64,000 bases of DNA, taken from contig NZ_FOBS01000017.1 of the NCBI RefSeq assembly GCF_900109885.1, positions 1 to 64,000 on the forward strand, written 5' to 3'. Below the pieces are notes generated by a model. The model made no database searches. It was not told where the DNA came from and was given only the letters and a program-made list of their open reading frames with translations. This document shows, piece by piece, positions 1 through 64,000 of this stretch. Position 1 is the first letter of the stretch; each line of letters opens with the position of its first letter. Made by a program: the position numbers and the translations under genes. This DNA is from Syntrophus gentianae (GTDB taxonomy: Bacteria > Desulfobacterota > Syntrophia > Syntrophales > Syntrophaceae).

Positions 1-2
1 TG

Positions 3-242
3 GCTTACCAGGCTGTTCAGGTCCTGCGACGGCGATTGAAAGAACATAAGATCAACCTGAGCTGGGCAAGGCTGAGGGAAATCTTTTCTGTGCAGCAGCG
101 TGTCACGGCCACTTTCAAACAGCGGGACGGCCGGACTCTGCATGTTCGCAAGGCTACCTTTGCTGAGGCGAACTTGAAAGAACTATATGATGCCCTGGGA
201 CTCCCCGCTTCTCCGGGAGGGGTTCAGAAACTGACCATCTGA
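3..242 (+). CDS. IS1634-type (IS4 superfamily) transposase, C-terminal part
   Basis: An open frame enters the window at its left edge and ends at a TGA at 240-242. The visible residues, including the stretch NLSWARLREIFS followed by a short beta-rich segment with HVRKATF, match the C-terminal end of IS1634-family DDE transposases. The catalytic DDE residues would lie to the left and cannot be seen, so I cannot say whether the gene is intact. I do not see a clear terminal inverted repeat downstream. The next gene is an unrelated RTX protein on the other strand, so an insertion sequence probably ends within the following 80 bases. Confidence 0.6.
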   Translation, partial: AYQAVQVLRRRLKEHKINLSWARLREIFSVQQRVTATFKQRDGRTLHVRKATFAEANLKELYDALGLPASPGGVQKLTI

Positions 243-325
243 CACATAACTACACGAATGTAGTGCCACTCGCTGTTTTTTGCAAACGTATCATACCGTA
301 TTTATTTGAAATATTTTTATCAGTG

Positions 326-883
326 TTAAAGATGGGCTAGTGCAGGATGGGTTGTGCTGCCAATGGCGACAATTTGCACTCCCGCTGTCAAACCTGTTCC
401 ATCCGCATCGTAGAAAAGTCCACCTGTAGAGGTATTATAGATGATCCGGTCATCGGCTTGTGTGGCGGTGTTGACAGTACCACTGTGGAATGCACCGGCT
501 GCCAGTACTCCCGTTGTTGTTCCCAGACCGGTCATGATGCTGTTCTCCAGGCGGATGGTGTCGTCGATTACACTGAAGTCGGTGATGGTGTCCTTATTTG
601 TCGTCGCATTGAGCGCAGTCGTGAAATCAAAGAGATCTAAGCCGTCACCCCCGGTTAACATGTCGTTGCCAAGACCGCCATTCAGGGTGTCGTTACCTGC
701 ACCACCCTTGAGTTTATCCTTGCCATCCCCGCCTGCCATATAATCATTTCCAGTGCCGCCATCCAGGGTATCGTTGCCTCCATATCCATACAGGATGTCA
801 TTACCGCCATATCCGTAGATAGTGTCGTCTGATTCGGTTCCTTTGAGCGTATTTGGTAGATTGTCTCCTTTTATAACTGCCAT
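326..883 (-). CDS. Small RTX (hemolysin-type) calcium-binding protein
   Basis: The 185-residue protein consists of about six nonapeptide repeats of the GGxGxDxLx type (for example GGNDTLDGG, GGAGNDTLN, GGLGNDMLT) followed by a globular C-terminal segment containing IIYNTSTGGLFYDADGTG. This segment is typical of the end of type I secreted RTX proteins. The repeats are expected to fold as a calcium-binding beta roll after export. I chose the ATG at 883 because the only in-frame start upstream (GTG at 898) overlaps the ribosome site GTGAGGTA. There is no N-terminal catalytic domain and no type I secretion gene in the window, so this may be a short stand-alone surface protein or a derivative of a larger one. 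Confidence 0.85.
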   Translation of the reverse strand: MAVIKGDNLPNTLKGTESDDTIYGYGGNDILYGYGGNDTLDGGTGNDYMAGGDGKDKLKGGAGNDTLNGGLGNDMLTGGDGLDLFDFTTALNATTNKDTITDFSVIDDTIRLENSIMTGLGTTTGVLAAGAFHSGTVNTATQADDRIIYNTSTGGLFYDADGTGLTAGVQIVAIGSTTHPALAHL

Positions 884-1569
884 GATCTTATACCTCACAA
901 TTCTTTGATCTTACTTGATAACCTGTTTATATGTTGAGTAAAATCCTGTTTTCCGTCCGGTTGGACTGAGAACAGAATAATATCAAAAATATTAAACATA
1001 TATCATACTAATTTACTACGGAACGTATCCCAGTTATAACCTGTAATTCATGGTCGATGGTGGAAACTATTTATCTCCAATCAAAATGTTACATATTTCG
1101 GATGTCATGATCCTGGTTGATAAAAGTAACACGCTGAAATTCCCGCCGTGATCCTTGAGGCATCATAGATAAAGCACTTTTTCTTGCCTTGAAAATTCAC
1201 ATTTCAAATTCAAAATCTTCAGATTCCAAGGATGGTTCGGTTGATAATGAATGATACTCAGAAAGTAGGGTTTTTAACGAGTATGTTCTGGGAATATATT
1301 TCTATGAATACTACTAAAATGAGCATTGTTCACATAAGAAAATTTACGAAATATTCACAAATTAAACAATATAAACAATTAAGTAGAAATATAGCAATAC
1401 TTTATGACGTATCTGCTAACCATAATTAGCTGCATAAAAATGAATTATGCTCATTTTTTTCTTGACTGGGGATAAATTTTACTGTATTTGTGAGTTAAAC
1501 GAATGCATCAGCAGTTTAAGATTCGAAGCATAAGGGCATTCAGCTTGTCTAAATTAGGAGGAAAAAAAT
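884..1569. other. AT-rich non-coding stretch
   Basis: About 690 bases without a convincing gene. A 65-codon frame (1232-1429, plus strand) lacks a ribosome site and family resemblance. A weak promoter-like TTGACT (about 1463) precedes the tiny ORFs that start at 1570. Confidence 0.5.
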
Positions 1570-1605
1570 ATGAACCATCCCTGGAAAGAAAAAATATGTG
1601 CATGA
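1570..1605 (+). CDS. Possible 11-residue leader peptide
   Basis: A perfect AGGAGG ribosome site at about 1556-1561 serves an ATG at 1570 that encodes only MNHPWKEKICA before TGA at 1603-1605. The stop overlaps the ATG of the next frame as ATGA. The strong site can only start this short frame, so either it is a leader that couples translation to the zinc-ribbon protein, or a frameshift has cut a longer gene. The sequence alone cannot decide. Confidence 0.4.
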   Translation: MNHPWKEKICA

Positions 1606-1835
1606 CTCAGTGTCCGCGGTGCGAAAGTTCACTGAAGGGGGAAGATGAGAGGATTCTTTCAGTCTATGACCACGAACCCATATGTATGACATGCAAGAGT
1701 GAAGAGGAAAAGCTCCCTGATTATGAGGAAATCTCCAGGCATATGATCGGGTTGGGTATGATTGACACGGAAATGGCGTACAGCATGGACCCGAAAGGAT
1801 ACTTTTACCATCATTTTAATGCTTATCGATGCTAA
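1602..1835 (+). CDS. Small zinc-ribbon-like protein of unknown function
   Basis: From ATG 1602 the frame encodes about 77 residues with two CxxC pairs: CPRC near the start and CMTC about 25 residues later, the spacing of a zinc ribbon. It ends HHFNAYRC. The frame stays open upstream to 1503 and an ATG also exists at 1596, but 1602 is favoured by the ATGA overlap with the short leader frame that carries the AGGAGG site. The same reading frame continues beyond the TAA for another 42 codons and then into the ORF at 1968, which suggests a decayed longer gene or several tiny genes. I do not recognise the family. Confidence 0.5.
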   Translation: MTQCPRCESSLKGEDERILSVYDHEPICMTCKSEEEKLPDYEEISRHMIGLGMIDTEMAYSMDPKGYFYHHFNAYRC

Positions 1836-1864
1836 GAAGTCAGGCGCGATGAGAAGATTCTTTT

Positions 1865-1935
1865 CAAATGTCTGAACACCGGCGAAGTGGCGCTGGTTCT
1901 GAACCCACAATATGCCGGTGAAGTTCAGACATTTG
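1865..1935. repeat. Inverted repeat, 19-bp arms
   Basis: The arm at 1865-1883 is matched by its reverse complement at 1914-1935, with only a 3-nt insertion in the right arm. The 30-nt loop contains a second small self-complementary segment (GGTTC/GAACC). It lies between two small ORFs and has no T-tract, so it is not an ordinary terminator. Confidence 0.7.
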
Positions 1936-1967
1936 GAAGTGGAATGGAAAGAGAAGCGGGTTAACCC

Positions 1968-2288
1968 ATGGGGATGACCAGATTCCAACAACTGAATTCC
2001 GCACAGATCCTGGCTGTTTTTCTTTACGGGAAAGCCAAGGATAAAAGCCGTACTGAAAAGATGGCCCTTGCGATGGAAATACAGGAAAAGCAACAAAGTG
2101 GCGAGCGGTTGCGCGAATATTTTTACTCCTGTACTTCTCACCCTTACTTTCCCAGATTGTATGATATTGCCGGTGATTTTACGCGTTACCTGGATAAGGA
2201 TCGAAGTCTTGCCGAATGCTACACCGTTTCCCGCAGTCTGCTTTATGGAAACCTTGAAACGACCCATTTTATGGAGACAACACAATGA
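1968..2288 (+). CDS. Unrecognised 106-residue protein
   Basis: The frame starts MGMTRFQQLN and ends TTHFMETTQ. It is charged, rather helical and has Cys residues near positions 56 and 81, with no motif I recognise. It is in the same reading frame as the zinc-ribbon ORF upstream, from which it is separated by two in-frame stops. No strong ribosome site precedes it, which weakens the case. Its TGA (2286-2288) overlaps another ATG at 2285 that opens a 13-codon frame (MNTSLEVFHAMIS), the same ATGA arrangement as at 1602. An antisense frame covers the same span and I regard that one as a shadow. Confidence 0.4.
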   Translation: MGMTRFQQLNSAQILAVFLYGKAKDKSRTEKMALAMEIQEKQQSGERLREYFYSCTSHPYFPRLYDIAGDFTRYLDKDRSLAECYTVSRSLLYGNLETTHFMETTQ

Positions 2289-2716
2289 ACACAAGCCTGG
2301 AAGTGTTTCACGCTATGATATCTTAGCTTCTTCGCATCCTTCAAGGATTGCCTCCCGTTCCACAAACTTTGAGCGGTTTTCGGTCGAATGGCTTTTTTTA
2401 CTGCAAATCTGCAGTTCTTCTTCTGTCGTTCTCCCTTGGTCCAATCTCCTATGTTTCAATAAAATGCTTATTCTGTATATGGAATCTCCATTTCTGAAAT
2501 GGCATATCTTTAAAAAATCTGTCAGATACTCTTTTTCAGCAAGATAGCAATTTTCAAAAAGGACGCTTTAGCCATATGAACCAGAAGAATCTTCTTTTGA
2601 CAAGTCGCTGAAAATGCATTAAGAAACGTCACCTTGCAATCTAAGGAGACAACCCTGTCGTTCAGGAAAGACAGGAAATATGTCAAAATCGAAAAAAACT
2701 TGAGGAGAGAAATCCT
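2289..2716. other. Intergenic stretch before efp
   Basis: About 430 bases with no gene I can support. It holds the leader of efp. Its only clear signal is the GAGGAGAG ribosome site just before 2717. No hairpin with a T-tract was found. Confidence 0.4.
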
Positions 2717-3280
2717 ATGTACAGTGCCAGTGATTTGAGGAAAAACTTGAGGATCAAACTTGAAGGAGATCCATACATCATCACGGAATTCAATTTCGTC
2801 AAACCCGGAAAAGGGCAAGCCCTTTATCGCTGTAAGCTGAAGAACATGATTACGGGCAACCAGTTCGAGCGCACCTTCCGGTCGGTGGATGTCTTTGAGT
2901 CGGCGGATCTCCAGGAAAAGAAGATGCAGTACCTTTATGAGGAAGGGGGCAAATATTATTTCATGGACAACGCCTCTTATGAGCAGATTGCCCTTTCCGC
3001 CGATCAGGTTGGGGATGCCGTCCATTTCCTCATCGACAATCTCGAGGTGGAGATCCTGCTGTTCGAAGACAAGCCCTTGGGGATCAGTCTGCCCAACTTC
3101 GTCGACCTGACTGTCACCCGCGCCGATCCCTGGGCCAAAGGGGATTCGGTTTCCGGCAACAGCAAACCGGTGATCCTGCAAACGGGTTATCAGATCCAGG
3201 CGCCGCCCTTCATTGAAGAAGGCGAGAAGATCCGCGTGGATACCCGGACGGGCGAATATCTGACCCGGGTCAAGGGCTGA
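2717..3280 (+). CDS. efp: Translation elongation factor P
   Basis: The 187-residue protein has the normal EF-P length and its three beta-barrel domains. The loop that enters the peptidyl-transferase centre reads KPGKGQA, placing the modified lysine at residue 32 (Lys34 in E. coli). The C-terminal domain has VTRADPWAKGDS and ends GEYLTRVKG. EF-P relieves ribosome stalling at polyproline stretches, and its lysine must be beta-lysylated in bacteria that carry EpmA. A GAGGAGAG ribosome site precedes ATG 2717. The TGA overlaps the ATG of epmA (TGATG), so the factor and its modifying enzyme are translationally coupled. Confidence 0.97.
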   Translation: MYSASDLRKNLRIKLEGDPYIITEFNFVKPGKGQALYRCKLKNMITGNQFERTFRSVDVFESADLQEKKMQYLYEEGGKYYFMDNASYEQIALSADQVGDAVHFLIDNLEVEILLFEDKPLGISLPNFVDLTVTRADPWAKGDSVSGNSKPVILQTGYQIQAPPFIEEGEKIRVDTRTGEYLTRVKG

Positions 3281-4284
3281 TGTCCGGATTGGATGATCCT
3301 CCCGGCAACGGCAATCTGACAGACTTTTCAAAAAACGCATTCCCAGAGGATAATCCTTTCAATTCGGAAGGCTGGAAACTGGCCGGGAAAAGAGAAGTTC
3401 TGCGGCTTCGGGCTGAGATTCTCCATTCCATTCGGCGGTTTTTCCGGGAGCGGGACTATCTGGAGGTGGAGACGCCCATCCTGATCCCCGCACCGGCGCC
3501 TGAACTGCACATCGATGCCGTAGCCTGTGGCGCGCATTATTTGCAGACATCGCCGGAACTATGCATGAAGCGCCTTCTTTCCGCTGGCTATCCGAGGCTT
3601 TTCCAGATCTGTCACTGCTTCCGGGAGGCGGAACGCGGAAGCCGCCATCTGCCGGAATTTACAATGCTCGAGTGGTACGCGGCGGGGAAGGATTACTCTT
3701 TTCTCATGGAAGAGTGCGAAGACCTCTTCCGCTTTTTGGCTGACGCGCTCTATGGGAAAGAGGAAATTCTCTTTGGGAGCCGCCGTGTGGATCTGTCTGC
3801 TCCCTGGGAGAGGCTGTCCGTTGAGGAGGCCTTCCGGCGGTATGGTGGGATGTCCGTTCGGCGGTCCCTGGCGGAGGATCGCTTCGATGAGGTTCTCGTC
3901 ACCCGGATTGAGCCGAAGCTGGGGGTCGGGCGTCCAACTTTTATCTACGATTACCCTGTCGAGCTGGCGGCCCTGGCTCGGACCAAAGAGGGCGATCCCT
4001 CCCTGGCCGAACGGTTCGAGTTGTACCTTGCCGGAATCGAGCTGGCAAATGCCTTTTCCGAATTGGTCGATCCCCAGGAACAAACCCTTCGCTTTCATGA
4101 AGAGCAGCAGCAGCGAAGCGCTCTGGGAAAGAGGCCTTATCCCTGGCCGGATCGGTTTCTCCAGGCGCTTTCTGCAATGCCCCCTTCGGCGGGCATTGCC
4201 CTGGGCATTGATCGGCTGGTGATGCTCTTTGCGGATCGGGCCTCTGTGGACGATGTGGTGGCGTTTCCTCCGGAAGAGTTGTAA
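3280..4284 (+). CDS. epmA: EF-P--(R)-beta-lysine ligase EpmA (PoxA/GenX)
   Basis: A 334-residue protein with the class II lysyl-tRNA synthetase catalytic core and no anticodon-binding domain, which is the hallmark of EpmA. It attaches (R)-beta-lysine to the EF-P lysine. Motif 2 includes CFREAERG and HLPEFTMLEWY, and motif 3 is GIALGIDRLVML at about residues 305-316. The start overlaps the stop of efp, which supports the assignment. The third enzyme of the pathway, lysine 2,3-aminomutase EpmB, is not in this window and would have to be encoded elsewhere. Confidence 0.95.
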   Translation: MSGLDDPPGNGNLTDFSKNAFPEDNPFNSEGWKLAGKREVLRLRAEILHSIRRFFRERDYLEVETPILIPAPAPELHIDAVACGAHYLQTSPELCMKRLLSAGYPRLFQICHCFREAERGSRHLPEFTMLEWYAAGKDYSFLMEECEDLFRFLADALYGKEEILFGSRRVDLSAPWERLSVEEAFRRYGGMSVRRSLAEDRFDEVLVTRIEPKLGVGRPTFIYDYPVELAALARTKEGDPSLAERFELYLAGIELANAFSELVDPQEQTLRFHEEQQQRSALGKRPYPWPDRFLQALSAMPPSAGIALGIDRLVMLFADRASVDDVVAFPPEEL

Positions 4285-4395
4285 AGGCAGGTCGGGGACA
4301 TACAACCTATCGAGGAAAGAGGCTTATTGACAAGGGATCTTTTTTTCATTAGAAGAATACCTGCAGATTAATCTCGAATTTACAGGGAGAAAAAA

Positions 4396-5148
4396 TTGAA
4401 AGAACTGGCAGCGGTCAACTCCGTGAATATGGGAGGGCAATTCCACAGCAGCGTACTGAGCATGATTATGGACGCAGGGCTCCTCGTTCAGCTCGTGCTG
4501 CTCATCCTGCTGATATTTTCCGTCGTTTCCTGGGCCATCATTGCAACAAAATACCGGAACCTCCGCAAGATCAACTCCGAAAACAGCCTTTTTCTCGAAG
4601 CCTATATGAAGTGCAGCAACCTGGCGGACGTTTTTCCGGAAGCAAAGAAATATGCCTCTTCAACCCTTGCCGCGGTGTTCCGCGCCGGCTATTCGGAACT
4701 GATCAGCATCGCAAAAGCGGCCCGGGGGCCGGCATCCTCGCGGGGACAGGAAGATCCCTTCGTTTCCGGTCCTGAATTGAAGGGCCTCGACAATGTCGAG
4801 CGGGCCTTGAATCGGGCCTGCGGTGCGGAAACCACCAAGCTGGAAGCGGCGCTGGGATTTCTGGCGACCACGGGCAGCGCAAGCCCCTTTATCGGCCTCT
4901 TCGGGACGGTCTGGGGAATCATGGATACCTTCCGCAGCATCGGCTACCGGGGTTCGGCCACTCTGGCGGTTGTGGCGCCGGGTATTTCCGAAGCCCTCAT
5001 TGCGACGGCGGCGGGTCTTGCCGCAGCGATTCCCGCGGTCATCTTCTACAATTACTATCTGAACCGTGTGAAGAACATGACCCTGGAAATGGATTCCTTC
5101 GCGTCGGAGTTGATCAATATCGTTGAACGTTATTATGTTAAAAATTGA
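4396..5148 (+). CDS. tolQ: TolQ, proton-channel subunit of Tol-Pal
   Basis: The 250-residue protein belongs to the MotA/TolQ/ExbB family. It has three membrane segments at roughly residues 28-50, 155-180 and 195-215, with the conserved GLFGTVWGIMDTF before the second and a small-residue-rich third helix (ATAAGLAAAIPAVI). With TolR it forms the inner-membrane motor that uses the proton gradient to energise TolA. The start is a TTG at 4396 behind AGGGAG; no ATG fits as well. It is the first gene of the complete tolQRAB-pal-cpoB cluster. Confidence 0.95.
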   Translation: MKELAAVNSVNMGGQFHSSVLSMIMDAGLLVQLVLLILLIFSVVSWAIIATKYRNLRKINSENSLFLEAYMKCSNLADVFPEAKKYASSTLAAVFRAGYSELISIAKAARGPASSRGQEDPFVSGPELKGLDNVERALNRACGAETTKLEAALGFLATTGSASPFIGLFGTVWGIMDTFRSIGYRGSATLAVVAPGISEALIATAAGLAAAIPAVIFYNYYLNRVKNMTLEMDSFASELINIVERYYVKN

Positions 5149-5166
5149 AGACAAAAGGGTGCGGAA

Positions 5167-5598
5167 TTGACGATTCGCTATGCACGGAAAAAGCAGATCT
5201 CTGAAGGGCGGCCCATGGCCGATATCAATGTCACCCCCTTGGTGGACGTCGTCCTGGTTTTGCTGATTATCTTCATGGTGACGGCGCCGATGCTTCAGAT
5301 GGGCATCGACGTGAACCTTCCCAAGGCGAAGTCACAGAATGTCGATGTCACGGAAGAAAAAGTCGTTCTGACCATTGACGGGGCCAAGGGGATTTTCGTG
5401 AACAAAACGAAGATTCCCCTGGCGGAACTGGGCCTGCGCCTCGAGGGAGTTTTCGCCGACCGGAGCGAGCGTGAGCTTTACCTGCGGGCGGACAGGACCG
5501 TCCCCTATGGATTTGTTGTGGAAGTGATGGCGGAAATACGCAAGGCGGGCATCGATAAACTGGGCATGATTACCGAGCCGCCCGAGGAAATCAAATGA
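5167..5598 (+). CDS. tolR: TolR, motor subunit of Tol-Pal
   Basis: A 143-residue ExbD/TolR protein with a short cytoplasmic N-terminus, one membrane helix and a periplasmic domain. The helix starts TPLVDVVLVLL and contains the Asp that carries protons in this family. The start is TTG 5167, 18 bases after tolQ. The stop overlaps the next ATG (ATGA at 5595), so TolR and TolA are coupled. Confidence 0.95.
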   Translation: MTIRYARKKQISEGRPMADINVTPLVDVVLVLLIIFMVTAPMLQMGIDVNLPKAKSQNVDVTEEKVVLTIDGAKGIFVNKTKIPLAELGLRLEGVFADRSERELYLRADRTVPYGFVVEVMAEIRKAGIDKLGMITEPPEEIK

Positions 5599-6686
5599 CC
5601 TTTAACAGCGCGTTCGAGGAATCCTGGGAAGACCGGAGGTTCCTGCGGCGCATGATTGTTATCTCCCTCTTGCTGCATATCTTTGCCCTTTCCCTTTCCT
5701 CTCTGTTTTCGACACTCTCATCGCCGAAAAAAATCCTGAATCCGAATTATACCGTTGATCTGGTCAGTTCAGGAGATCTCCGGACAAAAGGAGATTCCGG
5801 CAAAGGCGGTTCCGGCGCACCGGAGAAGAAACCCGTGGAGATTCCGGCCGCGCTGGCCAAGGCAGGACCCGGCAAGGCGGATTTTCCTTTGCCCACGTCG
5901 GGAAACAAGGCCGAAGCGAAAAAAAACCCGGAAAAACCCTTGGAAAAAGTGGCGCAGAAGATTGTAAAACGGGAACCGCCTGTCCCACCGATGTCATCGA
6001 AGCCGGTTCCGAAGGCGGAAAAAACGAAAAATATGGAGGCATCGAGGGGGGATGCCATTGAGAAGATTCTCAAGAGAGCGGATGCCGTCCCGAAGGCAGC
6101 GAAGCCGGTGAAAAACAAGGGATCGGAGACAGCAAAGGGAGACGCGATTGAAGAGATTCTCAAAGGGACGGATAAGCCGGCCCGTTCCGCTGACTCGGGA
6201 CAGGGAACGGAGGCATCCCTGGGAAAGGCCATGGATGAGATTCGAAAGCGGGTGGATTATGCCGAGCGGAGACAGCGGGGCGCAAGCGCCTCCCCGGGCA
6301 CCGGAAGCGGTTTCAGTTCTGCGTCCGGCAGCGGTGTTTCCGGGATATCGGAAGGAAGTGGTCCTTCGGGAACGGTGGGCAATGCGGAACTCAATGCCCG
6401 CATGTATGCCTATTATCGCCTGATCTGGGCGAGAATCAAGAAGCAGTGGACCCTGTCGCCCGGTTTGTTGCCCAAGGGAGATATTGGGGCTGTTATCCAT
6501 GTCCGGGTCTTGCGCAACGGGACGGTTGAGGGACTAAGCTTTGAGAAACGGTCAGGTAATAATTATTTTGACGAGTCAGCCCTGCGGGCTGTCCGCAAAG
6601 CCAGTCCCTTTCCCCCCCTGCCCCAGGGCATGGGAGACGAGAATATTGAAATCGGCATCCGTTTTCATTCAGCGGAACTGAGGTGA
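5595..6686 (+). CDS. tolA: TolA/TonB-like periplasm-spanning protein
   Basis: The 363-residue protein has an N-terminal membrane anchor at about residues 20-38, a long Lys/Ala/Pro/Glu-rich middle region and a C-terminal TonB/TolA domain containing IHVRVLRNGTVEG and ESALRAVRKASPFPPLP. The middle region has three imperfect copies of a segment centred on GDAIEKILKR. Position between tolR and tolB makes TolA the best name, although the C-terminal fold is scored as TonB in many genomes. It should transmit motor energy to TolB and Pal at the outer membrane. Confidence 0.9.
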   Translation: MTFNSAFEESWEDRRFLRRMIVISLLLHIFALSLSSLFSTLSSPKKILNPNYTVDLVSSGDLRTKGDSGKGGSGAPEKKPVEIPAALAKAGPGKADFPLPTSGNKAEAKKNPEKPLEKVAQKIVKREPPVPPMSSKPVPKAEKTKNMEASRGDAIEKILKRADAVPKAAKPVKNKGSETAKGDAIEEILKGTDKPARSADSGQGTEASLGKAMDEIRKRVDYAERRQRGASASPGTGSGFSSASGSGVSGISEGSGPSGTVGNAELNARMYAYYRLIWARIKKQWTLSPGLLPKGDIGAVIHVRVLRNGTVEGLSFEKRSGNNYFDESALRAVRKASPFPPLPQGMGDENIEIGIRFHSAELR

Positions 6687-6835
6687 CGCAGGGGCTGTTT
6701 GTGTCCGGATCGCGGGTTGTTTCGATTGCAGCTTGAGATCCCGGCGGCGGTGAGACAACAACGAGACCGGTGAAAGGGCTTTGATTTCGAATTGGATTTG
6801 AAGCGCCGGAGGGGCGGCAGACAGGAGATTCGCAC

Positions 6836-8197
6836 ATGGGATGTGGAAAAAACCGGAAGAGAAGACGCGGGATTATGATGTTATCGCTGTTCTGTGTTCT
6901 TGCGTTGTGTGGAGGCGCGCCGGCTTTGCCCAGTGCCTGGGCAAAGGTTTATATCGACATTGATTCGCCGGCCTTTCAGAAAATACCCATCGCCGTTGCC
7001 GATTTTGCCCCCCTGAGCGGTAATTCGGGACAGGAGGAACTCTCCTCCTGGTTTCCGGGAGCCTTGAACAAGTCCCTCGATCTGACCGGATATTTTACGC
7101 TTCTCGAGAAGTCCAGAGATTCCCTGAATACGAAATCTTCCGGTTCAACGGCCGGCGGTATCGACTTTACAAGCTGGAGTAAGCTGGGCGCGGAATACCT
7201 GATTGCGGGCGGGTTTGCCCATCAGGGAGGACAACTCGTTGCGGAATTCCGCCTTTTTGATGTCGTGCAGGGACGTCAGATTCTCGGGAAACAATATTCA
7301 GGCGGCCTTGAAGACCGCAGGGAGATGGTCCTCGCCTTTACCCGGGAAGTCCTGCTGTTGCTGACGGGAGCGGAAAGCTTCTTTGACACGCGGGTCGCCT
7401 TTGTCGCCCGTCAAGGTAATTCTTCAACCCTCTATACCGTGGGATTCAAGACGTCCCTTGGCGGTCAGGGGCCGGTCCGGGTGATGAGTTCTCCTGCTCT
7501 GATGCTTTCTCCCCGCTGGTCCCCCGATGGCCGATATCTTTCCTTCGCCTCGTATCGTGACGGCCAACCGGATGTCTTTGTGATCTCTCCGGCCGGTTTC
7601 GGTTTGAAAAAGATCGTCGGTTTCAAAGGGCTCAACCTTCCCGGGGCCTGGTCTCCCGATGGCCGGCGTCTGCTTTTGACCCTGAGCAAGGACGGGAATG
7701 AAGAAGTCTATGTGATGGAGGTGGCCACCGGGCAATTGCATCGCCTGACCCGTAATTCCGCCATCGATGTCTCTCCCGTCTGGTCGCCTGACGGACGAAA
7801 GATTGCCTTCGTCTCCAACAGTTCCGGTTCTCCCCAGATTTATGTGATGAATGCCGATGGAGGAGGGACCCGTCGATTGACCTATTCGGGCAATTACAAC
7901 ACTTCTCCGGCCTGGTCGCCTCGAGGAGACAGGATTGCCTATGAGGGTCGTGCTGGAAGCGGCTATCAGATTTTCTCCGTGGATGAGGACGGAGGCAATG
8001 TCCGGCAATTAACCTCGGGGGCGGGCGATCATGAATCGCCATCCTGGTCTCCCGATGGCCGTTTTCTTGCCTTCAGCGCCCGCAGCGGTGGCCGCAGCCG
8101 GATTCAGCTTGTGAATGTGAATACCCTGGAGATGAGGACGATTTACGAAAGCGCTGATCGCCTCCTGAGCCCCGCCTGGTCCCCCCGAGGAAGGTAA
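6836..8197 (+). CDS. tolB: TolB, periplasmic beta-propeller protein
   Basis: A 453-residue protein with a signal peptide (basic start, hydrophobic stretch, cleavage probably near the SAWA segment), the TolB N-terminal domain and a six-bladed propeller. The blades are visible as repeats of the type SPDGRYLSF, SPDGRRLLL, SPDGRKIAF, SPRGDRIAY and SPDGRFLAF. TolB links Pal to the Tol motor. An AGGAG ribosome site precedes ATG 6836. The 150-base gap from tolA suggests separate translation but not necessarily separate transcription. Confidence 0.95.
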   Translation: MGCGKNRKRRRGIMMLSLFCVLALCGGAPALPSAWAKVYIDIDSPAFQKIPIAVADFAPLSGNSGQEELSSWFPGALNKSLDLTGYFTLLEKSRDSLNTKSSGSTAGGIDFTSWSKLGAEYLIAGGFAHQGGQLVAEFRLFDVVQGRQILGKQYSGGLEDRREMVLAFTREVLLLLTGAESFFDTRVAFVARQGNSSTLYTVGFKTSLGGQGPVRVMSSPALMLSPRWSPDGRYLSFASYRDGQPDVFVISPAGFGLKKIVGFKGLNLPGAWSPDGRRLLLTLSKDGNEEVYVMEVATGQLHRLTRNSAIDVSPVWSPDGRKIAFVSNSSGSPQIYVMNADGGGTRRLTYSGNYNTSPAWSPRGDRIAYEGRAGSGYQIFSVDEDGGNVRQLTSGAGDHESPSWSPDGRFLAFSARSGGRSRIQLVNVNTLEMRTIYESADRLLSPAWSPRGR

Positions 8198-8251
8198 CGG
8201 GATCTTAATTCCCTTAATTTGTTGGGAAATGAAAAATTTTAGAATTAAGGA

Positions 8252-8280
8252 TTGACCTTTTTAAATAGATTGTGTTTTAA
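8252..8280 (+). promoter_or_regulatory. Candidate sigma-70 promoter upstream of pal
   Basis: TTGACC at 8252-8257 is followed after 17 bases by TTTTAA at 8275-8280, 140 bases before the pal start. The -35 is good and the -10 mediocre. Confidence 0.4.
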
Positions 8281-8420
8281 AATCTAACGTTTGTTTTGTT
8301 GCCTGGGAACAGAACAGATGGAGACCCCGAGATGGATAATCCCGTTTTCTCTCTGATCGTGGCAGGCAGGGATATGTCCGGCTTTTGGTATTTTGAAAAG
8401 GGTGCAGAAAGGAGAAAAAA

Positions 8421-9104
8421 ATGGTGAAGACATTAAGGACGCTGGGAGTGCTGATCAGCCTGCTGTTTTTAACCTTTGTTTTTACGGCAGGTTGTGCAAA
8501 AAAACAGACGATCCAGGAGGGAACGGGGGTTGCCAAACCAGCAGGTGTAGAGGTTAAGGCTGCAACCGGGAAGCCGGGTCCTACGCCGGAAGAGTTGGCG
8601 GCACTGGAAAAGGAAAAGGCTCTGAAAGAACAGACCCTGAGGCAGCAGGCGGAGAAGGAGCGTCTGGCGAGAGAAGAGGCGGAAAAGGAACGGTTGGAAA
8701 AAGAGCGCCTTGAAAAGGAAAAGGCTGCGGCTGAAGCCGAAAAGGCCGCCCAGGCGAAAGGTGAAGGCCCGCTTGCGGATATCCATTTTGAGTTTGATCA
8801 ATTCAGCCTGACCTCCGAGGCCCGTGGTTTATTGCAGAAGCATGCAGCATGGCTCTCGACTCATTCCGGCAATAGTGTGTTGATTGAAGGCCACTGTGAC
8901 GATCGCGGGACAACGGAATACAATCTGGCCCTGGGTGAACGGCGCGCAGCGGAAACCCTGAAATTTCTCGCTGCACTGGGAATTAATCGATCCAGGATGA
9001 AGACGGTCAGCTACGGGGAAGAGATGCCCCTGGATCCTGCGGAAACGGAAGCCGCCTGGGCAAAAAACAGAAGAGTGCATTTTGTCGTTAATCCGAAAAA
9101 GTAA
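8421..9104 (+). CDS. pal: Peptidoglycan-associated lipoprotein Pal
   Basis: The 227-residue protein has a lipoprotein signal ending FTAGC (lipidated Cys at about residue 25), a long charged Glu/Lys/Ala helix (about residues 55-115) and a C-terminal OmpA-like peptidoglycan-binding domain with GHCDDRGTTEYN and NRRVHF. The charged helical insertion is longer than in E. coli Pal. It anchors the outer membrane to the cell wall and cycles with TolB. AGGAG precedes ATG 8421. cpoB follows 3 bases after the stop. Confidence 0.95.
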   Translation: MVKTLRTLGVLISLLFLTFVFTAGCAKKQTIQEGTGVAKPAGVEVKAATGKPGPTPEELAALEKEKALKEQTLRQQAEKERLAREEAEKERLEKERLEKEKAAAEAEKAAQAKGEGPLADIHFEFDQFSLTSEARGLLQKHAAWLSTHSGNSVLIEGHCDDRGTTEYNLALGERRAAETLKFLAALGINRSRMKTVSYGEEMPLDPAETEAAWAKNRRVHFVVNPKK

Positions 9105-9107
9105 CGT

Positions 9108-9956
9108 ATGGAGGGAAGTCTTTTGAAAACCTTGAAATTGCTTGCCGTCGTCACCGGCCTGATGATTTTTTCAGGCTGTGCCACATCGAGCGAATTAAAC
9201 CGGACTTCGGCCGAGCTGAATTCGAAGATTGGAGTCGTCAATGACAGGGTGACAGCCACCGATGCGAACATTTCGGCCTTGAAGAAGGAGGTCGATTCCA
9301 ATAAAGCCGTTTTAGAGGGATTGCGAAAGAGTCATGCCAATTCAGGCGCCGATCTGACCGAACTCCGGGAACAGGTGCAGCAGTTGCGGGGACAGGTTGA
9401 GTCTCTGCGCAAGGAAATCGGAGGGGGGGCCGGCCGGGGCGGCCATGATGAAACCAGGGAAAAACTGGATCAACTGGCCCAGAAGGTCAACTTCCTGGAA
9501 ACCTTTCTTGCGATTGGGGATAAAAACAGCCATGCCGCCAGCACAAATGGAACCAAGGCAAAAGAAACGGCAAAACCAAAAACGGCCAGGGACGACCAGT
9601 ATGCTGCTGCGTATGTTTCCTTCAAGGAGGGGAAATATGAAAAGGCAAGGAATGAATTCCAGAGTTTTCTGAAATCCTATCCCAAAACCAGTTATTCGGA
9701 CAACGCCCAGTTCTGGATTGGTGAAACCTACTATTTTGAAAAGAAGTATGAAAAGGCCATTCTGGAATATGATAAAGTGGTCAAGGGATATCCCAACGGG
9801 AATAAGGCGGCCAACGCCCTTTTCAAGCAGGGCTTATGCTTTACGATGCTGGGTGACAAAGCCAGCGCCCGGCTGATTTTTCAGCAGGTCATCAAGAACT
9901 ATCCCAACACGAGCCAGGCCAGGACGGCTCGCGCGAAACTTCTGGAAATAAAATAA
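9108..9956 (+). CDS. cpoB: CpoB/YbgF, Tol-Pal associated coordinator
   Basis: A 282-residue protein with a lipobox-like FSGC at about residues 21-24, an N-terminal coiled coil (about residues 30-135) and a C-terminal TPR domain of three repeats starting YAAAYVSFKEGKYEKA. This is the YbgF/CpoB architecture, except that the E. coli protein is a soluble periplasmic protein whereas here the signal looks like that of a lipoprotein. It coordinates Tol function with peptidoglycan synthesis in E. coli; the same role here is inferred from synteny. Confidence 0.92.
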   Translation: MEGSLLKTLKLLAVVTGLMIFSGCATSSELNRTSAELNSKIGVVNDRVTATDANISALKKEVDSNKAVLEGLRKSHANSGADLTELREQVQQLRGQVESLRKEIGGGAGRGGHDETREKLDQLAQKVNFLETFLAIGDKNSHAASTNGTKAKETAKPKTARDDQYAAAYVSFKEGKYEKARNEFQSFLKSYPKTSYSDNAQFWIGETYYFEKKYEKAILEYDKVVKGYPNGNKAANALFKQGLCFTMLGDKASARLIFQQVIKNYPNTSQARTARAKLLEIK

Positions 9957-9965
9957 AGAAAGGGA

Positions 9966-10832
9966 TTATTCTTCCTTCAGTTTAACAGGCTCCATGCCAT
10001 CGGGGATTTCAAGCAAAAAGGAAGCTTCCTGAATTTCAGCGAGGATCTGAAGGTCCGTATAGTTCAGGGTAAGGGTTACGGGATTCGAATCTCCGATGGT
10101 AACAGATATCTTTGCCGGAAGATTGGCTGCCTCCTTGAAGCTTCCGTGGTCTGTGAAGCGTGCCTTGTAGCGAAGCTCTCCATCCTGTCCCCAACGGGCT
10201 GCCTGGACAAGGGCATTTGATCCCTGCTCCAGCCAGAAAGCCTGAATTTTCTGTCCCAGCCGGTATACTTCCAGCCGATCGTATTTTCCTTCCTGAAACC
10301 CTTTCAAAATCACATCCTGATCCTGAATCCGGGGGACGGTTCCCCGGAGGATGGCCATCATGTCGGTAAGCTGAAAACGATAGGAGAGAAAAGGGAGAAA
10401 AGCAGCCAGCTCCGTTTGAGAGGGGGTTCCGCTATAATATTTGCCCTCTTGCGGCAGCAGGACTTTCAACGTCCCTTTTTCAAAGGTGAGATAAAAATCA
10501 GGGGGGCCGAAGAGCGGAAGCGACTCCAGGCGGAGACGGTCGGGATACTGTAACAGGATAGCGACTTTTAAAGGGTAGCGGCCGGATGGGGTGGAAATGT
10601 CGATTCTGGCCAGGGCCTTCAAGGCTGTGGGTTTTTCTTCCTCTGCCGTACGTTGCTGCCAGAGAATTTGCGGAGAAACAGAGCTCGCAGCCTCTGGCGC
10701 CGGCGCCACTTCCCGTGTTACGGCACAGCCTGCAAGAAGGAGATTGGCCAGGAGCACAGGAAGGAAAATCGTGAAACGGTATAATGAGCGCCCGAATCCA
10801 CACTTGCCCTTTTTTCCAATGGGATTATTCAT
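9966..10832 (-). CDS. LolA/LolB-fold outer-membrane lipoprotein (DUF4292-like)
   Basis: From the ATG at 10832 the protein has about 288 residues. It has a lipoprotein signal ending LLLAGC, followed by a beta-sheet-rich region (LRLESLPLFGPPDFYLTF and later LEVYRLGQKIQAFWLE) like the LolA/LolB/DUF4292 superfamily of lipid-handling proteins. The open frame runs on to 10907, but those codons lie inside the preceding TPR gene, so I prefer 10832. It lies directly downstream of the TPR lipoprotein on the same strand, and the two probably act together at the outer membrane. I leave the symbol empty because true LolB cannot be separated from DUF4292 by eye. Confidence 0.75.
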   Translation of the reverse strand: MNNPIGKKGKCGFGRSLYRFTIFLPVLLANLLLAGCAVTREVAPAPEAASSVSPQILWQQRTAEEEKPTALKALARIDISTPSGRYPLKVAILLQYPDRLRLESLPLFGPPDFYLTFEKGTLKVLLPQEGKYYSGTPSQTELAAFLPFLSYRFQLTDMMAILRGTVPRIQDQDVILKGFQEGKYDRLEVYRLGQKIQAFWLEQGSNALVQAARWGQDGELRYKARFTDHGSFKEAANLPAKISVTIGDSNPVTLTLNYTDLQILAEIQEASFLLEIPDGMEPVKLKEE

Positions 10833-10854
10833 TTGAAATTTTTGAGTCCGTCCC

Positions 10855-12552
10855 TCAATGCCCCAGTTGTTCCAACTTCTTTCGGAGGGGACTGTTTTCC
10901 GGAGCAAGCTTCAGCGCCCGCTCGTAGGCCTCGCGGGCTTCTTTGATCTGCCCGGCCGTTCTGTAGGCGTCACCGAGATGTTCGGCAATGGTGGGGTCAT
11001 CGGGGATCCGGGAATTGGCTTCCTTGAGATACCGGATCGCCTGATCCATCCGGTTCAATTTAAAATATACCCAGCCCATGCTGTCCAGGATATAGCCATT
11101 GTCCGGCTTCAAAGCCAGGGCCTTGCGGATCAGGCTTTCCGCTTCGGTAAGATGAATGCCCTTCTCGGCATAACTGTAGCCGATGAAATTGAGGGCTTCC
11201 GCATGGTCCGGGTTGATTTCGAGGACATGTCTCATATTTTTGATGCTTTCCTCGAAACGGTCCATTTTGCCGTAGAGTTCACCCAGTCCGTAATAGAGCT
11301 CCATATTCTGAGGGAACTCTTTAATGCCTTCGTTGAGAAGATTTTCCGCCTCGGCGTACTGCTGCTTATCCGAATAAAGGGCGGCCAGGTACGCGTAGAG
11401 ATTGGGTGCTTTCCCCCCTTTGGACAGGGCCTCCCGGATAACGGAAATGGCCTGGTCGATCCGTCCTTTTTCCTTGAGAAGCATCCCCATCCGAATGCGG
11501 GCATTTCCATACAGATCCGAATCAGGGGGGATCTTTTCATAGTTTTCCATTGCCTTCTGATTCTCATGAATCTCCTCATAGGCGGAGGCCAGGAAATACA
11601 GGATCTTTGCGTCAGAAGGGGCGAGTTTCAATCCTTTCTTGAATTCTTCGATTGCCGACTCGTGATTATGACGTTCGTAATAGATCAACCCGAGGGTGAA
11701 ATGGATGTCCTTATTGGAGTCATCGATGGTGAGGATTCCGCGAAAGGTATTTTCCGCTGCCTCATAATCGCCCTGTCGCAGATAAAATTCTCCCAGACGG
11801 ATTCGAATGTTGATGCGTGAGGGATAACGCTGAATGAAATCCTGATAGACAGTGGCGGCCTGCTTGAATTTCTTTTGTTTTTCATAAAATTGCGACAGAT
11901 CGATCAGGGCCGATTCCAGGGAAGGCTTCCGGGAGAGGGCCTCACGGAAATGCCGTTCCGCTTCATCATAGCGTTTCAACTCAACCAATACCTTGGCCAT
12001 GTAGTACGTTCCCAGGACGTTGTCGGGATCTTTTTCCAGGAGGATCGTGAACATCTTAAGGGCATCCTCGTAACGTCCGCTTTCCGCGTAAAGCGTTCCC
12101 ATATAGAGATAGGCCGTGGTATTCTCCGGATCGAGTTCAATAACCTTCTTGTAAGCCCGGAAGGCCTTTTTATAGTCCTTCTGAGTGATATAGAGGTTTC
12201 CCAGGATAAGGTAGACCTCCGTGTCTCCGGGGTCGTAGACAAGGGATTGTTTGCACAGGTCGATGGCTTTGCTGATGTTTCCCTTCTCGACATAAAGCGA
12301 GGCCAGTTCCTTCATGAGATAGGGGGAAAGAGGGTCTTCCTGGAACGCAGCTTCCAGTTCCGTGATGGCGTCGTCCAGTCTGCCGTCCATAGAGGCAAGA
12401 ACACCCAGGATGAAATGATATCCTGCGTTGTAGGATGAAGAGGATGAAACTCTATCGGAGCCCGCTCCGGATTCCAAGGGGGGCAGGGCGCAGCCTACTG
12501 CGGATAGACAGAAAGAGATAACAAGAAGTATCTTGACGAAAAGCTTATGCAT
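10855..12552 (-). CDS. TPR-repeat lipoprotein
   Basis: The 565-residue protein starts with a lipoprotein signal (SAVGC, lipidated Cys about residue 21) and is then almost entirely tetratricopeptide repeats, at least thirteen 34-residue units such as AYLYMGTLYAESGRYEDALK. TPR arrays are protein-binding scaffolds. Proteins of this layout in deltaproteobacteria sit beside envelope genes, as here. A GAAGGA ribosome site precedes ATG 12552. The DUF4292-like gene follows immediately, so co-transcription is likely. Confidence 0.85.
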   Translation of the reverse strand: MHKLFVKILLVISFCLSAVGCALPPLESGAGSDRVSSSSSYNAGYHFILGVLASMDGRLDDAITELEAAFQEDPLSPYLMKELASLYVEKGNISKAIDLCKQSLVYDPGDTEVYLILGNLYITQKDYKKAFRAYKKVIELDPENTTAYLYMGTLYAESGRYEDALKMFTILLEKDPDNVLGTYYMAKVLVELKRYDEAERHFREALSRKPSLESALIDLSQFYEKQKKFKQAATVYQDFIQRYPSRINIRIRLGEFYLRQGDYEAAENTFRGILTIDDSNKDIHFTLGLIYYERHNHESAIEEFKKGLKLAPSDAKILYFLASAYEEIHENQKAMENYEKIPPDSDLYGNARIRMGMLLKEKGRIDQAISVIREALSKGGKAPNLYAYLAALYSDKQQYAEAENLLNEGIKEFPQNMELYYGLGELYGKMDRFEESIKNMRHVLEINPDHAEALNFIGYSYAEKGIHLTEAESLIRKALALKPDNGYILDSMGWVYFKLNRMDQAIRYLKEANSRIPDDPTIAEHLGDAYRTAGQIKEAREAYERALKLAPENSPLRKKLEQLGH

Positions 12553-12624
12553 AAGTCCTTCGAATGAAACTCGACTTCAAGGGATGTTCAATGCGTTTCT
12601 AAGGCCGCCGCACGATTTGATTCT

Positions 12625-13617
12625 TCATTGTACCATACGGGATACCGGAACAATTTCGACCCCCCTGGATTTCCATTCCGGAATAACCCTGTTCAGGGCC
12701 GCAATGGTATTCGCATAGGGGTGACCAATGAGGATCAATCCACGATGGTCGCCCTTTGAAGAAGAAAGCACCTCAAGCAGGGTTTTGCAGGTGGCGTTGT
12801 AATCCTGACCATTGTCAATAAAAATCTTTCTGGAAGCAAAGGGTATTCCAATTTTTTTTGAGGCCAGGGCGGCTTTCGATTCCGATGTCGTGCGACTGTC
12901 GATAAAAAAAAGCCCCCTTGCTTTAAGCTCTTTCATCACAATGGCCATTTTTTCTTCATCCTCCGTAAAGAGGGAGCCCATATGGTTGTTGACGCCGGAA
13001 ATGTGCGGCACGGCTTCCAGGTCCCTGTCCAGGACCTGCCGAATTTCCTTTTCGTTCATAGCCGTGAAAAGCGCCCCCGGTCCGGGTTTTTCCTTCGGGT
13101 AGGCATGAGGTTCCATCGGCAGATGGAGGAGGATGTCCCTGCCCGCTTTGTGGAGCATTTCCGCCGCGGCAACAGAGCGAGGCGAAAAAGGCAGAATGGC
13201 GAAGCTGATGGGCGCTTCAATCTTTAACAGGTTTTTTACCGAAGAAAGATCAGCGCCGATATCATCAATGAGAATTGCCACCTGCAGACCGGAAAGGCGC
13301 TCCGGTGGAGCCGGTGTTCCTTTTTCCGGGGGAAGAACCGCCGTTTCCGGTTCACGGGTTTCATGAACAGGAGGTGGCGCTTCCCTGGGGATTCCTTCCC
13401 TGGGGTCTATCTGACGCTTTGCCCCGGGCTGTTTGGGAACAGACTTGGTGACCTCAGGCGGAAGTTTCTCCTCACCAGGACGATCCGAATAGAGTTCATA
13501 GAACATCGCGACGCCGGCAATAAGAAACAACAGGATCAACAGTCGTTTCAGATTTTTTAAGAATCCCGTTCTCTTTCTGCTTTTTCGCTGATGTTGTGTG
13601 GCGTTTTTCTTACGCAA
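12625..13617 (-). CDS. Divergent polysaccharide deacetylase (DUF610 / PF04748)
   Basis: A 330-residue protein with one N-terminal membrane anchor (LLILLFLIAGVAMFYELY), a Pro/Glu-rich linker to about residue 105, and a domain with VAILIDDIGADLSS, ISFAILPFSP, LHLPMEP and HMGSLFT. These are the hallmarks of the divergent polysaccharide deacetylase family, a NodB-like fold with an altered active site. In many proteobacteria this family is encoded next to the carboxy-terminal protease and envC-type genes, which matches the 25-base spacing from the protease gene here. It probably modifies cell-wall or surface polysaccharide; the exact substrate is unknown. Confidence 0.88.
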   Translation of the reverse strand: MRKKNATQHQRKSRKRTGFLKNLKRLLILLFLIAGVAMFYELYSDRPGEEKLPPEVTKSVPKQPGAKRQIDPREGIPREAPPPVHETREPETAVLPPEKGTPAPPERLSGLQVAILIDDIGADLSSVKNLLKIEAPISFAILPFSPRSVAAAEMLHKAGRDILLHLPMEPHAYPKEKPGPGALFTAMNEKEIRQVLDRDLEAVPHISGVNNHMGSLFTEDEEKMAIVMKELKARGLFFIDSRTTSESKAALASKKIGIPFASRKIFIDNGQDYNATCKTLLEVLSSSKGDHRGLILIGHPYANTIAALNRVIPEWKSRGVEIVPVSRMVQ

Positions 13618-13642
13618 ACTGCTTTCCTGACTTCATACCCGC

Positions 13643-14950
13643 TTACATTTTTCCAGAACCTTGAAAAACGCCCCAACTTTTAAGGATATCATGGGCCGCC
13701 TTTAACTGATTGTCCTGGGACGCATCATCGAAAACCCGCTTCACCTGGTCGGTTGGTTTCTTCTCTTCCTCCCCGATGGCCTTGATATGGCCTTTGAGGT
13801 CCCGTTCCCGGACGCTCTCAGCTTCTGTGCCGTTTTCACCGGCAGGTTTTATATATTTTACCGTGATATCCGGGGTAATCCCCTCGGCCTGGATAGAGCG
13901 CCCCTTGGGGGTATAGTATTTTGCCGTTGTCAACTTTAATGCCGCACCCTCTTCCAGGGGGATGACGGTTTGGACGGAACCCTTGCCAAAAGTCTGAGTG
14001 CCGAGAACGATCGCCCGCCCATTGTCCTGGAGTGCCCCCGATACAATCTCCGCGGCGCTGGCCGTTCCTTCATTGACCAGGATGACGATGGGACAGGTCA
14101 GCTCATTTCCGTCGTCTTTAGCCACGGACTTGCTTTCGACACTCTTGATGCGTCCCTTGGTAGAGACGATCGTTCCCGACTTTAAGAAAATATCGGAGAC
14201 TTCAACCGATTGGGCAAGCAGCCCACCGGGATTATTCCGCATATCCAGAATCAGGCCCTTCAAGGGTGAAGACGATTTTCCCGTCAATTCCGAAAGGGCC
14301 TTCTTTAAGTCATCCGCTGTTCTTTCCTGGAAGGAAGAAATGCGGACATAACCGAACTGATCATCGATTTTTCTTGCTTTGATGCTTTTAATCTGAATAA
14401 TGGCCCGTGCGATCGTGAAGTCCTTCGGCTTCGGGAGGTTTTCCCGCATGATGGTGATGGTCACTTTTGTATCCTTGGGGCCGCGAAGTTTGGTGACCGC
14501 TTCCATGATGGTAATGTCTTTTGTGGACTGGCCGTCGATCTTGATGATCTGGTCCCCTGCCTTGACGCCTGCGAGATAGGCCGGCGTGTCTTCAATGGGA
14601 GACACGACAGTCAGGACATCCTTCAGGATCGTAATCTCGATTCCGATTCCCCCGAAGGATCCCTTTGTTTCCACTTCGAGCTCCTTGTACATTTCTTCGG
14701 TCATAAAGGTGCTGTGAGGGTCAAGGGACTTCATCAATCCATTAATGGCGCCTTGAATAAGTTTTTTCGAATCGACGGATTCCACATAATTTCTATCCAC
14801 GATGTCAAGGACTTCACTGAAAACCTTGAGCTGCTTGTACGCACTGCGATCCAGGGCGTAAACCTGGCTGCCGGCGCCAAGATCGATGAGAATCAGCAAG
14901 GTGAAGAGACAAACGGCCCCCAGGATTCTTCTGCTAAAACAACTGTTCAT
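13643..14950 (-). CDS. ctp: S41-family carboxy-terminal processing protease
   Basis: The 435-residue protein has a signal peptide, a PDZ domain (about residues 95-170, with VVSPIEDTPAYLAGVKAGD) and the S41 tail-specific protease domain. The catalytic Ser is in NEGTASAAEIV and the Lys in TFGKGSVQT, the expected Ser-Lys dyad. Such periplasmic proteases trim penicillin-binding proteins or cell-wall hydrolases. It heads the operon with the deacetylase, and the ribosome site GGAGG lies just before ATG 14950. Confidence 0.95.
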   Translation of the reverse strand: MNSCFSRRILGAVCLFTLLILIDLGAGSQVYALDRSAYKQLKVFSEVLDIVDRNYVESVDSKKLIQGAINGLMKSLDPHSTFMTEEMYKELEVETKGSFGGIGIEITILKDVLTVVSPIEDTPAYLAGVKAGDQIIKIDGQSTKDITIMEAVTKLRGPKDTKVTITIMRENLPKPKDFTIARAIIQIKSIKARKIDDQFGYVRISSFQERTADDLKKALSELTGKSSSPLKGLILDMRNNPGGLLAQSVEVSDIFLKSGTIVSTKGRIKSVESKSVAKDDGNELTCPIVILVNEGTASAAEIVSGALQDNGRAIVLGTQTFGKGSVQTVIPLEEGAALKLTTAKYYTPKGRSIQAEGITPDITVKYIKPAGENGTEAESVRERDLKGHIKAIGEEEKKPTDQVKRVFDDASQDNQLKAAHDILKSWGVFQGSGKM

Positions 14951-15266
14951 TCAAACCTCCATCGTTGGAATTCAAGCTTCTCCCTGCCGATATTTCGATG
15001 ATCCGTAACGGTTTTTTTCAAGGAAAACGCGCACCCTTGCTAAAAAAAACGTCCTGGGAAAAAACAGGACTTTTGATAAAAAAGCGCAATTTTTTAGATG
15101 TTACGGCTCAAAATAACATTTTTTTTAATGAAATTTCCATTACTTTTTCGTTTTAAAAGGGTTGTATTCTCGAACAGCACCTGCTTTTCAGGCATACTTT
15201 CCGTGAATAAATAAAAAAGGAAATATCCTGTTGCCTGTTGCCGCAGGGTTATAATAAAGAATAAAG
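14951..15266. other. Divergent intergenic region
   Basis: This 316-base AT-rich gap separates the ctp operon (minus) from the SAM hydrolase gene (plus) and should hold promoters for both. A short hairpin GTCCTG/CAGGAC lies at about 15050-15073, followed by TTTTG. No gene is visible. Confidence 0.5.
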
Positions 15267-16130
15267 ATGCTTACAAAAGGGAACTCAGAGAAGAGAAAGA
15301 TAAGACATTCTGATAGGATCATTACCCTCCTGACGGACTTTGGTCTCCGGGATGCCTATGTGGGAATTCTGAAAGGGGTGATGATCGGCATTTCCCCTGC
15401 CGTGAAGATTGTCGATCTGACGCATGAGATTCCGCCTCAGGACGTCCGGGCTGCGAGTTTCTGCCTGTCAACGGCTTATCCCTACTTTCCCAGGGGGACC
15501 ATCCATGTGGCTGTTGTCGATCCGGGCGTGGGCACTTCCCGGCGGGCCGTTGCCCTTTTGTTGGAAGAGGCGGTGCTGGTCGGGCCGGATAACGGCATTT
15601 TCACCGGGGTTCTTGCGACGAAGAAGGTTAAGAAGGCGGTGGCTCTGACCTGCAGGGAATTCTGGCTGTCGGAAAATCCGGGATTTACCTTTCATGGCAG
15701 GGATATCTTTGCCCCTGTGGCGGCCCATCTGGCGTCCGGGATTCCCCTTGCCGAACTTGGCACACCCATTGATCCGGCCACGCTGGTTCGGTTGAATCTT
15801 TCCGGCTGGACGGAAACCACTGAGGGATTTTGGGGCCGTGTCCAGTACATCGACTCTTTCGGCAATCTGGTGACCAATATTCCCGGGCATCTCGTCGAGG
15901 GGAAACCATGGAACATTCAGGCTGGGGATCGGAACATTCCCGGGAGGAGGGCTTACGGGGATGTTTCCTCTGGCGATCTGCTGGCCCTTGTGGGGAGCCA
16001 CGGGTTTGTGGAGATAGCGGCGAATGGCGGAAACGCCCGGCTTCTGCTGGCGATGAATATGGAAGATCCCCTGCAGATTGTGGTCATCGAACCGGAGCAA
16101 CCGACGGATGGAAAGGAATTTGACAGATAA
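15267..16130 (+). CDS. S-adenosylmethionine hydroxide adenosyltransferase (DUF62)
   Basis: The 287-residue protein carries the signature of the DUF62/chlorinase-fluorinase superfamily: ITLLTDFGLRDAYVGILKG near residue 25, VDLTHEIPP and HVAVVDPGVG in the N-terminal domain and a C-terminal barrel containing YIDSFGNLVTNI. Members lacking the halide loop use water and split SAM to adenosine and methionine. The first 15 residues before ITLLTDFG are not conserved in the family and the true start may be slightly downstream. It is 3 bases from rmuC, so the two are probably co-transcribed. Confidence 0.92.
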   Translation: MLTKGNSEKRKIRHSDRIITLLTDFGLRDAYVGILKGVMIGISPAVKIVDLTHEIPPQDVRAASFCLSTAYPYFPRGTIHVAVVDPGVGTSRRAVALLLEEAVLVGPDNGIFTGVLATKKVKKAVALTCREFWLSENPGFTFHGRDIFAPVAAHLASGIPLAELGTPIDPATLVRLNLSGWTETTEGFWGRVQYIDSFGNLVTNIPGHLVEGKPWNIQAGDRNIPGRRAYGDVSSGDLLALVGSHGFVEIAANGGNARLLLAMNMEDPLQIVVIEPEQPTDGKEFDR

Positions 16131-16133
16131 GCC

Positions 16134-17423
16134 ATGATGAGCCCAATCGTTTTGCTGATCCTTATTGTTTTGGCGGCAACTGCCGTCATCCTTCTGCTGG
16201 TCCTTGTTTTCCGCAAGGTTCCCGTCGACCCGAACTTTCTGGCCGAGATTCTGGGATTTATCGAGCGGTCGAATGAGCGGGTGGAAAGGACGGTGAGGGA
16301 TGAAATTTCCCGGAACCGGGAAGAATCGGCAAATGCCCTGCGTCAGTCACGGGAAGAACTTGCCGGAACCCTCAAAGGCGTCGGGGATACCCTCCACCAG
16401 CAAGTTATGACCCTGACCCGGATCAATGAACAGAAGCTGGAAACTCTGCGGCTATCCGTAGAGGAAAAACTGCAGGCCATTCAGGTCGATAATGCCGGGC
16501 AACTCGATAGAATGCGGGCGACGGTGGAGGAGAAGCTTCAGGGGACTCTGGAGACGCGTCTTGGCGAGTCCTTCCGGCAAGTAAGCGAGCGGCTGGAGCA
16601 GGTTTATCGCGGGCTGGGCGAGATGCAGGCCCTTGCCTCCGGTGTGGGGGATCTCAAAAAAGTCCTGACCAACGTCAAAACGCGGGGCGTCTGGGGCGAG
16701 GTGCAGTTGGGGGCGATGCTGGAGCAGGTTCTCCCTCCCGATCTGTATGCGGAGAACCTGGCGACGAAGGATAGCGGGGAACGCGTCGAATTTGCCGTCA
16801 AGCTTCCCGGCCGGGACAGAGGGCCCGATGAGGTGGTCTGGCTTCCCATCGATGCAAAATTTCCCATGGAGGATTATCTGCGCCTCCTTGATGTCCAGGA
16901 AAAGGCGGAGACGGAAGGTACGGAAGTCGCTGCGAGACAGCTGGAAAGCCGCATTCGGCAGTGTGCCCGGGACATCTGTGAGAAGTATATCAACCCCCCG
17001 AAGACGACGGATTTTGCCGTTCTGTTTCTGCCTACGGAAGGCCTTTTTGCCGAAGTGGTTCGCCGCAGCGGCCTGGTCGAGTACGTTCAGCGGGAATTCA
17101 AGGTTGTTATTGCCGGCCCCTCGACGCTCTGGTCGCTTCTCAACAGCCTTCAGATGGGGTTTCGAACCCTGGCCATCGAGAAACGGTCCAGCGAAGTGTG
17201 GTCTCTCCTTGCCGCCGTGAAAACGGAATGGACAAAGTACGGTGAGGTCCTGGGCAAGGTTCAGAAGAAGCTTTCCGAGGCATCGGAAACGTTGGATAAG
17301 GCTCAGACCCGAAGGCGGGCGATCGGAAGAAAGCTGAAGGATGTGCAGGAACTGCCCGATCGTCAGGCGGAGGCTGTGCTGGGGGTTGAAGAGAGCCTCG
17401 GAGAAAAAAACATTCCCGAGTAA
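16134..17423 (+). CDS. rmuC: DNA recombination protein RmuC
   Basis: A 429-residue protein with an N-terminal membrane helix, a coiled coil of about 150 residues and the RmuC nuclease-like domain, with GVWGEVQLGAMLEQVLPP, LPIDAKFPMEDY, FLPTEGLFAEV and IAGPSTLWSLLNSLQMGF. RmuC limits inversions and suppresses illegitimate recombination. Its core resembles the PD-(D/E)XK fold. The gene ends 4 bases before a strong bidirectional terminator. Confidence 0.95.
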   Translation: MMSPIVLLILIVLAATAVILLLVLVFRKVPVDPNFLAEILGFIERSNERVERTVRDEISRNREESANALRQSREELAGTLKGVGDTLHQQVMTLTRINEQKLETLRLSVEEKLQAIQVDNAGQLDRMRATVEEKLQGTLETRLGESFRQVSERLEQVYRGLGEMQALASGVGDLKKVLTNVKTRGVWGEVQLGAMLEQVLPPDLYAENLATKDSGERVEFAVKLPGRDRGPDEVVWLPIDAKFPMEDYLRLLDVQEKAETEGTEVAARQLESRIRQCARDICEKYINPPKTTDFAVLFLPTEGLFAEVVRRSGLVEYVQREFKVVIAGPSTLWSLLNSLQMGFRTLAIEKRSSEVWSLLAAVKTEWTKYGEVLGKVQKKLSEASETLDKAQTRRRAIGRKLKDVQELPDRQAEAVLGVEESLGEKNIPE

Positions 17424-17426
17424 CAG

Positions 17427-17460
17427 AAAGGCCCCTCAATGCAAGCATTGAGGGGCCTTT
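17427..17460. terminator. Strong bidirectional intrinsic terminator
   Basis: A perfect 16-bp stem (17427-17442 with 17445-17460), two-base loop, GC-rich centre with A-tract on one side and T-tract on the other. It separates convergent rmuC and the OmpA-type lipoprotein gene and can stop both. Confidence 0.92.
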
Positions 17461-17494
17461 GGGGGTTCTTAAGGTTCAACGAAGAGGCAAAGGA

Positions 17495-18688
17495 CTAGTT
17501 GCCGTAGACCACACTGACTCTCCGGTTCTTCTGGCGGCCTTCCTTGGTCGCATTGCTGGCAATCGGTTTATCCGGGCCGTAACCGACGGCTTTGATGCGG
17601 GATTCATCGATACCGAATTCTTTGACAAGACAATCCTTAACGCTGTCAGCCCGGCTCTGGGAGAGCTTCATATTGGCGGCACGCGATGCGGCATTGTCCG
17701 TATGGCCTTGAATTTCCACCGTCGCCTCGGGTTTCTGCTTCAGGTATTCGGCGATTTTCTCGATTTCCCCTTTGTATTTGGGCTGAATGTCGGCTTTCCC
17801 CGGTGCAAACTGGATCTTGAGAATCATGCCGGCAGGTGCCTTTGCTTTGGGCTCGGGGGCCGGTGCGGGTTGCGGTGCCGGTGCAGGTTCCGGTGTGGGT
17901 TCCGGTGCCGGCGGGGGAGCTACGTAGGGTTTCGGAGGAGCGGCTTTAAGGAAAACTTTTTCCACAAAATCAGCCATGCCTTCCGGGGTGGCGACGCTTT
18001 CACCCGTTACCATGAAACCGCATTTGCCGGCATCTGCTACCTGCTGCATCATGTTGATGCCTTCGTTCTTATCCCCAATGTCAATCGCTTTCGTTTTGTC
18101 TCCAAGGAGAACGGTATAGATGCAGACTCTATCGCCATAGGCGTTTTTCATTCTCTGTGCTGCCGCAACGGGCTGGAAGGCAGTCATATCCTCGCCGTCG
18201 CTGAAGGCGATGACGGCCAGCTGACCGGACTGGGTTTTCAGATCGGCCGTTGCACCGTCAAGGGCCTGATCCAGGGGGCTGAGACCGCTTCCCGAGGTGA
18301 AAGGCGCGACGGCATTAGGCAGGGCGGATTTGGAATACGCCGTGGGACCGAAGAGATTCTTCGAGGTCGCGTCACTAAAGGCCGAAAACTGACCAAAGGC
18401 GCGTCCTGCTTCATTGAGTTTCAATTTGGGTATTGTTTCATCAAAAAGACTTATGAGGGTTTTTTCCTGGTTCAGCTTGGATTGAAGTTTGTAATTGTCA
18501 TTCATCGAGCGTGTGGCATCGAAGATGACTTCGAAAGAATCAACCTTTTGAACAAGCTGGCCGGAGGCTATTTTCGGGTTGAGGTCTACCGCCTTGACAA
18601 CGGGCGCGGCCTTCTGGGTGGCGCATCCCATGATCAGGGCAAACATCGCGAGGGGAGCAAGGATCTTGAAAATTCTTTTTCTGTGCAT
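17495..18688 (-). CDS. OmpA-domain lipoprotein with a VWA-like N-terminal domain
   Basis: From ATG 18688, which follows AAAGGAGA, the protein has about 397 residues. It has a lipobox (LIMGC), a region with a von Willebrand A-like look (FEVIFDATRSMND near residue 52, then VAFSDGEDMTAF), a short repetitive Pro/Ala/Glu linker (APEPTPEPAPAPQP) and a C-terminal OmpA peptidoglycan-binding domain with VEIQGHTDN and RRVSVVYGN. The MIDAS-like motif is DATRS rather than the usual DxSxS, so metal binding is uncertain. It may tie the outer membrane to the wall while displaying a VWA-like module. Confidence 0.85.
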   Translation of the reverse strand: MHRKRIFKILAPLAMFALIMGCATQKAAPVVKAVDLNPKIASGQLVQKVDSFEVIFDATRSMNDNYKLQSKLNQEKTLISLFDETIPKLKLNEAGRAFGQFSAFSDATSKNLFGPTAYSKSALPNAVAPFTSGSGLSPLDQALDGATADLKTQSGQLAVIAFSDGEDMTAFQPVAAAQRMKNAYGDRVCIYTVLLGDKTKAIDIGDKNEGINMMQQVADAGKCGFMVTGESVATPEGMADFVEKVFLKAAPPKPYVAPPPAPEPTPEPAPAPQPAPAPEPKAKAPAGMILKIQFAPGKADIQPKYKGEIEKIAEYLKQKPEATVEIQGHTDNAASRAANMKLSQSRADSVKDCLVKEFGIDESRIKAVGYGPDKPIASNATKEGRQKNRRVSVVYGN

Positions 18689-18754
18689 TTTTTTCTCCTT
18701 TCTGATTTGGTCAAGACTGCAGGTTTGATTTGAATTGCGTTTCAAAGCCTGTCC

Positions 18755-18783
18755 ATAATAATAACATTGTCGGGTTGTGTCAA
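18755..18783 (-). promoter_or_regulatory. Sigma-70 promoter of the OmpA-type lipoprotein gene
   Basis: Reading the minus strand, TTGACA (18783-18778) is followed after exactly 17 bases by TATTAT (18760-18755), about 67 bases upstream of the ATG at 18688. This is close to consensus. Confidence 0.75.
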
Positions 18784-18953
18784 ATGGAAACATCATGCAG
18801 ATCGTGCTTAAATGTTATCTTCTTCACTCCTGAAACCTTTGTATTCCGGTCCCCATTTGATTTATGCGGGAGTCGGATCGCAAGACGTGAAGGAAATCGG
18901 CCATTTTCGGAGCGGGAAAAAATTGAAAGATAAGGTTCAAGGTCTTTTGTTAA

Positions 18954-19655
18954 ATGCGAAATTTTGAAAAAATGATTCAGATTGCGGGCGTAAGAGATCT
19001 GGCGGAGGCGCAGATGCTGGCTGACGCCGGGGCGACCCATCTGGGATTCCCCTTGCGCCTCGCCTTTCACCGGGAAGATCTGAGCGACAGCGAGGCGGCG
19101 GCGATTATTGCCCGTTTAAATCCACCCGTGGAGGCGGTCCTCATTACTTACCTTCAGGAGGCCGATTCCGTCACGGGGTTATGCCGAAGACTGGGCGTCC
19201 GGATCGTTCAGCTTCACGGAGAGATTCCCCTGGCGGAACTGTCGCGGTTGCGGCAGGTCGCACCGGAACTGGCCATTATCAAGAGTCTGATCGTCAAGGA
19301 AAATTCTCTGGAAAACCTGATTGCGGAAGTCCCCCGCTATTCGCCGCTCGTTGACGCCTTCATAACGGATAGTTGGGATCCGTCAACGGGCGCCTGCGGA
19401 GCAACGGGGCGGGTGCACGACTGGTCGGTCAGCCGCCGACTGGCGAATCTTTCCCCGAAGCCTCTGATTCTGGCGGGCGGCCTGAGACCGGAAAACGTCC
19501 GGAAGGCGGTCCTCCAGGTGCGTCCGGCCGGAGTGGATTCCCATACCGGGGTTGAAGGGCCGGATGGGCGCAAAGACGAAAAGCGGGTTCGCGCCTTTGT
19601 GGCGGAGGCAAAGGCCGCCTTCGGTGAACTGGATTCAGTTCCCGATCAGGGATAA
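18954..19655 (+). CDS. TrpF-like protein (phosphoribosylanthranilate isomerase family) lacking the catalytic Cys
   Basis: A 233-residue (beta/alpha)8 barrel related to TrpF. Conserved parts are VQLHGE, LILAGGLRPENV (phosphate binding), GVDSHTGVE and the Asp of the AFITDSW segment, the position of the general acid. The first strand, KxCG in true TrpF with its Cys as general base, reads IQIAGV here, so Lys and Cys are replaced by Gln and Ala (Ala11). The usual GGTG motif is changed to GACGATG. No other trp genes are nearby. I infer a paralogue with another activity; automatic annotation would call it trpF. Confidence 0.75.
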   Translation: MRNFEKMIQIAGVRDLAEAQMLADAGATHLGFPLRLAFHREDLSDSEAAAIIARLNPPVEAVLITYLQEADSVTGLCRRLGVRIVQLHGEIPLAELSRLRQVAPELAIIKSLIVKENSLENLIAEVPRYSPLVDAFITDSWDPSTGACGATGRVHDWSVSRRLANLSPKPLILAGGLRPENVRKAVLQVRPAGVDSHTGVEGPDGRKDEKRVRAFVAEAKAAFGELDSVPDQG

Positions 19656-19724
19656 TTTCAGGGGGGGAGTCAGAGACAGCAGCGGCGCGTAAAGGATCAG
19701 AGGCTGCTGAGCCGGTTGCGTTTC

Positions 19725-20447
19725 CTAATTTCCCGTCCGCTTCGCGGATTTCCCGGAGTAAGGGTGCTGTCTGAGGAGGACGTAAGTCGCTCCAGCGCCT
19801 CCATCGAAGGATTGGGCGCTGGAAAAGGCAATGAGCCATTTCTTCCAGGCTCTGGAGGTCAGCCGGGCCCGGACGCGGTTTTTGAGGACCGGTTCGTCTC
19901 GCGAGGAAAGGCCGCGTCCATGGATGATCAGGACGGCCCGTTTGCCCGTTGCCACGGCATCTTTAAGAAAGATTTCGACGGCCGTTCCGGCCTCTTCAGC
20001 GTTCATGCCATGGAGATCGATAAAGGCCTGGATGGAAAAATCCCCCCGGTGGAGCCGCCGGGCATAGGACGAAGGGACATGGCATCCCGTTCCTTCTATG
20101 TATTCCGGTGTTTTCGAGACGGTAAAACCCTCTCCGACCTGAACCAATTTGTGCAGGCTCAAGAGAACTTCGGAGGCTTCGTCGGCTGGCGGACAGAGGG
20201 GAACCGGTGATCTTTCGGGGGTCCCGATATCCCGTCTGCCTCTGTCCAGGGGCGTTACCCCATTTTTGTCCATGGCGTCCAGAAACTGCTGACGCTCCGC
20301 TTCGAGGTCAAGAACCGGGTCGTCTTTCCCGCTGAGCGGTGCAACGGAAAGCCGGGGATTTCGGAGACAGATCGGGACTTCCTTCGGGAGCCGGACGTCG
20401 ATATTCGCGAAAGGATGGAAAGTCAACGAGGAGAGGGGAACCTTCAT
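19725..20447 (-). CDS. Smr-domain protein
   Basis: From ATG 20447 the protein has about 240 residues and ends with an Smr (small MutS-related) domain: the DLHGMNAEEA motif, then IIHGRGLSSRDEP about 25 residues later. Smr domains bind or cut branched DNA, or act as ribosome-rescue RNA endonucleases. The start is decided by AGGAGGTGA placed across the uvrA stop, ahead of ATG 20447; the frame itself is open to 20501 inside uvrA. The uvrA-smr pair therefore looks like an operon with translational coupling. Confidence 0.88.
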   Translation of the reverse strand: MKVPLSSLTFHPFANIDVRLPKEVPICLRNPRLSVAPLSGKDDPVLDLEAERQQFLDAMDKNGVTPLDRGRRDIGTPERSPVPLCPPADEASEVLLSLHKLVQVGEGFTVSKTPEYIEGTGCHVPSSYARRLHRGDFSIQAFIDLHGMNAEEAGTAVEIFLKDAVATGKRAVLIIHGRGLSSRDEPVLKNRVRARLTSRAWKKWLIAFSSAQSFDGGAGATYVLLRQHPYSGKSAKRTGN

Positions 20448-20451
20448 TTCT

Positions 20452-23307
20452 TCACCTCCTGTGCTCTTTTTTTTCAGGGGATTCTTTTGATCCGGCTTCA
20501 AGGACGGCGCGCAGAAAACGGCCCGTGGGGCATGACTCTATGGCGGCAACCTCTTCCGGCGTTCCCGAGGCCATGATTCGTCCCCCGCCCGGCCCCCCTT
20601 CGGGACCGAGATCGATGATGTAGTCGGCGGACTTGATGACGTCCAGGTTGTGCTCAATGACGACCACCGAATTGCCCATGTCCACGAGGCGCATCAGGAC
20701 ATTCAGCAGCTTCTGAATATCGGCGAAGTGCAGGCCGATGGTCGGTTCATCGAGGATGTAAAGGGTGTTGCTGTTGGCCCGTTTGCCCAGTTCCCGGGAG
20801 AGCTTGATCCGCTGTGCCTCGCCGCCGGAGAGGGTGGTGGCCGACTGTCCCAGGCGGATGTATCCCAGGCCGACATCGAACAGAGACTGCAGGCGGCCCC
20901 GGATGGCCGGGATGTTCTCGAAGAAGACCAGGCCCTGATTGACGGTCATGTCCAGGACATCGGCGATGTTCTTGTCTTTGTAACGGATGTCCAGTGTATC
21001 TGGGTTGAAGCGTTTGCCGCCGCAGGCGTCGCAGGTGACATAAACATCGGGCAGAAAGTGCATTTCGATCTTGATCATCCCGTTACCCTCGCAGGCCTCG
21101 CAGCGTCCGCCCTTGACGTTGAAGCTGAAGCGGCCCGGTTTGTACCCCCGCATTCTCGCTTCCGGAAGTCCGGTGAAGAGGTCCCGGATGAAGGAGAAGC
21201 CCCCGGTATAGGTGACCGGATTGGACCGGGGCGTTCTGCCGATGGGCTGCTGGTTGATCAGGATGACCCGTTCGATGCCGCCGAGATCGACGACCCGGCG
21301 GATCTTTCCCATACCGCCCCTCCGGTTGTTCAACTGCCGGGACATGACCCGGTGGAGGGTTTCAATGATCATCGTGCTTTTTCCGGAGCCGGAAACGCCG
21401 GTGACGGCGGTGAAGACGCCGACGGGAATCCGGATGGCGAGGTCCTTCAGGTTATGCTCGTGGGCGCCTTCCAGGTGGATGAACCGCGAGGGAAGAGGCC
21501 GCCGGGACGGGGGGAGGGGAATGGAGAGGCGGCCGGAGAGGTACTGGCCGGTCAGGGAGGCTTCGCTTTCCATGATTTCCCCGGGTGTGCCCTGAAAGGT
21601 GACTTCCCCGCCGTGGACGCCCGCTCCCGGTCCCATGTCGATGATGGAATCCGAGGCCAGCATCATGTCCTGGTCATGCTCCACCACCAACACGGTGTTG
21701 CCCATGTCCCGCAGGCGCTTCAGGGTCGAGATCAACCGTTCGTTGTCCCGCTGATGGAGGCCGACGGTGGGTTCATCGAGGACGTAGAGGACCCCCACCA
21801 GACCCGAGCCGATCTGGGTCGCCAACCGGATGCGCTGGCCTTCGCCGCCGGAAAGGGTCCCGGCGGAGCGTGCCAGATCCAGGTAGTCCATCCCCACGTC
21901 GAGCAGAAAGGTCAGGCGGTCCTTGATCTCCTTGAGGATCCGTTCCGAGATGAGAATCTCCTGGGGGGAAAGGGACAGGGAGGAAAAAAATTCCATGCAT
22001 TCCCGGATGGACAGCAGGCAGACCTCCTGGATATTCTTCCCGTTGACCGTAACGGCCAGGCTTTCCTTTTTGAGGCGCGTACCCAGGCAGGTCGGGCATT
22101 CCCGCAGACTGATGTACCGGGACAGATCCATCCTTACGTTGCTGTATGGGGATTCATGGTAGCGCCGGTCCAGTTGGGTGAGCACCCCTTCGAACGGCCG
22201 GTTGTAAAAGAAGCGCCGTCCTCCGCGGTCGGCGAAGAACTGGATCTCCTCTTCCCCGGAACCGTAAAGGAGGACATTCTGGATGTTTTCCGGTAGATCC
22301 CGGAAGGGGGAATTGAGATCGAAGCCGTAATGCTGGGCCAGGGCGTCCATCATCGAGAAATACTGCATGGAACTGCGTCCCGCCCAGGGGGCGATGGCCC
22401 CTTCGCGGATGGACAGAGCCGGATCGGGGACCACGAGGTCTTCGTCAAAATACATCCGGGTTCCCAGACCGCTGCAGTCCGGGCAGGCGCCATAGGGGCT
22501 GTTGAAGGAAAAGAGCCGGGGCGCCAGTTCGGGGAGACTGACCCCGCAGATCGGGCAGGAATACTTTTCACTGAAGAGGATTTCCTTTCCGTCGGTGAGA
22601 TCAATGCGGACGAGGCCGTCGGTCAGGGCGGAGGCCGTTTCCAGGGAATCCCGGAGACGCTGCCGGATGCCTTCCCGAAGAACCAGGCGATCGACCACCA
22701 CATCGATATCGTGCCGCCGTTTTTTGTCCAGCCGGATCTCTTCCTCCAGTTCCCGGATCTCTCCGTCAATCCGGACCCGGACGTAGCCCTCCCGCTGCAG
22801 CTTTTTGAATTCCTTCTGAAATTCTCCTTTTTTGCCGCGAACAATCGGCGCCAGGACGATCAGCCGCGTTTTTTCCGGAAGATTCAGGACCGTCTCCACC
22901 ATGGTATCGATCTTCTGTGAGCGGATTTCCCGGCCGCAGACGGTACAGTGGGGAATGCCGATCCGGGCGAAGAGGAGACGCAGGTAATCGTATATTTCCG
23001 TCACGGTGCCCACGGTGGAACGGGGGTTATGGCTGGCGGAGCGCTGTTCGATGGCGATGGCCGGAGACAGCCCCTCGATGGATTCCACGTCCGGTTTATC
23101 CATCTGGCCGATGAACTGCCGGGCGTAGGTGGACAGGGACTCCACATACCTCCGCTGGCCTTCCGCGTAAATCGTGTCAAAGGCCAGGGAGGATTTTCCT
23201 GAACCGCTGACTCCGGTGATGACGACCAGCTGGTTGCGGGGGATGTCGAGGGTGATGTTTTTCAGATTGTGCTGTGACGCACCCTTGATGCGGATAAAAT
23301 CGGACAT
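20452..23307 (-). CDS. uvrA: UvrA, excinuclease ABC subunit A
   Basis: The protein has 951 residues from ATG 23307 (a TTG 12 codons earlier is possible). It contains two ABC ATPase modules, each with Walker A (GVSGSGKSS in the first, GVSGSGKST in the second), ABC signatures [12 protein letters not shown] and [11 protein letters not shown], and zinc-binding CxxC pairs (CPICG with CPDCSG; CEACEG with CDACGG). It recognises bulky DNA damage and loads UvrB. Length and motifs are complete, and smr lies directly downstream. Confidence 0.97.
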
Positions 23308-23460
23308 GTTAAAGATAGGTCCTATGGTGTTCTTCCAATTCAAGGTCGATGAAGACTTCCAGGAGGCGATGCGCAGGCGACGCCGGCGGTTTCCAGGACG
23401 AAGGTCAAGGAGCCGGCAAGGTCCGCCGACGCAGCGAATGCTTTTGATGGAGAATTGGAA

Positions 23461-24429
23461 CTACAGCTTTATGACAATGTGAGATCTAGCCCTTAAATCG
23501 CTGAGCCAGGAATCAAGCTTCTTATCGATCTTCTCATCCTCGAGCTTGGCTTTTATCTCCTGCCGTATGATTTCAATCGACTTGTTGCCTTCTCCACGGC
23601 GGTCGACCACCTGAATTATGTGAAAGCCCACAGGGGATTCAATGACGTCGCTGATGGTATTCCTGCTCAGGCTGAAGGCCACTTTTTCCACTTCGGGCAG
23701 CATGGTGCCTTTTTCCACATATCCCAGATCTCCACTGGAAGAGGCTGCCGCTCCCCGGGCAAGCTGGGCTGCGAGCGCATCAAAGGATTCTCCCGCCTTG
23801 AGACGCTTCAGGATATCCGTTGCCTCCGCCTGAAGTTTTGCCTTGGCATTGCCGTCCATGTTCTTGGGGAAGGGCAGAAGGATCTGCTTGAGTTTGACCG
23901 CTTCGCTTCCTTCATAATCCTCCTGATGGAGGCGATAGTATTCGCCGATTTCCTCGTCGCTGACGTAAATCTTGGAACGGACTTCCCGCCGGAGGAGGCG
24001 ACTCCGGACCATGGATTCCTTCACGTCTTTCTTGTAGGTATCAAAGGTGGTGCCTTCGCTGGCGAGGGACTTTTGGAACGCCTCAAGAGTCGTCTTCTTC
24101 TTGGCCAGCATCGTTCGAATCGAGGACAGGACATCTTCGTCCGTGACGATGATGCCTGATTTCTTCGCTTCCTGTTCAATGAGCAGGGTGTCGATCATCC
24201 GGTTCAGCAGGGTGCGTTTGGTTTCTGCTATCATCCGTTCCCTGTTTCCCACTGGGACATTGTCTTCGATCCTTTTTATATATGGTTTGAAGGCCGTATT
24301 CAATTCCACCAGGGTGATGATTTCGTTATTGACATAGGCGACAATGCGGTCAACCACTTCCGCCCGCCCTGAGAGGGAAGCGGTCAGGACGGAAAGCAGG
24401 ACCGCGGCAAAGGCAAAAATCTTTTTCAA
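23461..24429 (-). CDS. SurA-like periplasmic peptidyl-prolyl isomerase
   Basis: A signal peptide ([17 protein letters not shown]) is followed by a SurA N-terminal chaperone domain ([18 protein letters not shown]) and one parvulin domain with [16 protein letters not shown]-like [11 protein letters not shown] and [11 protein letters not shown] place the start at TTG 24429 because AGGAGG lies 6 bases before it; the frame remains open to 24522 but without a ribosome site. That gives 322 residues. It should assist folding of outer-membrane proteins. The gene follows mfd on the same strand. Confidence 0.9.
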
Positions 24430-24569
24430 GTAAAGCCTCCTTTTGAATGCAATTCGGGATGAAGGACGGCAACAAAATGATGTATCGAGCGAAACTCTAG
24501 CAGAATGCGCTTCCGGCTTCAATGCTTATTCCAGTTCCGGATCTGTTTCTTCTGCTCTCCGCCCTTTTT

Positions 24570-27500
24570 TCAGGAGAGTAGACGCAACACCTCCCCTGCT
24601 GCGGGCAGAATTTCATTCCCCTGCAGACCGGGAAGGGGGATGTAAAGCTTGTAGTCCGGCGTCAGACGCAGGCCGCGGAACTTCCGGCGGGCCAGGGCCA
24701 GGATCCGTTCCGGTTCCACGGGTGTGTCGGCACAGAAAAAGATGAACAACTGTTTTGAATCGTAGCCCATTTTCCTGGCCCGGAGCTCCTTCAGGCGGTT
24801 GCGCAGCCGGATGACGTCGAGGAGGTTGGCCACTTCCGGCGGCAGGTAGCCGAAGCAATCCGCAAGTTCTTCACGGATTTCCGCCAATTCTTCATCTGAA
24901 TCGGCGGTGGAAATCCGTTTGTACGTGACCAGCCGCCGATGCACATCCGCCATGTATTCTTCCGGGATAAAGGCCGGGAGCCCCAGGTGAATTTCCGGCA
25001 CCACTTCTTCCTCGGGCATCGCCTCTCCCTTGATTTCGCGAATCGTCTTTTCCATGAGTTCCGTGTACAGTTCGTAGCCGACCGCCGACACGTGCCCCGA
25101 CTGCGAAGTTCCCAGCAGATTGCCGCCTCCCCTTATCTCCATGTCGCTGGAGGCGATCCGGAACCCGGAGCCGGGTTCCGAAAAGTCCACAATGACCTGC
25201 AACCGTTTCTGGGCGTCCCGGGAAAGCAGCATGCCCTTGGGCACAAGAAGATAGGCGTAGGCCTCTTCGCTGGACCGTCCCACCCGTCCCCGGATCTGGT
25301 AGAGCTGGGCCAGGCCGAACCGGTCGGCCCGGTTGATGAGAATCGTATTGGCCGTGGGGATATCCAGACCGGAGCCGATGATGGTTGTGCAGACCAGGAC
25401 ATTGCACTCCTTCCGCAGAAACCGGCCCATGGCGTCCTCGATCTCCTTGGGCTTCATCTGTCCGTGGACGACGCTTATCTCTGCCTCCGGGACCAGTTTC
25501 TCCACAAAGCGGGCCATGGTGTAGATGGACTTGACCCGGTCATGGAGGAAGAAGACCTGGCCGTTGCGGGCCAGTTCCCCCCGGATGGCGTCCCGGATGA
25601 TTTCTTCGTTGAACTCCAGGACATATGTCTTGATGGTCTGCCGGTCTTCCGGCGGCGTGTTGATGATGGACAGATCGCGGATTCCCACCAGCGACAGATG
25701 AAGGGTCCGGGGAATCGGCGTGGCTGAGAGGGTAAGGACATCGACCAGGGTCCTTAACTTCTTCAATTTTTCCTTGTGGGAAACGCCGAAGCGTTGTTCC
25801 TCATCGATGACCACCAGCCCCAGGTTCTTGAAGGTCACATCTTTCGAGAGCAGCCGGTGCGTGCCGATGACGATGTCCACCTGGCCCTTGCGGAGGCCTT
25901 CCAGGACCGCTGACTGTTCCGCCTTGTTCCGGAAACGATTGAGGGCCTCGATGCGGATGGGGTAGTTTTTCATGCGGCTGCCGAAGGTCTCGTAGTGCTG
26001 TTCCGCCAGGATGGTGGTGGGAACGAGAACAGCGACCTGCCTGCCGTCCATGACCGTGCGGAAAGCCGCCCGCATGGCCACTTCCGTCTTGCCGAATCCC
26101 GCATCGCCACAGACCAGCCGGTCCATGGGCTTCGCGCTGTTCATGTCGACATGGATGTCTTCGATGGCCCGGGCCTGATCGGGCGTTTCGTCGTAGGAAA
26201 AGGCGGCGCAGAATTCTTCGTAAACGGCATCAGGGGGGGCAAAAGACCGCCGCTCCATGATTTCCCGGGCGGCGTAAATGGCCACCAGTTCCTCGGCGAC
26301 CTCCCGGATGGATTTCTTGACCCGCTCCCGGACGGCGTCCCAGGACGTTCCACCCAGCTTGTCGACTTTGGGCACATAATTGTCGGGACCGATGTACCGG
26401 GAAATCTGGTCGAGGCGGTCCACGGGAAGATAGAGCTTGTCGCCGCTTGAATAGCTGAGAAGGAGGAAGTCGTTTTCAATGCCGCCGACATTGAGTTTAT
26501 GCAGTCCCTGGTAGAGGCCGATGCCGTGATCCTTGTGGACGACGTAATCCCCCTCTTTCAGGTCGCCGAAAGAGCGCAGGAAGTACCCCTCCCGGGCGGA
26601 GCGGACGCGCCTTCCCGTTATTTTCTTTCCGAAAAGCTCCTCTTCACTGATGACGGCCAGGTTCAGGTCGGGAAAGAGAAAACTCCGGCTCAACCTGCCT
26701 TCCCGCAGGCTCAGTTCGCCGGGCCCGGGGTAACGCAGGGCTTCGTCGAGCAGAGAGCCTTCCGGCAATCGGACGGGCAGCTCATAGTTTTCCAGGAGGT
26801 GGCGCATCCGCTGAAGGCTTTCCCTGCCGGAGCAGAAAAACGTCACCAGCATTCCCGTCTGCAGCCAGGGCCGGATCCGTTCGATCAGCGGGGAAAGAAG
26901 GGTGTCTTCGTTTCCGGGACCCCGGTGAAGGTCGCCGAACCCGGGGTCCGTTTCCAAAGGAAGGAAGAGGGATTCAGCCTTGTCAGGGAGGGAATCGGAT
27001 GCCCCTCCGGAAAGAAATTCCGGCCGGCGGTCCAGGGAGAGTCCTTCCAGAATCATCCGCTGAAAACGGCGCAGCTCTTTTAGAAAGGAGGACCTGCTGA
27101 CATAGGACGCTTCCCGTTCCAGGTAGAATTTTTCTTCCCGCTTTGCCTTCAACAGAGAGCGGTCGATCTCATTTTCAATGCTCTGTCCGGCATTTTCCAG
27201 GGCCAGGGCGTCATCCAGCACGAGAAGGCAGTTTCCGGGAAGGTAATTGAAAAAGCTTCCCAGTTGAAGCGCCGTCGTGGCAGCTCCTGGTTTTTCTGTT
27301 TCCGTGCTGCTGAAAAGTGGGGCGGATTGCGAAGAAACCGGGTCCAGGGACTCGTAGAAAAGAGGCAGAAAAAGCGGGTTCAGGGATGCGGACAGACCCG
27401 CGTCGATCATTTCAGACAGCTGTTCCCGAACGTTCCGAGGCAATTCCAGGGTTTTTGCCCGGCTGCGGATATTCTGCAGCGCCATCTGCCGGCGGTCTTC

Positions 27501-28205
27501 GGAAAAAATCACCTCCCGTACCGGGGAAAGGACGAAGGCATCCTGCCTGCCGGTGGAGCGCTGGGAGGCGGGGTCAAAGGTGCGCACCGATTCCAGGTCA
27601 TCCCCGTCGAATTCCAGACGGAGCGGCTGGTTCTCCATGGGGGGGAAGATGTCCAGCACATGCCCCCGCAGGCTGAACGCCCCTTTTTCTTCCACGAGGG
27701 TGGTTCGCTGATACCCGCCGGCGATCAGTTTGGCGACAAGATCCTCTCTGGGGATCTCGCCGCCCGGTGAAATAATCTCCAGGTAGGCGTCGAGAAGGCT
27801 TCGAGGAACGACCTTCTGCATGAGGGCTTTCAGCGGGGCGACGATGACGGCCGGTTCGTCCGCCAGCAGGCGGGTCAGGATCTCCATCCGGACCAGTTCG
27901 ACGTCACGCTGCAGGGCGAACATTTCCGTACTCTGGATATCCCAGGGGGGATAGAGAAAGACCTTGTCCCCACCGAGAAAGAGGGAAAGATCCGAAAAAA
28001 TTGTCCGCGCCTCTTTCTCCGTCGGGCTCAGAACGACCATGAGTCTGCCGAGCTGTTCCGACAGAGCCGCGAGCAGAAAGGCATTGGCCGAGCCGTGCAG
28101 CCGGTTGACGGATAACTGTTCGACGCCGTGGTCTATTTTTTCGTAAAGCATCCGGAGAACCGGAGCGGCAGGTCCTTTGGTGGATATTATTTTTCTCAAT
28201 TTCAA
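24570..28205 (-). CDS. mfd: Mfd, transcription-repair coupling factor
   Basis: A protein of about 1210 residues with a UvrB-homologous N-terminal region, RNA-polymerase-interaction domain (DYVVHKDHGIGLYQG), RecG-like SF2 helicase motifs (GDAGFGKTEVAMRA, DEEQRFGVSHKE, LSATPIPRTL) and the TRCF C-terminal domain. It removes RNA polymerase stalled at DNA lesions and recruits UvrA. The start is unsure: TTG 28205 lies right after the T-tract of the nadA terminator and has no ribosome site, and ATG 28151 is a possible alternative. The UvrA gene 1.2 kb away on the same strand fits a repair neighbourhood. Confidence 0.96.
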   Translation of the reverse strand: MKLRKIISTKGPAAPVLRMLYEKIDHGVEQLSVNRLHGSANAFLLAALSEQLGRLMVVLSPTEKEARTIFSDLSLFLGGDKVFLYPPWDIQSTEMFALQRDVELVRMEILTRLLADEPAVIVAPLKALMQKVVPRSLLDAYLEIISPGGEIPREDLVAKLIAGGYQRTTLVEEKGAFSLRGHVLDIFPPMENQPLRLEFDGDDLESVRTFDPASQRSTGRQDAFVLSPVREVIFSEDRRQMALQNIRSRAKTLELPRNVREQLSEMIDAGLSASLNPLFLPLFYESLDPVSSQSAPLFSSTETEKPGAATTALQLGSFFNYLPGNCLLVLDDALALENAGQSIENEIDRSLLKAKREEKFYLEREASYVSRSSFLKELRRFQRMILEGLSLDRRPEFLSGGASDSLPDKAESLFLPLETDPGFGDLHRGPGNEDTLLSPLIERIRPWLQTGMLVTFFCSGRESLQRMRHLLENYELPVRLPEGSLLDEALRYPGPGELSLREGRLSRSFLFPDLNLAVISEEELFGKKITGRRVRSAREGYFLRSFGDLKEGDYVVHKDHGIGLYQGLHKLNVGGIENDFLLLSYSSGDKLYLPVDRLDQISRYIGPDNYVPKVDKLGGTSWDAVRERVKKSIREVAEELVAIYAAREIMERRSFAPPDAVYEEFCAAFSYDETPDQARAIEDIHVDMNSAKPMDRLVCGDAGFGKTEVAMRAAFRTVMDGRQVAVLVPTTILAEQHYETFGSRMKNYPIRIEALNRFRNKAEQSAVLEGLRKGQVDIVIGTHRLLSKDVTFKNLGLVVIDEEQRFGVSHKEKLKKLRTLVDVLTLSATPIPRTLHLSLVGIRDLSIINTPPEDRQTIKTYVLEFNEEIIRDAIRGELARNGQVFFLHDRVKSIYTMARFVEKLVPEAEISVVHGQMKPKEIEDAMGRFLRKECNVLVCTTIIGSGLDIPTANTILINRADRFGLAQLYQIRGRVGRSSEEAYAYLLVPKGMLLSRDAQKRLQVIVDFSEPGSGFRIASSDMEIRGGGNLLGTSQSGHVSAVGYELYTELMEKTIREIKGEAMPEEEVVPEIHLGLPAFIPEEYMADVHRRLVTYKRISTADSDEELAEIREELADCFGYLPPEVANLLDVIRLRNRLKELRARKMGYDSKQLFIFFCADTPVEPERILALARRKFRGLRLTPDYKLYIPLPGLQGNEILPAAGEVLRLLS

Positions 28206-28245
28206 AAAATTTCGACCGGAATTTACCTGACAGGAATTCCGGTCG
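28204..28245 (-). terminator. Intrinsic terminator after nadA
   Basis: On the minus strand an 11-bp perfect stem (28245-28235 with 28223-28213) and 11-base loop is followed by a T-run at about 28210-28204. It ends nadA transcription just before mfd. Confidence 0.8.
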
Positions 28246-28323
28246 TCCTGCCATCCTGCAGTATAGTCAGTTATTGACAGAATCAGGATGGCGACAGCAG
28301 GTTTAAATTGGGAAGACCCTTTT

Positions 28324-29235
28324 TCAGCGGACGGCCAGCATCCGGTCCAGGGCCCTCTTTGCGGGGATACGGATCGCCTCGGGAACCTTCACGACCGGCA
28401 TCATCTTTTTCAAGGATTCCAGGATATTTTCCAGGGTGATCATCTTCATCGTGTGGCAGAGGAGACTTTTAGACGGTGAGATGAAAATCTTTTCGGGATT
28501 CTGTTTCTTCAACGGGGTCATGATCCCGATTTCCGTGCCGACGATGATTTTTTTGGCCTCCGTGGTCTTGCAGAACTGGATCATCGCCGCTGTGCTGCCC
28601 ACAAAGTCCGCCATCTCCAGGACGGCTGCATTGCATTCCGGATGGGCGATGAAAAGGGCGTCCGGGTGTTCCGCCTTGGACCGGGCGACCTCTTCAGGCT
28701 GCATAAAATGGTGAAAGGGGCAGTAGCCATCCCAGGGGATGATTTCCTTGTCTGTCAACCTGGCCACGTAACGGGCCAGATTTCCATCGGGGATCATCAG
28801 GATCTGCCTGGCATCCTGCAGGCTGTTGACCACCTTGACGGCGTTGGACGAGGTGCAGCAGATGTCGGAGTGCGCCTTTATCTCCGCTGATGAATTGATG
28901 TAGGTGACAACCGCAGCATCGGGATACTGCTGCCGGGCTTTTTCCAGGGCGGCTGGGGTTACCTTGTCCGCCAGGGGACAGCCGGCATCCAGGTGAGGCA
29001 GGAGGACGGTCTTGTCCGGACTCAGGATGGATGCGCTTTCCGCCATGAAATGAACACCGGCAAAAACAATGACTTCGGCTTCCGTCCGGGCGGCCTCGAT
29101 GCTCAGGGCCAGCGAATCCCCGAGAAAGTCGGCAATATCCTGGACTTCTTCCCTCTGGTAGTAGTGAGCCAGCAGAATGCCCTTCCGTTCCCGAAGCAGC
29201 GCGCGGATTTCTGACTGCAGGTCGGATGTATTCAT
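28324..29235 (-). CDS. nadA: Quinolinate synthase NadA
   Basis: The 303-residue protein condenses iminoaspartate with dihydroxyacetone phosphate to quinolinate in NAD synthesis. It has the family landmarks: [20 protein letters not shown] at the start, [31 protein letters not shown] and the C-terminal [10 protein letters not shown]. The three Cys that hold the 4Fe-4S cluster are expected at the CCTSSN, HPECN and LLCHTMK segments. The length matches the short, oxygen-sensitive type of NadA. An L-aspartate oxidase gene is not present nearby. Confidence 0.95.
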
Positions 29236-29332
29236 AAGTCGAGTCCTCGATTTCTGTAAAATAAACTCTTAGTAAAGGGAAATATAATATAAAAACGCAC
29301 AATACAAGATGAAAAAACAAAGGATGTCGTTG

Positions 29333-29361
29333 TTGACAGAACAGGGGAATTGGGATAGCTT
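29333..29361 (+). promoter_or_regulatory. Candidate sigma-70 promoter of moeA
   Basis: TTGACA at 29333-29338, 17-base spacer, TAGCTT at 29356-29361, about 90 bases ahead of the moeA ATG. Confidence 0.5.
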
Positions 29362-29450
29362 TTCGAACACTTTTGAAACCTGCGAACTGACCGGCGGTTT
29401 CCCCGGGGTTTTTACGGGGGAGCGGAAAATCTTATAAAAAAAGGTGTATC

Positions 29451-30701
29451 ATGATTCAAGTTGAAGATGCCCTGAATGTCATCCTGAAGGAAACCTTCCC
29501 TTTAGGGACGGAAAAGGTCGCCATCCTGGATGCCCTGGGGCGTGTCCTCGGAGAGTCTATTTTTGCCGGTCGTCTCATTCCGCCCCGGGACAATTCCTCC
29601 ATGGATGGCTATGCCGTGCATGAGGCGGATACGAAGGGCGCCACTCCTTTTCATCCGGTTATTCTGGACGTGATCGAGGACATCCCCGCCGGTTCCATCC
29701 CTCGGCAGGCCGTTGGGATCGGGCAGGCTGCGAGAATCATGACGGGTGCGCCCATTCCGGAAGGCGCCGATGCCGTGATCAAGATAGAAGACACCCGGCA
29801 GAGCGGCAAAAGGGTGGAGTTGACTGCCTCCGTGAAAAAGGGTGAAAACATCCGGCGTGCCGGAGGGGATGTCCGCGAAGGAGAGGAAGTCATCCCTGCC
29901 GGAACGGTCGTGCGGCCTGCGGAAGTGGGGATGATGGCGGCCCTGGGAAAGTCCTTCGTCTCCGTGTATCAGCGTCCTGTCGTGGCGGTCATCGCCACGG
30001 GCGACGAACTGGCGGATATCGACGATCCGGTTTCATCCTGGAAGATCGTCAACAGCAACGCCTACTCCCTGACAGCCCAGATTCTGGATTGCGGAGCCAT
30101 TCCCTTGCAGATGGGCATTGCCCGGGATAACCCGGAAGATTTGCTGGCAAAGTTTCGGCCGGCCCTGCGGGCCGATGTGATTCTCTCTTCCGGCGGGGTG
30201 TCCGTGGGGGATTATGACCTGGTCAAGGATATCATAACGGAAGTGGGTACCGCCATTGAGTTCTGGCGGGTGGCGATGAAGCCGGGGAAACCCCTGGTGT
30301 ACGGGCGGATCGGTGGAAAGCCGATCTTCGGCCTTCCGGGAAATCCGGTGTCGACCATGGTATCCTTTGAACAGTTTGTCCGTCCTGTTCTTCTGAAGAT
30401 GATGGGCCAGCGGTGCCTCTTTCGAAGAACCCTACAGGCGATTCTGCTGGAAGGATTGGAGAAGCAACCGGAGCTGACTTACTTTGTGCGCGTTCAAGTG
30501 AAGCGCGAGGGCGATGGATATGTGGCAGTTCCCACGGGAGAGCAGAGTTCCGGCGTCCTGAAATCCATGGTGCGGGCCAACGGCCTGGCGATTCTTCCAA
30601 AAGGCATGCAGAAAATTTCTTCCGGAGAGCGGGTCACCGTGCAGATGATCGATGATTCCTTCAACATGACCCTGAACCCGGAATATCTCGAAGAGAGATA
30701 A
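29451..30701 (+). CDS. moeA: MoeA, molybdopterin molybdenumtransferase
   Basis: The 416-residue protein inserts molybdate (or tungstate in an anaerobe) into adenylated molybdopterin. Motifs present include PPRDNSSMDGYAV, RIMTGAPIPEGADAV, VAVIATGDEL, SSGGVSVGDYD, KPGKPLVYG and FGLPGNPVS. The four MoeA domains are complete. The Mo/W enzymes served, probably formate dehydrogenases, are not in the window. The tRNA for selenocysteine follows directly. The pairing makes physiological sense because formate dehydrogenases often need both the pterin cofactor and selenocysteine. Confidence 0.95.
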   Translation: MIQVEDALNVILKETFPLGTEKVAILDALGRVLGESIFAGRLIPPRDNSSMDGYAVHEADTKGATPFHPVILDVIEDIPAGSIPRQAVGIGQAARIMTGAPIPEGADAVIKIEDTRQSGKRVELTASVKKGENIRRAGGDVREGEEVIPAGTVVRPAEVGMMAALGKSFVSVYQRPVVAVIATGDELADIDDPVSSWKIVNSNAYSLTAQILDCGAIPLQMGIARDNPEDLLAKFRPALRADVILSSGGVSVGDYDLVKDIITEVGTAIEFWRVAMKPGKPLVYGRIGGKPIFGLPGNPVSTMVSFEQFVRPVLLKMMGQRCLFRRTLQAILLEGLEKQPELTYFVRVQVKREGDGYVAVPTGEQSSGVLKSMVRANGLAILPKGMQKISSGERVTVQMIDDSFNMTLNPEYLEER

Positions 30702-30704
30702 TGG

Positions 30705-30733
30705 TTGACAGGTGCCCCCTGTTGGGGTTTAAT
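30705..30733 (+). promoter_or_regulatory. Promoter of tRNA-Sec
   Basis: Consensus TTGACA at 30705-30710, spacer of exactly 17 bases, TTTAAT at 30728-30733. The expected transcript start is about 40 bases ahead of the tRNA. It begins 4 bases after the moeA stop. Confidence 0.7.
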
Positions 30734-30780
30734 ACCGCCTCCAAAATAGAACTTCCAGATTTCCGCTTTATCTTCTCTAC

Positions 30781-30878
30781 GGAAGTGCCAAGGTCACTGG
30801 TGGGCCTCCCGGACTTCAAATCCGGTGTGGGGCGCTAAAACCGTCCCAGGTGGGTTCGATTCCCATGCACTTCCGCCA
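30781..30878 (+). tRNA. selC: tRNA-Sec (anticodon TCA)
   Basis: The 98-base gene including encoded CCA shows all selenocysteine tRNA features: an 8-bp acceptor stem (30781-30788 with 30867-30874), discriminator G at 30875, CCA at 30876-30878, an anticodon loop CTTCAAA with anticodon TCA, and a long variable arm (TGGGGCG ... CGTCCCA). The T-stem is 5 bp with loop TTCGATT, giving the bacterial 8+5 arrangement. It decodes UGA as selenocysteine when a SECIS element is present. selA, selB and selD are not in the window. An AT-rich accessory region begins right after the CCA. Confidence 0.96.
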
Positions 30879-31124
30879 ATTTATCCATATTTACAATCAC
30901 TTGAAAAACGTATTCATGGAACCAAACTGGAACCAAGGCCGTAGGAATAATCATGTGTAGTTTTGAAATATTTTATTAATTTTACAAATTAACATGTGGT
31001 ATGTTTATAGGAAAATAGATCCGACAGATCATTTTCATCCTTTGTTGTGCCCGGTGCCGAGCATGTTGGTTAATAACAAAAAATCGGGAAAAACGAAGTT
31101 CTGATAATAAATGTGAGGTGACTT

Positions 31125-31637
31125 ATGGATGCCAAAATAACTGAATACAAAGAAATAATATTTGATTCAAAATCAGAAGCAGTGTTTGCAAGGACTCTTG
31201 ATCTTGGTGGACATCAGTGGATCTACCATCCGCCAGAACATTGTGGCCACGTGTGGGATTTTTTAGTTTTCCGTATGCATATGGGCGCTAAACCAATGCC
31301 GATACTTGTTGAATACAAACCAAAAATGCCAACAAATACATATGTTGACGAATTAACAAATAAAATGCGTTGCGATCCTAAGGAATCAGTGGTTGTCTGG
31401 GGCAATCCATGGGATGGCGTGGATCGAAGCATTGACGGGCCACAAGAATGTTGTTACCGAGTGTATCCAATTTTCTGCAGTTACGGAAAATACGGATGGG
31501 GAGACTTTATTCGTTTAGGAGATAACGGTGGAGATTGGCCTACGTCGTGGCGTCATCCGACATGGGATGTTTTGGGTATTACAGAAGAAATGGCACAAGA
31601 GGCAAAGAATTTTAGGTTTGATTTAGTGGTAGTATAA
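31125..31637 (+). CDS. Unrecognised protein, possible PD-(D/E)XK nuclease
   Basis: I do not recognise this 170-residue protein as a family. Its first 70 residues show the order expected of PD-(D/E)XK nucleases: a helix with Glu18 (SKSEAVFART), Asp45 in a hydrophobic strand (VWDFLVF) and ILVEYKP with Glu63 and Lys65, after which comes a helix. The second half is rich in Trp, Gly and Cys (PQECCYRVYPIF). ATG 31125 follows TGAGGTG. The gene stands alone in the AT-rich region beside tRNA-Sec, with low-GC codon use unlike moeA, which suggests acquisition by transfer. The nuclease role is an inference from the residue pattern only. Confidence 0.5.
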   Translation: MDAKITEYKEIIFDSKSEAVFARTLDLGGHQWIYHPPEHCGHVWDFLVFRMHMGAKPMPILVEYKPKMPTNTYVDELTNKMRCDPKESVVVWGNPWDGVDRSIDGPQECCYRVYPIFCSYGKYGWGDFIRLGDNGGDWPTSWRHPTWDVLGITEEMAQEAKNFRFDLVVV

Positions 31638-31878
31638 GCGCACCTGAAACAAGCTGCTTGAGGTTACGTGAAAAAGCTCGCTCCCCTCAGCTTGATCGTT
31701 ATACAAACTTTAAATCCGAAATCAACGGTGTGGCCAAAAGTCGGTATTCACACCTCGTAGATGCTCTTTTACCTTCCATTATAAACCCACCGAAGTCCGT
31801 TCTGGCCAATGTAAAGATTGGCTGCAAACCCCAACCAACCCTTTTTGTCTGAGCTGGATGTCGCACCCTTCCCGCTAT

Positions 31879-31986
31879 CGCTAATTCCTATTAAGCACGA
31901 GTAAGACACGCAACTCAAGGCCGCACGAAGTGCGCCCGAAGGGGTAGCCTTGACTTGCGTGTCGCTCGCGCTATTTAATTGCAGCG
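31879..31986. repeat. Long imperfect hairpin, attC-like or structured RNA
   Basis: Arms 31905-31921 and 31947-31963 pair over 17 positions with one mismatch. The pairing extends outward with bulges to about 31879 and 31986. The apical loop itself holds two small stem-loops, CGCAC-GAA-GTGCG and CCC-GAA-GGG. Length and shape recall integron attC sites, but the GTTRRRY core triplets are absent. It could also encode a folded RNA. There is no T-tract, so it is not a terminator. Confidence 0.55.
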
Positions 31987-32067
31987 ATGGTGACGACATC
32001 AGAAGAAAATAAACTTGACATTCAAAAGCTAACATGTTTTATACGTATACGGTAAATATGGTAAATA

Positions 32068-32135
32068 TGGGGACGCTTCCCGTATTTCCGAAAGAAAGAA
32101 TATGTGAGATGTCCCCATATTTTCCAATATTTTCC
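32068..32135 (+). repeat. Dispersed 68-bp repeat, copy 1
   Basis: Runs from TGGGGACGCTTCCCGTATTT to AATATTTTCC and is nearly identical over its whole length to 35536-35603. It includes an imperfect inverted pair GGGGAC...GTCCCC. It has the look of REP-like elements spread by TnpA-REP transposases, none of which is in the window. Confidence 0.75.
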
Positions 32136-32166
32136 AAAGCGATGATTAGCAATTTTACTGTTATAC

Positions 32167-32198
32167 AAAAAGGGAGAGCCACTGTGACCCTCCCTTTT
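32167..32198 (-). terminator. Intrinsic terminator of the PEP-CTERM gene
   Basis: Stem AAAAGGGAG/CTCCCTTTT (32167-32175 with 32190-32198), with T-run on the minus-strand 3' side, 25 bases after the stop of the PEP-CTERM gene. Confidence 0.8.
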
Positions 32199-32223
32199 CA
32201 GAATTAATCGACTCTTGGTTTCT

Positions 32224-32829
32224 TTACTTTTGAAACTTTCTTCCGAGTCCAGCCAGTCCCATCAAGCCAAGTCCAAGAAGAAGCATGCTGCAAGGTTCCG
32301 GAACTGAAGGAAGAGATTCATTATAATGGATATTGTCGATAAAGAAATCCCACACTGATGTGCTCTGAGTAATTGTAATTTCATTACCAGCGGCTGCAAA
32401 CCCAATTTGGGTTGTTCCGCCATTCAGATTACTTGCCAAGTTGAATGTGGCAGAATGGCCTGCATTGTCAGCTAAGATAAAATCAGTAGCGAATGTTTGC
32501 CCGTTATATACGTCTAGGAAAAAGTTTGTAATGTTAGACGAAAAGGTAATGGTAATAGGATTTGACATGCCGGTGACGTAATTAGGACTTATCGTGCCAT
32601 ATACACTTGTCTGATTAGCTGGCAAATTGGCAGTTTGATCTAGTATAACGCCACCCGTGAATGTAGCTTCACCTATAGTGATAGTCTGAGGGATAGGAGT
32701 GGCCTCAGCAAATAAAGATGGACCAGTGAGGGTTTCAAAGTCTATTACATCTGCATTTGCAACCTGACTGAATCCGAAACAGCAAAAAAACAGTGCCACT
32801 AATAATGAAACATACCTTAACTTTTTCAT
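32224..32829 (-). CDS. PEP-CTERM sorting-domain protein
   Basis: The 201-residue protein has an N-terminal signal peptide (KKLRYVSLLVALFFCC), a beta-sheet-rich body of about 150 residues with many Thr, Asn and Ile, and a C-terminal tripartite sorting signal: VPEPCSMLLLGLG, a hydrophobic helix and the basic end GRKFQK. Such proteins are processed by exosortase EpsH/XrtA and are usually exported with an exopolysaccharide. No exosortase gene lies in the window. ATG 32829 follows AGGAGGAAGAGG. The body is of unknown function. A terminator follows the gene, so it is a single-gene unit. Confidence 0.9.
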   Translation of the reverse strand: MKKLRYVSLLVALFFCCFGFSQVANADVIDFETLTGPSLFAEATPIPQTITIGEATFTGGVILDQTANLPANQTSVYGTISPNYVTGMSNPITITFSSNITNFFLDVYNGQTFATDFILADNAGHSATFNLASNLNGGTTQIGFAAAGNEITITQSTSVWDFFIDNIHYNESLPSVPEPCSMLLLGLGLMGLAGLGRKFQK

Positions 32830-33222
32830 ACCTCTTCCTCCTTAAAATTAGTTATTCCTCCAGCAATTAAACAGTTAAATGAGAGCTAAAAATTCCGTAT
32901 TTACTGCTTTTAATGATCCTAAGCTTTATATATTTTAAATTGTTGGATCATTAAAATCTTAATTATACTTTACATAACTTTGCACAGATTGGACCATTTT
33001 GTAAACACTTGAATTTACAACAACTAATTAGCTGTCGAAGACATTGAGCCCATCTTTCTTGTAAAGATATTTTACATATATTGAGAAATAGTCATTGCTA
33101 ATTACATATAAATATCTGACATAATTTATTATTTAATTAATTGCACGATTTTGTAATTGATTCCGACAGCATCATGTGTCTTAATAAACTGGTAAAAAGT
33201 ATTAGAAGGGCTTTTAAAGATT
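32830..33222. other. AT-rich upstream region of the PEP-CTERM gene
   Basis: About 390 bases of very AT-rich DNA holding the PEP-CTERM promoter and the end of the broken gene that IS256 interrupts. I see no other gene, hairpin or repeat I can support. Confidence 0.4.
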
Positions 33223-33390
33223 TTAAGAATTTGTCATTTGAATTGTTACTTTAATGCTTCTATTTATATCAGTCCTGATGGTTTCCATCTGATGAAGTAG
33301 CTCATCCTTTCCAATGCTCAGTTTCAGCTTGCTATGTTTTGGTTTAGGAAAGAAAATATTAATCAAATCAGGAATAGTAGCATTTGTTTT

Positions 33391-33398
33391 TACCAGGG
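33391..33398 (+). repeat. Target-site duplication of the IS256-family element, left copy
   Basis: TACCAGGG directly abuts the element's left end and is repeated exactly at 34815-34822. Eight bases is the usual duplication for IS256-family elements. Confidence 0.88.
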
Positions 33399-34814
33399 GA
33401 GATATAACCCAAAGTTGTGGACAGGATAGAAAGAAGGCGTATCCTCCAAACGTTTAATTCAGAAACGAGCCCCCTTAGGAAGAGGGGGAGGAAAGGATAC
33501 GCCCATGGAGAATAATGAACGCGATGCTTTGGAAAATCAAGTCAAAGAAGAATCAAAAAGCGCCTTGGAATTGATTATCCGGGAAGGAGCCTGTCGGATG
33601 CTACAGGCGGCCATCGAGAACGAGATCACCGAGTATATTGATTTCTTTAGGAATGAAAAAGACTCCCGGAAGAGGCGGTTAGTCGTCAGGAACGGTTCTT
33701 TGCCGGAAAGGGAGATTGTAACTGGTATTGGACCATTAAAGATAAAACAGCCCAGGATTCTTGACAAAAGAGAAGGGCAGCATTTTACGAGTAATATTTT
33801 GCCAAGATACATGCGTCGGATTCCTTCGGTTGATGCGTTAGTTCCGGCCCTTTATCTTAAAGGGATCTCCACAGGAGATTTCAGCAGGGTACTGGAATCC
33901 ATATTGGGTAAGAATGCATCAGGGCTATCCGCCACAAATATCGTCCGGCTGAAAAGGCTCTGGGAACTGGATTATAAGCACTGGTCCGGCCGTGATCTTT
34001 CCTGCAAGCGATACGTTTATTTCTGGGCCGACGGCATTTATTTCAATGTTCGTTTGGAAGACGCCGAGAACAAGAGACAATGCATTCTGATTCTGATCGG
34101 AACATTGGAAAACGGGAAGAAAGAACTCGTCTCCGTTCTAGATGGCTATAGGGAAAGCAAACAAGCCTGGCAGGAGATTCTTGGCGATCTCAAGCACAGG
34201 GGGCTCAAAGCAGGCCCTAAATTAGCAGTTGGTGACGGTGGCCTGGGATTCTGGGCGGCCCTGCGGGAAGAATTTCCGGAAACGGTTGAGCAGCGTTGTT
34301 GGGTTCATAAGACGGCCAATATCCTGGATAAGATGCCGAAGAGTGTTCAGCCGAGAGCCAAGGCGCATATCCGGGAGATGTACATGGCGCCGACCAAGAA
34401 GGAAGCCTTCAAGGCCTACAGCCACTTCCTGTCTCAATACCAGGCAAAATATGAAAATGCTTGCACCTGTTTAGAGAAGGATAAGGAAAATCTCTTCGCG
34501 TTTTACGATTTTCCCGCGGAACACTGGCGTCATATCCGATCAACCAACCCTATTGAGTCGACCTTTGCCACGGTCAGACTCCGCACACATCGGACAAAAG
34601 GTTGCGGCTCAAGATTGGCAACGCTGACCATGGTTTTTAAGCTGGCAATGGAAGCGGAAAAGACCTGGCAGAAAATCAGGGGACATCACCTCATCTGCAA
34701 GGTCATTGAAGGAATCCGATTTGTTGACGGCCTCATTATGCAAGAAGCGGCTTAATTTTGGCTGGGAAGGATGCGCTTGAAAAAGATGCTATCCACAACA
34801 TTTGACAATATCTC
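33399..34814 (+). mobile_element. Complete IS256-family insertion sequence
   Basis: A 1416-bp element with one transposase gene, imperfect terminal inverted repeats of about 28 bp beginning GAGATAT at both ends (both contain TTGTGGA), and an 8-bp target duplication TACCAGGG on each side. The exact duplication suggests a rather recent insertion that has not been rearranged. Confidence 0.92.
33505..34755 (+). CDS. IS256-family (mutator-type) transposase
   Basis: The 416-residue protein is the full length of IS256-type transposases. Typical stretches are RNGSLPEREIVTGIGPLKIKQPR, VDALVPALYLKGISTGDF, then catalytic-core segments YFWADGIYFNVR (first Asp), LAVGDGGLGFWAAL (second Asp) and NPIESTFATVRLRT (Glu). 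The order gives an intact DDE triad. ATG 33505 follows a GGAGGAAAGG ribosome site. No frameshift or stop is present, so the element may be active. Confidence 0.95.
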   Translation: MENNERDALENQVKEESKSALELIIREGACRMLQAAIENEITEYIDFFRNEKDSRKRRLVVRNGSLPEREIVTGIGPLKIKQPRILDKREGQHFTSNILPRYMRRIPSVDALVPALYLKGISTGDFSRVLESILGKNASGLSATNIVRLKRLWELDYKHWSGRDLSCKRYVYFWADGIYFNVRLEDAENKRQCILILIGTLENGKKELVSVLDGYRESKQAWQEILGDLKHRGLKAGPKLAVGDGGLGFWAALREEFPETVEQRCWVHKTANILDKMPKSVQPRAKAHIREMYMAPTKKEAFKAYSHFLSQYQAKYENACTCLEKDKENLFAFYDFPAEHWRHIRSTNPIESTFATVRLRTHRTKGCGSRLATLTMVFKLAMEAEKTWQKIRGHHLICKVIEGIRFVDGLIMQEAA

Positions 34815-34822
34815 TACCAGGG
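34815..34822 (+). repeat. Target-site duplication of the IS256-family element, right copy
   Basis: TACCAGGG directly follows the element's right end, identical to 33391-33398. Confidence 0.88.
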
Positions 34823-35021
34823 TCCTTCAGCCTGCATAAATCTCTAGTTCCTGGAACCTTTTCAACCTTCCCCTTACGAATGAATTTTTCTAAATTTCCG
34901 GTAGAGTCAAAACCAACGAATTTTACATACTCCCTGTTAGCTTCCAGAATAAATGATTAAAGAAAGGCGTTATATTTTTGGAATAGATTGACAAGGTTGT
35001 CTTGATTATCGGAATATCTGG

Positions 35022-35045
35022 ACCTCTCGAAAGAGAGGTTTTTTT
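35022..35045 (+). terminator. Intrinsic terminator
   Basis: Stem ACCTCTC/GAGAGGT with GAAA tetraloop followed by seven Ts. It has no intact plus-strand gene directly upstream, so it is probably left over from a lost gene. A second, unrelated 9-bp hairpin (GAGGGCGGT/ACCGCCCTC, 35052-35089) follows. Confidence 0.75.
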
Positions 35046-35128
35046 GTTTTTGAGGGCGGTGCGTTTTCCTGGAAGAGACCACCGCCCTCTCTCATAGAGA
35101 ACAGTTAAAAACTCAATGAGGTGGAGAA

Positions 35129-35535
35129 ATGGTAATCAGTGTTTTCTGTGCGGTCAAGGATATTTTTGAGAAGGGGAAGGAATATGGATGGCCGAGGCCC
35201 GATGCTTGCCCCCGTTGCCGGGCGTGTCGGGTATGGGGACATGGCTTTGTGTCTGCCTATTTTGATGGGATTGCTGGTTTTGTACTTTTGAAGAGGTGGC
35301 GATGTCCTTCCTGTGGCTGTGTGATGCGTGTCCGGCCCTGCTGGTTTTTTTAGAAGGTTTCAAGCGACGATTGCTGACATTCGCTGCCGGTTGTCAGCAC
35401 GGATAGCTGGAGGACGCTGGTCGCCGGGAATGTCTTACAGTCGCCAGGGGAACTGGTTGCGGGCCTTGCGCAGAAGGGTCGCGGCATATCTGGGCAACCG
35501 GTGGCAAATCGGTCTTCTTGAGGCCTTTATGAATG
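35129..35535 (+). pseudogene. DUF6431-type zinc-finger protein, frameshifted and cut
   Basis: The first frame (from ATG 35129, after a GAGGTGG site) encodes CPRCRACRVWGHGF and RWRCPSCGCVMRVRP, the two CxxC pairs of the DUF6431 zinc-finger family found with transposable elements. It stops at 35351-35353 in a T-run. The next frame continues the family sequence (FRRFQATIADIRCRLS, then RQGNWLRALRRRVAAYLG and LLEAF). The sequence then runs into copy 2 of the 68-bp dispersed repeat, so the original C-terminus is lost. Confidence 0.65.
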
Positions 35536-35603
35536 TGGGGACACTTCCCGTATTTATGAAAGAAAGAATATGGGAGATGTCCCTATATTTTCCTATATTT
35601 TCC
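35536..35603 (+). repeat. Dispersed 68-bp repeat, copy 2
   Basis: Runs from TGGGGACACTTCCCGTATTT to CTATATTTTCC, matching 32068-32135 with few differences. It sits exactly at the junction between two truncated genes, DUF6431 on the left and a HicB fragment on the right. Confidence 0.75.
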
Positions 35604-35742
35604 CGACAAATTCAGTTTCCATTTCCTGTTCTCCATCCTCAAGAAGCAATTCCACAACCTCCTTCAGATTGCGATTCAACTCCTCCAGGGTTTCCCCCAG
35701 GGAATGGGCGCCGCGCATTCCCGGAATGTGGCCGACAAAAAG
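35593..35742 (-). pseudogene. HicB/UPF0150 antitoxin C-terminal fragment
   Basis: The minus strand encodes VGHIPGMRGAHSLGETLEEL followed by a helix ending ELLLEDGEQE and then TEFVG, the typical second half of a HicB-type antitoxin of the UPF0150 family. A stop codon (35743-35745) lies directly upstream with no start, and its own stop falls inside the 68-bp repeat. The toxin partner HicA is missing. It is a remnant and not a gene. Confidence 0.6.
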
Positions 35743-35749
35743 TCATGAC

Positions 35750-36070
35750 TTAATTTTCTGCAACCATTTCCTTTAATACTTCCGGGTGGGCCTCTGCAAT
35801 ACGCAGCAGCATTTTTGCCGATCCAGACGGTTCCCTTCTCCCCTGTTCCCATTGTTCCAGCGTACGCTTTGAAACGCCCAGCAAAGATGCAAATTGCGCC
35901 TGCGAAAGTCCGATTCGAGCTCTTGCTTTTGCCGCTTCCGTCTTGGGTTCCACGGAAATACGCCGTCCTCCGCCTGCCTTTATTTCTCTAATTCCGTCCG
36001 TAACTTCCTGCCAGATATCACGCTTCTTTTCGTAATCTTCCAGGGCCTTTCCTGATAACTTTTTACTCAT
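35750..36070 (-). CDS. higA: HigA-type antitoxin with XRE helix-turn-helix
   Basis: From ATG 36070, served by AAGGAGAG, the protein has 106 residues: a charged N-terminal helix and a helix-turn-helix (ARIGLSQAQFASLLGVSKRT followed by LEQWEQGRREPSG). It ends LKEMVAEN. Antitoxins of this kind neutralise the RelE/HigB toxin and repress their own operon. Its start overlaps the toxin stop by 8 bases. The toxin-first order is typical of higBA. Confidence 0.85.
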   Translation of the reverse strand: MSKKLSGKALEDYEKKRDIWQEVTDGIREIKAGGGRRISVEPKTEAAKARARIGLSQAQFASLLGVSKRTLEQWEQGRREPSGSAKMLLRIAEAHPEVLKEMVAEN

Positions 36071-36377
36071 TTTCAATACTCTCCTTCCATGACTTAACGA
36101 TGTGCGCCGGAATATTTTCCCGAACCGCCTTTGCGTGAATCGCCAATAGCCATATCTCCTCATATTGGCATTTTACATAATAGATAATTCGTACGCCTCC
36201 TCGCTTACCAATCCCTTGCCGTCTCCATCTGATTTTTCTCACGCCACCTGATCCTGGAATCACTGCGCCGGTTTCTGAGTGGTTGATGAGATATTGCTGC
36301 AGTTCGGCATATTCATCATCGTCGAGATAATATGGAAGCGCCTTCTCAAAGGATGTGGTTTCAATAAATGTAAACAT
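36063..36377 (-). CDS. higB: RelE/HigB-type toxin
   Basis: A 104-residue protein of the RelE superfamily with SGGVRKIRWRRQGIGKRGG, VRIIYYVK and IWLLAIHAK, the canonical strand pattern of these ribosome-dependent mRNA endonucleases. The basic residues near the centre match the RNA-binding surface. It is translated first and overlaps the antitoxin gene. The pair adjoins a HicB fragment, so this locus has hosted at least two toxin-antitoxin modules. Confidence 0.88.
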   Translation of the reverse strand: MFTFIETTSFEKALPYYLDDDEYAELQQYLINHSETGAVIPGSGGVRKIRWRRQGIGKRGGVRIIYYVKCQYEEIWLLAIHAKAVRENIPAHIVKSWKESIENE

Positions 36378-36678
36378 AGATATTTAATACGCCATTGAAG
36401 TATAATTGTCAATGTCTGAAACTTTACATTCCAGAGCACTCTTAGTGCCCAGATTCCCTTCTGGCATTTGATGCGACCAAATTTGCATATCGTTATCTCA
36501 TGACAATAGATTAACGTATAGCTGATCTATCCGAGACAACAACATCCTAGAAATTGATCAAGTTATGGTCAATGCTTTTTAAAATAAAATGACTCCACGC
36601 TTTTAATCGCGTTTCGGATATCTTGAACAACCGTATTGTATCATTCAATCAAGTCGTTTTTAGAAGTCGATATTTTTG

Positions 36679-36708
36679 TTGACGTGTTTTATCCTGATTA
36701 AATAGAAT
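36679..36708 (+). promoter_or_regulatory. Sigma-70 promoter of the small lipoprotein gene
   Basis: TTGACG at 36679-36684, 18-base spacer, TAGAAT at 36703-36708. Transcription would start near 36715, which rules out translation from the frame's outermost TTG at 36711 and supports ATG 36741. Confidence 0.65.
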
Positions 36709-36740
36709 CTTTGCCAATGCCTATCGAAAAAAAGGTGCTT

Positions 36741-37112
36741 ATGGAAAAAATAATGATTATTTCGGCGGTTTTTCTTTGTGCTCTATTAACGGCGAATTCC
36801 GGGTGTGCTCTCACACCAGAGCAGGTGATTGCTCTAAAAAAGGCCGGGGTGAGTGATCAAACAATTCAAATGATGATCAAGCAGGAAGAGGCAAAAGATC
36901 CTTATGCCACCATGGGAACGAGAGAAGTCCAAGACAAAAATGGAAATAAGTTAATCATTAACACAACCGGCTACCGAGTGAACAGTGCAGTCGATGATCA
37001 GGAAAAGGAAAATTTAAATAGAGCATGGGAAATGCTGAACAACATGGATATGGATATAAAAAGGAATAAGAAACACGGAAGCTCTCCAGGTAGCAGCGGG
37101 CCGTCAAAATGA
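36741..37112 (+). CDS. Small putative lipoprotein of unknown function
   Basis: From ATG 36741 the protein has 123 residues with a signal peptide and lipobox ANSGC, followed by LTPEQVIALKKAGVSDQTIQ. This short helical motif recurs in many bacterial envelope lipoproteins of unknown role. The middle has KNGNKLIINTTGY, and the C-terminus is low complexity (SSPGSSGPSK). The start is set by the promoter about 30 bases upstream. It stands alone between a toxin-antitoxin pair and the cobalamin cluster. The 360 bases ahead of it hold only the promoter. Confidence 0.7.
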   Translation: MEKIMIISAVFLCALLTANSGCALTPEQVIALKKAGVSDQTIQMMIKQEEAKDPYATMGTREVQDKNGNKLIINTTGYRVNSAVDDQEKENLNRAWEMLNNMDMDIKRNKKHGSSPGSSGPSK

Positions 37113-37199
37113 CTTTCTGGAAGAGGCTATTCAAGACCTTTTGCGGAGGGATGAAGTCACTTCAACCACAGAAGGAATGGCCTTCATTTCCTCTGTTGC

Positions 37200-37757
37200 T
37201 CAGATAGAAGGTGTCAGTAAAGCACTTACCAATAAAAAATATTCAGGCAGATTTCCTTCACGCATCCACTGAAGCTCAAGACCAAGCAATTTTTTAACAG
37301 TCTTATCTACATTTCCTCCAAGGGATTCTATGGAATATCTCAGCTTATCCGCGTGATTGCAGGCATTGCTATCAGGGCGGGCACAATTTTCACATAGGCT
37401 GCAACTGCCTGCAGCAAGACTTATGCTCCCCGGATATTTCTCTTCCAGTGCCAGAAGTTCATCGAAGAGGAGGGACTGTTCCTTCTTGATAACTGTTTTT
37501 ACAATATTGATTATTTCCTCCGTTGCGTATTTTTGATTGATTGTTGCTTCGTCAAAGATGATTTTCGTGCCTATAACATGCATCTTGCCGTATTTATTCC
37601 AATAATCCTCTGGTTTAAAATCATACGGCGGACATGACCATTTCCGGTTGTAATTAGGGCAGGCCTTGCATAATTCAAGAAATTGAGGAATATCTACATA
37701 TTCCTCAAGATATTTATCTATACTGATATCGGCCAAGTATCTTCTTGTTTGATACAT
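37200..37757 (-). CDS. DUF2284-type cysteine-rich metal-binding protein
   Basis: The 185-residue protein has the pattern of the DUF2284 predicted metal-binding family: CKACPNYNRKWSCPPY in the first third, then CSLCENCARPDSNACNH, with about eight conserved Cys in all. The function of the family is unknown. ATG 37757 follows immediately on the stop of the preceding cysteine-rich gene, so the two are co-translated. Together they form the end of the cobalamin-mutase cluster. Confidence 0.82.
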   Translation of the reverse strand: MYQTRRYLADISIDKYLEEYVDIPQFLELCKACPNYNRKWSCPPYDFKPEDYWNKYGKMHVIGTKIIFDEATINQKYATEEIINIVKTVIKKEQSLLFDELLALEEKYPGSISLAAGSCSLCENCARPDSNACNHADKLRYSIESLGGNVDKTVKKLLGLELQWMREGNLPEYFLLVSALLTPSI

Positions 37758-38054
37758 CTATTCACCCTGATGTTCATTTTTCTTCATGAATTCTACAATT
37801 TCGAAATATTTGCTGATCACGTACGCATAGCTGTCTCTCTTATGTGGTACCAGGCAATGACTGCAGTCCTTTACGGTGCCTTCAATATATTTGAAATTGC
37901 CGCCACACTTTTTCCCAAGCACATAGAGTGGACAATAGCAGAAGAGGCAGTTAAAGTTTTCTTCATCATTTACTCTGTGACAGGGAAAGTATTCACACTT
38001 CTCATGTCTGAAGAATGAATACTTTTTGTCGGTAACGTTATAATCGAGCTCCAT
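37758..38054 (-). CDS. Cysteine-rich small-domain protein (PF04071-like)
   Basis: A 98-residue protein with the arrangement KCEYFPCH, FNCLFCYCPLY, KKCGGNFKY and DCSHCLVPH, matching the cysteine-rich small domain, a likely metal-binding family often found with cobalamin biosynthesis or transport genes. That association supports grouping it with the cobalamin adenosyltransferase and mutase genes on the same strand. GGAGATTG lies upstream of ATG 38054. The precise role is unknown. Confidence 0.85.
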   Translation of the reverse strand: MELDYNVTDKKYSFFRHEKCEYFPCHRVNDEENFNCLFCYCPLYVLGKKCGGNFKYIEGTVKDCSHCLVPHKRDSYAYVISKYFEIVEFMKKNEHQGE

Positions 38055-38123
38055 AACAATCTCCTGCCGAATTTAAAGAAAAATAACGGATTAATCGGAC
38101 TGCCCTTAGCTGACTTCCTGCTT

Positions 38124-39371
38124 TTACTTGACCACTTCGTATTCCACTTTCGTTGGCTTTATACTCCAGACCAACCCGATCGATACAAAAGCGCAGACGG
38201 ACGCAATGATAAACGCGGGGAACATTAAATCAATATTTGTTGCGGCGAGGTTCTTGTAATAGCCTGCAATGTAAGACGCAACAACGGCGCCGACACCAAA
38301 GCCAACCAACACCATGCCATAGTTTGTTGCCATGTTTTTTTGACCGAACAAATCAGCGGTCAAAACGGGGAAGGTTCCTAAGAATCCGCCATAGAAGAAG
38401 CCGATGAAAGCGATTAATACATAAATGTAATACCCTGATGCCATATTCACAAAAAGAGATAATGTGCCTGTTCCAACGAGCAGGATCATAATGGCATTTT
38501 TTCTGCCGATTCTATCCGATACGAATCCCCAGAACAATCTTCCTGCGGAATTACAGATGGCGATTATCAAAACCCCAATGGTTGCCGTCGCCGCCATATT
38601 TTTTGCAACGGCAATGGGTTTTGCAAAGCCGATCATCATCAATCCACCCATGCTGGCAAGTGCGAAAGCCGTTGACAGTAAATAAAACTGCGGCGTTGTC
38701 AAAACTTCATTCGCCGAATAATCTTTAGGTGCAACCCCTTTGTTTGCGGCCGACATGACCCAGCCTTTCGGTGCATAGCCTTCCGGCGGATTTTTCAGAA
38801 AAATTCCGCAAATCGTACAAACGACGGCGAAAATAATACTCAGTGCCATGAAGGTTTTTATTTCGCCAACCTGTGGCCCACCGAAATATTTAATGAGGCC
38901 TTCAATAACCGGCGTGAAGAGAACACCCCCTAAGCCCAATGCTGAAACGAGCATGCCTGTTACAAGCCCCCGGTGGTCAGGATACCATCTTTGCGCGACA
39001 GCGATCGATGTCCCATATGTCATTCCGATGCCGATCCCGCCCATAACGCCATAGGTAAGCCACAAAAGCCAAGGTGCTTGCGCTGTTACGAGGGACGCGA
39101 AAAAGAATCCTGCCGCCACGATAAAACCGCCCGTGATCATGATGACTGGAATGGAAAATTTTGTTGTCATTCTACCGGCGATGATGCCTCCAAATCCAAG
39201 GCACGCAAGGAGCAGAGAAAAAGTGATTGCTGCCTCCGCATTGTTGCCGCTGAAAAGGCTCTTTGCAATCCCGGTTTGAAAGAGGCTCCAAAGATATGCC
39301 ACACCTGAGCATAATTGAATTAAGAATGCTGCAACGACGGGTATTGCACGATTATACGTATTCTGTTCCAT
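38124..39371 (-). CDS. MFS transporter of the oxalate/formate antiporter (OFA) type
   Basis: A 415-residue protein with 12 predicted membrane helices. Landmarks of the OFA subfamily are QLCSGVAYLWSLFQ in helix 1, GIGIGMTYGTSIAVAQRWYP in helices 4-5 and RLFWGFVSDRIGRKN between helices 8 and 9. OFA members exchange small mono- or dicarboxylates, so it probably imports or exports the organic acid handled by the mutase cluster; this is inference from position. GGAGGGGG precedes ATG 39371. A decayed carB fragment lies between it and glmL. Confidence 0.88.
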   Translation of the reverse strand: MEQNTYNRAIPVVAAFLIQLCSGVAYLWSLFQTGIAKSLFSGNNAEAAITFSLLLACLGFGGIIAGRMTTKFSIPVIMITGGFIVAAGFFFASLVTAQAPWLLWLTYGVMGGIGIGMTYGTSIAVAQRWYPDHRGLVTGMLVSALGLGGVLFTPVIEGLIKYFGGPQVGEIKTFMALSIIFAVVCTICGIFLKNPPEGYAPKGWVMSAANKGVAPKDYSANEVLTTPQFYLLSTAFALASMGGLMMIGFAKPIAVAKNMAATATIGVLIIAICNSAGRLFWGFVSDRIGRKNAIMILLVGTGTLSLFVNMASGYYIYVLIAFIGFFYGGFLGTFPVLTADLFGQKNMATNYGMVLVGFGVGAVVASYIAGYYKNLAATNIDLMFPAFIIASVCAFVSIGLVWSIKPTKVEYEVVK

Positions 39372-39434
39372 TTTATCCCCCTCCAGGAATGTAGACGTCG
39401 ATTGTGGTTTATGTCCTCATAAACCCGGCCATGC

Positions 39435-39581
39435 CGGGCCCATTGCCGTCGGACAGGCCCGTGAATTTGATGTTTCCGGTGCCCGGGCCTGCAAACCCTG
39501 CGTAAACTCGGTTACGAAATTGTCCTGGTCAATGCAAATCCGGCCACGATCATGACCGATGATCGCTCTAATTATCGAGAG
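39435..39581 (+). pseudogene. carB (carbamoyl-phosphate synthase large subunit) N-terminal fragment
   Basis: The plus strand encodes GPIAVGQAREFDVSGARACK in one frame and then, after a one-base shift, TLRKLGYEIVLVNANPATIM and TDD. Joined, they match the beginning of CarB, where GPIxIGQAxEFDYSGxQACK precedes a Rossmann-like LVNxNPATIMTD. No further CarB sequence follows, and the fragment's end overlaps the 3' end of the glmL gene on the other strand. It is a relic of gene loss or rearrangement. Confidence 0.75.
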
Positions 39582-41004
39582 AGGTGCGTTTCAGGTATTT
39601 TTTGGCAATCCTTAAGGCCTGGTCCGGAAAGTCCTCGGCCAAAAGCCCGATGCCATAGAGCATGTAATATCGGTCTATGTATGCTTTTGGATTTCTTGGC
39701 TTCAGGCTCCACGGCTTATCCAGGCTGAAAAGGGCAGACCGCAGAACCCTTTCCGGATTGAGACCGTACTTGAATATGCCGCCCGTCCCGATCAGGTTTT
39801 CCGTGGGAATCAGGTTCTTGCCGTGCTGCACATTGACTTCTCCTACCACGGTAAACTCCTGGCGCAGGGTGCCCGCATGGCGTTCGACCGCAATGGAAGC
39901 GGCGGATTCGGCAAGCACAATATCCGCATTCTGGCCGATGACCGTTTTGGGAACGTGCCCTACGTTGCGGGACAGATACTTGATGTGATGCACTGCGTTG
40001 TAAGGTCCATGGACATTAGCCGCTTCTTGCAGATCAGGGACGTAAGCCCGAAGCTTGGAGAGATACGTGTCGACCCCGACAAAATCAAAAATGGTCTGAG
40101 CGTTATACCGAATTCCCAGATCGCCCTCCACGGTCCTCTTTATCGTAAGCTCAGGAAGGCCCCGGAGAACCGTCTGGGGGGTCGCGAGAGATTGCTCGAC
40201 AACGGAATGGATGTTCGTGGTAGCCCCACCGACCTCGACGATTAGCAGGCTGCCTATTCCCGCTTCATCACTTGTCCCGTTGGCGAGCAGGGCCGCTGCC
40301 TGCAGCGTGGCCTTCGGAGTCGGCACGATTGGTCGGCCAATAAAATCCATCGCCTTCTCAAGGCCTTTTGCCTTTGTAATGTGGGCGATGAAAATCTCGC
40401 GAATGAGCTGTTGCGCCGGTTCTACCTCCACCGTTTCCAAATTCGGCAGGACGTTTTTTGCGGCGTATACTTTCTTGCCCCCTTGTTCCAGGATATCCCT
40501 GACCTTGTCGGAAACCACGCGATTGCCGGCAGTCAACACGGGACATTGAATATTTGCCCCCGCAAGCAGGCCGGCATTACGGGTGATGACGTTCTTGTCG
40601 CCCCCGTCCGTTCCTCCGCATAAGAGAACGATGTCGCACTTTGCGGATTCAATCTCGCGGACAATGCCTTCATCCATTTCGAAACCGTAAGAACAGACAA
40701 CCTTCGCGCCTGCGCCCAGGCAGGCTCGTCGCGCCGCCTCGAGAGTCAGTTCCGGGACGAGGCCTATGGCGGCCATTTTCAGACCGCCGGCAGCGCTGCT
40801 GCTCGCATATTTCCCTTTCACTGTGGAAAGGTCGATGCCGCACGCTTCGACAAGATGATAAAGGGCGTTATCCAGTCCGATGGTAATGTCCGTCTCGACC
40901 GTGGTGGGAGCCTGGGCCCTCCCTAAAATCATCTCTTTTTCGATGTCGACGGCGGTGACCTTCGTGTAGGTGCTCCCAAAATCCACCAATAAATAGATGC
41001 TCAT
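39568..41004 (-). CDS. glmL: GlmL/MutL-type accessory ATPase of the AdoCbl mutase
   Basis: From ATG 41004 the protein has 478 residues. It belongs to the ASKHA-fold family with an actin-like phosphate loop (LLVDFGSTYTKVTAVD), a second nucleotide motif around LLCGGTDGGDKN and VEVGGATTNIHS. MutL/GlmL proteins accompany glutamate mutase and are thought to reactivate the cobalamin enzyme or assist its assembly. AAGGA precedes ATG 41004; the extra codons to 41085 have no ribosome site. It follows glmS by about 170 bases on the same strand. Confidence 0.9.
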   Translation of the reverse strand: MSIYLLVDFGSTYTKVTAVDIEKEMILGRAQAPTTVETDITIGLDNALYHLVEACGIDLSTVKGKYASSSAAGGLKMAAIGLVPELTLEAARRACLGAGAKVVCSYGFEMDEGIVREIESAKCDIVLLCGGTDGGDKNVITRNAGLLAGANIQCPVLTAGNRVVSDKVRDILEQGGKKVYAAKNVLPNLETVEVEPAQQLIREIFIAHITKAKGLEKAMDFIGRPIVPTPKATLQAAALLANGTSDEAGIGSLLIVEVGGATTNIHSVVEQSLATPQTVLRGLPELTIKRTVEGDLGIRYNAQTIFDFVGVDTYLSKLRAYVPDLQEAANVHGPYNAVHHIKYLSRNVGHVPKTVIGQNADIVLAESAASIAVERHAGTLRQEFTVVGEVNVQHGKNLIPTENLIGTGGIFKYGLNPERVLRSALFSLDKPWSLKPRNPKAYIDRYYMLYGIGLLAEDFPDQALRIAKKYLKRTSLDN

Positions 41005-41176
41005 CGTTTTTCCTTTCTTGCGGAACCGAGTCGCAGCTCTTTCCGGCACGATGGGCACAACGGTTCCAGAATCGCTGTGCCCCATTCCCTTTCGGGGTGG
41101 TGCGGCCCAGCGAAGGGTCTGGTAAAGAAGGACCTCCGCTGGGCGCAGGAGGGAATTGCGAATCCTGCCTGGCGGG

Positions 41177-41611
41177 TCAATCGATGCCGAGATCCACCTT
41201 TAAAGTCTGAACAGCCTCCTTTGCCGTGCAGGTGTTGGGAAATGCGCGGTTGAAGCCAATCGCCGTGAAGCGCCGTTCAATTTCAGGCCAGTTCTTTTCA
41301 AGTTCCAGAGGGGCCGCCACGGTACCACCCACATAAAGGATGATATCCTTGAGTCCTGCCTCGATGCATTTGTCGCGGAGCCCTTCGCAGTCCAATAAAC
41401 CCATTCCATACATTGACGAAACGAGAATGGCGTCGGCATCGATTTCAAGCGCGGCATTGATGAACTCATGCTGTGGGACGACGGCTCCCAGAAAGGCCAC
41501 GGTAAAGCCCGCTTCTTCGAATGCCCTCCGGAGCACCCAACCGCCGATCATGTGTGCATCAGCTCCAATGGTGCCGATGACGACGCTCTTATTCACCTGT
41601 CTCTTTTCCAT
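41177..41611 (-). CDS. glmS: Cobalamin-binding small subunit (GlmS/MutS-type) of an AdoCbl mutase
   Basis: The 144-residue protein is a complete B12-binding domain with the base-off signature DxHxxG as GADAHMIGG (Asp18, His20, Gly23), then ILVSSMYG and ILYVGGTV. His20 should ligate cobalt from below. Its close resemblance to glutamate mutase S subunits contrasts with the altered E subunit. GGAGG lies before ATG 41611 and the gene is 19 bases after glmE, so E and S are co-expressed. Confidence 0.93.
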   Translation of the reverse strand: MEKRQVNKSVVIGTIGADAHMIGGWVLRRAFEEAGFTVAFLGAVVPQHEFINAALEIDADAILVSSMYGMGLLDCEGLRDKCIEAGLKDIILYVGGTVAAPLELEKNWPEIERRFTAIGFNRAFPNTCTAKEAVQTLKVDLGID

Positions 41612-41629
41612 TGATTCCTCCTCTTGGCC

Positions 41630-43102
41630 TCATTTCTTCTTTAAGATAGAAGCAAACTGCAGATCTTGTACTGCCATTTCAAAGTTCAGCTGTCCTGCCT
41701 TCTTTTCCCGCTCTGACAGTTTTTGCCTGTGATACTCCTTCACCTCTTCCGGCAGAGGAATATTCCCTGAATCGTAATACCTCACCGCGCTTTCCGCATC
41801 GCGCATGACCGTGACATTCCCTTTATTGTATTTCCAAGGGGTCAGCATCGTATCGATCCATCCGGCATCGACACCCATGCACAGGCCGACCGCCATGTCG
41901 CCATCGCCGGCTTCCAGGCACTTTTCCATCAGTGCCCTCACTTCCGCTTCGATCATTTCCTCTTCCAGCCTCAGTTTCTCGCTGTCTGCAATCTTCTGGG
42001 TTCCCATCAGGGTGACGAGATGATGGGCCAGCCTGACCGACATGGCCATGCTCTCTTTTGTGGGGGTTGCAAAAGCTTCGTCCTGGCACTTTAAAATGAC
42101 GCCGGGGAAACCGCCCATCATGGTAATGACGGCATTCCACGCGATCATTGCGTTCGCTTCTTCCGCTCGGGGTGGCCAGGCGCCCAAAAAGGGGAAACCA
42201 CCCGTATAGAAATTGACGTCGGTATAGCCAAAGCGCTCACAGTATTCGTAACAGAGCTTTTCTGTTACCCTGATCATGGCTATATCCTGGATCATATTCA
42301 TGTTTTGCCCATGCTCGATAAATTGATGTTTCACCCCTTGCTCTGCAGCCAGGAGGGATTCAGAGACACACACGAATGACCGATATCCCGGGCTATCGTA
42401 GCCGGTAAGATTGGAGGGGTTCCACGGGCAGATGGGGACGCCGTTTTCCGTATAGATCCCCGCAAGACGTTGTTCGTATTGATTGATTCGGATCTCTTCA
42501 TCCAAAGGGATATTCTTGCAATGGGCGATGACTTCCTGAAGGGATCGTGAATAACAGGCATCAAACCCCGCTGCCAGTGCGATCTCCGAGGCCAAGCGCC
42601 CGTCCTCGTCGGTCGAATTGAAACTGAGAGGCACCGTCGTTGCCTGCATCACTCTTCTTGCCTCTTCGACGCCAAAATTGACGATGGGCCAGCCGTTGAG
42701 CATGGACATCCCTTCCTGCCTGCTTCGCTCGATGCCCTCCGCGGCTTTCTTGAAGTTGAGTTTCCGCGTATAAGAGTCCGAGTAGATCAGCCAGAAACCG
42801 TTGGGGGCCAGTTCCGAGTGCTCTTCCACATACGACAGACCATCGACCATATATTCGGTAAGAGCCCGTCCGAATTGAGGGATAAGGACGTGCGTTCCCT
42901 TTTCCTTGGCGTCTTTCAGCTTGAGTGCCGCTCTTTTCCCCTGGGCGCCGAGACTCACCTGGGATAATTCTTTTGCCGCGGCGATACACTCGTCCAGGTT
43001 TTCAACCTGTTTCCCCGTTTCCCACATGGGCAGCACTTCCTCTTTTCGTATCTTGAAAAATTCATCGTCGGACAGCCTCTTGTTCCGGATTGTATAATTC
43101 AT
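41630..43102 (-). CDS. glmE: GlmE-like catalytic subunit of an AdoCbl-dependent mutase; substrate probably not glutamate
   Basis: From ATG 43102 (after GGAGAGAGGAGG) the protein has 490 residues, the length of glutamate mutase E. Overall similarity is clear: YTRKLNF, LLAAEQGVK, MIQDIAMIR and ATPTKES. Compared by eye with Clostridium cochlearium GlmE, cofactor residues Lys326 and Glu330 are kept (Lys338, Glu342), but of the arginines binding the substrate carboxylates only Arg100 remains (Arg113). Arg66 and Arg149 become Gln76 and Asn162. Glu171, Tyr177 and Tyr181 become Tyr184, Glu190 and His194. So the radical chemistry should be intact while the substrate differs. The alignment has no gaps in these regions. 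Confidence 0.88.
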   Translation of the reverse strand: MNYTIRNKRLSDDEFFKIRKEEVLPMWETGKQVENLDECIAAAKELSQVSLGAQGKRAALKLKDAKEKGTHVLIPQFGRALTEYMVDGLSYVEEHSELAPNGFWLIYSDSYTRKLNFKKAAEGIERSRQEGMSMLNGWPIVNFGVEEARRVMQATTVPLSFNSTDEDGRLASEIALAAGFDACYSRSLQEVIAHCKNIPLDEEIRINQYEQRLAGIYTENGVPICPWNPSNLTGYDSPGYRSFVCVSESLLAAEQGVKHQFIEHGQNMNMIQDIAMIRVTEKLCYEYCERFGYTDVNFYTGGFPFLGAWPPRAEEANAMIAWNAVITMMGGFPGVILKCQDEAFATPTKESMAMSVRLAHHLVTLMGTQKIADSEKLRLEEEMIEAEVRALMEKCLEAGDGDMAVGLCMGVDAGWIDTMLTPWKYNKGNVTVMRDAESAVRYYDSGNIPLPEEVKEYHRQKLSEREKKAGQLNFEMAVQDLQFASILKKK

Positions 43103-43412
43103 ATTGCCTCCTCTCTCCTTATTTCTTGAAATATTCCTGGCAGGACATGAATAGACGGTCCACATCGCAAAAGTTGGGACGATAAATTTATATGTATATT
43201 TAATTGGTTATACAATACCGATCGATTACGGTAAGAATGACAGGAATAAACTGTCAAGGGGATATGGGGCTAAGCGGGATTGAGGCGGTTTTCTTTTCGC
43301 TCAGGAAAAACGAGGTTTATTGATGGGTGCGTGTTGCAGGCATGATCCGGAAAGGAAGGCGCCAGCTAAAAAAACGCCTATCCTTCCCATCCGGGATCGT
43401 CTATGACAGCTT
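43103..43412. other. Upstream region of the mutase genes
   Basis: This 310-base gap lies between cobO and glmE. On the minus strand a consensus TTGACA at 43257-43252 could be a -35 box, though no good -10 follows. An imperfect inverted repeat (about 43345-43395) lies just past cobO and may end its transcript. I looked for a cobalamin riboswitch B12 box and found none. Confidence 0.4.
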
Positions 43413-43997
43413 TCAGTACTCAATGCCCTTTCGAGACGTGATCCCCTTCCGGTAGGGATGTTTCACTTCTTTCATCTCCGTCACGAGGTCGGCGATTTCC
43501 AGAATCCGCGGGTGAGCGTCCCTGCCGGTCAGGACAACATGAAGCTCAGTTGGACGCTGCTGTAATACGGCAACCACCTCGTCAACCGACAGCAAACCAT
43601 AGGCAATGGCGTTGTTCACCTCGTCGAGCACAACCATGCCGTAATTGCCGGAAAAAATCGCCTCTTTGCATACCCTCCAGGCGGCTTCTGCACATTGGAT
43701 GTCTTTCAAAGCCGGATTTTCAGGATCCACATGGACAAACCCCTCCCCCAGGGGCCGGATGATCATGTCAGGGGCCAGTCTTTTCACCGTATCCAACTCA
43801 CCGTACTTCCACGACCCCTTAAGAAACTGAAGGATGGCAACCTTCAATCCCTGACCTACAGCCCTCATTGCCATTCCCATGGCGCAAGTTGTCTTCCCCT
43901 TGCCGTAGCCGGTGAGAACAATGATGTATCCTCTGTCCAGCCCTCTCCTGGTGTCGTCCGAACCGCTCGGATCCGCACGCATTGTATCGATGCTCAT
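43413..43997 (-). CDS. cobO: Cob(I)alamin adenosyltransferase CobO/BtuR type
   Basis: The 194-residue protein has the P-loop GYGKGKTT at residues 30-37, followed by AMGMAMRAVGQGLKV and the family segments VVLDEVNNAIAYGLL and LTGRDAHPRILEIADLVTEM. CobO transfers the adenosyl group of ATP to cobalt, making adenosylcobalamin, the coenzyme the neighbouring mutase needs. It is transcribed toward the mutase genes, about 310 bases upstream, and is divergent from the PAS regulator. Confidence 0.95.
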   Translation of the reverse strand: MSIDTMRADPSGSDDTRRGLDRGYIIVLTGYGKGKTTCAMGMAMRAVGQGLKVAILQFLKGSWKYGELDTVKRLAPDMIIRPLGEGFVHVDPENPALKDIQCAEAAWRVCKEAIFSGNYGMVVLDEVNNAIAYGLLSVDEVVAVLQQRPTELHVVLTGRDAHPRILEIADLVTEMKEVKHPYRKGITSRKGIEY

Positions 43998-44223
43998 GAA
44001 TCAGTCCTCCCTGCATTGTCAAATCCTGGTATTCGATTCCTCTTAGATTAACCCACAATAGGCCCGAAATGTTAAGCATTTTATACGGCCGGCAAGAAGT
44101 AACCATCAGAATTGTCTGGACTATATCCGAATAATTCATATGATACCTTCATGCAGCAGTTTCGCACCTATGTTGGAGCATTCAACCCGGTTAACCGATT
44201 CGTGAATTAAGGATATTGGGTTT

Positions 44224-45702
44224 ATGAAAGACGAGGATAAGTCCAAAGCGCAGCTGGTTCATGAGCTGGAAGCGTTGAGAAGGAGAATTGCGAAATTCGA
44301 ATCCGTTGAAGGACATTGTAAACCGGCTGAGTCGCTTGCAGAGTGGGATACCCTGCGGAATTCGCTGCAAGTGGTTGAGGGGAAATACCGGGGTATCTTT
44401 GAAAACGCCATTGAGGGTATTTACAGGAGCACTTTTGATGGAAGGTTAATTGAAATCAACCCCTCCTTCGCCCGGCTCCTTGGGTATGATTCGCCGGAAG
44501 CGGTAAAAAACAGTGTGAAAGATATCGGGCAGAAATTTTATGTCGACCCGGAAAAACGCAAGGAATGGATAAACCAACTGGCGGAAAGGGATTATGGCAG
44601 CTTTGAGGTTCAACTTCGCAGGAAAGACGGCAGTACAAGATGGATATCCAACAAGGCCCGTGTTGTCCGCAATGAAAAGGGAGAAACGTTATACTTTGAT
44701 GGCTTTGTTGAGGACATTACTGAAAAAAGGCGCGCAGAGGAGGAACTGAAAAAAGCAGAGGAAAAATACCGTAGTATTTTTGAGAACGCCCTCGAGGGAA
44801 TTTACCGTACCACGCCTGATGGACACTTTCTTGATGCCAATCCCGCCTTGGCCCGTATTTTCGGCTATGACTCACCGCAGGAGATGATGACTGCGGTGAC
44901 CAATCTGGGAAAGCAGCTTCATGTCAGTCCGGAAAGCCGCGAGCGGTTTATTTCGATTATGGATCAAAAGGACTACGACGATTTTGAAGCGCAGATGCGC
45001 AAAAAGGATGGCAGCACCTGCTGGGTATGTTTCAGGGGCCGTTCCGTACGCGACGCGGAGGGGAAAACGCTTTATTATGAGGGGCTGGCCGAGGATATTA
45101 CCGAACGCAGGCGGACCGAGGAAGTCCTGAGGCAATACCGTGACCATCTGGAGGAATTGGTCAAAGAGCGTACGTTCCAGCTTGAAGAAAGAAACCGGCA
45201 ATTGAATTCGGAAATCGCTGAGCGGAAAAAGGCAGAGGAAGCTTTAAGAAGAAGTGAGAGAGAATTGCGGATCAAGGCGCGCAATCTCATGGAAGTCAAT
45301 ACGACCCTGAAGGTCCTGCTGAATACCATGGAAAGGGACCAGCAGGAATTGCAGGAGAGATTTCTGGGTAACATCAAGTCTCAGGTCCTGCCTTATCTGG
45401 AAAAGTTGAAAAAGAGACCACTGCAGGAGGTCGAGAAGGGTTTTCTCCAAATGGCGGAGACGAATCTTAATGAAATTGCCTCACCCCTTGTGCAGAAATT
45501 GAAGTCCAGCTATTTGAATCTAACGAAGACAGAGATCCAGATTGCCGTCCTGGTGAAGGAAGGAAAAACATCGAAGGAAATCGCGCAACTCTTAAATGCA
45601 AAACAACGAGTGATTGAATTTCACAGACAAAACATCCGGAAGAAACTGGGTATGAATGATAAAAGGGGATCGCTCGCCCTCTCGCTCCGTTCCTTTTCAT
45701 AA
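44224..45702 (+). CDS. PAS-PAS-coiled coil-LuxR-type transcriptional regulator
   Basis: A 492-residue cytoplasmic protein with two PAS domains of similar sequence: the first about residues 55-165 (KYRGIFENAIEGIYRST) and the second about 180-300 (KYRSIFENALEGIYRTT), each ended by a PAC motif (DITEKRRAEE, DITERRRTEE). A long coiled coil follows, then a LuxR-type helix-turn-helix at about residues 430-485 (KTSKEIAQLLNAKQRVIEFH). No histidine kinase or receiver domain is present, so the PAS domains probably sense a ligand directly. It is divergent from cobO and is a natural candidate to regulate the mutase cluster. Confidence 0.88.
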   Translation: MKDEDKSKAQLVHELEALRRRIAKFESVEGHCKPAESLAEWDTLRNSLQVVEGKYRGIFENAIEGIYRSTFDGRLIEINPSFARLLGYDSPEAVKNSVKDIGQKFYVDPEKRKEWINQLAERDYGSFEVQLRRKDGSTRWISNKARVVRNEKGETLYFDGFVEDITEKRRAEEELKKAEEKYRSIFENALEGIYRTTPDGHFLDANPALARIFGYDSPQEMMTAVTNLGKQLHVSPESRERFISIMDQKDYDDFEAQMRKKDGSTCWVCFRGRSVRDAEGKTLYYEGLAEDITERRRTEEVLRQYRDHLEELVKERTFQLEERNRQLNSEIAERKKAEEALRRSERELRIKARNLMEVNTTLKVLLNTMERDQQELQERFLGNIKSQVLPYLEKLKKRPLQEVEKGFLQMAETNLNEIASPLVQKLKSSYLNLTKTEIQIAVLVKEGKTSKEIAQLLNAKQRVIEFHRQNIRKKLGMNDKRGSLALSLRSFS

Positions 45703-45718
45703 AGAGGGCAAATATCCT

Positions 45719-45925
45719 TTATCCCCAACAATCTTCCTCGCGTGTACCGTAGGCAATCCAGGAAGAATCTTTCGGAGGGAAAGGCGAATCGGGATATCTG
45801 ACCGCGTATTCCTTTTGCGCCTTTACCACCGCTTCCTTTTCGTTCTGCGCATAGACAACCAGGTGGAACAGTTCTCTTCTTTCTCCGGACTCAGACAGGC
45901 CGAGAAGCTCGACTTTGTAGCGCAT
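45719..45925 (-). CDS. Small unknown protein, last gene of the primase-helicase operon
   Basis: A 68-residue protein with MRYKVELLGLSESGERREL at the start, the look of a small alpha/beta domain (EAVVKAQKEY helix) and a C-terminal EEDCWG. I do not recognise a family. It follows the coiled-coil protein by 15 bases on the same strand. Although short, it has a good start (ATG 45925 after GAAGGGTC) and codon use like its neighbours. It ends opposite the end of the PAS regulator gene. Confidence 0.6.
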   Translation of the reverse strand: MRYKVELLGLSESGERRELFHLVVYAQNEKEAVVKAQKEYAVRYPDSPFPPKDSSWIAYGTREEDCWG

Positions 45926-45940
45926 GGCGGATATGACCCT

Positions 45941-46183
45941 TCAGGAATTGCTGTTGCCGGTGCTTTCGCTGTCTTCCTTACGGTCTTCTGCTCTTTCGAG
46001 GTCCTTTATCTGCGTTTCAAGAACTTTATTTTCGGCAACGCGCAGAGAGAGCTTATTTTTGAGCGTCGCGTTCTCCCGGATGAGAACAGCCATCTGATCC
46101 TTGACAAAAGTAACCTGATCCATCAATTCGGCTGGCGCTTCATGTTCTTTAAGGAAGTCTGCTATTTTGTCAAAGATTGTCAT
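45941..46183 (-). CDS. Small coiled-coil protein
   Basis: An 80-residue, strongly charged protein. Residues 20-65 form a heptad-patterned coiled coil (VLIRENATLKNKLSLRVAEN), and the tail is low complexity and acidic/Ser-rich (DSESTGNSNS). It starts at ATG 46183 after AAGGTGA. It lies between two other small genes on the same strand and is likely translated with them. Function unknown. Confidence 0.6.
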   Translation of the reverse strand: MTIFDKIADFLKEHEAPAELMDQVTFVKDQMAVLIRENATLKNKLSLRVAENKVLETQIKDLERAEDRKEDSESTGNSNS

Positions 46184-46205
46184 GAGTCACCTTTACGTTT
46201 CTCAA

Positions 46206-46457
46206 TTAATGACATTCCTCAGAAAATCCCGAAAAATCCGTCTGCAATTCTGCAAGCAGGGCAACGACCTGTTGCCGTTCGGATTCAAGAAGATTAAGGG
46301 CTTTTCGACGGTCTTCGATGTTGATTGGCGTATTGGCCACTTCTTCTGCGCTGGCGCCCTCTGATTCCATCTGTTTTTGTCGGGCGTGTCTCATGGCCTG
46401 CGCAATTTCCATGACGATTTCAGTGAAGATATATTCATTAAGGAGTTCTGTTTTCAT
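46206..46457 (-). CDS. Small helical protein downstream of the primase-helicase
   Basis: From ATG 46457 (after GGAAAGGTG) the protein has 83 residues, all predicted helix: NEYIFTEIVMEIAQAMRHAR, then INIEDRRKALNLLESERQQV, and ends GFSEECH. The frame is open to 46589, but those codons lie in the intergenic and helicase stop region, so I use the internal ATG. It is 128 bases downstream of the helicase gene. Not a family I know. Confidence 0.6.
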   Translation of the reverse strand: MKTELLNEYIFTEIVMEIAQAMRHARQKQMESEGASAEEVANTPINIEDRRKALNLLESERQQVVALLAELQTDFSGFSEECH

Positions 46458-46585
46458 AAAGGCACCTTTCCATGAATTATTTTTCCTGTCATTATCACAG
46501 GTTCCCAATGGAAACAAGAAAACGCTTGGATAATTTGACAATGAACTTGAAGATAAAAAAGGAATTGTTCTTGTGACTATTTGGC

Positions 46586-49495
46586 TCATTTCTGTATGCT
46601 TCCGAGCAGCTCGTCGGCGATGCTCGCGTTTTCGAGCCTCATGATGCTTTCTTCCGCTCGGCCGAAACCCAACAGGTTGATGCTTCCATACCAGACAATT
46701 TTCTGATCGAAGATTGCAAATTTTTGGTGGATGTTGGATCTGAATATCAGCCGGACACCTGCGTCAGCAAGTAATGCCAGGGTTTCCTTCAAGGCAGCCT
46801 GGTCCTTTTCCTTGAAGTCGGATGTCGGCCTTGTGACGACAACCGTCTTGACTTGACGGTCCAGGGCGGCACTCATGAAAGGCAGCATCTGAGTCACCCG
46901 TCTCCTTGTGACGAAGGGGCTGACGATGAGAATTTCCTGCGCTGCGTTCAGCAGATCGTTTCTATATACCGGCAGGAAGGTTGCGCTGTCGAAGATGATA
47001 TCCGCCCCTTCATCGGGAACGCTTTGCGCCCTTGCTTTGTATCCAATCGAGGCGTATCCGGCCAGCCGCTTGTGATACATCCTTTCCAGCACCGGAACAT
47101 GAATATCGATATAATCGTAGATTATTACCTCCCGCTTGTTCTCGCAGAGGCGGTGGAGCCTTCCAGCATATTGCTGAAGCGTTCCCTTCCAGGAGATGGG
47201 CATGGCGAGAAACAGCGTATCCAGACGAGGCTCGTCGAACCCCTCGCCAATGTATCTCCCGGTTGCAATCAGCGTCAATGGCTTGCCGGCAGGCGTTTCG
47301 GAAATGCGAGCCAAGGCCTCCCGCGTCTCCTTTGCCCCCTTCCCGCCGGTCAGGGAAATGACATCGGGAATGTTCTCCCGCAGCTTCGCGGCCAGCAGAG
47401 TCACATGGGCCGTTCTTTCGGTGAGGACCAGGGCGTTGCCGCCTTTTTGAAAGCAACGCAGGACATCATCGGCAATCCGCTGATTCCTTGGCTCATTACC
47501 GGCGATGGCAGCATAGAGTTGTTGGATCGAAGGTTCTTTCCCTTCCGTATCCAGCGGTGCCTTGAAATCTGTCAACCGGGGGATGACATAATGATCGAAG
47601 GGCCTCTTTTCCGCCTGCTTCCTGGCATCCACCCGGTAACGGATCGGGCCGCAATGCATGAAAATAATGGGGTGGTGGCCATCTTGCCGTGTGGGGGTGG
47701 CCGTCAAACCGTAAACATATTTAGCATGAACACCTTTGAGGATCTGTTCAAAGCTGAATGCCGGCACATGATGGCATTCATCGACGATGACCATGCCATA
47801 ATGCCTGATTTCCTCCCTGATTTCGTCACTTCTGTTTAAGGACTGCATGATCGCGACGTCGATGAGGCCGCTCGGAGTGGACTTTCCCGCGCCGATCTGA
47901 CCAATCAGGCTTTGCTTTCTTTTACGTCCTCTCCCCTTCTCCAAGGCAGGCAGCGCTTCATCGATATGCAAAAACTCGTTTAGTTTTGCTGTCCATTGGG
48001 AGAGCAATTGTCTCCGGTGTGTCAGGATCAGTGTGCTCGTCTTCCTCTCGGCGATCAGTTTTGCGGCGATGACCGTTTTACCGAAAGCCGTGGTTGCCGA
48101 AAGAACGCCGGTATCATGTTGCAGCATCTCTTCCGCAGCGGGAAACTGTTCATCTCTCAGGTTTCCTTTGAAAATAACGTGGATGGGCTTCCCCGGACAG
48201 GTATGATCCAGCCGTTCAACCTTGACGCCTGATTGATTGAGCAGGGCGGCAACGTCGGTTTCACATCCTCTGGGGAGACAAATGTATTCAGGTGTTTCTT
48301 CCGAGCAGGAGATGATGCGCGGTTTGTCATAAGTCAGCAGCCGCAATGCCTGGGCCTTGTAAAATTCCGGATTTCTGAAGGCTGCCAGTCTCTTGATCGC
48401 GTTCAATCCCCGCTGAGAAATCCCTACTTTTTCGATGTAAAGCATGTTTGCCTTGACCAACCGGACAGCTTGGGGAAAGTCATTCCCGGATACATCTCTT
48501 CGCACGGATTCCCAAGGTCTTACGGTTTCTTCATCGTCTTTACGAAGCGATCCCAACTCGTTTCCAGGGCTCAACTGTGGTATCCATCTGGTGATCTCCT
48601 CCTCGGACAATCGGCCGATGCCGGCCAGGAACTCCCACTGATTTTCATAAGGGCGGAAGTTCTCGTCGACGAAAACACTGTTACCTTTTTCCCGGGCCTT
48701 CTTCTGGAGGGGAAGGGCGATCAGGTTTCCAAAACCGCCCTTCGGGAGGGTATCCTGATTGGGAAAGAAGCGGTCGTAGGATTTGAAGGTCAGTTCATGC
48801 CTCCGGTTCATGGCACCGGTCAGCAGGGCGGAACCAAACTTCCGCGCCAGGCTTGCAGGAATGGAATGCTCAAAGAAAAACCAGGCATGGGCTCCGTTTC
48901 CGGAACGGGATCGTTCCAGGGCCATGGGGATTTCAAAAGTGGCGCAGACCGCCCGAAGCGTCGCGCAGTCATCTTGCCAGCCTTCATCATCAAAATCAAT
49001 AGCCAGAAGATGGCATGTCTCGTCCAAACAGAGTGGATAGAGGCCGGCAACGATCTGGCCCCGCAGATGCGATTCAATGACCTTTTCGTCCAAGGCTTCG
49101 TAGGATGAATGGCTGCAGTCGGCGCATTTCCCTGCCGGTTTCAGGCAGAGGCCGGATTTCCATTCATTGAGGCAAACCGGTGCATAACCCGACCTGTCCG
49201 TCTTGCTCTGCCATCTTCTGGCATAAACATCCTTTCGCCCTTGAAAGAGGGACATGAAAAGCCGGATTTTTTCGTCCGAATCGGGTTGCCTTGGCGCTCC
49301 CGATCTCGCATGACCCCCTGTTGATTGCTGGGCCGTTAAAACCGAGGGCGAAGAATTTTCAGAATCCTGATGCGTATCCGGTTGAGGGGGCCTTGCAATC
49401 CCAAGCTGCGCCTTCAGGAATTCGTTTTCTTTCCGCAAGAAACGGTTTTCAGCAAGCAGTGCCCGGTATTTTTCGAACAACTCATCAACATTCAC
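46586..49495 (-). CDS. Primase-SF2 helicase-phospholipase D fusion (TOTE conflict-system type)
   Basis: A 969-residue multidomain protein. Residues 1-35 are a coiled coil. About 80-330 form an archaeo-eukaryotic primase-like domain with a Cys4 motif (Cys108, 117, 124, 127), a DFDD acidic motif at 167-170 and SGNGAHAWF at 198-206. About 450-830 form a superfamily 2 helicase (TTAFGKTVIAAKLIAE, DECHH, GLTATPTRQD, QQYAGRLHR). The C-terminus is a PLD-type nuclease with one HKD-like motif (HQKFAIFDQKIVWYGSINL). The domain series matches the helicases of TOTE-type conflict systems, thought to act against mobile DNA. The Fic gene ends 33 bases upstream. Confidence 0.85.
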   Translation of the reverse strand: MNVDELFEKYRALLAENRFLRKENEFLKAQLGIARPPQPDTHQDSENSSPSVLTAQQSTGGHARSGAPRQPDSDEKIRLFMSLFQGRKDVYARRWQSKTDRSGYAPVCLNEWKSGLCLKPAGKCADCSHSSYEALDEKVIESHLRGQIVAGLYPLCLDETCHLLAIDFDDEGWQDDCATLRAVCATFEIPMALERSRSGNGAHAWFFFEHSIPASLARKFGSALLTGAMNRRHELTFKSYDRFFPNQDTLPKGGFGNLIALPLQKKAREKGNSVFVDENFRPYENQWEFLAGIGRLSEEEITRWIPQLSPGNELGSLRKDDEETVRPWESVRRDVSGNDFPQAVRLVKANMLYIEKVGISQRGLNAIKRLAAFRNPEFYKAQALRLLTYDKPRIISCSEETPEYICLPRGCETDVAALLNQSGVKVERLDHTCPGKPIHVIFKGNLRDEQFPAAEEMLQHDTGVLSATTAFGKTVIAAKLIAERKTSTLILTHRRQLLSQWTAKLNEFLHIDEALPALEKGRGRKRKQSLIGQIGAGKSTPSGLIDVAIMQSLNRSDEIREEIRHYGMVIVDECHHVPAFSFEQILKGVHAKYVYGLTATPTRQDGHHPIIFMHCGPIRYRVDARKQAEKRPFDHYVIPRLTDFKAPLDTEGKEPSIQQLYAAIAGNEPRNQRIADDVLRCFQKGGNALVLTERTAHVTLLAAKLRENIPDVISLTGGKGAKETREALARISETPAGKPLTLIATGRYIGEGFDEPRLDTLFLAMPISWKGTLQQYAGRLHRLCENKREVIIYDYIDIHVPVLERMYHKRLAGYASIGYKARAQSVPDEGADIIFDSATFLPVYRNDLLNAAQEILIVSPFVTRRRVTQMLPFMSAALDRQVKTVVVTRPTSDFKEKDQAALKETLALLADAGVRLIFRSNIHQKFAIFDQKIVWYGSINLLGFGRAEESIMRLENASIADELLGSIQK

Positions 49496-49528
49496 AATGG
49501 CAGCCTTTTTATTTTTATTGGAATAATT

Positions 49529-50743
49529 TCATCTTATTCGCGAGGGATAGAGATCGGGGAAGAACCATCCCGCGGCGTGAATTGGAAGACCCAGACGGAC
49601 ATCGCCTTTCGGTGTGTCCGAAACAAGCAATCCTTCCTCGATCAGTTGTCCCAGGAGGCTTCTTCCTGTCCTTTCTTTCAAACCTGATGCTGCGATGACT
49701 GATCCCCGGGCTGCTTTGCCCTTCAGCAGAACCTCCTGGAGCATTCGGGCCGATTCAATTCTCAGCTTTTTCCCTTCTGATGGTCCATCGATCAGCCCGG
49801 AGTTGCGGAGTTCTACATATCGCCTGATGCGCTCAACGAGTTCTTCCAGCCGAAGCAGGCTTCCCATGTACTCGACCTGATCGAGACAGACATCCAGAAA
49901 GAAGCGGCAAAAATGCACCAGTCCTTCATTGGAAAGGTTTCCCCTGCCGTCTAGATCGTTGCGACGGGGTAAATCGGCTAAGGCTAAGGCAGACTTATAA
50001 TCGATATTTCTGCAGGCCAGCCCCCGGCTCACCGACCAGAGTCCGAAACCATGAAGTGGAATCCGATGAAAGTAGGCTTCGGTAAAAAGGCGTGCCACTC
50101 GACCGTTACCGTCAAGAAAAGGGTGTATCCACATCAGTCGGTGATGGGCCGCTGCGGCGGCAACAAGCTTCAGTGCGCCATGATGTCTGTCCGGCGCATA
50201 AAATTCACCGAAACGATGGAGAAACGCTTTGAGCGAGCCATGTTCCGGCGGGTGGTGATAGCCCACCTTAACAGACTCTACGCGGAGCTCTCCTGGGATG
50301 ACGGTGCTTTGTTGGCCTGTCTCCGGATTCGTGACAATTCGGAATTCTTCCGGCAGTTGCCGGTAGAACTCACGGTGGATGGTGCAGAGAAATTCCTGAT
50401 GAGTAATGTTGACGTCCGACTCTTGCCGTAGTTTTTTTTCTAGCTCCTTCTGGACGGTAATATGGGTAATGCTCTCCAGTTGAAGATTGCGCTTGGCCGA
50501 TTCTGAATCGTACTCTTGCTGCATGGCACGGACAATGTCATGGGGATGGGTGTTATGCCCCTCGATTAGATTGGAATAATAGCTGTTAATAATCCTAAGC
50601 AGATCCCGAAGTGCATCGAGCGTTACAGGGTGCTGTCTGCTTCCGAGGGCGGCGGATTTTTGGATAACCTCCAGAGCATAGTCTTGAAGTTCATCCGCCC
50701 CTTCCGGCAAGAGCGGCGTCATCAGGTGAATTTGAGAGATCAT
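49529..50743 (-). CDS. Fic-family protein adenylyltransferase with its own inhibitory motif
   Basis: The 404-residue protein has the full Fic motif HPFLDGNGRVAR (residues 207-218), with the catalytic His and phosphate-binding Asn and Arg. It also has the class II N-terminal inhibitory helix SNLIEG (57-62), whose Glu blocks ATP until released, so no separate antitoxin is needed. The last 80 residues resemble a winged helix (LKERTGRSLLGQLIEEGLL). Fic enzymes mostly add AMP to target hydroxyls. It starts the minus-strand run with the primase-helicase gene, 33 bases away. Confidence 0.93.
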   Translation of the reverse strand: MISQIHLMTPLLPEGADELQDYALEVIQKSAALGSRQHPVTLDALRDLLRIINSYYSNLIEGHNTHPHDIVRAMQQEYDSESAKRNLQLESITHITVQKELEKKLRQESDVNITHQEFLCTIHREFYRQLPEEFRIVTNPETGQQSTVIPGELRVESVKVGYHHPPEHGSLKAFLHRFGEFYAPDRHHGALKLVAAAAAHHRLMWIHPFLDGNGRVARLFTEAYFHRIPLHGFGLWSVSRGLACRNIDYKSALALADLPRRNDLDGRGNLSNEGLVHFCRFFLDVCLDQVEYMGSLLRLEELVERIRRYVELRNSGLIDGPSEGKKLRIESARMLQEVLLKGKAARGSVIAASGLKERTGRSLLGQLIEEGLLVSDTPKGDVRLGLPIHAAGWFFPDLYPSRIR

Positions 50744-51033
50744 CTATATCTCCAGTTGCCGATTATTATGCCGTTAAAAATATTTAAAATTAATAATAAT
50801 TACAATTAAAAATTGAAGTGATTCCAATTTAAATGTATTGTATTTTGCCGATATATTGAATAGCTTTATTGGTGATCGAACTATAATCTGGATTCGGTTG
50901 TCATTACCAAGCAAATAATGATCTTGTTTCAAATATCTGTTTTCGGTGTATAGACAAATTAAAATACTGTAAAACAAATCCCAAATTGATATTATTAACA
51001 GAAAATCGGCAATTAGGAGGTGTGTTAGATATT
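50744..51033. other. AT-rich divergent intergenic region
   Basis: Very AT-rich 290 bases between the Fic gene (minus) and the Pro-repeat membrane protein (plus). It must hold promoters for both. I see no hairpin or repeat worth naming. Confidence 0.4.
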
Positions 51034-51762
51034 ATGCATCCTATCGGCTATATTATTATGGCTTTTGGGGCGTTCCTATCTGTAACTGGCATAATTCTAC
51101 TTTCTAGGAAAGGTTCTCAGGGCAAGAGCGTCGTCAAAATGTTTGGTTTTGAATTCGAATTGTCAGAATCTTCACTGGTTATATTTGTTTTCGGTTGTTT
51201 AATTTTTCTTACTCCGCTAATTTTAGTTGATAAACTTCCACCGAAGATCGTGGTGAATCCTGTGAAGGCTCCTCCAGTGCAAATACAGAAGCCCGCTCTA
51301 CCTCCAGAACCCCAAACAAACAGAGAAGCAAAGCTTCCAACAATGAAAATTAAGGCTCCTCCAGTGCAAATACAGAAGCCCGCTCTACCTCCAGAACCCC
51401 AAACAAACAGAGACGTAAAGCTTCCAACAATGAAAATTAAGGCTCCTCCAGTGCAAATACAGAAGCCTGCTTTACCTCCAGAACCTCAAACAATGTCAAT
51501 TAAGGAACTTTGTAAGAACTGGAATGGAATAGGTCCACCACCAAATCTATTTTGTTACGGGAAACGGTTTCTACCCGGTGTGGGAGTTGCACCCGAAGGA
51601 TATACATGGTGCATTTTAGATAAAAAGTTCAACAATCCTCCGAACGTCCAGGGTTACTGCTTTTCGAAGGAAGAGTCGGGACTGTGCCATTGCGCGAAGG
51701 TACCACCCGGTTTCCCTCAACCCTCAATGGAGTGGTTTGGTCAGGTTTACGAAGGCAAATGA
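51034..51762 (+). CDS. Membrane protein with a tandem 29-residue proline-rich repeat
   Basis: From ATG 51034 the protein has 242 residues. Two membrane helices (about 6-24 and 45-66) are followed by a Pro/Lys-rich region made of two full and one partial 29-residue repeats containing APPVQIQKPALPPEPQT. The C-terminal 80 residues are Cys-rich (LFCYGKRFL, YTWCILDK, GYCFSKEESGLCHC) and probably extracytoplasmic and disulfide-bonded. AGGAGG lies 12 bases before the ATG; a GTG at about 51022 would be the alternative. Not a family I know. It is followed by two other envelope-type genes. Confidence 0.65.
   Translation: MHPIGYIIMAFGAFLSVTGIILLSRKGSQGKSVVKMFGFEFELSESSLVIFVFGCLIFLTPLILVDKLPPKIVVNPVKAPPVQIQKPALPPEPQTNREAKLPTMKIKAPPVQIQKPALPPEPQTNRDVKLPTMKIKAPPVQIQKPALPPEPQTMSIKELCKNWNGIGPPPNLFCYGKRFLPGVGVAPEGYTWCILDKKFNNPPNVQGYCFSKEESGLCHCAKVPPGFPQPSMEWFGQVYEGK
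51265..51495 (+). repeat. 87-bp tandem repeat within the Pro-rich gene
   Basis: Copies start at 51265, 51352 and 51439 (the last is partial, to about 51495). They are nearly identical at the DNA level, which points to recent expansion by slippage or unequal exchange. 87 bp keeps the frame. Confidence 0.9.
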
Positions 51763-51995
51763 TCTAGTCCAAGAGTATTAGTAAGGAATGCTTATTTAAT
51801 TATCTAATTATAAAGAGATTCATGGTTAAGGAATCAAGAAATAAAGGATAGCCGTGAGTTGTAAATATGGATCTGAAAGATAAAAGAAATGCAAATTGGC
51901 CCCTCCTGGTTAACCTGTGAAGCTTCATATACACAGCGTGAAAATTATTATAGTTTCTTATATGGCACAATTCTATAAATAATAAAGGTGATATA

Positions 51996-52322
51996 ATGAA
52001 TTGGAGTGAAGTAATTACTCATCCTCTTGGACTTGTCGCGTATGTCTTGGCTCTTGTTTTCGGCGTGGTAGGGGCTAAACTAGGGGCTAGGAATAAGCCT
52101 TGGTTTTTGCCTGTTGCTATTGCAATATCCGCACTTGTTATTTTAGCAGGAATTTATCTAGCATATCAGAATGTTAAATTGAAAACAATATCTGTTACCC
52201 CCAAACCTCCGGTAGAACATAAAGAAGTTATTCAGGAAACGCATGGTGTTCAAAGCCCTGCTGTTCATGGAACGGATGGTAATGTAACCATAATCAATAA
52301 TCCACGAGGGAAAGGGAATTGA
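51996..52322 (+). CDS. Small two-helix membrane protein
   Basis: A 108-residue protein with two hydrophobic helices (about 13-31 and 38-57) and a soluble tail ending QSPAVHGTDGNVTIINN. This tail motif, SPAVxGTxGNVTI, occurs in many unrelated small bacterial proteins and may form a short beta-helix turn. ATG 51996 follows AAGGTGATA. Its stop overlaps the next gene (TTGA at 52319), so it is translated together with the TPR protein, which carries a similar motif after its signal peptide. Confidence 0.6.
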   Translation: MNWSEVITHPLGLVAYVLALVFGVVGAKLGARNKPWFLPVAIAISALVILAGIYLAYQNVKLKTISVTPKPPVEHKEVIQETHGVQSPAVHGTDGNVTIINNPRGKGN

Positions 52323-53818
52323 TCTATATTATTAGTATAATATTCATGCTTTTATCTGCTAATGCGAGTGCTGAGGAAATTAGACAGACAACAACCGGAT
52401 GGTGCAGCCCTACTGTGGCCGATGTGAAAGGAAATGTTAAGATCACTTGCACTGGTGTCGATCCAAGAGCAATGAAACGACTAAATGAGTTGCTGGACAT
52501 CAGGGATAAAGAATTAAAGGGCAAAGAGACGACCCTTAAAAGTAAGATTCAAGAGGCTGATGAATGGGCTCGTAAGTATCGTGAATTAAAAGAACGGTTT
52601 CCCAATGGAGATGAAGGAAATCAAATAGCACATCAAGCCAAAAAGCTTTTACAGGAGGGCAAGCTTGATGAAGCCGGCACAATACTAGACAAGGTAATTG
52701 ATTCTAGTGAAAAGCAGATTGATCAAATTGCCTCTCAGCACTTCAACCGGGCAGAGATATTCTCTCTGCAATTCAAACCAATGGAAGCCTGGTCCCATTA
52801 CGAAAAGGCATATCGATACCGGCCAGATAACTATAAATATACATTTGGTTATGCACGGTCTCTTCAAGAACAGAACATGAAAAGCGAGGCGGAAAAGAAA
52901 TATCTGGAAGCACTGGACATACTCCGTAAACTTGCCCTCAACAACCCATCATCAGATGATGAATTTTATGTGGCGAGAACCTTGCACAACTTGGCGATTC
53001 TCTACAAAGATACAAAACGCCATGGTGAGGCGGAAAAGGCATATCAGAAAGCTTTGGAAATACATCGTAAAAATGCACTTAACAACCCGGCAGCATATGG
53101 ACCTTATGTGGCGACGACCCTATGCAGCCTGGCGATTCTCTATAGCGACACCCAACGCTATGGTGCTGCGGAAAATGCATATCAGGACGCCATAGAGATA
53201 CTCCGCAAACAGATACCCAACAACCCGATGGCATATGAGCCTGATTATTATATTGAGATCACCATGAACAACCTAGTGAATCTCTACATCACTACCCAAC
53301 GCTATGATGCTGCGGAAAAGGCATCTCAGGAAGTCTTAGCCATACTCCTTAAATTGGCTCTCAACAATCCGGCGGCATATGAAGCTGATTTGTCGATAAC
53401 CCTGCACAACCTGGCGTATATCTACATTGTTACTCAACGCTATGGTGCTGCGGAAAAGGCATCTCAGGAAGCCTTAGCCATACTCCGTAAACTGGCCCTC
53501 AACAATCCGGCGGCATATGAACCTGATTTGGCGAAGACTCTGAACAACTTGGCGGTTCTCTATAGAGATACCCAACGCTTTAGTGTGGCGGAGAAAACAT
53601 TTCAGGAAGCCTTAGCCATACTCCGTAAACTGGCCCTCAACAATCCGGCGGCATATGAACCTTATATGGCAAAAACATTAGACAATCTGGCTATTCTCTA
53701 CAGAAATACCCAACGCCATGGTGAGGCGAAAAAGGCAATTCAGGAAGCACTAGACATTAAGCATAAACTGGACCCCAACAAACAGTCATCAATCGACTAT
53801 AAATTCATTAAATTCTAA
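52319..53818 (+). CDS. Exported TPR protein with kinesin-light-chain-type repeats
   Basis: A 499-residue protein starting with a probable signal peptide (IISIIFMLLSANASA), then CSPTVADVKGNVKITCTGVD, a coiled coil (about 60-95), and an array of TPRs of the kinesin-light-chain type from about residue 95. At least six copies with a 46-residue period are near-identical, such as ALAILRKLALNNPAAYEPDL. The start is a TTG (52319) overlapping the preceding stop. It is probably a periplasmic scaffold working with the preceding membrane protein. Recent duplication of repeats is clear from the DNA similarity. Confidence 0.75.
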   Translation: MIYIISIIFMLLSANASAEEIRQTTTGWCSPTVADVKGNVKITCTGVDPRAMKRLNELLDIRDKELKGKETTLKSKIQEADEWARKYRELKERFPNGDEGNQIAHQAKKLLQEGKLDEAGTILDKVIDSSEKQIDQIASQHFNRAEIFSLQFKPMEAWSHYEKAYRYRPDNYKYTFGYARSLQEQNMKSEAEKKYLEALDILRKLALNNPSSDDEFYVARTLHNLAILYKDTKRHGEAEKAYQKALEIHRKNALNNPAAYGPYVATTLCSLAILYSDTQRYGAAENAYQDAIEILRKQIPNNPMAYEPDYYIEITMNNLVNLYITTQRYDAAEKASQEVLAILLKLALNNPAAYEADLSITLHNLAYIYIVTQRYGAAEKASQEALAILRKLALNNPAAYEPDLAKTLNNLAVLYRDTQRFSVAEKTFQEALAILRKLALNNPAAYEPYMAKTLDNLAILYRNTQRHGEAKKAIQEALDIKHKLDPNKQSSIDYKFIKF

Positions 53819-54109
53819 GTTAGCAATATAGCCAAATAATAAAATGACTATGGAAAAACTGAAGAACTAATATGTCTTTGATAATTTCTTGAAAACATAT
53901 CAATTACTCAATCAAATATACAATTTACAGATTTTTCCAAGGAATGCGGACAAAACATTATGATTCCCAAAATAAATGAATGATCTCGTCTAAGAAAGGC
54001 GAGAGGCTAAGCTAATAGGGATTATATTGATAAATTGTCAGAATAAACAGTTCGACCAGCAATTTCTATTTTGTTGATTCCATGTAGTTGTTGACTCAGT
54101 AGATGGAGT
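53819..54109. other. AT-rich gap after the TPR gene
   Basis: About 290 bases without a supported gene. I see no clear terminator or repeat. The RTX tail remnant begins after the TAG at about 54107. Confidence 0.4.
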
Positions 54110-54475
54110 TAGATAGATAGGCCGGATACTCTCAATGAATATAGTACTCTGCAGAAGGATGTCGACATCCTGCGTCTCATGGACGGTATCGGGCAAAGCG
54201 ATCCCGTGATCGTGAAGCAAAACGAGGATCTCTATCTATTCCTTGACAAATCGAATTATGTGGTGGTTGAAAACCAGTTTTCGAATGCGGATTATGGGGT
54301 GGAGCGCTTGGAGGTCGCAGACGGTTACTACATGAAGCGAGCGGACATCGAAAACATCGTCAATGCGATGAGCGACATCAACGAAGATTCCGAAATGGAT
54401 GTCCTCGAGAAATACGAGGCCCTGCAGGCCGATCTGACCTATGTCGGCATATTGGCCGAGAGCTGGCAGCTGTAA
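54110..54475 (+). pseudogene. C-terminal remnant of a large RTX protein
   Basis: The frame opens after a TAG with no start codon or ribosome site. It encodes TLQKDVDILRLMDG and then DLYLFLDKSNYVVVENQFSN followed by VERLEVADGYYMKRADIEN. This is the region that follows the calcium-binding repeats in RTX proteins (haemolysin-type calcium-binding related domain), and the end EALQADLTYVGILAESWQL is a possible secretion tail. The nonapeptide repeats that should precede it are absent, so I read it as a decayed remnant. Confidence 0.6.
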
Positions 54476-54710
54476 TCCTCCCCGTGTGCTGGAGAGGAAC
54501 TATAAAATATCTTGACTTCAAATACACCTAAAGATAGTGTAACCGCAAGTTTGAAGACGTTTCATCTGTGTTTTTTCCATGACCCGCATCGTGAGCTTTA
54601 TTCTGGTGATAATACTCTTCAAATTTAATGATTGTCTGATAAACAGAGACGATTCTTCTTTTTTTATACCAGTATAAAAAAGTTGCAGGCTGCAGCGGGA
54701 GGGTTCTTAG

Positions 54711-54881
54711 ATGTCTGAAAGAAAGGTCTGTCCTATTTGTGCATGGAGAGCCAATTGTCAGAAGCGATTCAACGTGGTAACGGATTCCCTGGGAAATGTC
54801 CGCTGCCCGGATTACAGCCGGGACCTTTCCATCAAGGATAAGGAGATCGATGAAGCGGAGAAGAAGGACCGCAGTTCCTGA
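54711..54881 (+). CDS. Small Cys-containing protein of unknown function (56 residues)
   Basis: A short gene with a good ribosome site (GGAGGG before ATG 54711). It encodes MSERKVCPICAWRANCQKRF, then a segment with RCPDYSRDLS, and ends KKDRSS. The CPIC-x5-C-x15-C spacing suggests a metal or Fe-S site. I believe proteins like it occur widely in deltaproteobacteria, though I cannot check. It is the plus-strand gene directly upstream of argS, some 190 bases away. Confidence 0.65.
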   Translation: MSERKVCPICAWRANCQKRFNVVTDSLGNVRCPDYSRDLSIKDKEIDEAEKKDRSS

Positions 54882-55069
54882 AAGGGCGGGACAAGACACG
54901 AGGAATAATCAACTCTACATAAAATATTAAAATGTCGGCAGCACTCTGGCGTTGCCCTCATTCCGGGAAGTTGGTCTCGATGGCCAACTTTTTTTAATGT
55001 TCGGAAATGAAGGGCAAGCGAGGCTGCCTTCGTTAAAGAAGGGATCATCGTTAAGGTCATAGGCATTGT

Positions 55070-56749
55070 ATGGTTGACGGATCAATAAAGCATCGATTGA
55101 CAACGTTGGTAAAAGAGGCGGCAAACGCCTGTATTGCGGAAGGCTTGCTGAAACTGGAAAATCTCCCCCCGGTGGAGATGGAAATGACCAAGGACGCGGC
55201 TCATGGGGATTACGCCACAAACCTGGCCATGATCCTGGCGTCTTCCGCGAGAATGAGTCCCCGAAAGATCGCCGAGATAATCACCGGTCATCTCCGGGAT
55301 GAAGGGCGTTTCCTGGAAAAATGCGAGATTGCCGGCCCGGGATTCATCAATTTCTTTGTCCGGGAGGAAGTCTGGGCGGAGGAGCTGAAGGACATCGAGC
55401 GCCTGGGGAAGCTTTACGGATCGGCCGAGACGGGGCAGGGCAGGAAAGTCCAGGTGGAGTTTGTCAGCGCCAATCCCACGGGACCGCTGCACATCGGGCA
55501 TGCCCGGGGCGCGGTGGTCGGCGATGTGATTGCGAACATCCTGGCGATGTCCGGCTATGACATCTTCCGGGAATACTACATCAATGACGCGGGCAACCAG
55601 ATGAACAATCTGGGCAAATCGGTCTGGTACCGCTATCTCGAACTGCTGGGGAAATCCGTCGAGTTTCCCGACACCTGCTATCAGGGGGATTACATCCGGG
55701 ACATTGCCGGAGAAATCTTGAAGAAAGACGGAGACCTTTACCTGGAAAAGGATGAAAAAGAGACGATTCGATCCTTTACCGACTATGCCGCCGGGATCAT
55801 TCTCGAGGACATTAAGAAGGACCTGAAAGATTTCGGCATCGTCTTCGATCAGTATTTCAGCGAACGCGTCCTCTACGTCAACGACGGAGTCGCCAGACTG
55901 CTGGGCGACCTGGAAGGCAAGGGTTTTATCTATCGCGAGGATGAAACCCTGTGGTTCAAAACCACGGATTTCGGGGATGACAAGGACCGGGTCGTGGTCC
56001 GCAAGAACGGCGAGCCCACTTATTTTGCCGCGGACATCGCCTATCACAAGAACAAATATGAACGGGGATTCGATTCGGTCATCGACATCTGGGGGGCGGA
56101 TCATCATGGCTATATCCCCCGGATGCACGCCGGGATCCAGGCCCTGGGGCACTCCAAGGACGCCCTGCGCGTCGTTCTGGTGCAACTGGTCAACCTCCTG
56201 CGCGACGGTAAGCCGGTGGCGATGTCCACGCGATCCGGCGAATTCGTCACGATGAAGGAAGTGGTCGACGAGGTGGGGCGGGATGCCGCCCGTTACAATT
56301 TCCTGATGCGCCGGTCGGACAGTCATCTTGACTTCGATCTGGAGTTGGCCAAGAAGCAGTCCAATGAAAACCCGGTGTATTATGTCCAGTATGCCCATGC
56401 CCGGATCTGCAGCATTCTGCGCATGGCCCAGGAACGGGGAATCGAGGTGCCCGCTCCCGATGAGGTGGATCCGCAGCTTCTGACAATTCCGGAAGAAATA
56501 GCCCTGATCAAGGCCCTGATCCGATTCCCGGAGATCGTCGAGGGAAGTGCCCGGACGCTTGAACCCCATCGGATCACCTTTTATCTGAACGACCTGGCCG
56601 GGCTGTTTCACAGTTACTATAACAAATACAAGGTGATTTCCGAAGACGAAGCGATAACGCAGGCAAGGCTTTTCCTGATGAAATGCATTAGGATCGTATT
56701 GAACGACGCCTTGACGGTCCTGGGCGTGTCCTCCCCGGAAAAGATGTAG
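55070..56749 (+). CDS. argS: Arginyl-tRNA synthetase
   Basis: The 559-residue class I synthetase charges tRNA-Arg. It has the ArgS N-terminal domain (about 1-100, [13 protein letters not shown]), the HIGH motif in [17 protein letters not shown], a KMSK-like loop VAMSTRSGE and the DALR anticodon-binding domain at the C-terminus ([11 protein letters not shown]). ATG 55070 lies after TTAAGGT. It heads the run toward the SPOR protein and ffh. Confidence 0.97.
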
Positions 56750-56896
56750 TTCCAGAGATAAACGGCCTGGCAAGAAGGAACCGGTGACTTTGGCGGATGC
56801 TGGCCGTACGTCGAGGGACCGGTAGGGGGGTCAGCGAAGAGCCGACTTGAACAGGGCATAGGAATATGGAAGTGCTGTCAGGTATTTTGGTGAGAC

Positions 56897-57895
56897 ATGG
56901 CTACCGATAATGTCAAACGCTTTGAATTCCGATTGGGGAAGTGGGGACTTACCCTCTTTGTCTTCGGCATGTCCCTGCTCATATTTTTTTCTTTCCTCTA
57001 CGGAGTGAAAGTCGGGAAGGATATGGATGCCTACCCGGAGAAATATTCCTGGGGGATTCCAGAAAAAATTGGGGGAACGCTGGGTGATTCCGTTACGCCG
57101 AAGAACGACAAGACTGTCATTGCGGTCCGGGAGGCCGGAAAGGCAAGTCCCCCGAGTGAGAAATCCGAATACGATCTTTCCGTGTACGATACACTGTCGA
57201 AAAAGAGCAACAGCCTGAGAAAACCGTCTTCTGAAAATGGGGTCACAGAGACCGTCCCCGTAGCGCCGGTTGTCCCGCCGGGTCAGAAGGTGGCAGCGGC
57301 TCCCACGGCTCCACCCGCTCCGGCGACAGGGAAAAAAGAAGAACGGGCCGTACCTCTTCCCCGTGGTAAAGTAGAGACTGCCTCCCAGGGTAAAACAGAG
57401 GAGAGAATCGTCGCAAAGGCGGTTCCTGAAAAGGTTCGGGAAGTAAAAGCTCCCGCGGAGGAAAAGAAAGCCGAGCGGAAATCAGAGAAGACCATCCCGG
57501 CTGAAAAGAAGAACGCGGATAAAATAGAAAAAATTATTGCGGCTGATCAGAAAGTCGGCAAGGGACAGGACAAAAAGGAGATCAAGCCGGAAGACAAAGG
57601 AAAAAAGCCGGCCGCGCAGACCTTTGTGGTCCAGGTCGGATCCTATAAGGAGAAAGACAAAGCCGAACAGGTTGTATCAAAACTGAAATCGATGGGTTAT
57701 GCGCCCCGGCTGGTGCCGATGGAGCTGCCGGGAAAGGGAAAGTGGTACCGGCTGACGATCGGTGGTTTTTCCAGCCACGAAAAGGCGGCCGAAGCCGTAA
57801 CGAATGTAGCAAAGAGTACAGGTTCAAAGGGATTTATTCGTCCGGAGGGGGAAGCAAAAACGACCGCGCCTTCCGCTCCCAAGGAAAAGAAATAG
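56897..57895 (+). CDS. SPOR-domain membrane protein
   Basis: The 332-residue protein has a short cytoplasmic N-terminus, one membrane helix (about 17-38, LTLFVFGMSLLIFFSFLYG), a long Lys/Glu/Ala/Pro-rich periplasmic linker and a C-terminal SPOR domain (about 236-320) with FVVQVGSYKEKDKAEQVVSK and WYRLTIGGF. SPOR domains bind denuded peptidoglycan at the division septum, so it is probably a division or wall protein of the FtsN/DedD type. It follows argS and precedes ffh by 19 bases. Confidence 0.9.
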   Translation: MATDNVKRFEFRLGKWGLTLFVFGMSLLIFFSFLYGVKVGKDMDAYPEKYSWGIPEKIGGTLGDSVTPKNDKTVIAVREAGKASPPSEKSEYDLSVYDTLSKKSNSLRKPSSENGVTETVPVAPVVPPGQKVAAAPTAPPAPATGKKEERAVPLPRGKVETASQGKTEERIVAKAVPEKVREVKAPAEEKKAERKSEKTIPAEKKNADKIEKIIAADQKVGKGQDKKEIKPEDKGKKPAAQTFVVQVGSYKEKDKAEQVVSKLKSMGYAPRLVPMELPGKGKWYRLTIGGFSSHEKAAEAVTNVAKSTGSKGFIRPEGEAKTTAPSAPKEKK

Positions 57896-57914
57896 GGGGG
57901 AGATTTCTCTCAAA

Positions 57915-59249
57915 ATGTTTGAAAGCTTAGCGGAAAAACTCGAAGGGGTGTTTAAAAGGCTGAAGGGCCGGGGGCGTCTGGATGAGGAAAACGTCCAGGA
58001 GGCCCTGAAGGAAATCCGCATGGCCCTTCTGGAGGCGGATGTCAATTTCAAGGTCGTGAAGGACTTTATCGAGGATGTCCGGGTCCGGGCAATCGGGCAG
58101 GATGTCCTGGAGAGCATCACGCCCGGCCAGCAGATCGTCAAAATTGTCTATGACCGGCTTGTGGAGCTCCTGGGAGGAACGAGCAGCCAGCTGAAATTCG
58201 GGAACCGGTTTCCCGCACCGATCATGCTCGTCGGACTTCAGGGCTGCGGAAAAACGACCACGTCCGTGAAGCTGGCCCGGGTCCTTGCAAAGAGCGGAAA
58301 GCGGGTCGGCCTTGTTTCCGCCGACGTTTACCGCCCTGCGGCCATGGAGCAGTTGAGGGTGATGGGAGAGAAGATCGGCGCCCCGGTCATCGCCGCCGAC
58401 AGCAAGCAGAATCCCGTAAAGATCTGCGTTGATGCCGTTGAAGAATCCAAGCGGAAGGGTTACGAGGTCCTGATCCTGGATACCGCCGGTCGTCTGCACA
58501 TCGATGCCGAGATGATGGAGGAACTGAAGCAGATCAAAAGCGCGGTGAATCCTTCGGAGATCCTCTTCGTCGCCGATGCCATGACCGGTCAGGATGCGGT
58601 CAATGTCGCCGCGAAATTCAATGAGATGCTGGGAATCGACGGCGTCATCATGACCAAGATGGATGGCGATGCCCGCGGCGGGGCGGCCCTGTCGCTCAAG
58701 GCGGTCATCGGCAAGCCCCTCAAGTATGTGGGGGTCGGGGAAAAGATCGACGCCATGGAGGTCTTTCATCCGGAGCGCATGGCTTCCCGCATCCTGGGCA
58801 TGGGCGATATCCTCAGTCTCGTTGAAAAAGCCCAGACGGTGGTCGATGAGAAGAAGGCCCGTGAACTGGAGCAGAGAATCCGGAAGAATGAGTTTACCCT
58901 TGGGGACTTTCGGGAGCAGCTGCTGCAGATCAAGAAGATGGGTTCCCTGCAGGACATCATGGGGATGATCCCCGGCTTCAGCAAGATCAAATCCTTGAAG
59001 CAGGCTGCGCCGGATGAGAGGGAACTGGTCAAGATCGTAGCCATCATCGATTCCATGACCATCAAGGAACGCAACAATTATCTGTTGATCGACGGGCGGA
59101 GAAGAAAGAGGATTGCCCTGGGGAGCGGCACATCCGTGCAGGATGTCAATCAGCTGCTGAAAAACTATGCCGAAATCAAAAAGATGATGAAGCGGTTCAC
59201 CTCAAAGGGAGGACTGAAAGCTCTGCGCAGGGGCAATTTCCGCTTTTAA
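57915..59249 (+). CDS. ffh: Signal recognition particle protein Ffh
   Basis: The 444-residue GTPase has the N domain (helical bundle, EALKEIRMALLEADVNF), the G domain with VGLQGCGKTTTSVKLA, DTAGR, TKMDGDARGG, and the Met-rich M domain (MGSLQDIMGMIPGFSK) that binds 4.5S RNA and signal peptides. It delivers nascent membrane proteins to FtsY. I did not find the 4.5S RNA gene. It begins the classic run ffh-rpsP-khpA-rimM-trmD-rplS. Confidence 0.98.
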   Translation: MFESLAEKLEGVFKRLKGRGRLDEENVQEALKEIRMALLEADVNFKVVKDFIEDVRVRAIGQDVLESITPGQQIVKIVYDRLVELLGGTSSQLKFGNRFPAPIMLVGLQGCGKTTTSVKLARVLAKSGKRVGLVSADVYRPAAMEQLRVMGEKIGAPVIAADSKQNPVKICVDAVEESKRKGYEVLILDTAGRLHIDAEMMEELKQIKSAVNPSEILFVADAMTGQDAVNVAAKFNEMLGIDGVIMTKMDGDARGGAALSLKAVIGKPLKYVGVGEKIDAMEVFHPERMASRILGMGDILSLVEKAQTVVDEKKARELEQRIRKNEFTLGDFREQLLQIKKMGSLQDIMGMIPGFSKIKSLKQAAPDERELVKIVAIIDSMTIKERNNYLLIDGRRRKRIALGSGTSVQDVNQLLKNYAEIKKMMKRFTSKGGLKALRRGNFRF

Positions 59250-59325
59250 AAAAATTAAAGCTGTGTTAGAAAATAAACCATAATAATTTTAAAATTATAT
59301 CATCGGGAGGTATTTAGCAAAGAGG

Positions 59326-59577
59326 ATGGCAGTCAAGATAAGATTAGCGCGTATGGGAGCAAAGAAGAAACCGTTTTACAGAATTGTGATAACTGATTCC
59401 GAATCTCCCCGTGATGGAAGGTTCCTGGAGATTGTAGGCAATTACGATCCAGGGAAAGATCCTGCAGAAGTCAATCTTCAGGAAAGCAGGCTGTTGGAAT
59501 GGCTATCCAAAGGGGCGAAACCGACTTTGACGGTTTCTCAGCTCCTTCAGAAAAAAGGGATTAAAGTTGGGGCGTAA
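59326..59577 (+). CDS. rpsP: Ribosomal protein S16
   Basis: An 83-residue protein with the S16 signature [20 protein letters not shown] and [19 protein letters not shown]. The start follows a GGGAGG-containing leader; ATG 59326 sits in GAGGATG. Confidence 0.98.
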
Positions 59578-59749
59578 CTGCCGAAACTGACCCTGAAATC
59601 CTTGAAAAAAACAAGCCGCCAAGGGCCTGATATGTCTCTGGTGGATGCATTTCGTCTGTAAGTAAGTGCTTTGTGCCGGAAGGGGATGCCGTAAAAAGTC
59701 GATATCTACAGAAGGTTTTATTGAGGATGATTCCGTGGAGGTTGCGACG

Positions 59750-59980
59750 ATGAAAGATTTGATCAAGTACATTGCTCAAGCGTTGGTAGACAACACCGAA
59801 GCAGTCGAAGTTTCCGAGGTGGTCGGTGAACAGACATCCGTGATCGAACTTCGAGTGGCAAAGGAAGACCTGGGTAAGGTGATCGGCAAACAAGGCAGAA
59901 CCGCAAAGGCAATGAGGACGATCTTGAGTGCGGCATCAACGAAGCTTCGCAAACGGGCCGTGCTGGAGATCATTGAGTAA
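59750..59980 (+). CDS. khpA: KH-domain RNA-binding protein KhpA
   Basis: From ATG 59750 (behind GGAGG) the protein has 76 residues and consists of one KH domain with the loop [16 protein letters not shown]. Upstream in-frame codons to 59666 have no ribosome site. KhpA binds many transcripts and influences cell-wall growth in other bacteria. It occupies the conserved position between rpsP and rimM. Confidence 0.95.
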
Positions 59981-59988
59981 ACCCTTGC

Positions 59989-60489
59989 ATGAAGTTCTTT
60001 GAAATCGGGGAAATCGTAAAAGCGCATGGTTTGAAGGGCCGGATGAAGGTGAAATCCTATGCCGATGCAGAGGAGGACCTTGACTCCCTCGGTGAGGTCT
60101 TGATCGCCAGGGGGAACGACGAACCTGTAAACCATCCGGTAAGAAAAATCGATTCCCATTTGACGTTTTTCTTCCTGGAGCTTGAAACGGTCAATACCGT
60201 CGAGGAGGCGCAGAAGTTCGTCGGATGCCGGGTGTTGATCCCGGAGGATGCCCGCGCCCAGCTTTCGGCAGATGAGTATTACTGGCGGGATTTGATCGGC
60301 CTGAGAGTTTTGACGGAAGAGGGGAGCTATCTGGGATCCATCGAGAGCATTTTCGCGACGGGCAGCAATGACGTTTACGTCTGCAGCGGCGGGGAGCGGG
60401 AGATCCTTCTGCCGGCGATTTCAGATGTCATACGGAAGATCGATCTTGAAAAGCAGGAAATGGTTGTGCGGCTGCTGAAAGGGCTTTAG
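59989..60489 (+). CDS. rimM: Ribosome maturation factor RimM
   Basis: The 166-residue protein has the two RimM domains: [20 protein letters not shown] at the start and the PRC-barrel portion with [31 protein letters not shown]. It helps 16S rRNA processing and 30S assembly at the S19 site. It lies 8 bases after khpA and 11 before trmD. Confidence 0.96.
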
Positions 60490-60500
60490 GAAAGAGTCCT

Positions 60501-61253
60501 GTGATCCGATTCGATATTCTTTCCACCTTTCCTGAGATGTTTGATTCCCCCTTCAGCTCCAGCCTTTTGAAGAAGGCGCAGGAGAAGGGACTGGTTCAGA
60601 TCTGCCTTCACAACATCCGCGACTATACGGAGGATCGCCACCGGATGACGGACGACGCCCCCTATGGCGGCGGCGGTGGAATGTTGATGAAGGTTGAGCC
60701 CGTGGATAAGACGCTGCGGTCTATCGGGGCCGATCGGGAAGCGATTCCGATCGTTCTTTTGACGCCGCAGGGGCAGGTCTTTAACCAGGCCGTTGCGGAA
60801 GAACTCTCAAGGCACTCCCGGATTGTCCTTCTTTGTGGACATTATGAAGGCGTCGATGAGAGGATTCGGACAAAGCTTGCCAATCGGGAAATCTCCATCG
60901 GCGATTACGTCCTGACGGGCGGCGAGCTGCCGGCCATGATTCTGGTCGATGCCGTTTCGCGTCTTGTCCCCGGCGTTCTGGGAAATGCCGAATCGGCGTC
61001 CGAAGATTCTCTTTCCTTCGGGTTGCTGGAATACCCTCAATACACCCGGCCAAGTGAATATCGCGGGTGGAGCGTTCCGGAAGTCCTTCTGTCAGGTCAT
61101 CACAAGTTGATCACGGAGTGGCGCCGGAAAGAGGCGCTGAAACGGACTTGGCTGCGCAGACCGGACCTGATCGAAAAAATGGAGCTGACGGAGGAGGATC
61201 GGAAGTTTCTCCGGGAAGTCAGGCAGAACGATCCGGAAGGCGGCGACCGTTGA
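60501..61253 (+). CDS. trmD: tRNA (guanine37-N1)-methyltransferase TrmD
   Basis: A 250-residue SPOUT methyltransferase that makes m1G37 from SAM. Hallmarks: [34 protein letters not shown] (the trefoil knot) and [16 protein letters not shown]. The start is GTG 60501. The stop overlaps the TTG start of the following methyltransferase gene (TTGA). Confidence 0.98.
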
Positions 61254-61834
61254 GTGGAGAGGAAAAGGCAGGGCATCCGCCTCCCTATTACCTGGTTCTC
61301 CTGCATTTCCCGGTTTGCAATAAAAACGGCGAGGTGGTAACAACCGCCGTCGCCAACATGGATGTGCACGATATAGCGCGGGCCGCCAGGACTTATGGCG
61401 TTCAGCGCTATTATATTGTTACGCCGCTGAAAGCGCAGAAAAGATTGGTGGAGAAGATCCTCGCCCACTGGCAGGAAGGATACGGGGCGGAATTCAATCC
61501 ATCGAGACGGGAAGCCTTTCAGCGGGTCTGCGTGAAGACGAGCCTGGATGAGGTTCTGACGGACGTTGCCGGTCAGTCGGGAAAGCGGGTCCGTCTTGTG
61601 GTCACCGGGGCCGGTTTGTCGGAAAACACCCTGACCTGTAAAGCGCTTCGAGATTTGATCCTGTGCGAAGAGGATGCCTACGTTCTGATCTTCGGCACCG
61701 GATGGGGGCTCTCAGCTGAAGTCCTGGATCGTGCCGATTACCGTCTTGCGGCGGTGAAGGGGGCTTCAGACTATAATCACCTTTCCGTTCGCTCCGCCGT
61801 CTCCATTCTTCTGGACCGGTTATGGGGACGATAA
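61250..61834 (+). CDS. TrmD-associated SPOUT RNA methyltransferase (PF09936-like)
   Basis: From TTG 61250 the protein has 194 residues. It is a SPOUT-fold enzyme with [20 protein letters not shown] at the start, [23 protein letters not shown] and the knot region [12 protein letters not shown] and [13 protein letters not shown]. The family accompanies trmD and rplS in deltaproteobacteria and related groups. Its RNA target is not known to me. The start is chosen because AAGGCGG lies before it and the TTG overlaps the trmD stop; upstream codons are inside trmD. Confidence 0.85.
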
Positions 61835-61979
61835 TAGTGGACGAGAAAGTCCAAAGATGATATCAAGGCGCCGCGAAGACGAAGCGAGCGCCATGTGTGC
61901 AGGTCCTGAATAAGGAATTGGACTCTTTTTTTTTCGTCAAAGCATTAAAAAAGGATAAGAATCAAGGAGGAAAGATCCT

Positions 61980-62327
61980 ATGGAAATTATAGAGATGTTG
62001 GAAAGGGAACAGATGCGTGGAGATATTCCCGATTTTCGGCCCGGGGACACGATCCGCGTTTTTGTGCGCATTATTGAAGGTTCGAAGCAGAGAATCCAGG
62101 CTTTTGAAGGGGTGGTCATCCGTAAGAAAGGCGGGCTTTCCAATGCTAATTTCACGGTAAGGAAGATTTCGTATGGAATCGGTGTGGAGAAAACGTTCCC
62201 CATCCATTCCCCTTCCATCGACCGGATTGATGTGGTCACCCGCGGCCGTGTGCGCAGGGCGCGTCTCTATTACCTGAGAGGCCTCCAGGGCAAGAAAGCG
62301 CGGATTAAAGAGCTGAGAAAAGTCTGA
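61980..62327 (+). CDS. rplS: Ribosomal protein L19
   Basis: A 115-residue protein with the L19 signature [34 protein letters not shown] and [22 protein letters not shown] lies before ATG 61980. Confidence 0.98.
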
Positions 62328-62355
62328 TCCTTTTCAAAAAATCTGAAAATCGGGG

Positions 62356-62982
62356 ATGAACTCTTTCGAAGAGGAAGCTTATCAGAAAGGCTATCGGGTC
62401 ATTGCCGGAATTGACGAAGCGGGAAGGGGACCGCTGGCAGGACCGGTCGTCGCCGCTGCAGTGATTCTTCCCCGTGGGTATTGCAACCCTGAGATCACGG
62501 ATTCAAAGAAGCTCTCCGCGAAGAAGCGGGAGAGGCTCTACGAAGTGATCAAAAAAGAGGCCCTTGCCGTGGGTGTCGGCGTGATGGAGCCCCACAGGAT
62601 CGATCAGGTCAACATCCTCCAGGCAACCCTTTTGGCGATGGCAGAGGCGGTCGAGGACCTTTCTTCGCCGCCCGATTATCTCCTTGTGGACGGGCTCCAC
62701 CGCGTTCCTCTCGACATTCCCCAGAAAACCGTCGTGAAAGGAGACGCCTTGAGTGTCTCCATCGCCTCCGCTTCGATCATCGCGAAAGTCTCACGGGATC
62801 AGATCATGGAGATTTACCACCGGCAGTTTCCCCAGTATAACTTCCTAAAAAACAAGGGATACGGCACGCGGGAACATCGCGAAGCCATCCTTTCCCATGG
62901 TCTCTGCAAGATTCACCGGAGATCCTTCAAAACAACTCCTCCAAAACCCCCCTGCCTGCAGACCGCTGATCTTTTTGATTGA
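62356..62982 (+). CDS. rnhB: Ribonuclease HII
   Basis: The 208-residue enzyme cleaves RNA in RNA-DNA hybrids, mainly single ribonucleotides. The catalytic DE pair is in GIDEAGRGPLAGP (Asp20, Glu21); further acidic residues are in TDSKKLSAKKRE, LVDGLH and ASIIAKVSRD. It is followed 8 bases on by yraN, the standard rplS-rnhB-yraN order. Confidence 0.97.
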   Translation: MNSFEEEAYQKGYRVIAGIDEAGRGPLAGPVVAAAVILPRGYCNPEITDSKKLSAKKRERLYEVIKKEALAVGVGVMEPHRIDQVNILQATLLAMAEAVEDLSSPPDYLLVDGLHRVPLDIPQKTVVKGDALSVSIASASIIAKVSRDQIMEIYHRQFPQYNFLKNKGYGTREHREAILSHGLCKIHRRSFKTTPPKPPCLQTADLFD

Positions 62983-62989
62983 TGGCGCC

Positions 62990-63358
62990 ATGCAGAATCT
63001 ACAAACGGGAAAAATCGGCGAAGAAATGGCCGCGGCCTATTTAGAGGCAGCCGGTTACCGCATCCTGGAGCGGAATTACCGCTGCCCATTCGGGGAAATC
63101 GACATCATCGCGCAAGAGGGCGACACCCTTGTGTTCGTGGAAGTAAAAAGCCGGCGCTCCGAAAACTACGGGCTTCCCCAGCTTGCCGTCGGCCCAGAAA
63201 AGCAGCGGCGGATCTCCAAGATTTCCCTCTTCTATCTCCAGAGTCACCGTCTGGAGCCCTCTGATGTGCGTTTCGATGTGGTCGCCATTCTCCTGCGCCC
63301 GAAAAATCCCTCCATTGAACTGATCAAGGATGCCTTCGAACTGGCCTACGGTCGGTAG
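62990..63358 (+). CDS. UPF0102/YraN-type predicted endonuclease
   Basis: From ATG 62990 the protein has 122 residues, with the family's TGKIGEEMAAAYLEAAGYRI, CPFGEIDIIAQEGDTLVFVE and VKSRR, an RecB-like PD-(D/E)XK core (Glu in GEIDII, then VEVKSR). It is the conserved neighbour of rnhB and is thought to act in DNA processing. The start is uncertain by a few codons; a TTG at 62975 is an alternative. Confidence 0.92.
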   Translation: MQNLQTGKIGEEMAAAYLEAAGYRILERNYRCPFGEIDIIAQEGDTLVFVEVKSRRSENYGLPQLAVGPEKQRRISKISLFYLQSHRLEPSDVRFDVVAILLRPKNPSIELIKDAFELAYGR

Positions 63359-63432
63359 CCGTCTTTCTCACCAAGCCTTTCTAAAAAGATCAAGTCTTCC
63401 GGGCCAAAAAGCTGCCCTTCAAAACTGGGGAA

Positions 63433-64000
63433 CTATTGAATGAGCCGCCTGTGCATGCTGGCCAGAGCCATCGGGAAAAGGATCAGGCAGAAGAGGGTGA
63501 GATAGAGGAGCCCCCAGAGCAGAGAGACGTCAAAACGGCCAAATCCGAGGGAGCGGACCATGTTGACCAGATGGGTCAGGGGCAGGGCATAGGCGACAAA
63601 ACGGGCCCAGGAAGGCAGATTCTCCAGGGGGAAGAAGGTTCCGCTGAAGAGGTACATGGGGGTAATCAGCAGAAAAATCGGGAGATTGAAGAGGTCGATC
63701 GTTTTGACCTTGCCGGTGAAAATCATGCCCAGGGAACCGAAGGCGATGCCGCCGAGAAAGGAAAGGGGGAGGATCAGCAGACCGGCGGGGTAGCTCACCA
63801 AGCCGAAGAGGCTGATGACGGCAAGCATGACGAGGGTGGCCAGAAACGATTTTGTCGCCCCCCAGAAAATTTCGCCGGTGATGATCTCTTCGAGGGTCAG
63901 CGGGGTCGCCATCATGGCGTCGAAGGTTTTCTGGTAGTACATTCGGACATAGGAACTGTAGGTGTTTTCGAAAAAGGCGTTGTTCATGATGTTGATGGCC
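63433..64000 (-). CDS. ABC-2 type transporter permease, cut by the window end
   Basis: The last 185 or more residues of an ABC-2 permease: about five membrane helices, MYYQKTFDAMMATPLTLEEI at the visible start and TPMYLFSGTFFPLENLP, a segment shared with NodJ-type exporters of polysaccharide or lipid-linked substrates. The frame is still open at base 64000, so the N-terminus and probably the ATPase gene lie beyond. It converges on yraN. Confidence 0.88.
   Translation of the reverse strand, partial: AINIMNNAFFENTYSSYVRMYYQKTFDAMMATPLTLEEIITGEIFWGATKSFLATLVMLAVISLFGLVSYPAGLLILPLSFLGGIAFGSLGMIFTGKVKTIDLFNLPIFLLITPMYLFSGTFFPLENLPSWARFVAYALPLTHLVNMVRSLGFGRFDVSLLWGLLYLTLFCLILFPMALASMHRRLIQ

Follow-up and report, generated by a model that had tools for sequence, protein, structure and literature searches.

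From our sequence, structural and genomic analyses, we conclude that the glutamate mutase-like genes of Syntrophus gentianae probably encode a two-subunit adenosylcobalamin (AdoCbl)-dependent carbon-skeleton mutase that has the glutamate mutase fold but whose specificity has shifted to some free carboxylic acid other than glutamate. The preliminary description had proposed a working AdoCbl mutase for another substrate, and that part of it very probably stands. The fold, the B12-binding subunit, the cofactor residues, the chaperone, purifying selection, a clade-specific pocket and changed gene linkages support it. The large subunit (GlmE-like, E) is placed in a coherent subfamily of AdoCbl mutases that appears to be undescribed, since our search of the open literature found no account of such GlmE relatives. 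Newly seen here is that this clade has lost its linkage with methylaspartase and is frequently linked with MmgE/PrpD instead. To our knowledge, AdoCbl carbon-skeleton mutases form a small group in which only glutamate and 2-methyleneglutarate serve as free-acid substrates. Such a consistent clade, with its altered pocket and its repeatedly occurring partner, points to a radical reaction and a catabolic pathway not yet described, for which cultured hosts are available (Sporomusa silvacetica and Geobacter argillaceus). In several clades of the family, an automatic annotation as 'methylaspartate mutase' can be mistaken.

The operon and its large subunit

The window, which is the whole 64,000-nucleotide stretch of S. 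gentianae DNA that was analysed, contains the following gene cluster.

38124..39371, minus strand: MFS organic-acid transporter of the oxalate/formate and L-lactate type (curated models)
39568..41004, minus strand: GlmL accessory/reactivation protein (NF040745, 526.6 bits, cut-off 475)
41177..41611, minus strand: GlmS-like B12-binding small subunit (S), DxHxxG kept (TIGR01501, 148.9 bits, cut-off 135.8)
41630..43102, minus strand: GlmE-like large subunit, TIM barrel, 490 aa (homology and pocket alignment)
43413..43997, minus strand: CobA/BtuR ATP:corrinoid adenosyltransferase (profile matches)

The E and S genes are 18 bases apart, and a GAGGAGG ribosome site precedes the ATG of the large-subunit ORF. 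The adenosyltransferase gene, 310 bases upstream of E and hence at most possibly co-transcribed with it, likely provides the AdoCbl supply for the mutase. The GlmL ORF runs from 41085 (505 aa), with the NF040745 match starting at residue 31, and its start is probably the ATG at 41004. The MFS protein scores best with the curated model of an L-lactate transporter (318.4 bits; cut-off 320), in agreement with the adjoining acid transporter noted previously. The DxHxxG motif of the small subunit, also noted before, reads GADAHMIG, and DxHxxG occurs in the S subunits of the other scanned loci as well. Divergent from the operon lies a PAS-PAS-LuxR regulator (44224-45702, plus strand), and a related PAS protein is found near the clade operon in locus L035. 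By eye only, a RelE/HigB-like toxin with an HTH antitoxin-like partner (35750-36377, minus strand) and a primase-helicase-like protein resembling TOTE conflict systems (46586-49495, minus strand) were noted elsewhere in the window.

Residues 5-481 of the large subunit match Clostridium cochlearium GlmE (1cb7_B; E 2.3e-80) at 36% identity, with a 5-residue insertion before D96. The protein passes PF06368 with 342.6 bits (curated cut-off 26.6) and fails the NCBIfam equivalog TIGR01503 with 328.4 bits (cut-off 390.1); S and GlmL lie above their curated equivalog cut-offs. An AlphaFold2 model built from 19 relatives (mean pLDDT 77, pTM 0.83) superposed on 1cb7_B with a TM of 0.88-0.90, although several active-site loops had a pLDDT under 50. 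The system shares with C. cochlearium GlmES (EC 5.4.99.1; 1cb7, 1i9c, 6h9e) the fold, the two-subunit plan, DxHxxG, K326/E330, R100 and GlmL, but differs in that R66, R149, E171, Y177, Y181 and K322 are replaced and a methylaspartase partner is lacking. On the curated cut-off, the substrate residues, the clade and the pathway partner, the window's E subunit is placed outside the glutamate mutases, although it would work in the manner of one.

The substrate pocket

Alignment with the solved GlmE confirmed all eight residue equivalences of the preliminary description. Six of these concern the substrate pocket, namely R66 to Q76, R100 to R113, R149 to N162, E171 to Y184, Y177 to E190 and Y181 to H194. 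The other two are the cofactor residues K326 and E330, retained as K338 and E342 and invariant across the clade. K322 has also changed, to G334, and of the glutamate-binding set R66/R100/R149/E171/Y177/Y181/K322 only R100 is therefore retained. Shifted or misaligned arginines, which would have undone this picture, are ruled out because retained neighbours (P65, G68, P145, D154 and R156) anchor the columns on either side of each site.

The changes are characteristic of the whole clade. Q76, R79, D165, E166 and H194 are invariant in its 19 sequences and E190 is found in 18 of them; the GlmE positions R100, N123, K326 and E330 are retained throughout. Position 149 is Asn in 14 sequences and Val in five, position 171 is variable, and Gly, Thr or Ala occupies position 322. 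R66, R149, E171, Y177, Y181 and K322 are kept in every canonical sequence in which these columns are covered. At 57 columns, canonical GlmE and the clade each have a fixed residue, but a different one. One invariant change not noted before, V69 to R79, introduces an arginine three residues after the lost R66. In the AlphaFold2 model R79 lies in the loop after the Q76-bearing strand (72-77), ahead of a helix starting at 83. Since this loop is on the side of the barrel that contains the active site, R79 could possibly replace the R66 guanidinium.

In glutamate mutase, R66, R149 and E171 hold the glycyl half of the substrate, and R100 together with Y177 holds the acrylate half (PMC10947579). Loss of the glycyl-holding set makes an alpha-amino acid unlikely as the migrating group. 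The retained R100 (R113) would suit an acrylate-type half, but the exchange of Y177 for Glu alters that half too, which makes the role of R113 uncertain; E190 beside R113 might even cancel its role in binding a carboxylate. The single-carboxylate substrate suggested in the preliminary description is consequently just one of several options, given these changes and the new R79.

Distribution and gene neighbourhoods

Relatives comprised 15 loci from a genome collection and further ones from whole-genome searches; searches of a viral collection gave no relatives, and those of a plasmid collection gave only relatives under 60% identity. In a quick tree of 84 family members, inferred with the six variable active-site columns omitted and without bootstrap, the 19 sequences with Q at position 66 and H at position 181 formed one clade (SH-aLRT 100; stem length 1.5 changes per site), and the window's large subunit was separate from the canonical GlmE clade. 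The changed residues thus define a clade, as anticipated. Its hosts belong to four phyla (Thermodesulfobacteriota, Bacillota [Sporomusa], Actinomycetota and Pseudomonadota), and this patchy spread suggests horizontal transfer. Both Sporomusa genomes carrying a clade member also contain an ordinary GlmE, at loci with methylaspartase (L150 and L151). The clade is under purifying selection (dN 0.03-0.13; dS 0.23 upward or saturated), and together with the retained cofactor residues this led us to reject a pseudogene or dead copy.

We compared the neighbourhoods of 17 clade loci, 12 canonical loci, 11 loci of a second set (LLYY-type, see below) and nine other divergent loci, with gene calls in the relatives made by a simple custom script rather than a published gene finder. 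Methylaspartate ammonia-lyase lies beside GlmE at 12 of the 12 canonical loci and at 0 of the 17 clade loci, and in the window's genome, which is 99.99% complete, it gave just a 20-bit match below the cut-off. MmgE/PrpD is adjacent at 12/17 clade, 4/9 other divergent, 0/12 canonical and 0/11 LLYY-set loci (clade versus canonical: Fisher p 1.2e-4, ignoring relatedness). It is missing beside the window operon, at both Sporomusa loci and at L043 and L044; elsewhere in the window's genome no PrpD was found, and the genomes of Sporomusa, L043 and L044 gave nothing closer elsewhere than distant homologues of doubtful meaning. S and GlmL stay with the clade E subunit, and a CobA-type adenosyltransferase is adjacent at 6/17 clade loci.

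Carboxylate carriers are linked with the clade at many loci (MFS, TRAP DctP, TctC and SSS, the latter two named by eye). Several loci adjoin genes of aromatic-acid metabolism and others do not. Besides the TRAP, TctC, SSS and MFS carriers, the contexts include UbiD, CoA ligases, biotin carboxylase, fumarate-reductase-like flavoprotein, transhydroxylase and hydroxybenzoyl-CoA-reductase-like genes. They do not converge, which rules out reading a single substrate from the neighbourhoods. Among them, a pyrogallol-phloroglucinol transhydroxylase small subunit (L044, 792-1604) and 4-hydroxybenzoyl-CoA-reductase-like genes (L039, 261-4217) adjoin clade members, and UPF0261 proteins (L037, 3597-4853; L040, 1201-2436) lie close to the operon, together with biotin carboxylase/carboxyltransferase genes, in two MAGs, one actinobacterial and one burkholderial.

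The LLYY-type relatives of the Met_asp_mut_E family, found in Alphaproteobacteria, Burkholderiales and some Thermodesulfobacteriota, form a second GlmE clade (loci L137-L139 and L152-L158). Like the window's clade, they have lost R149 and E171 (both Leu) and are linked to an alpha-proton-abstracting enzyme family (the enolase superfamily). Unlike it, they retain R66, Y177 and Y181, form a separate clade and are partnered by MR_MLE rather than MmgE/PrpD; an MR_MLE gene is nearby at 7/11 loci of the set (two by Pfam, the rest by similarity to those). They are probably not glutamate mutases either. Since the methylaspartase, MR_MLE and MmgE/PrpD families all abstract a proton alpha to a carboxylate, each mutase clade seems to have a partner enzyme that can act on the newly branched carbon. 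A further genome (G421; L130-L134) encodes six divergent GlmE paralogues with differing pocket signatures, several of which have Arg for the cofactor Lys326, with MmgE/PrpD at three loci and family III CoA transferases at two.

Proposed reaction and candidate substrates

We propose that AdoCbl homolysis would give the 5'-deoxyadenosyl radical, which would abstract hydrogen from the substrate, and that a group X would then migrate between adjacent carbons (X-CH2-CH2-COO- <=> CH3-CH(X)-COO-), X being neither an amino acid nor a glycyl unit. The carboxylate of the acrylate-like half may be bound by R113, and Q76, N162 (or Val), E190, H194 and possibly R79 could form the binding site of X. The MmgE/PrpD partner present in most relatives would subsequently act on the branch-point carbon by alpha-proton/enolate chemistry, replacing methylaspartase in an epimerisation, dehydration or decarboxylation. 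Because MmgE/PrpD is missing at some loci, this second step cannot be universal, and in the window and Sporomusa the pathway must differ or be completed otherwise.

The partner retains D94, the catalytic H104 and the enolate K268, and carries D153 and V203 at the positions of two cis-aconitate decarboxylase residues that we take to be H159 and K207; the full set of MmgE/PrpD enzymes of known function, which comprises the catalytic His, the enolate Lys and the dicarboxylate-holding His and Lys, is thus not present. The equivalents of H159 and K207 help to hold the carboxylates in MmgE/PrpD relatives, and characterised members of the family deprotonate the carbon alpha to a carboxylate via an enolate, two of them being epimerases (PMC12290011). 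All act on free dicarboxylates with a 1,4-dicarboxylate backbone, and one is an (S)-(R)-methylsuccinate isomerase (PMC12290011). We tentatively suggest a new class of AdoCbl mutase acting on a kind of substrate without precedent for the glutamate mutase fold, a monocarboxylate, perhaps aryl- or hydroxy-substituted, and forming a mutase-epimerase or mutase-dehydratase pair with an MmgE/PrpD whose specificity would be new, which spread horizontally among anaerobes and soil and marine bacteria; on balance we would sooner doubt than accept this extended form.

A free-acid mutase for a substrate other than glutamate, our preferred explanation, could also take the form of a plain dicarboxylate mutase without an amino group, in which R79 and R113 bind the two carboxylates and MmgE/PrpD acts on the branched dicarboxylate (glutarate <=> methylsuccinate, 2-hydroxyglutarate <=> 3-methylmalate, or the 2-methyleneglutarate type). 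The substrates of the characterised MmgE/PrpD enzymes, the invariance of R79 and the TRAP DctP-type proteins at several loci agree with this possible but doubtful form, but two of the three claw arginines are gone and the PrpD partner likewise lacks two carboxylate-holding residues of its relatives. Another specific form, which we consider rather unlikely, is a mutase that takes part in anaerobic aromatic-acid breakdown and acts on a monocarboxylate with an aromatic or some other bulky substituent (3-substituted <=> 2-substituted propionate). The replacement of R66 and R149 by neutral residues, the lactate-type monocarboxylate carrier in the window and the transhydroxylase (L044), 4-hydroxybenzoyl-CoA-reductase-like (L039), UbiD (L043, L046 and L047) and CoA ligase neighbours would fit it; however, contexts that vary by locus may be incidental, and the glutamate mutase pocket is small.

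That the enzyme is still a glutamate mutase, or a close amino-dicarboxylate mutase in which residues such as R79, D165 and E166 hold the alpha-carboxylate and amine, appears improbable. The new invariant Arg, the new invariant acids in the pocket loops and the equivalog scores of S and GlmL could be read in its favour, but the strict conservation of the glutamate-binding residues in canonical sequences, the absence of methylaspartase from the 17 loci and, above cut-off, from the window's genome, and the coexistence with ordinary GlmE in Sporomusa argue against it. Least probable of all, to the point of being hardly credible, is a catalytically dead or regulatory GlmE relative: the loss of substrate-binding residues speaks for it and nothing else does, whereas K338/E342 and DxHxxG are invariant, GlmL and often CobA are kept and purifying selection is strong.

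Two known systems offer parallels to the preferred free-acid mutase. Methylmalonyl-CoA mutase with methylmalonyl-CoA epimerase would be a functional analogy, as a mutase paired with an alpha-proton enzyme, but it acts on CoA esters and belongs to a different mutase family with just distant fold similarity. The 2-methyleneglutarate mutase of nicotinate fermentation, a single-polypeptide enzyme, is likewise a free-acid AdoCbl mutase whose substrate has no amino group. Elsewhere, locus L136 (7626-12759) combines GlmES-like genes with genes of the PEP-mutase/isocitrate-lyase and 3-hydroxyisobutyrate-dehydrogenase types, a set reminiscent of the end of nicotinate fermentation (the 2-methyleneglutarate route).

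Follow-up and report, generated by a model that had tools for sequence, protein, structure and literature searches.

TOTE stands for TPR, OB, TBP and Effector (PMC12458937), and the conflict systems of that name are the source of the Pfam name AEP-TOTE. Sofic (or SoFic; PDB 3eqx and 7xux) is a single-gene anti-phage Fic protein that is reported to cause abortive infection by AMPylation (PMC12249575). An AEP domain is also part of CRISPR-associated Prim-Pol (CAPP), and AEP families have been tied to mobile elements (PMC5862659). Here we compare with these systems a locus in a 64,000-nucleotide stretch of Syntrophus gentianae DNA, called the window below. A sequence-only reading of it had proposed a defence operon of five genes, two of which, a Fic gene and a 969-residue fusion gene 33 bp apart, are present as described and have intact motifs:

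49529..50743, minus strand: Fic/DOC-family gene, 404 aa, intact; N-terminal inhibitory helix, Fic motif and C-terminal winged-helix-like domain
49496..49528, minus strand: Fic-fusion intergenic gap, 33 bp, from the Fic stop to the GTG of the fusion
46586..49495, minus strand: AEP primase-SF2 helicase-PLD fusion, 969 aa, GTG start, intact
48590..49273, minus strand: AEP primase domain, residues 75-302; motifs DFDD, GAH and YDRFFP
47096..48163, minus strand: SF2 helicase, XPB-like, residues about 445-800; motifs AFGKT and DECH
46607..46957, minus strand: PLD-family nuclease domain, residues 847-963; single HKD motif; PF13091, E 3.6e-10

The fusion matches the Pfam families AEP-TOTE (PF22548, 338 bits), ResIII/DEAD and PLDc_2, with a weak, sub-threshold match to Helicase_C. 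All of its catalytic motifs read intact: those listed for the primase and helicase, and HQKFAIFD...GSIN of PLDc_2. Its AEP domain carries conserved cysteines at positions 108, 117, 124 and 127. The AlphaFold2 model (pLDDT 83.7) displays a long N-terminal helix, the AEP domain and the XPB-like helicase. By Foldseek, the AEP domain resembles that of CAPP (TM by target 0.76-0.80), from which the window protein differs by its fusion to an SF2 helicase and a PLD domain.

The resemblance to TOTE that had been claimed holds for the effector, with its PF22548 primase, helicase and nuclease, and fails for the partners. A search of the whole genome found no TBP gene (PF00352), Pfam scans of the flanking proteins recognised no TPR-OB partner, and neither TPR-OB nor TBP families are among the 25 commonest Pfam families of the 77 upstream neighbours described below. 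The window does have a TPR gene (52319-53818), divergent from the pair and with a signal-peptide-like start; it matches TPR families only and has no OB fold, whereas the TPR-OB protein of TOTE is of the cold-shock/S1 type. Strict membership of TOTE is ruled out by the missing TBP gene and by the lack of a recognised TPR-OB partner. On the plus strand, the two divergent genes adjoining the pair contain tandem repeats, with 87-bp units in a proline-rich protein gene (51265-51493) and 138-bp units in the TPR gene (52888-53748). The window also holds a selenocysteine tRNA gene (30781-30878, plus strand).

The Fic protein contains an intact Fic motif, HPFLDGNGRVAR, with His207, and an intact N-terminal inhibitory helix with the class II motif SNLIEG. 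Taking class II to be defined by an N-terminal [ST]xxxEG inhibitory motif together with HxFx[DE]GNGRxxR, both of which it has, the protein is by its motifs a class II, predicted self-inhibited enzyme. It matches PF02661 (E 1.6e-13) and the PADLOC SoFic model (E 8.5e-25), and the nearest PDB folds to its AlphaFold2 model (pLDDT 88) are 7xux and SoFic 3eqx. It thus shares with SoFic the class II type, the inhibitory N-terminal helix and the C-terminal domain, and its predicted fold is similar. However, identity in the structural match is only about 20%, and the score against the NCBIfam SoFic equivalog NF046030 is 21.8 bits, versus a cut-off of 550. Moreover, directly downstream there is no AS1-like small antitoxin gene; instead, a large nucleic-acid enzyme is encoded 33 bp away. 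The window protein is therefore SoFic-like in fold and motifs and not a SoFic equivalog. In the open-access literature searched we found no paper pairing Fic with an AEP-helicase fusion, which is weak evidence of novelty.

The three small ORFs that follow the fusion on the same minus strand, also claimed as components, do not belong to the system. No homologue of any of them was found at any other fusion locus. In the class search, ORF 3 adjoins ORF 1 in a genome of the same genus (G074, 68% identity) and is also present in G073, again of the same genus, and in G006; none of these three genomes has an AEP-TOTE match. ORF 1 starts at about 46457 rather than at 46589, and the stretch homologous to G074 already starts before it, at 46518, within the spacer behind the fusion. 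Being absent from other fusion loci, with two of them occurring in fusion-less relatives, the small ORFs look like a separate neighbouring unit, and of the five-gene operon there remains the Fic-fusion pair. The region 45719-46457 (minus strand) is a genus-level cluster of small genes of unassigned function.

The sequence-only reading had staked its proposal on the pair recurring elsewhere, and co-occurrence turned out to be strong. Our class sample comprised 155 genomes, with named relatives from Syntrophaceae, Syntrophus, Smithella and other Deltaproteobacteria (Desulfobacterota). Six other genomes in it (G080, G017, G147, G129, G133 and G026) carry the window-type pair in the same order and orientation; by segment identities, Fic is 77-84% and the fusion mostly 76-82% identical to the window. 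Fic is frameshifted next to an intact fusion in G129, and the reverse holds in G026. Two more loci (G135 contig 145 and G124) retain only remnants of the fusion. Across 145 deduplicated loci there are 15 Fic matches in the 135.7 kb within 500 bp of the fusion (0.11 per kb) and 2 in the 932 kb at 2-8 kb, so that Fic is about 50 times denser at less than 500 bp than beyond 2 kb. The pairing is real and far above chance, a conclusion that is well supported. Two loci bear decay scars: in L039 (8420-8608) an internal deletion removed most of residues 34-937 of the fusion and left both ends, and in L038 (7422-8330) Fic residue 140 is joined to fusion residue 809, again with both ends left.

Other Fic proteins pair with the fusion too. 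In surroundings unrelated to those of the window, they occur divergently (G037, G033 and L139), downstream (G118, G449 and G430), upstream (G109 and G473) and on a viral contig (L353). On a tree of 128 fusions, the label "Fic within 1 kb" changes at least seven times on starred branches. The adjacent Fics fall into at least four subfamilies, including the window's own; a second is found, in three arrangements, next to fusions that have PLD as well as next to fusions that lack it, G109, G473 and G168 share a third, and the rest are singletons. G118, which sits inside the window's fusion clade, is devoid of the window-type Fic and has two other Fics flanking the fusion. Judging by these sequences, the association has arisen several times, from several Fic subfamilies. 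Among 75 distinct loci of the named set, mostly from Bacillota, Bacteroidota and others, a single one has a Fic within 1 kb (L139, from Desulfobacterota).

Each gene also occurs alone, which counts against a cassette: five genomes (G128, G137, G004, G122 and G149) have a Fic of the window subfamily and no fusion, and the fusion occurs without Fic in G001, G043 and G058 and in almost every other phylum of the sample. On the plasmids, where few fusion and Fic loci were read, the two are unlinked. Since each is found alone, and either can be frameshifted with the other intact, Fic and fusion are not strictly interdependent. Fusion-less window-type Fics adjoin tRNA-Glu genes or tRNA-Glu-like 3' ends in L124, L126 and L122, which hints at island insertion; L124 has a second, shorter copy.

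We sampled 77 upstream neighbours within 400 bp of fusion genes. Pfam assigned DUF4143/AAA_14 to 10 of them, Fic to 10, AbiEii to 5 and HATPase_c_4 to 5, and, more rarely, YhcG, GmrSD and PIN (2 each). The corresponding PADLOC matches were PDC-S01 (10), SoFic (10), AbiEii (5) and PDC-S24 (5). Control genes 2.5-7 kb from the fusion, which are random flank genes and not matched defence islands, gave scattered, mostly metabolic Pfam families and scattered single or double PADLOC matches. The defence-like context that had been suggested is thus borne out, the upstream neighbours being toxin-like. In other lineages, DUF4143/AAA_14 ATPases and AbiEii genes lie 14-60 bp upstream of the fusion, as Fic does here. 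Because such modules (DUF4143 ATPase, Fic, AbiEii, AlbA-like) alternate upstream of fusions, a defence role is supported; shared island residence may nevertheless be the cause of the association.

Joint expression of the pair, as proposed, is probable. No terminator- or promoter-like site was found in the 33-bp gap, and other Fic-fusion pairs have a comparably short one. Upstream of Fic we found a new element, paired direct repeats of ATCGGCA whose period is 12 bp, located near -34 and -122 relative to the Fic start. The pairs bracket a stretch resembling TTGCAT...TATAAT, read by eye as a promoter:

50757..50775, minus strand: proximal operator-like repeat pair, AACGGCATAATAATCGGCA, beside the Fic ribosome-binding site; aligned with 8 relatives
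50846..50852, minus strand: distal operator-like half, ATCGGCA; its second copy is eroded in the window genome

The proximal pair has one mismatch and is the sole match this good in the 64-kb window. The pattern ATCGGC-N5-7-ATCGGC has 26 unique occurrences in 3.4 Mb of DNA, a sample enriched for Fic loci by design, and about 22 of the 26 are placed shortly before a Fic gene or right at its beginning; a single mononucleotide-shuffled control contained 1 occurrence. These Fic genes include some of about 40% identity on viral contigs, and repeat pairs precede distant Fic relatives that have no fusion. Paired repeats before Fic were seen at L038, L039, L072, L272, L275 and L279. The repeat-bearing loci have no known gene in common except Fic, which makes autoregulation through its C-terminal winged-helix-like domain the simplest reading. 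Conservation in distant relatives argues likewise that the pairs are a putative Fic operator, and that Fic probably regulates its own promoter together with the fusion behind it. Class-wide, the strict 14-base pair also turns up roughly once in each genome, apparently inside coding sequence. This counts against the cassette reading, and because of it the pair is not diagnostic by itself; the exact pair, being too unspecific, was rejected for marking the system across whole genomes. An ORF at 50774-50977, upstream of Fic, was considered as an antitoxin gene and discarded: it overlaps the operator region, and no conserved counterpart was seen in the sequences upstream of Fic in relatives.

The pair recurs in many related bacteria, and one Fic family can stand in for another; this argues for a probable anti-phage cassette. 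We tentatively favour, at somewhat less than an even chance, a two-gene cassette against phages or mobile elements, in which Fic is an autorepressor, the fusion the direct effector and AMPylation by Fic an abortive back-up. Fic would bind the ATCGGCA repeats and repress its own promoter, which would also drive the fusion. Upon infection, Fic would leave the operator, or its inhibitory helix would be released, or both. The fusion would then unwind, prime and nick the invading DNA, and Fic would add a second, abortive layer by AMPylating a host target and so halting growth, in the manner reported for Sofic. We infer the defence function from the composition and context of the genes.

A serious rival, possible though doubtful, is that a stand-alone defence fusion has repeatedly come to lie just behind single-gene modules of toxin type (Fic, DUF4143, AbiE or AlbA-like) and borrows their promoter, with no biochemical link to Fic. 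Several unrelated partners do lie upstream of the fusion at 8-60 bp, solo copies of both genes are many, one partner is pseudogenised in G129 and G026, and the distance matrices of Fic and fusion agree only weakly over the seven pairs (r 0.42, p 0.11). However, the enrichment of Fic beside the fusion is lineage-specific and repeated, the Fic family has been swapped for others within one fusion clade (G118), and where Fic is divergent or downstream there is no promoter to borrow.

Improbable, to our mind, is the mechanism first suggested, in which foreign DNA, once sensed by the primase-helicase, triggers the release of Fic, which AMPylates a host target as an abortive effector. The full catalytic motif and inhibitory helix kept in Fic would suit it, as would the abortive AMPylation by Sofic (PMC12249575); against this, the fusion has an intact nuclease motif of its own and stands alone in most genomes, and Fic stands alone in several. 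Very improbable is a replication or maintenance module of an integrated element, with the primase-helicase replicating the element and Fic as its addiction toxin: AEP-helicase proteins frequently work in the replication of mobile elements (PMC5862659) and PLD-less homologues on plasmids have integrases, transposases or a TniQ gene as neighbours, but the genes that recurrently adjoin the fusion include no integrase or relaxase families, and the nuclease domain and the DUF4143, AbiE and Fic context fit defence better.

Returning to the cassette, a wider and rather unlikely extension would make it one version of a modular defence family, in which a primase-helicase, with or without the nuclease, takes as its partner one of several toxin-like regulators that can replace each other (Fic, DUF4143 ATPase, AbiE or AlbA-like). 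In the Fic version, the Fic-bound ATCGGCA operator would act as an infection sensor switching both genes on.

The fusion family thus sits, in many loci, behind an exchangeable toxin-like gene, a place that Fic often takes in Desulfobacterota. AEP-helicase-PLD proteins are an unassigned family with a wide distribution, occurring in a number of phyla and in one archaeal MAG; their recurrent toxin-type partner genes give the family a testable context, and, thanks to the operator motif, the proposed regulation can be tested at little cost.
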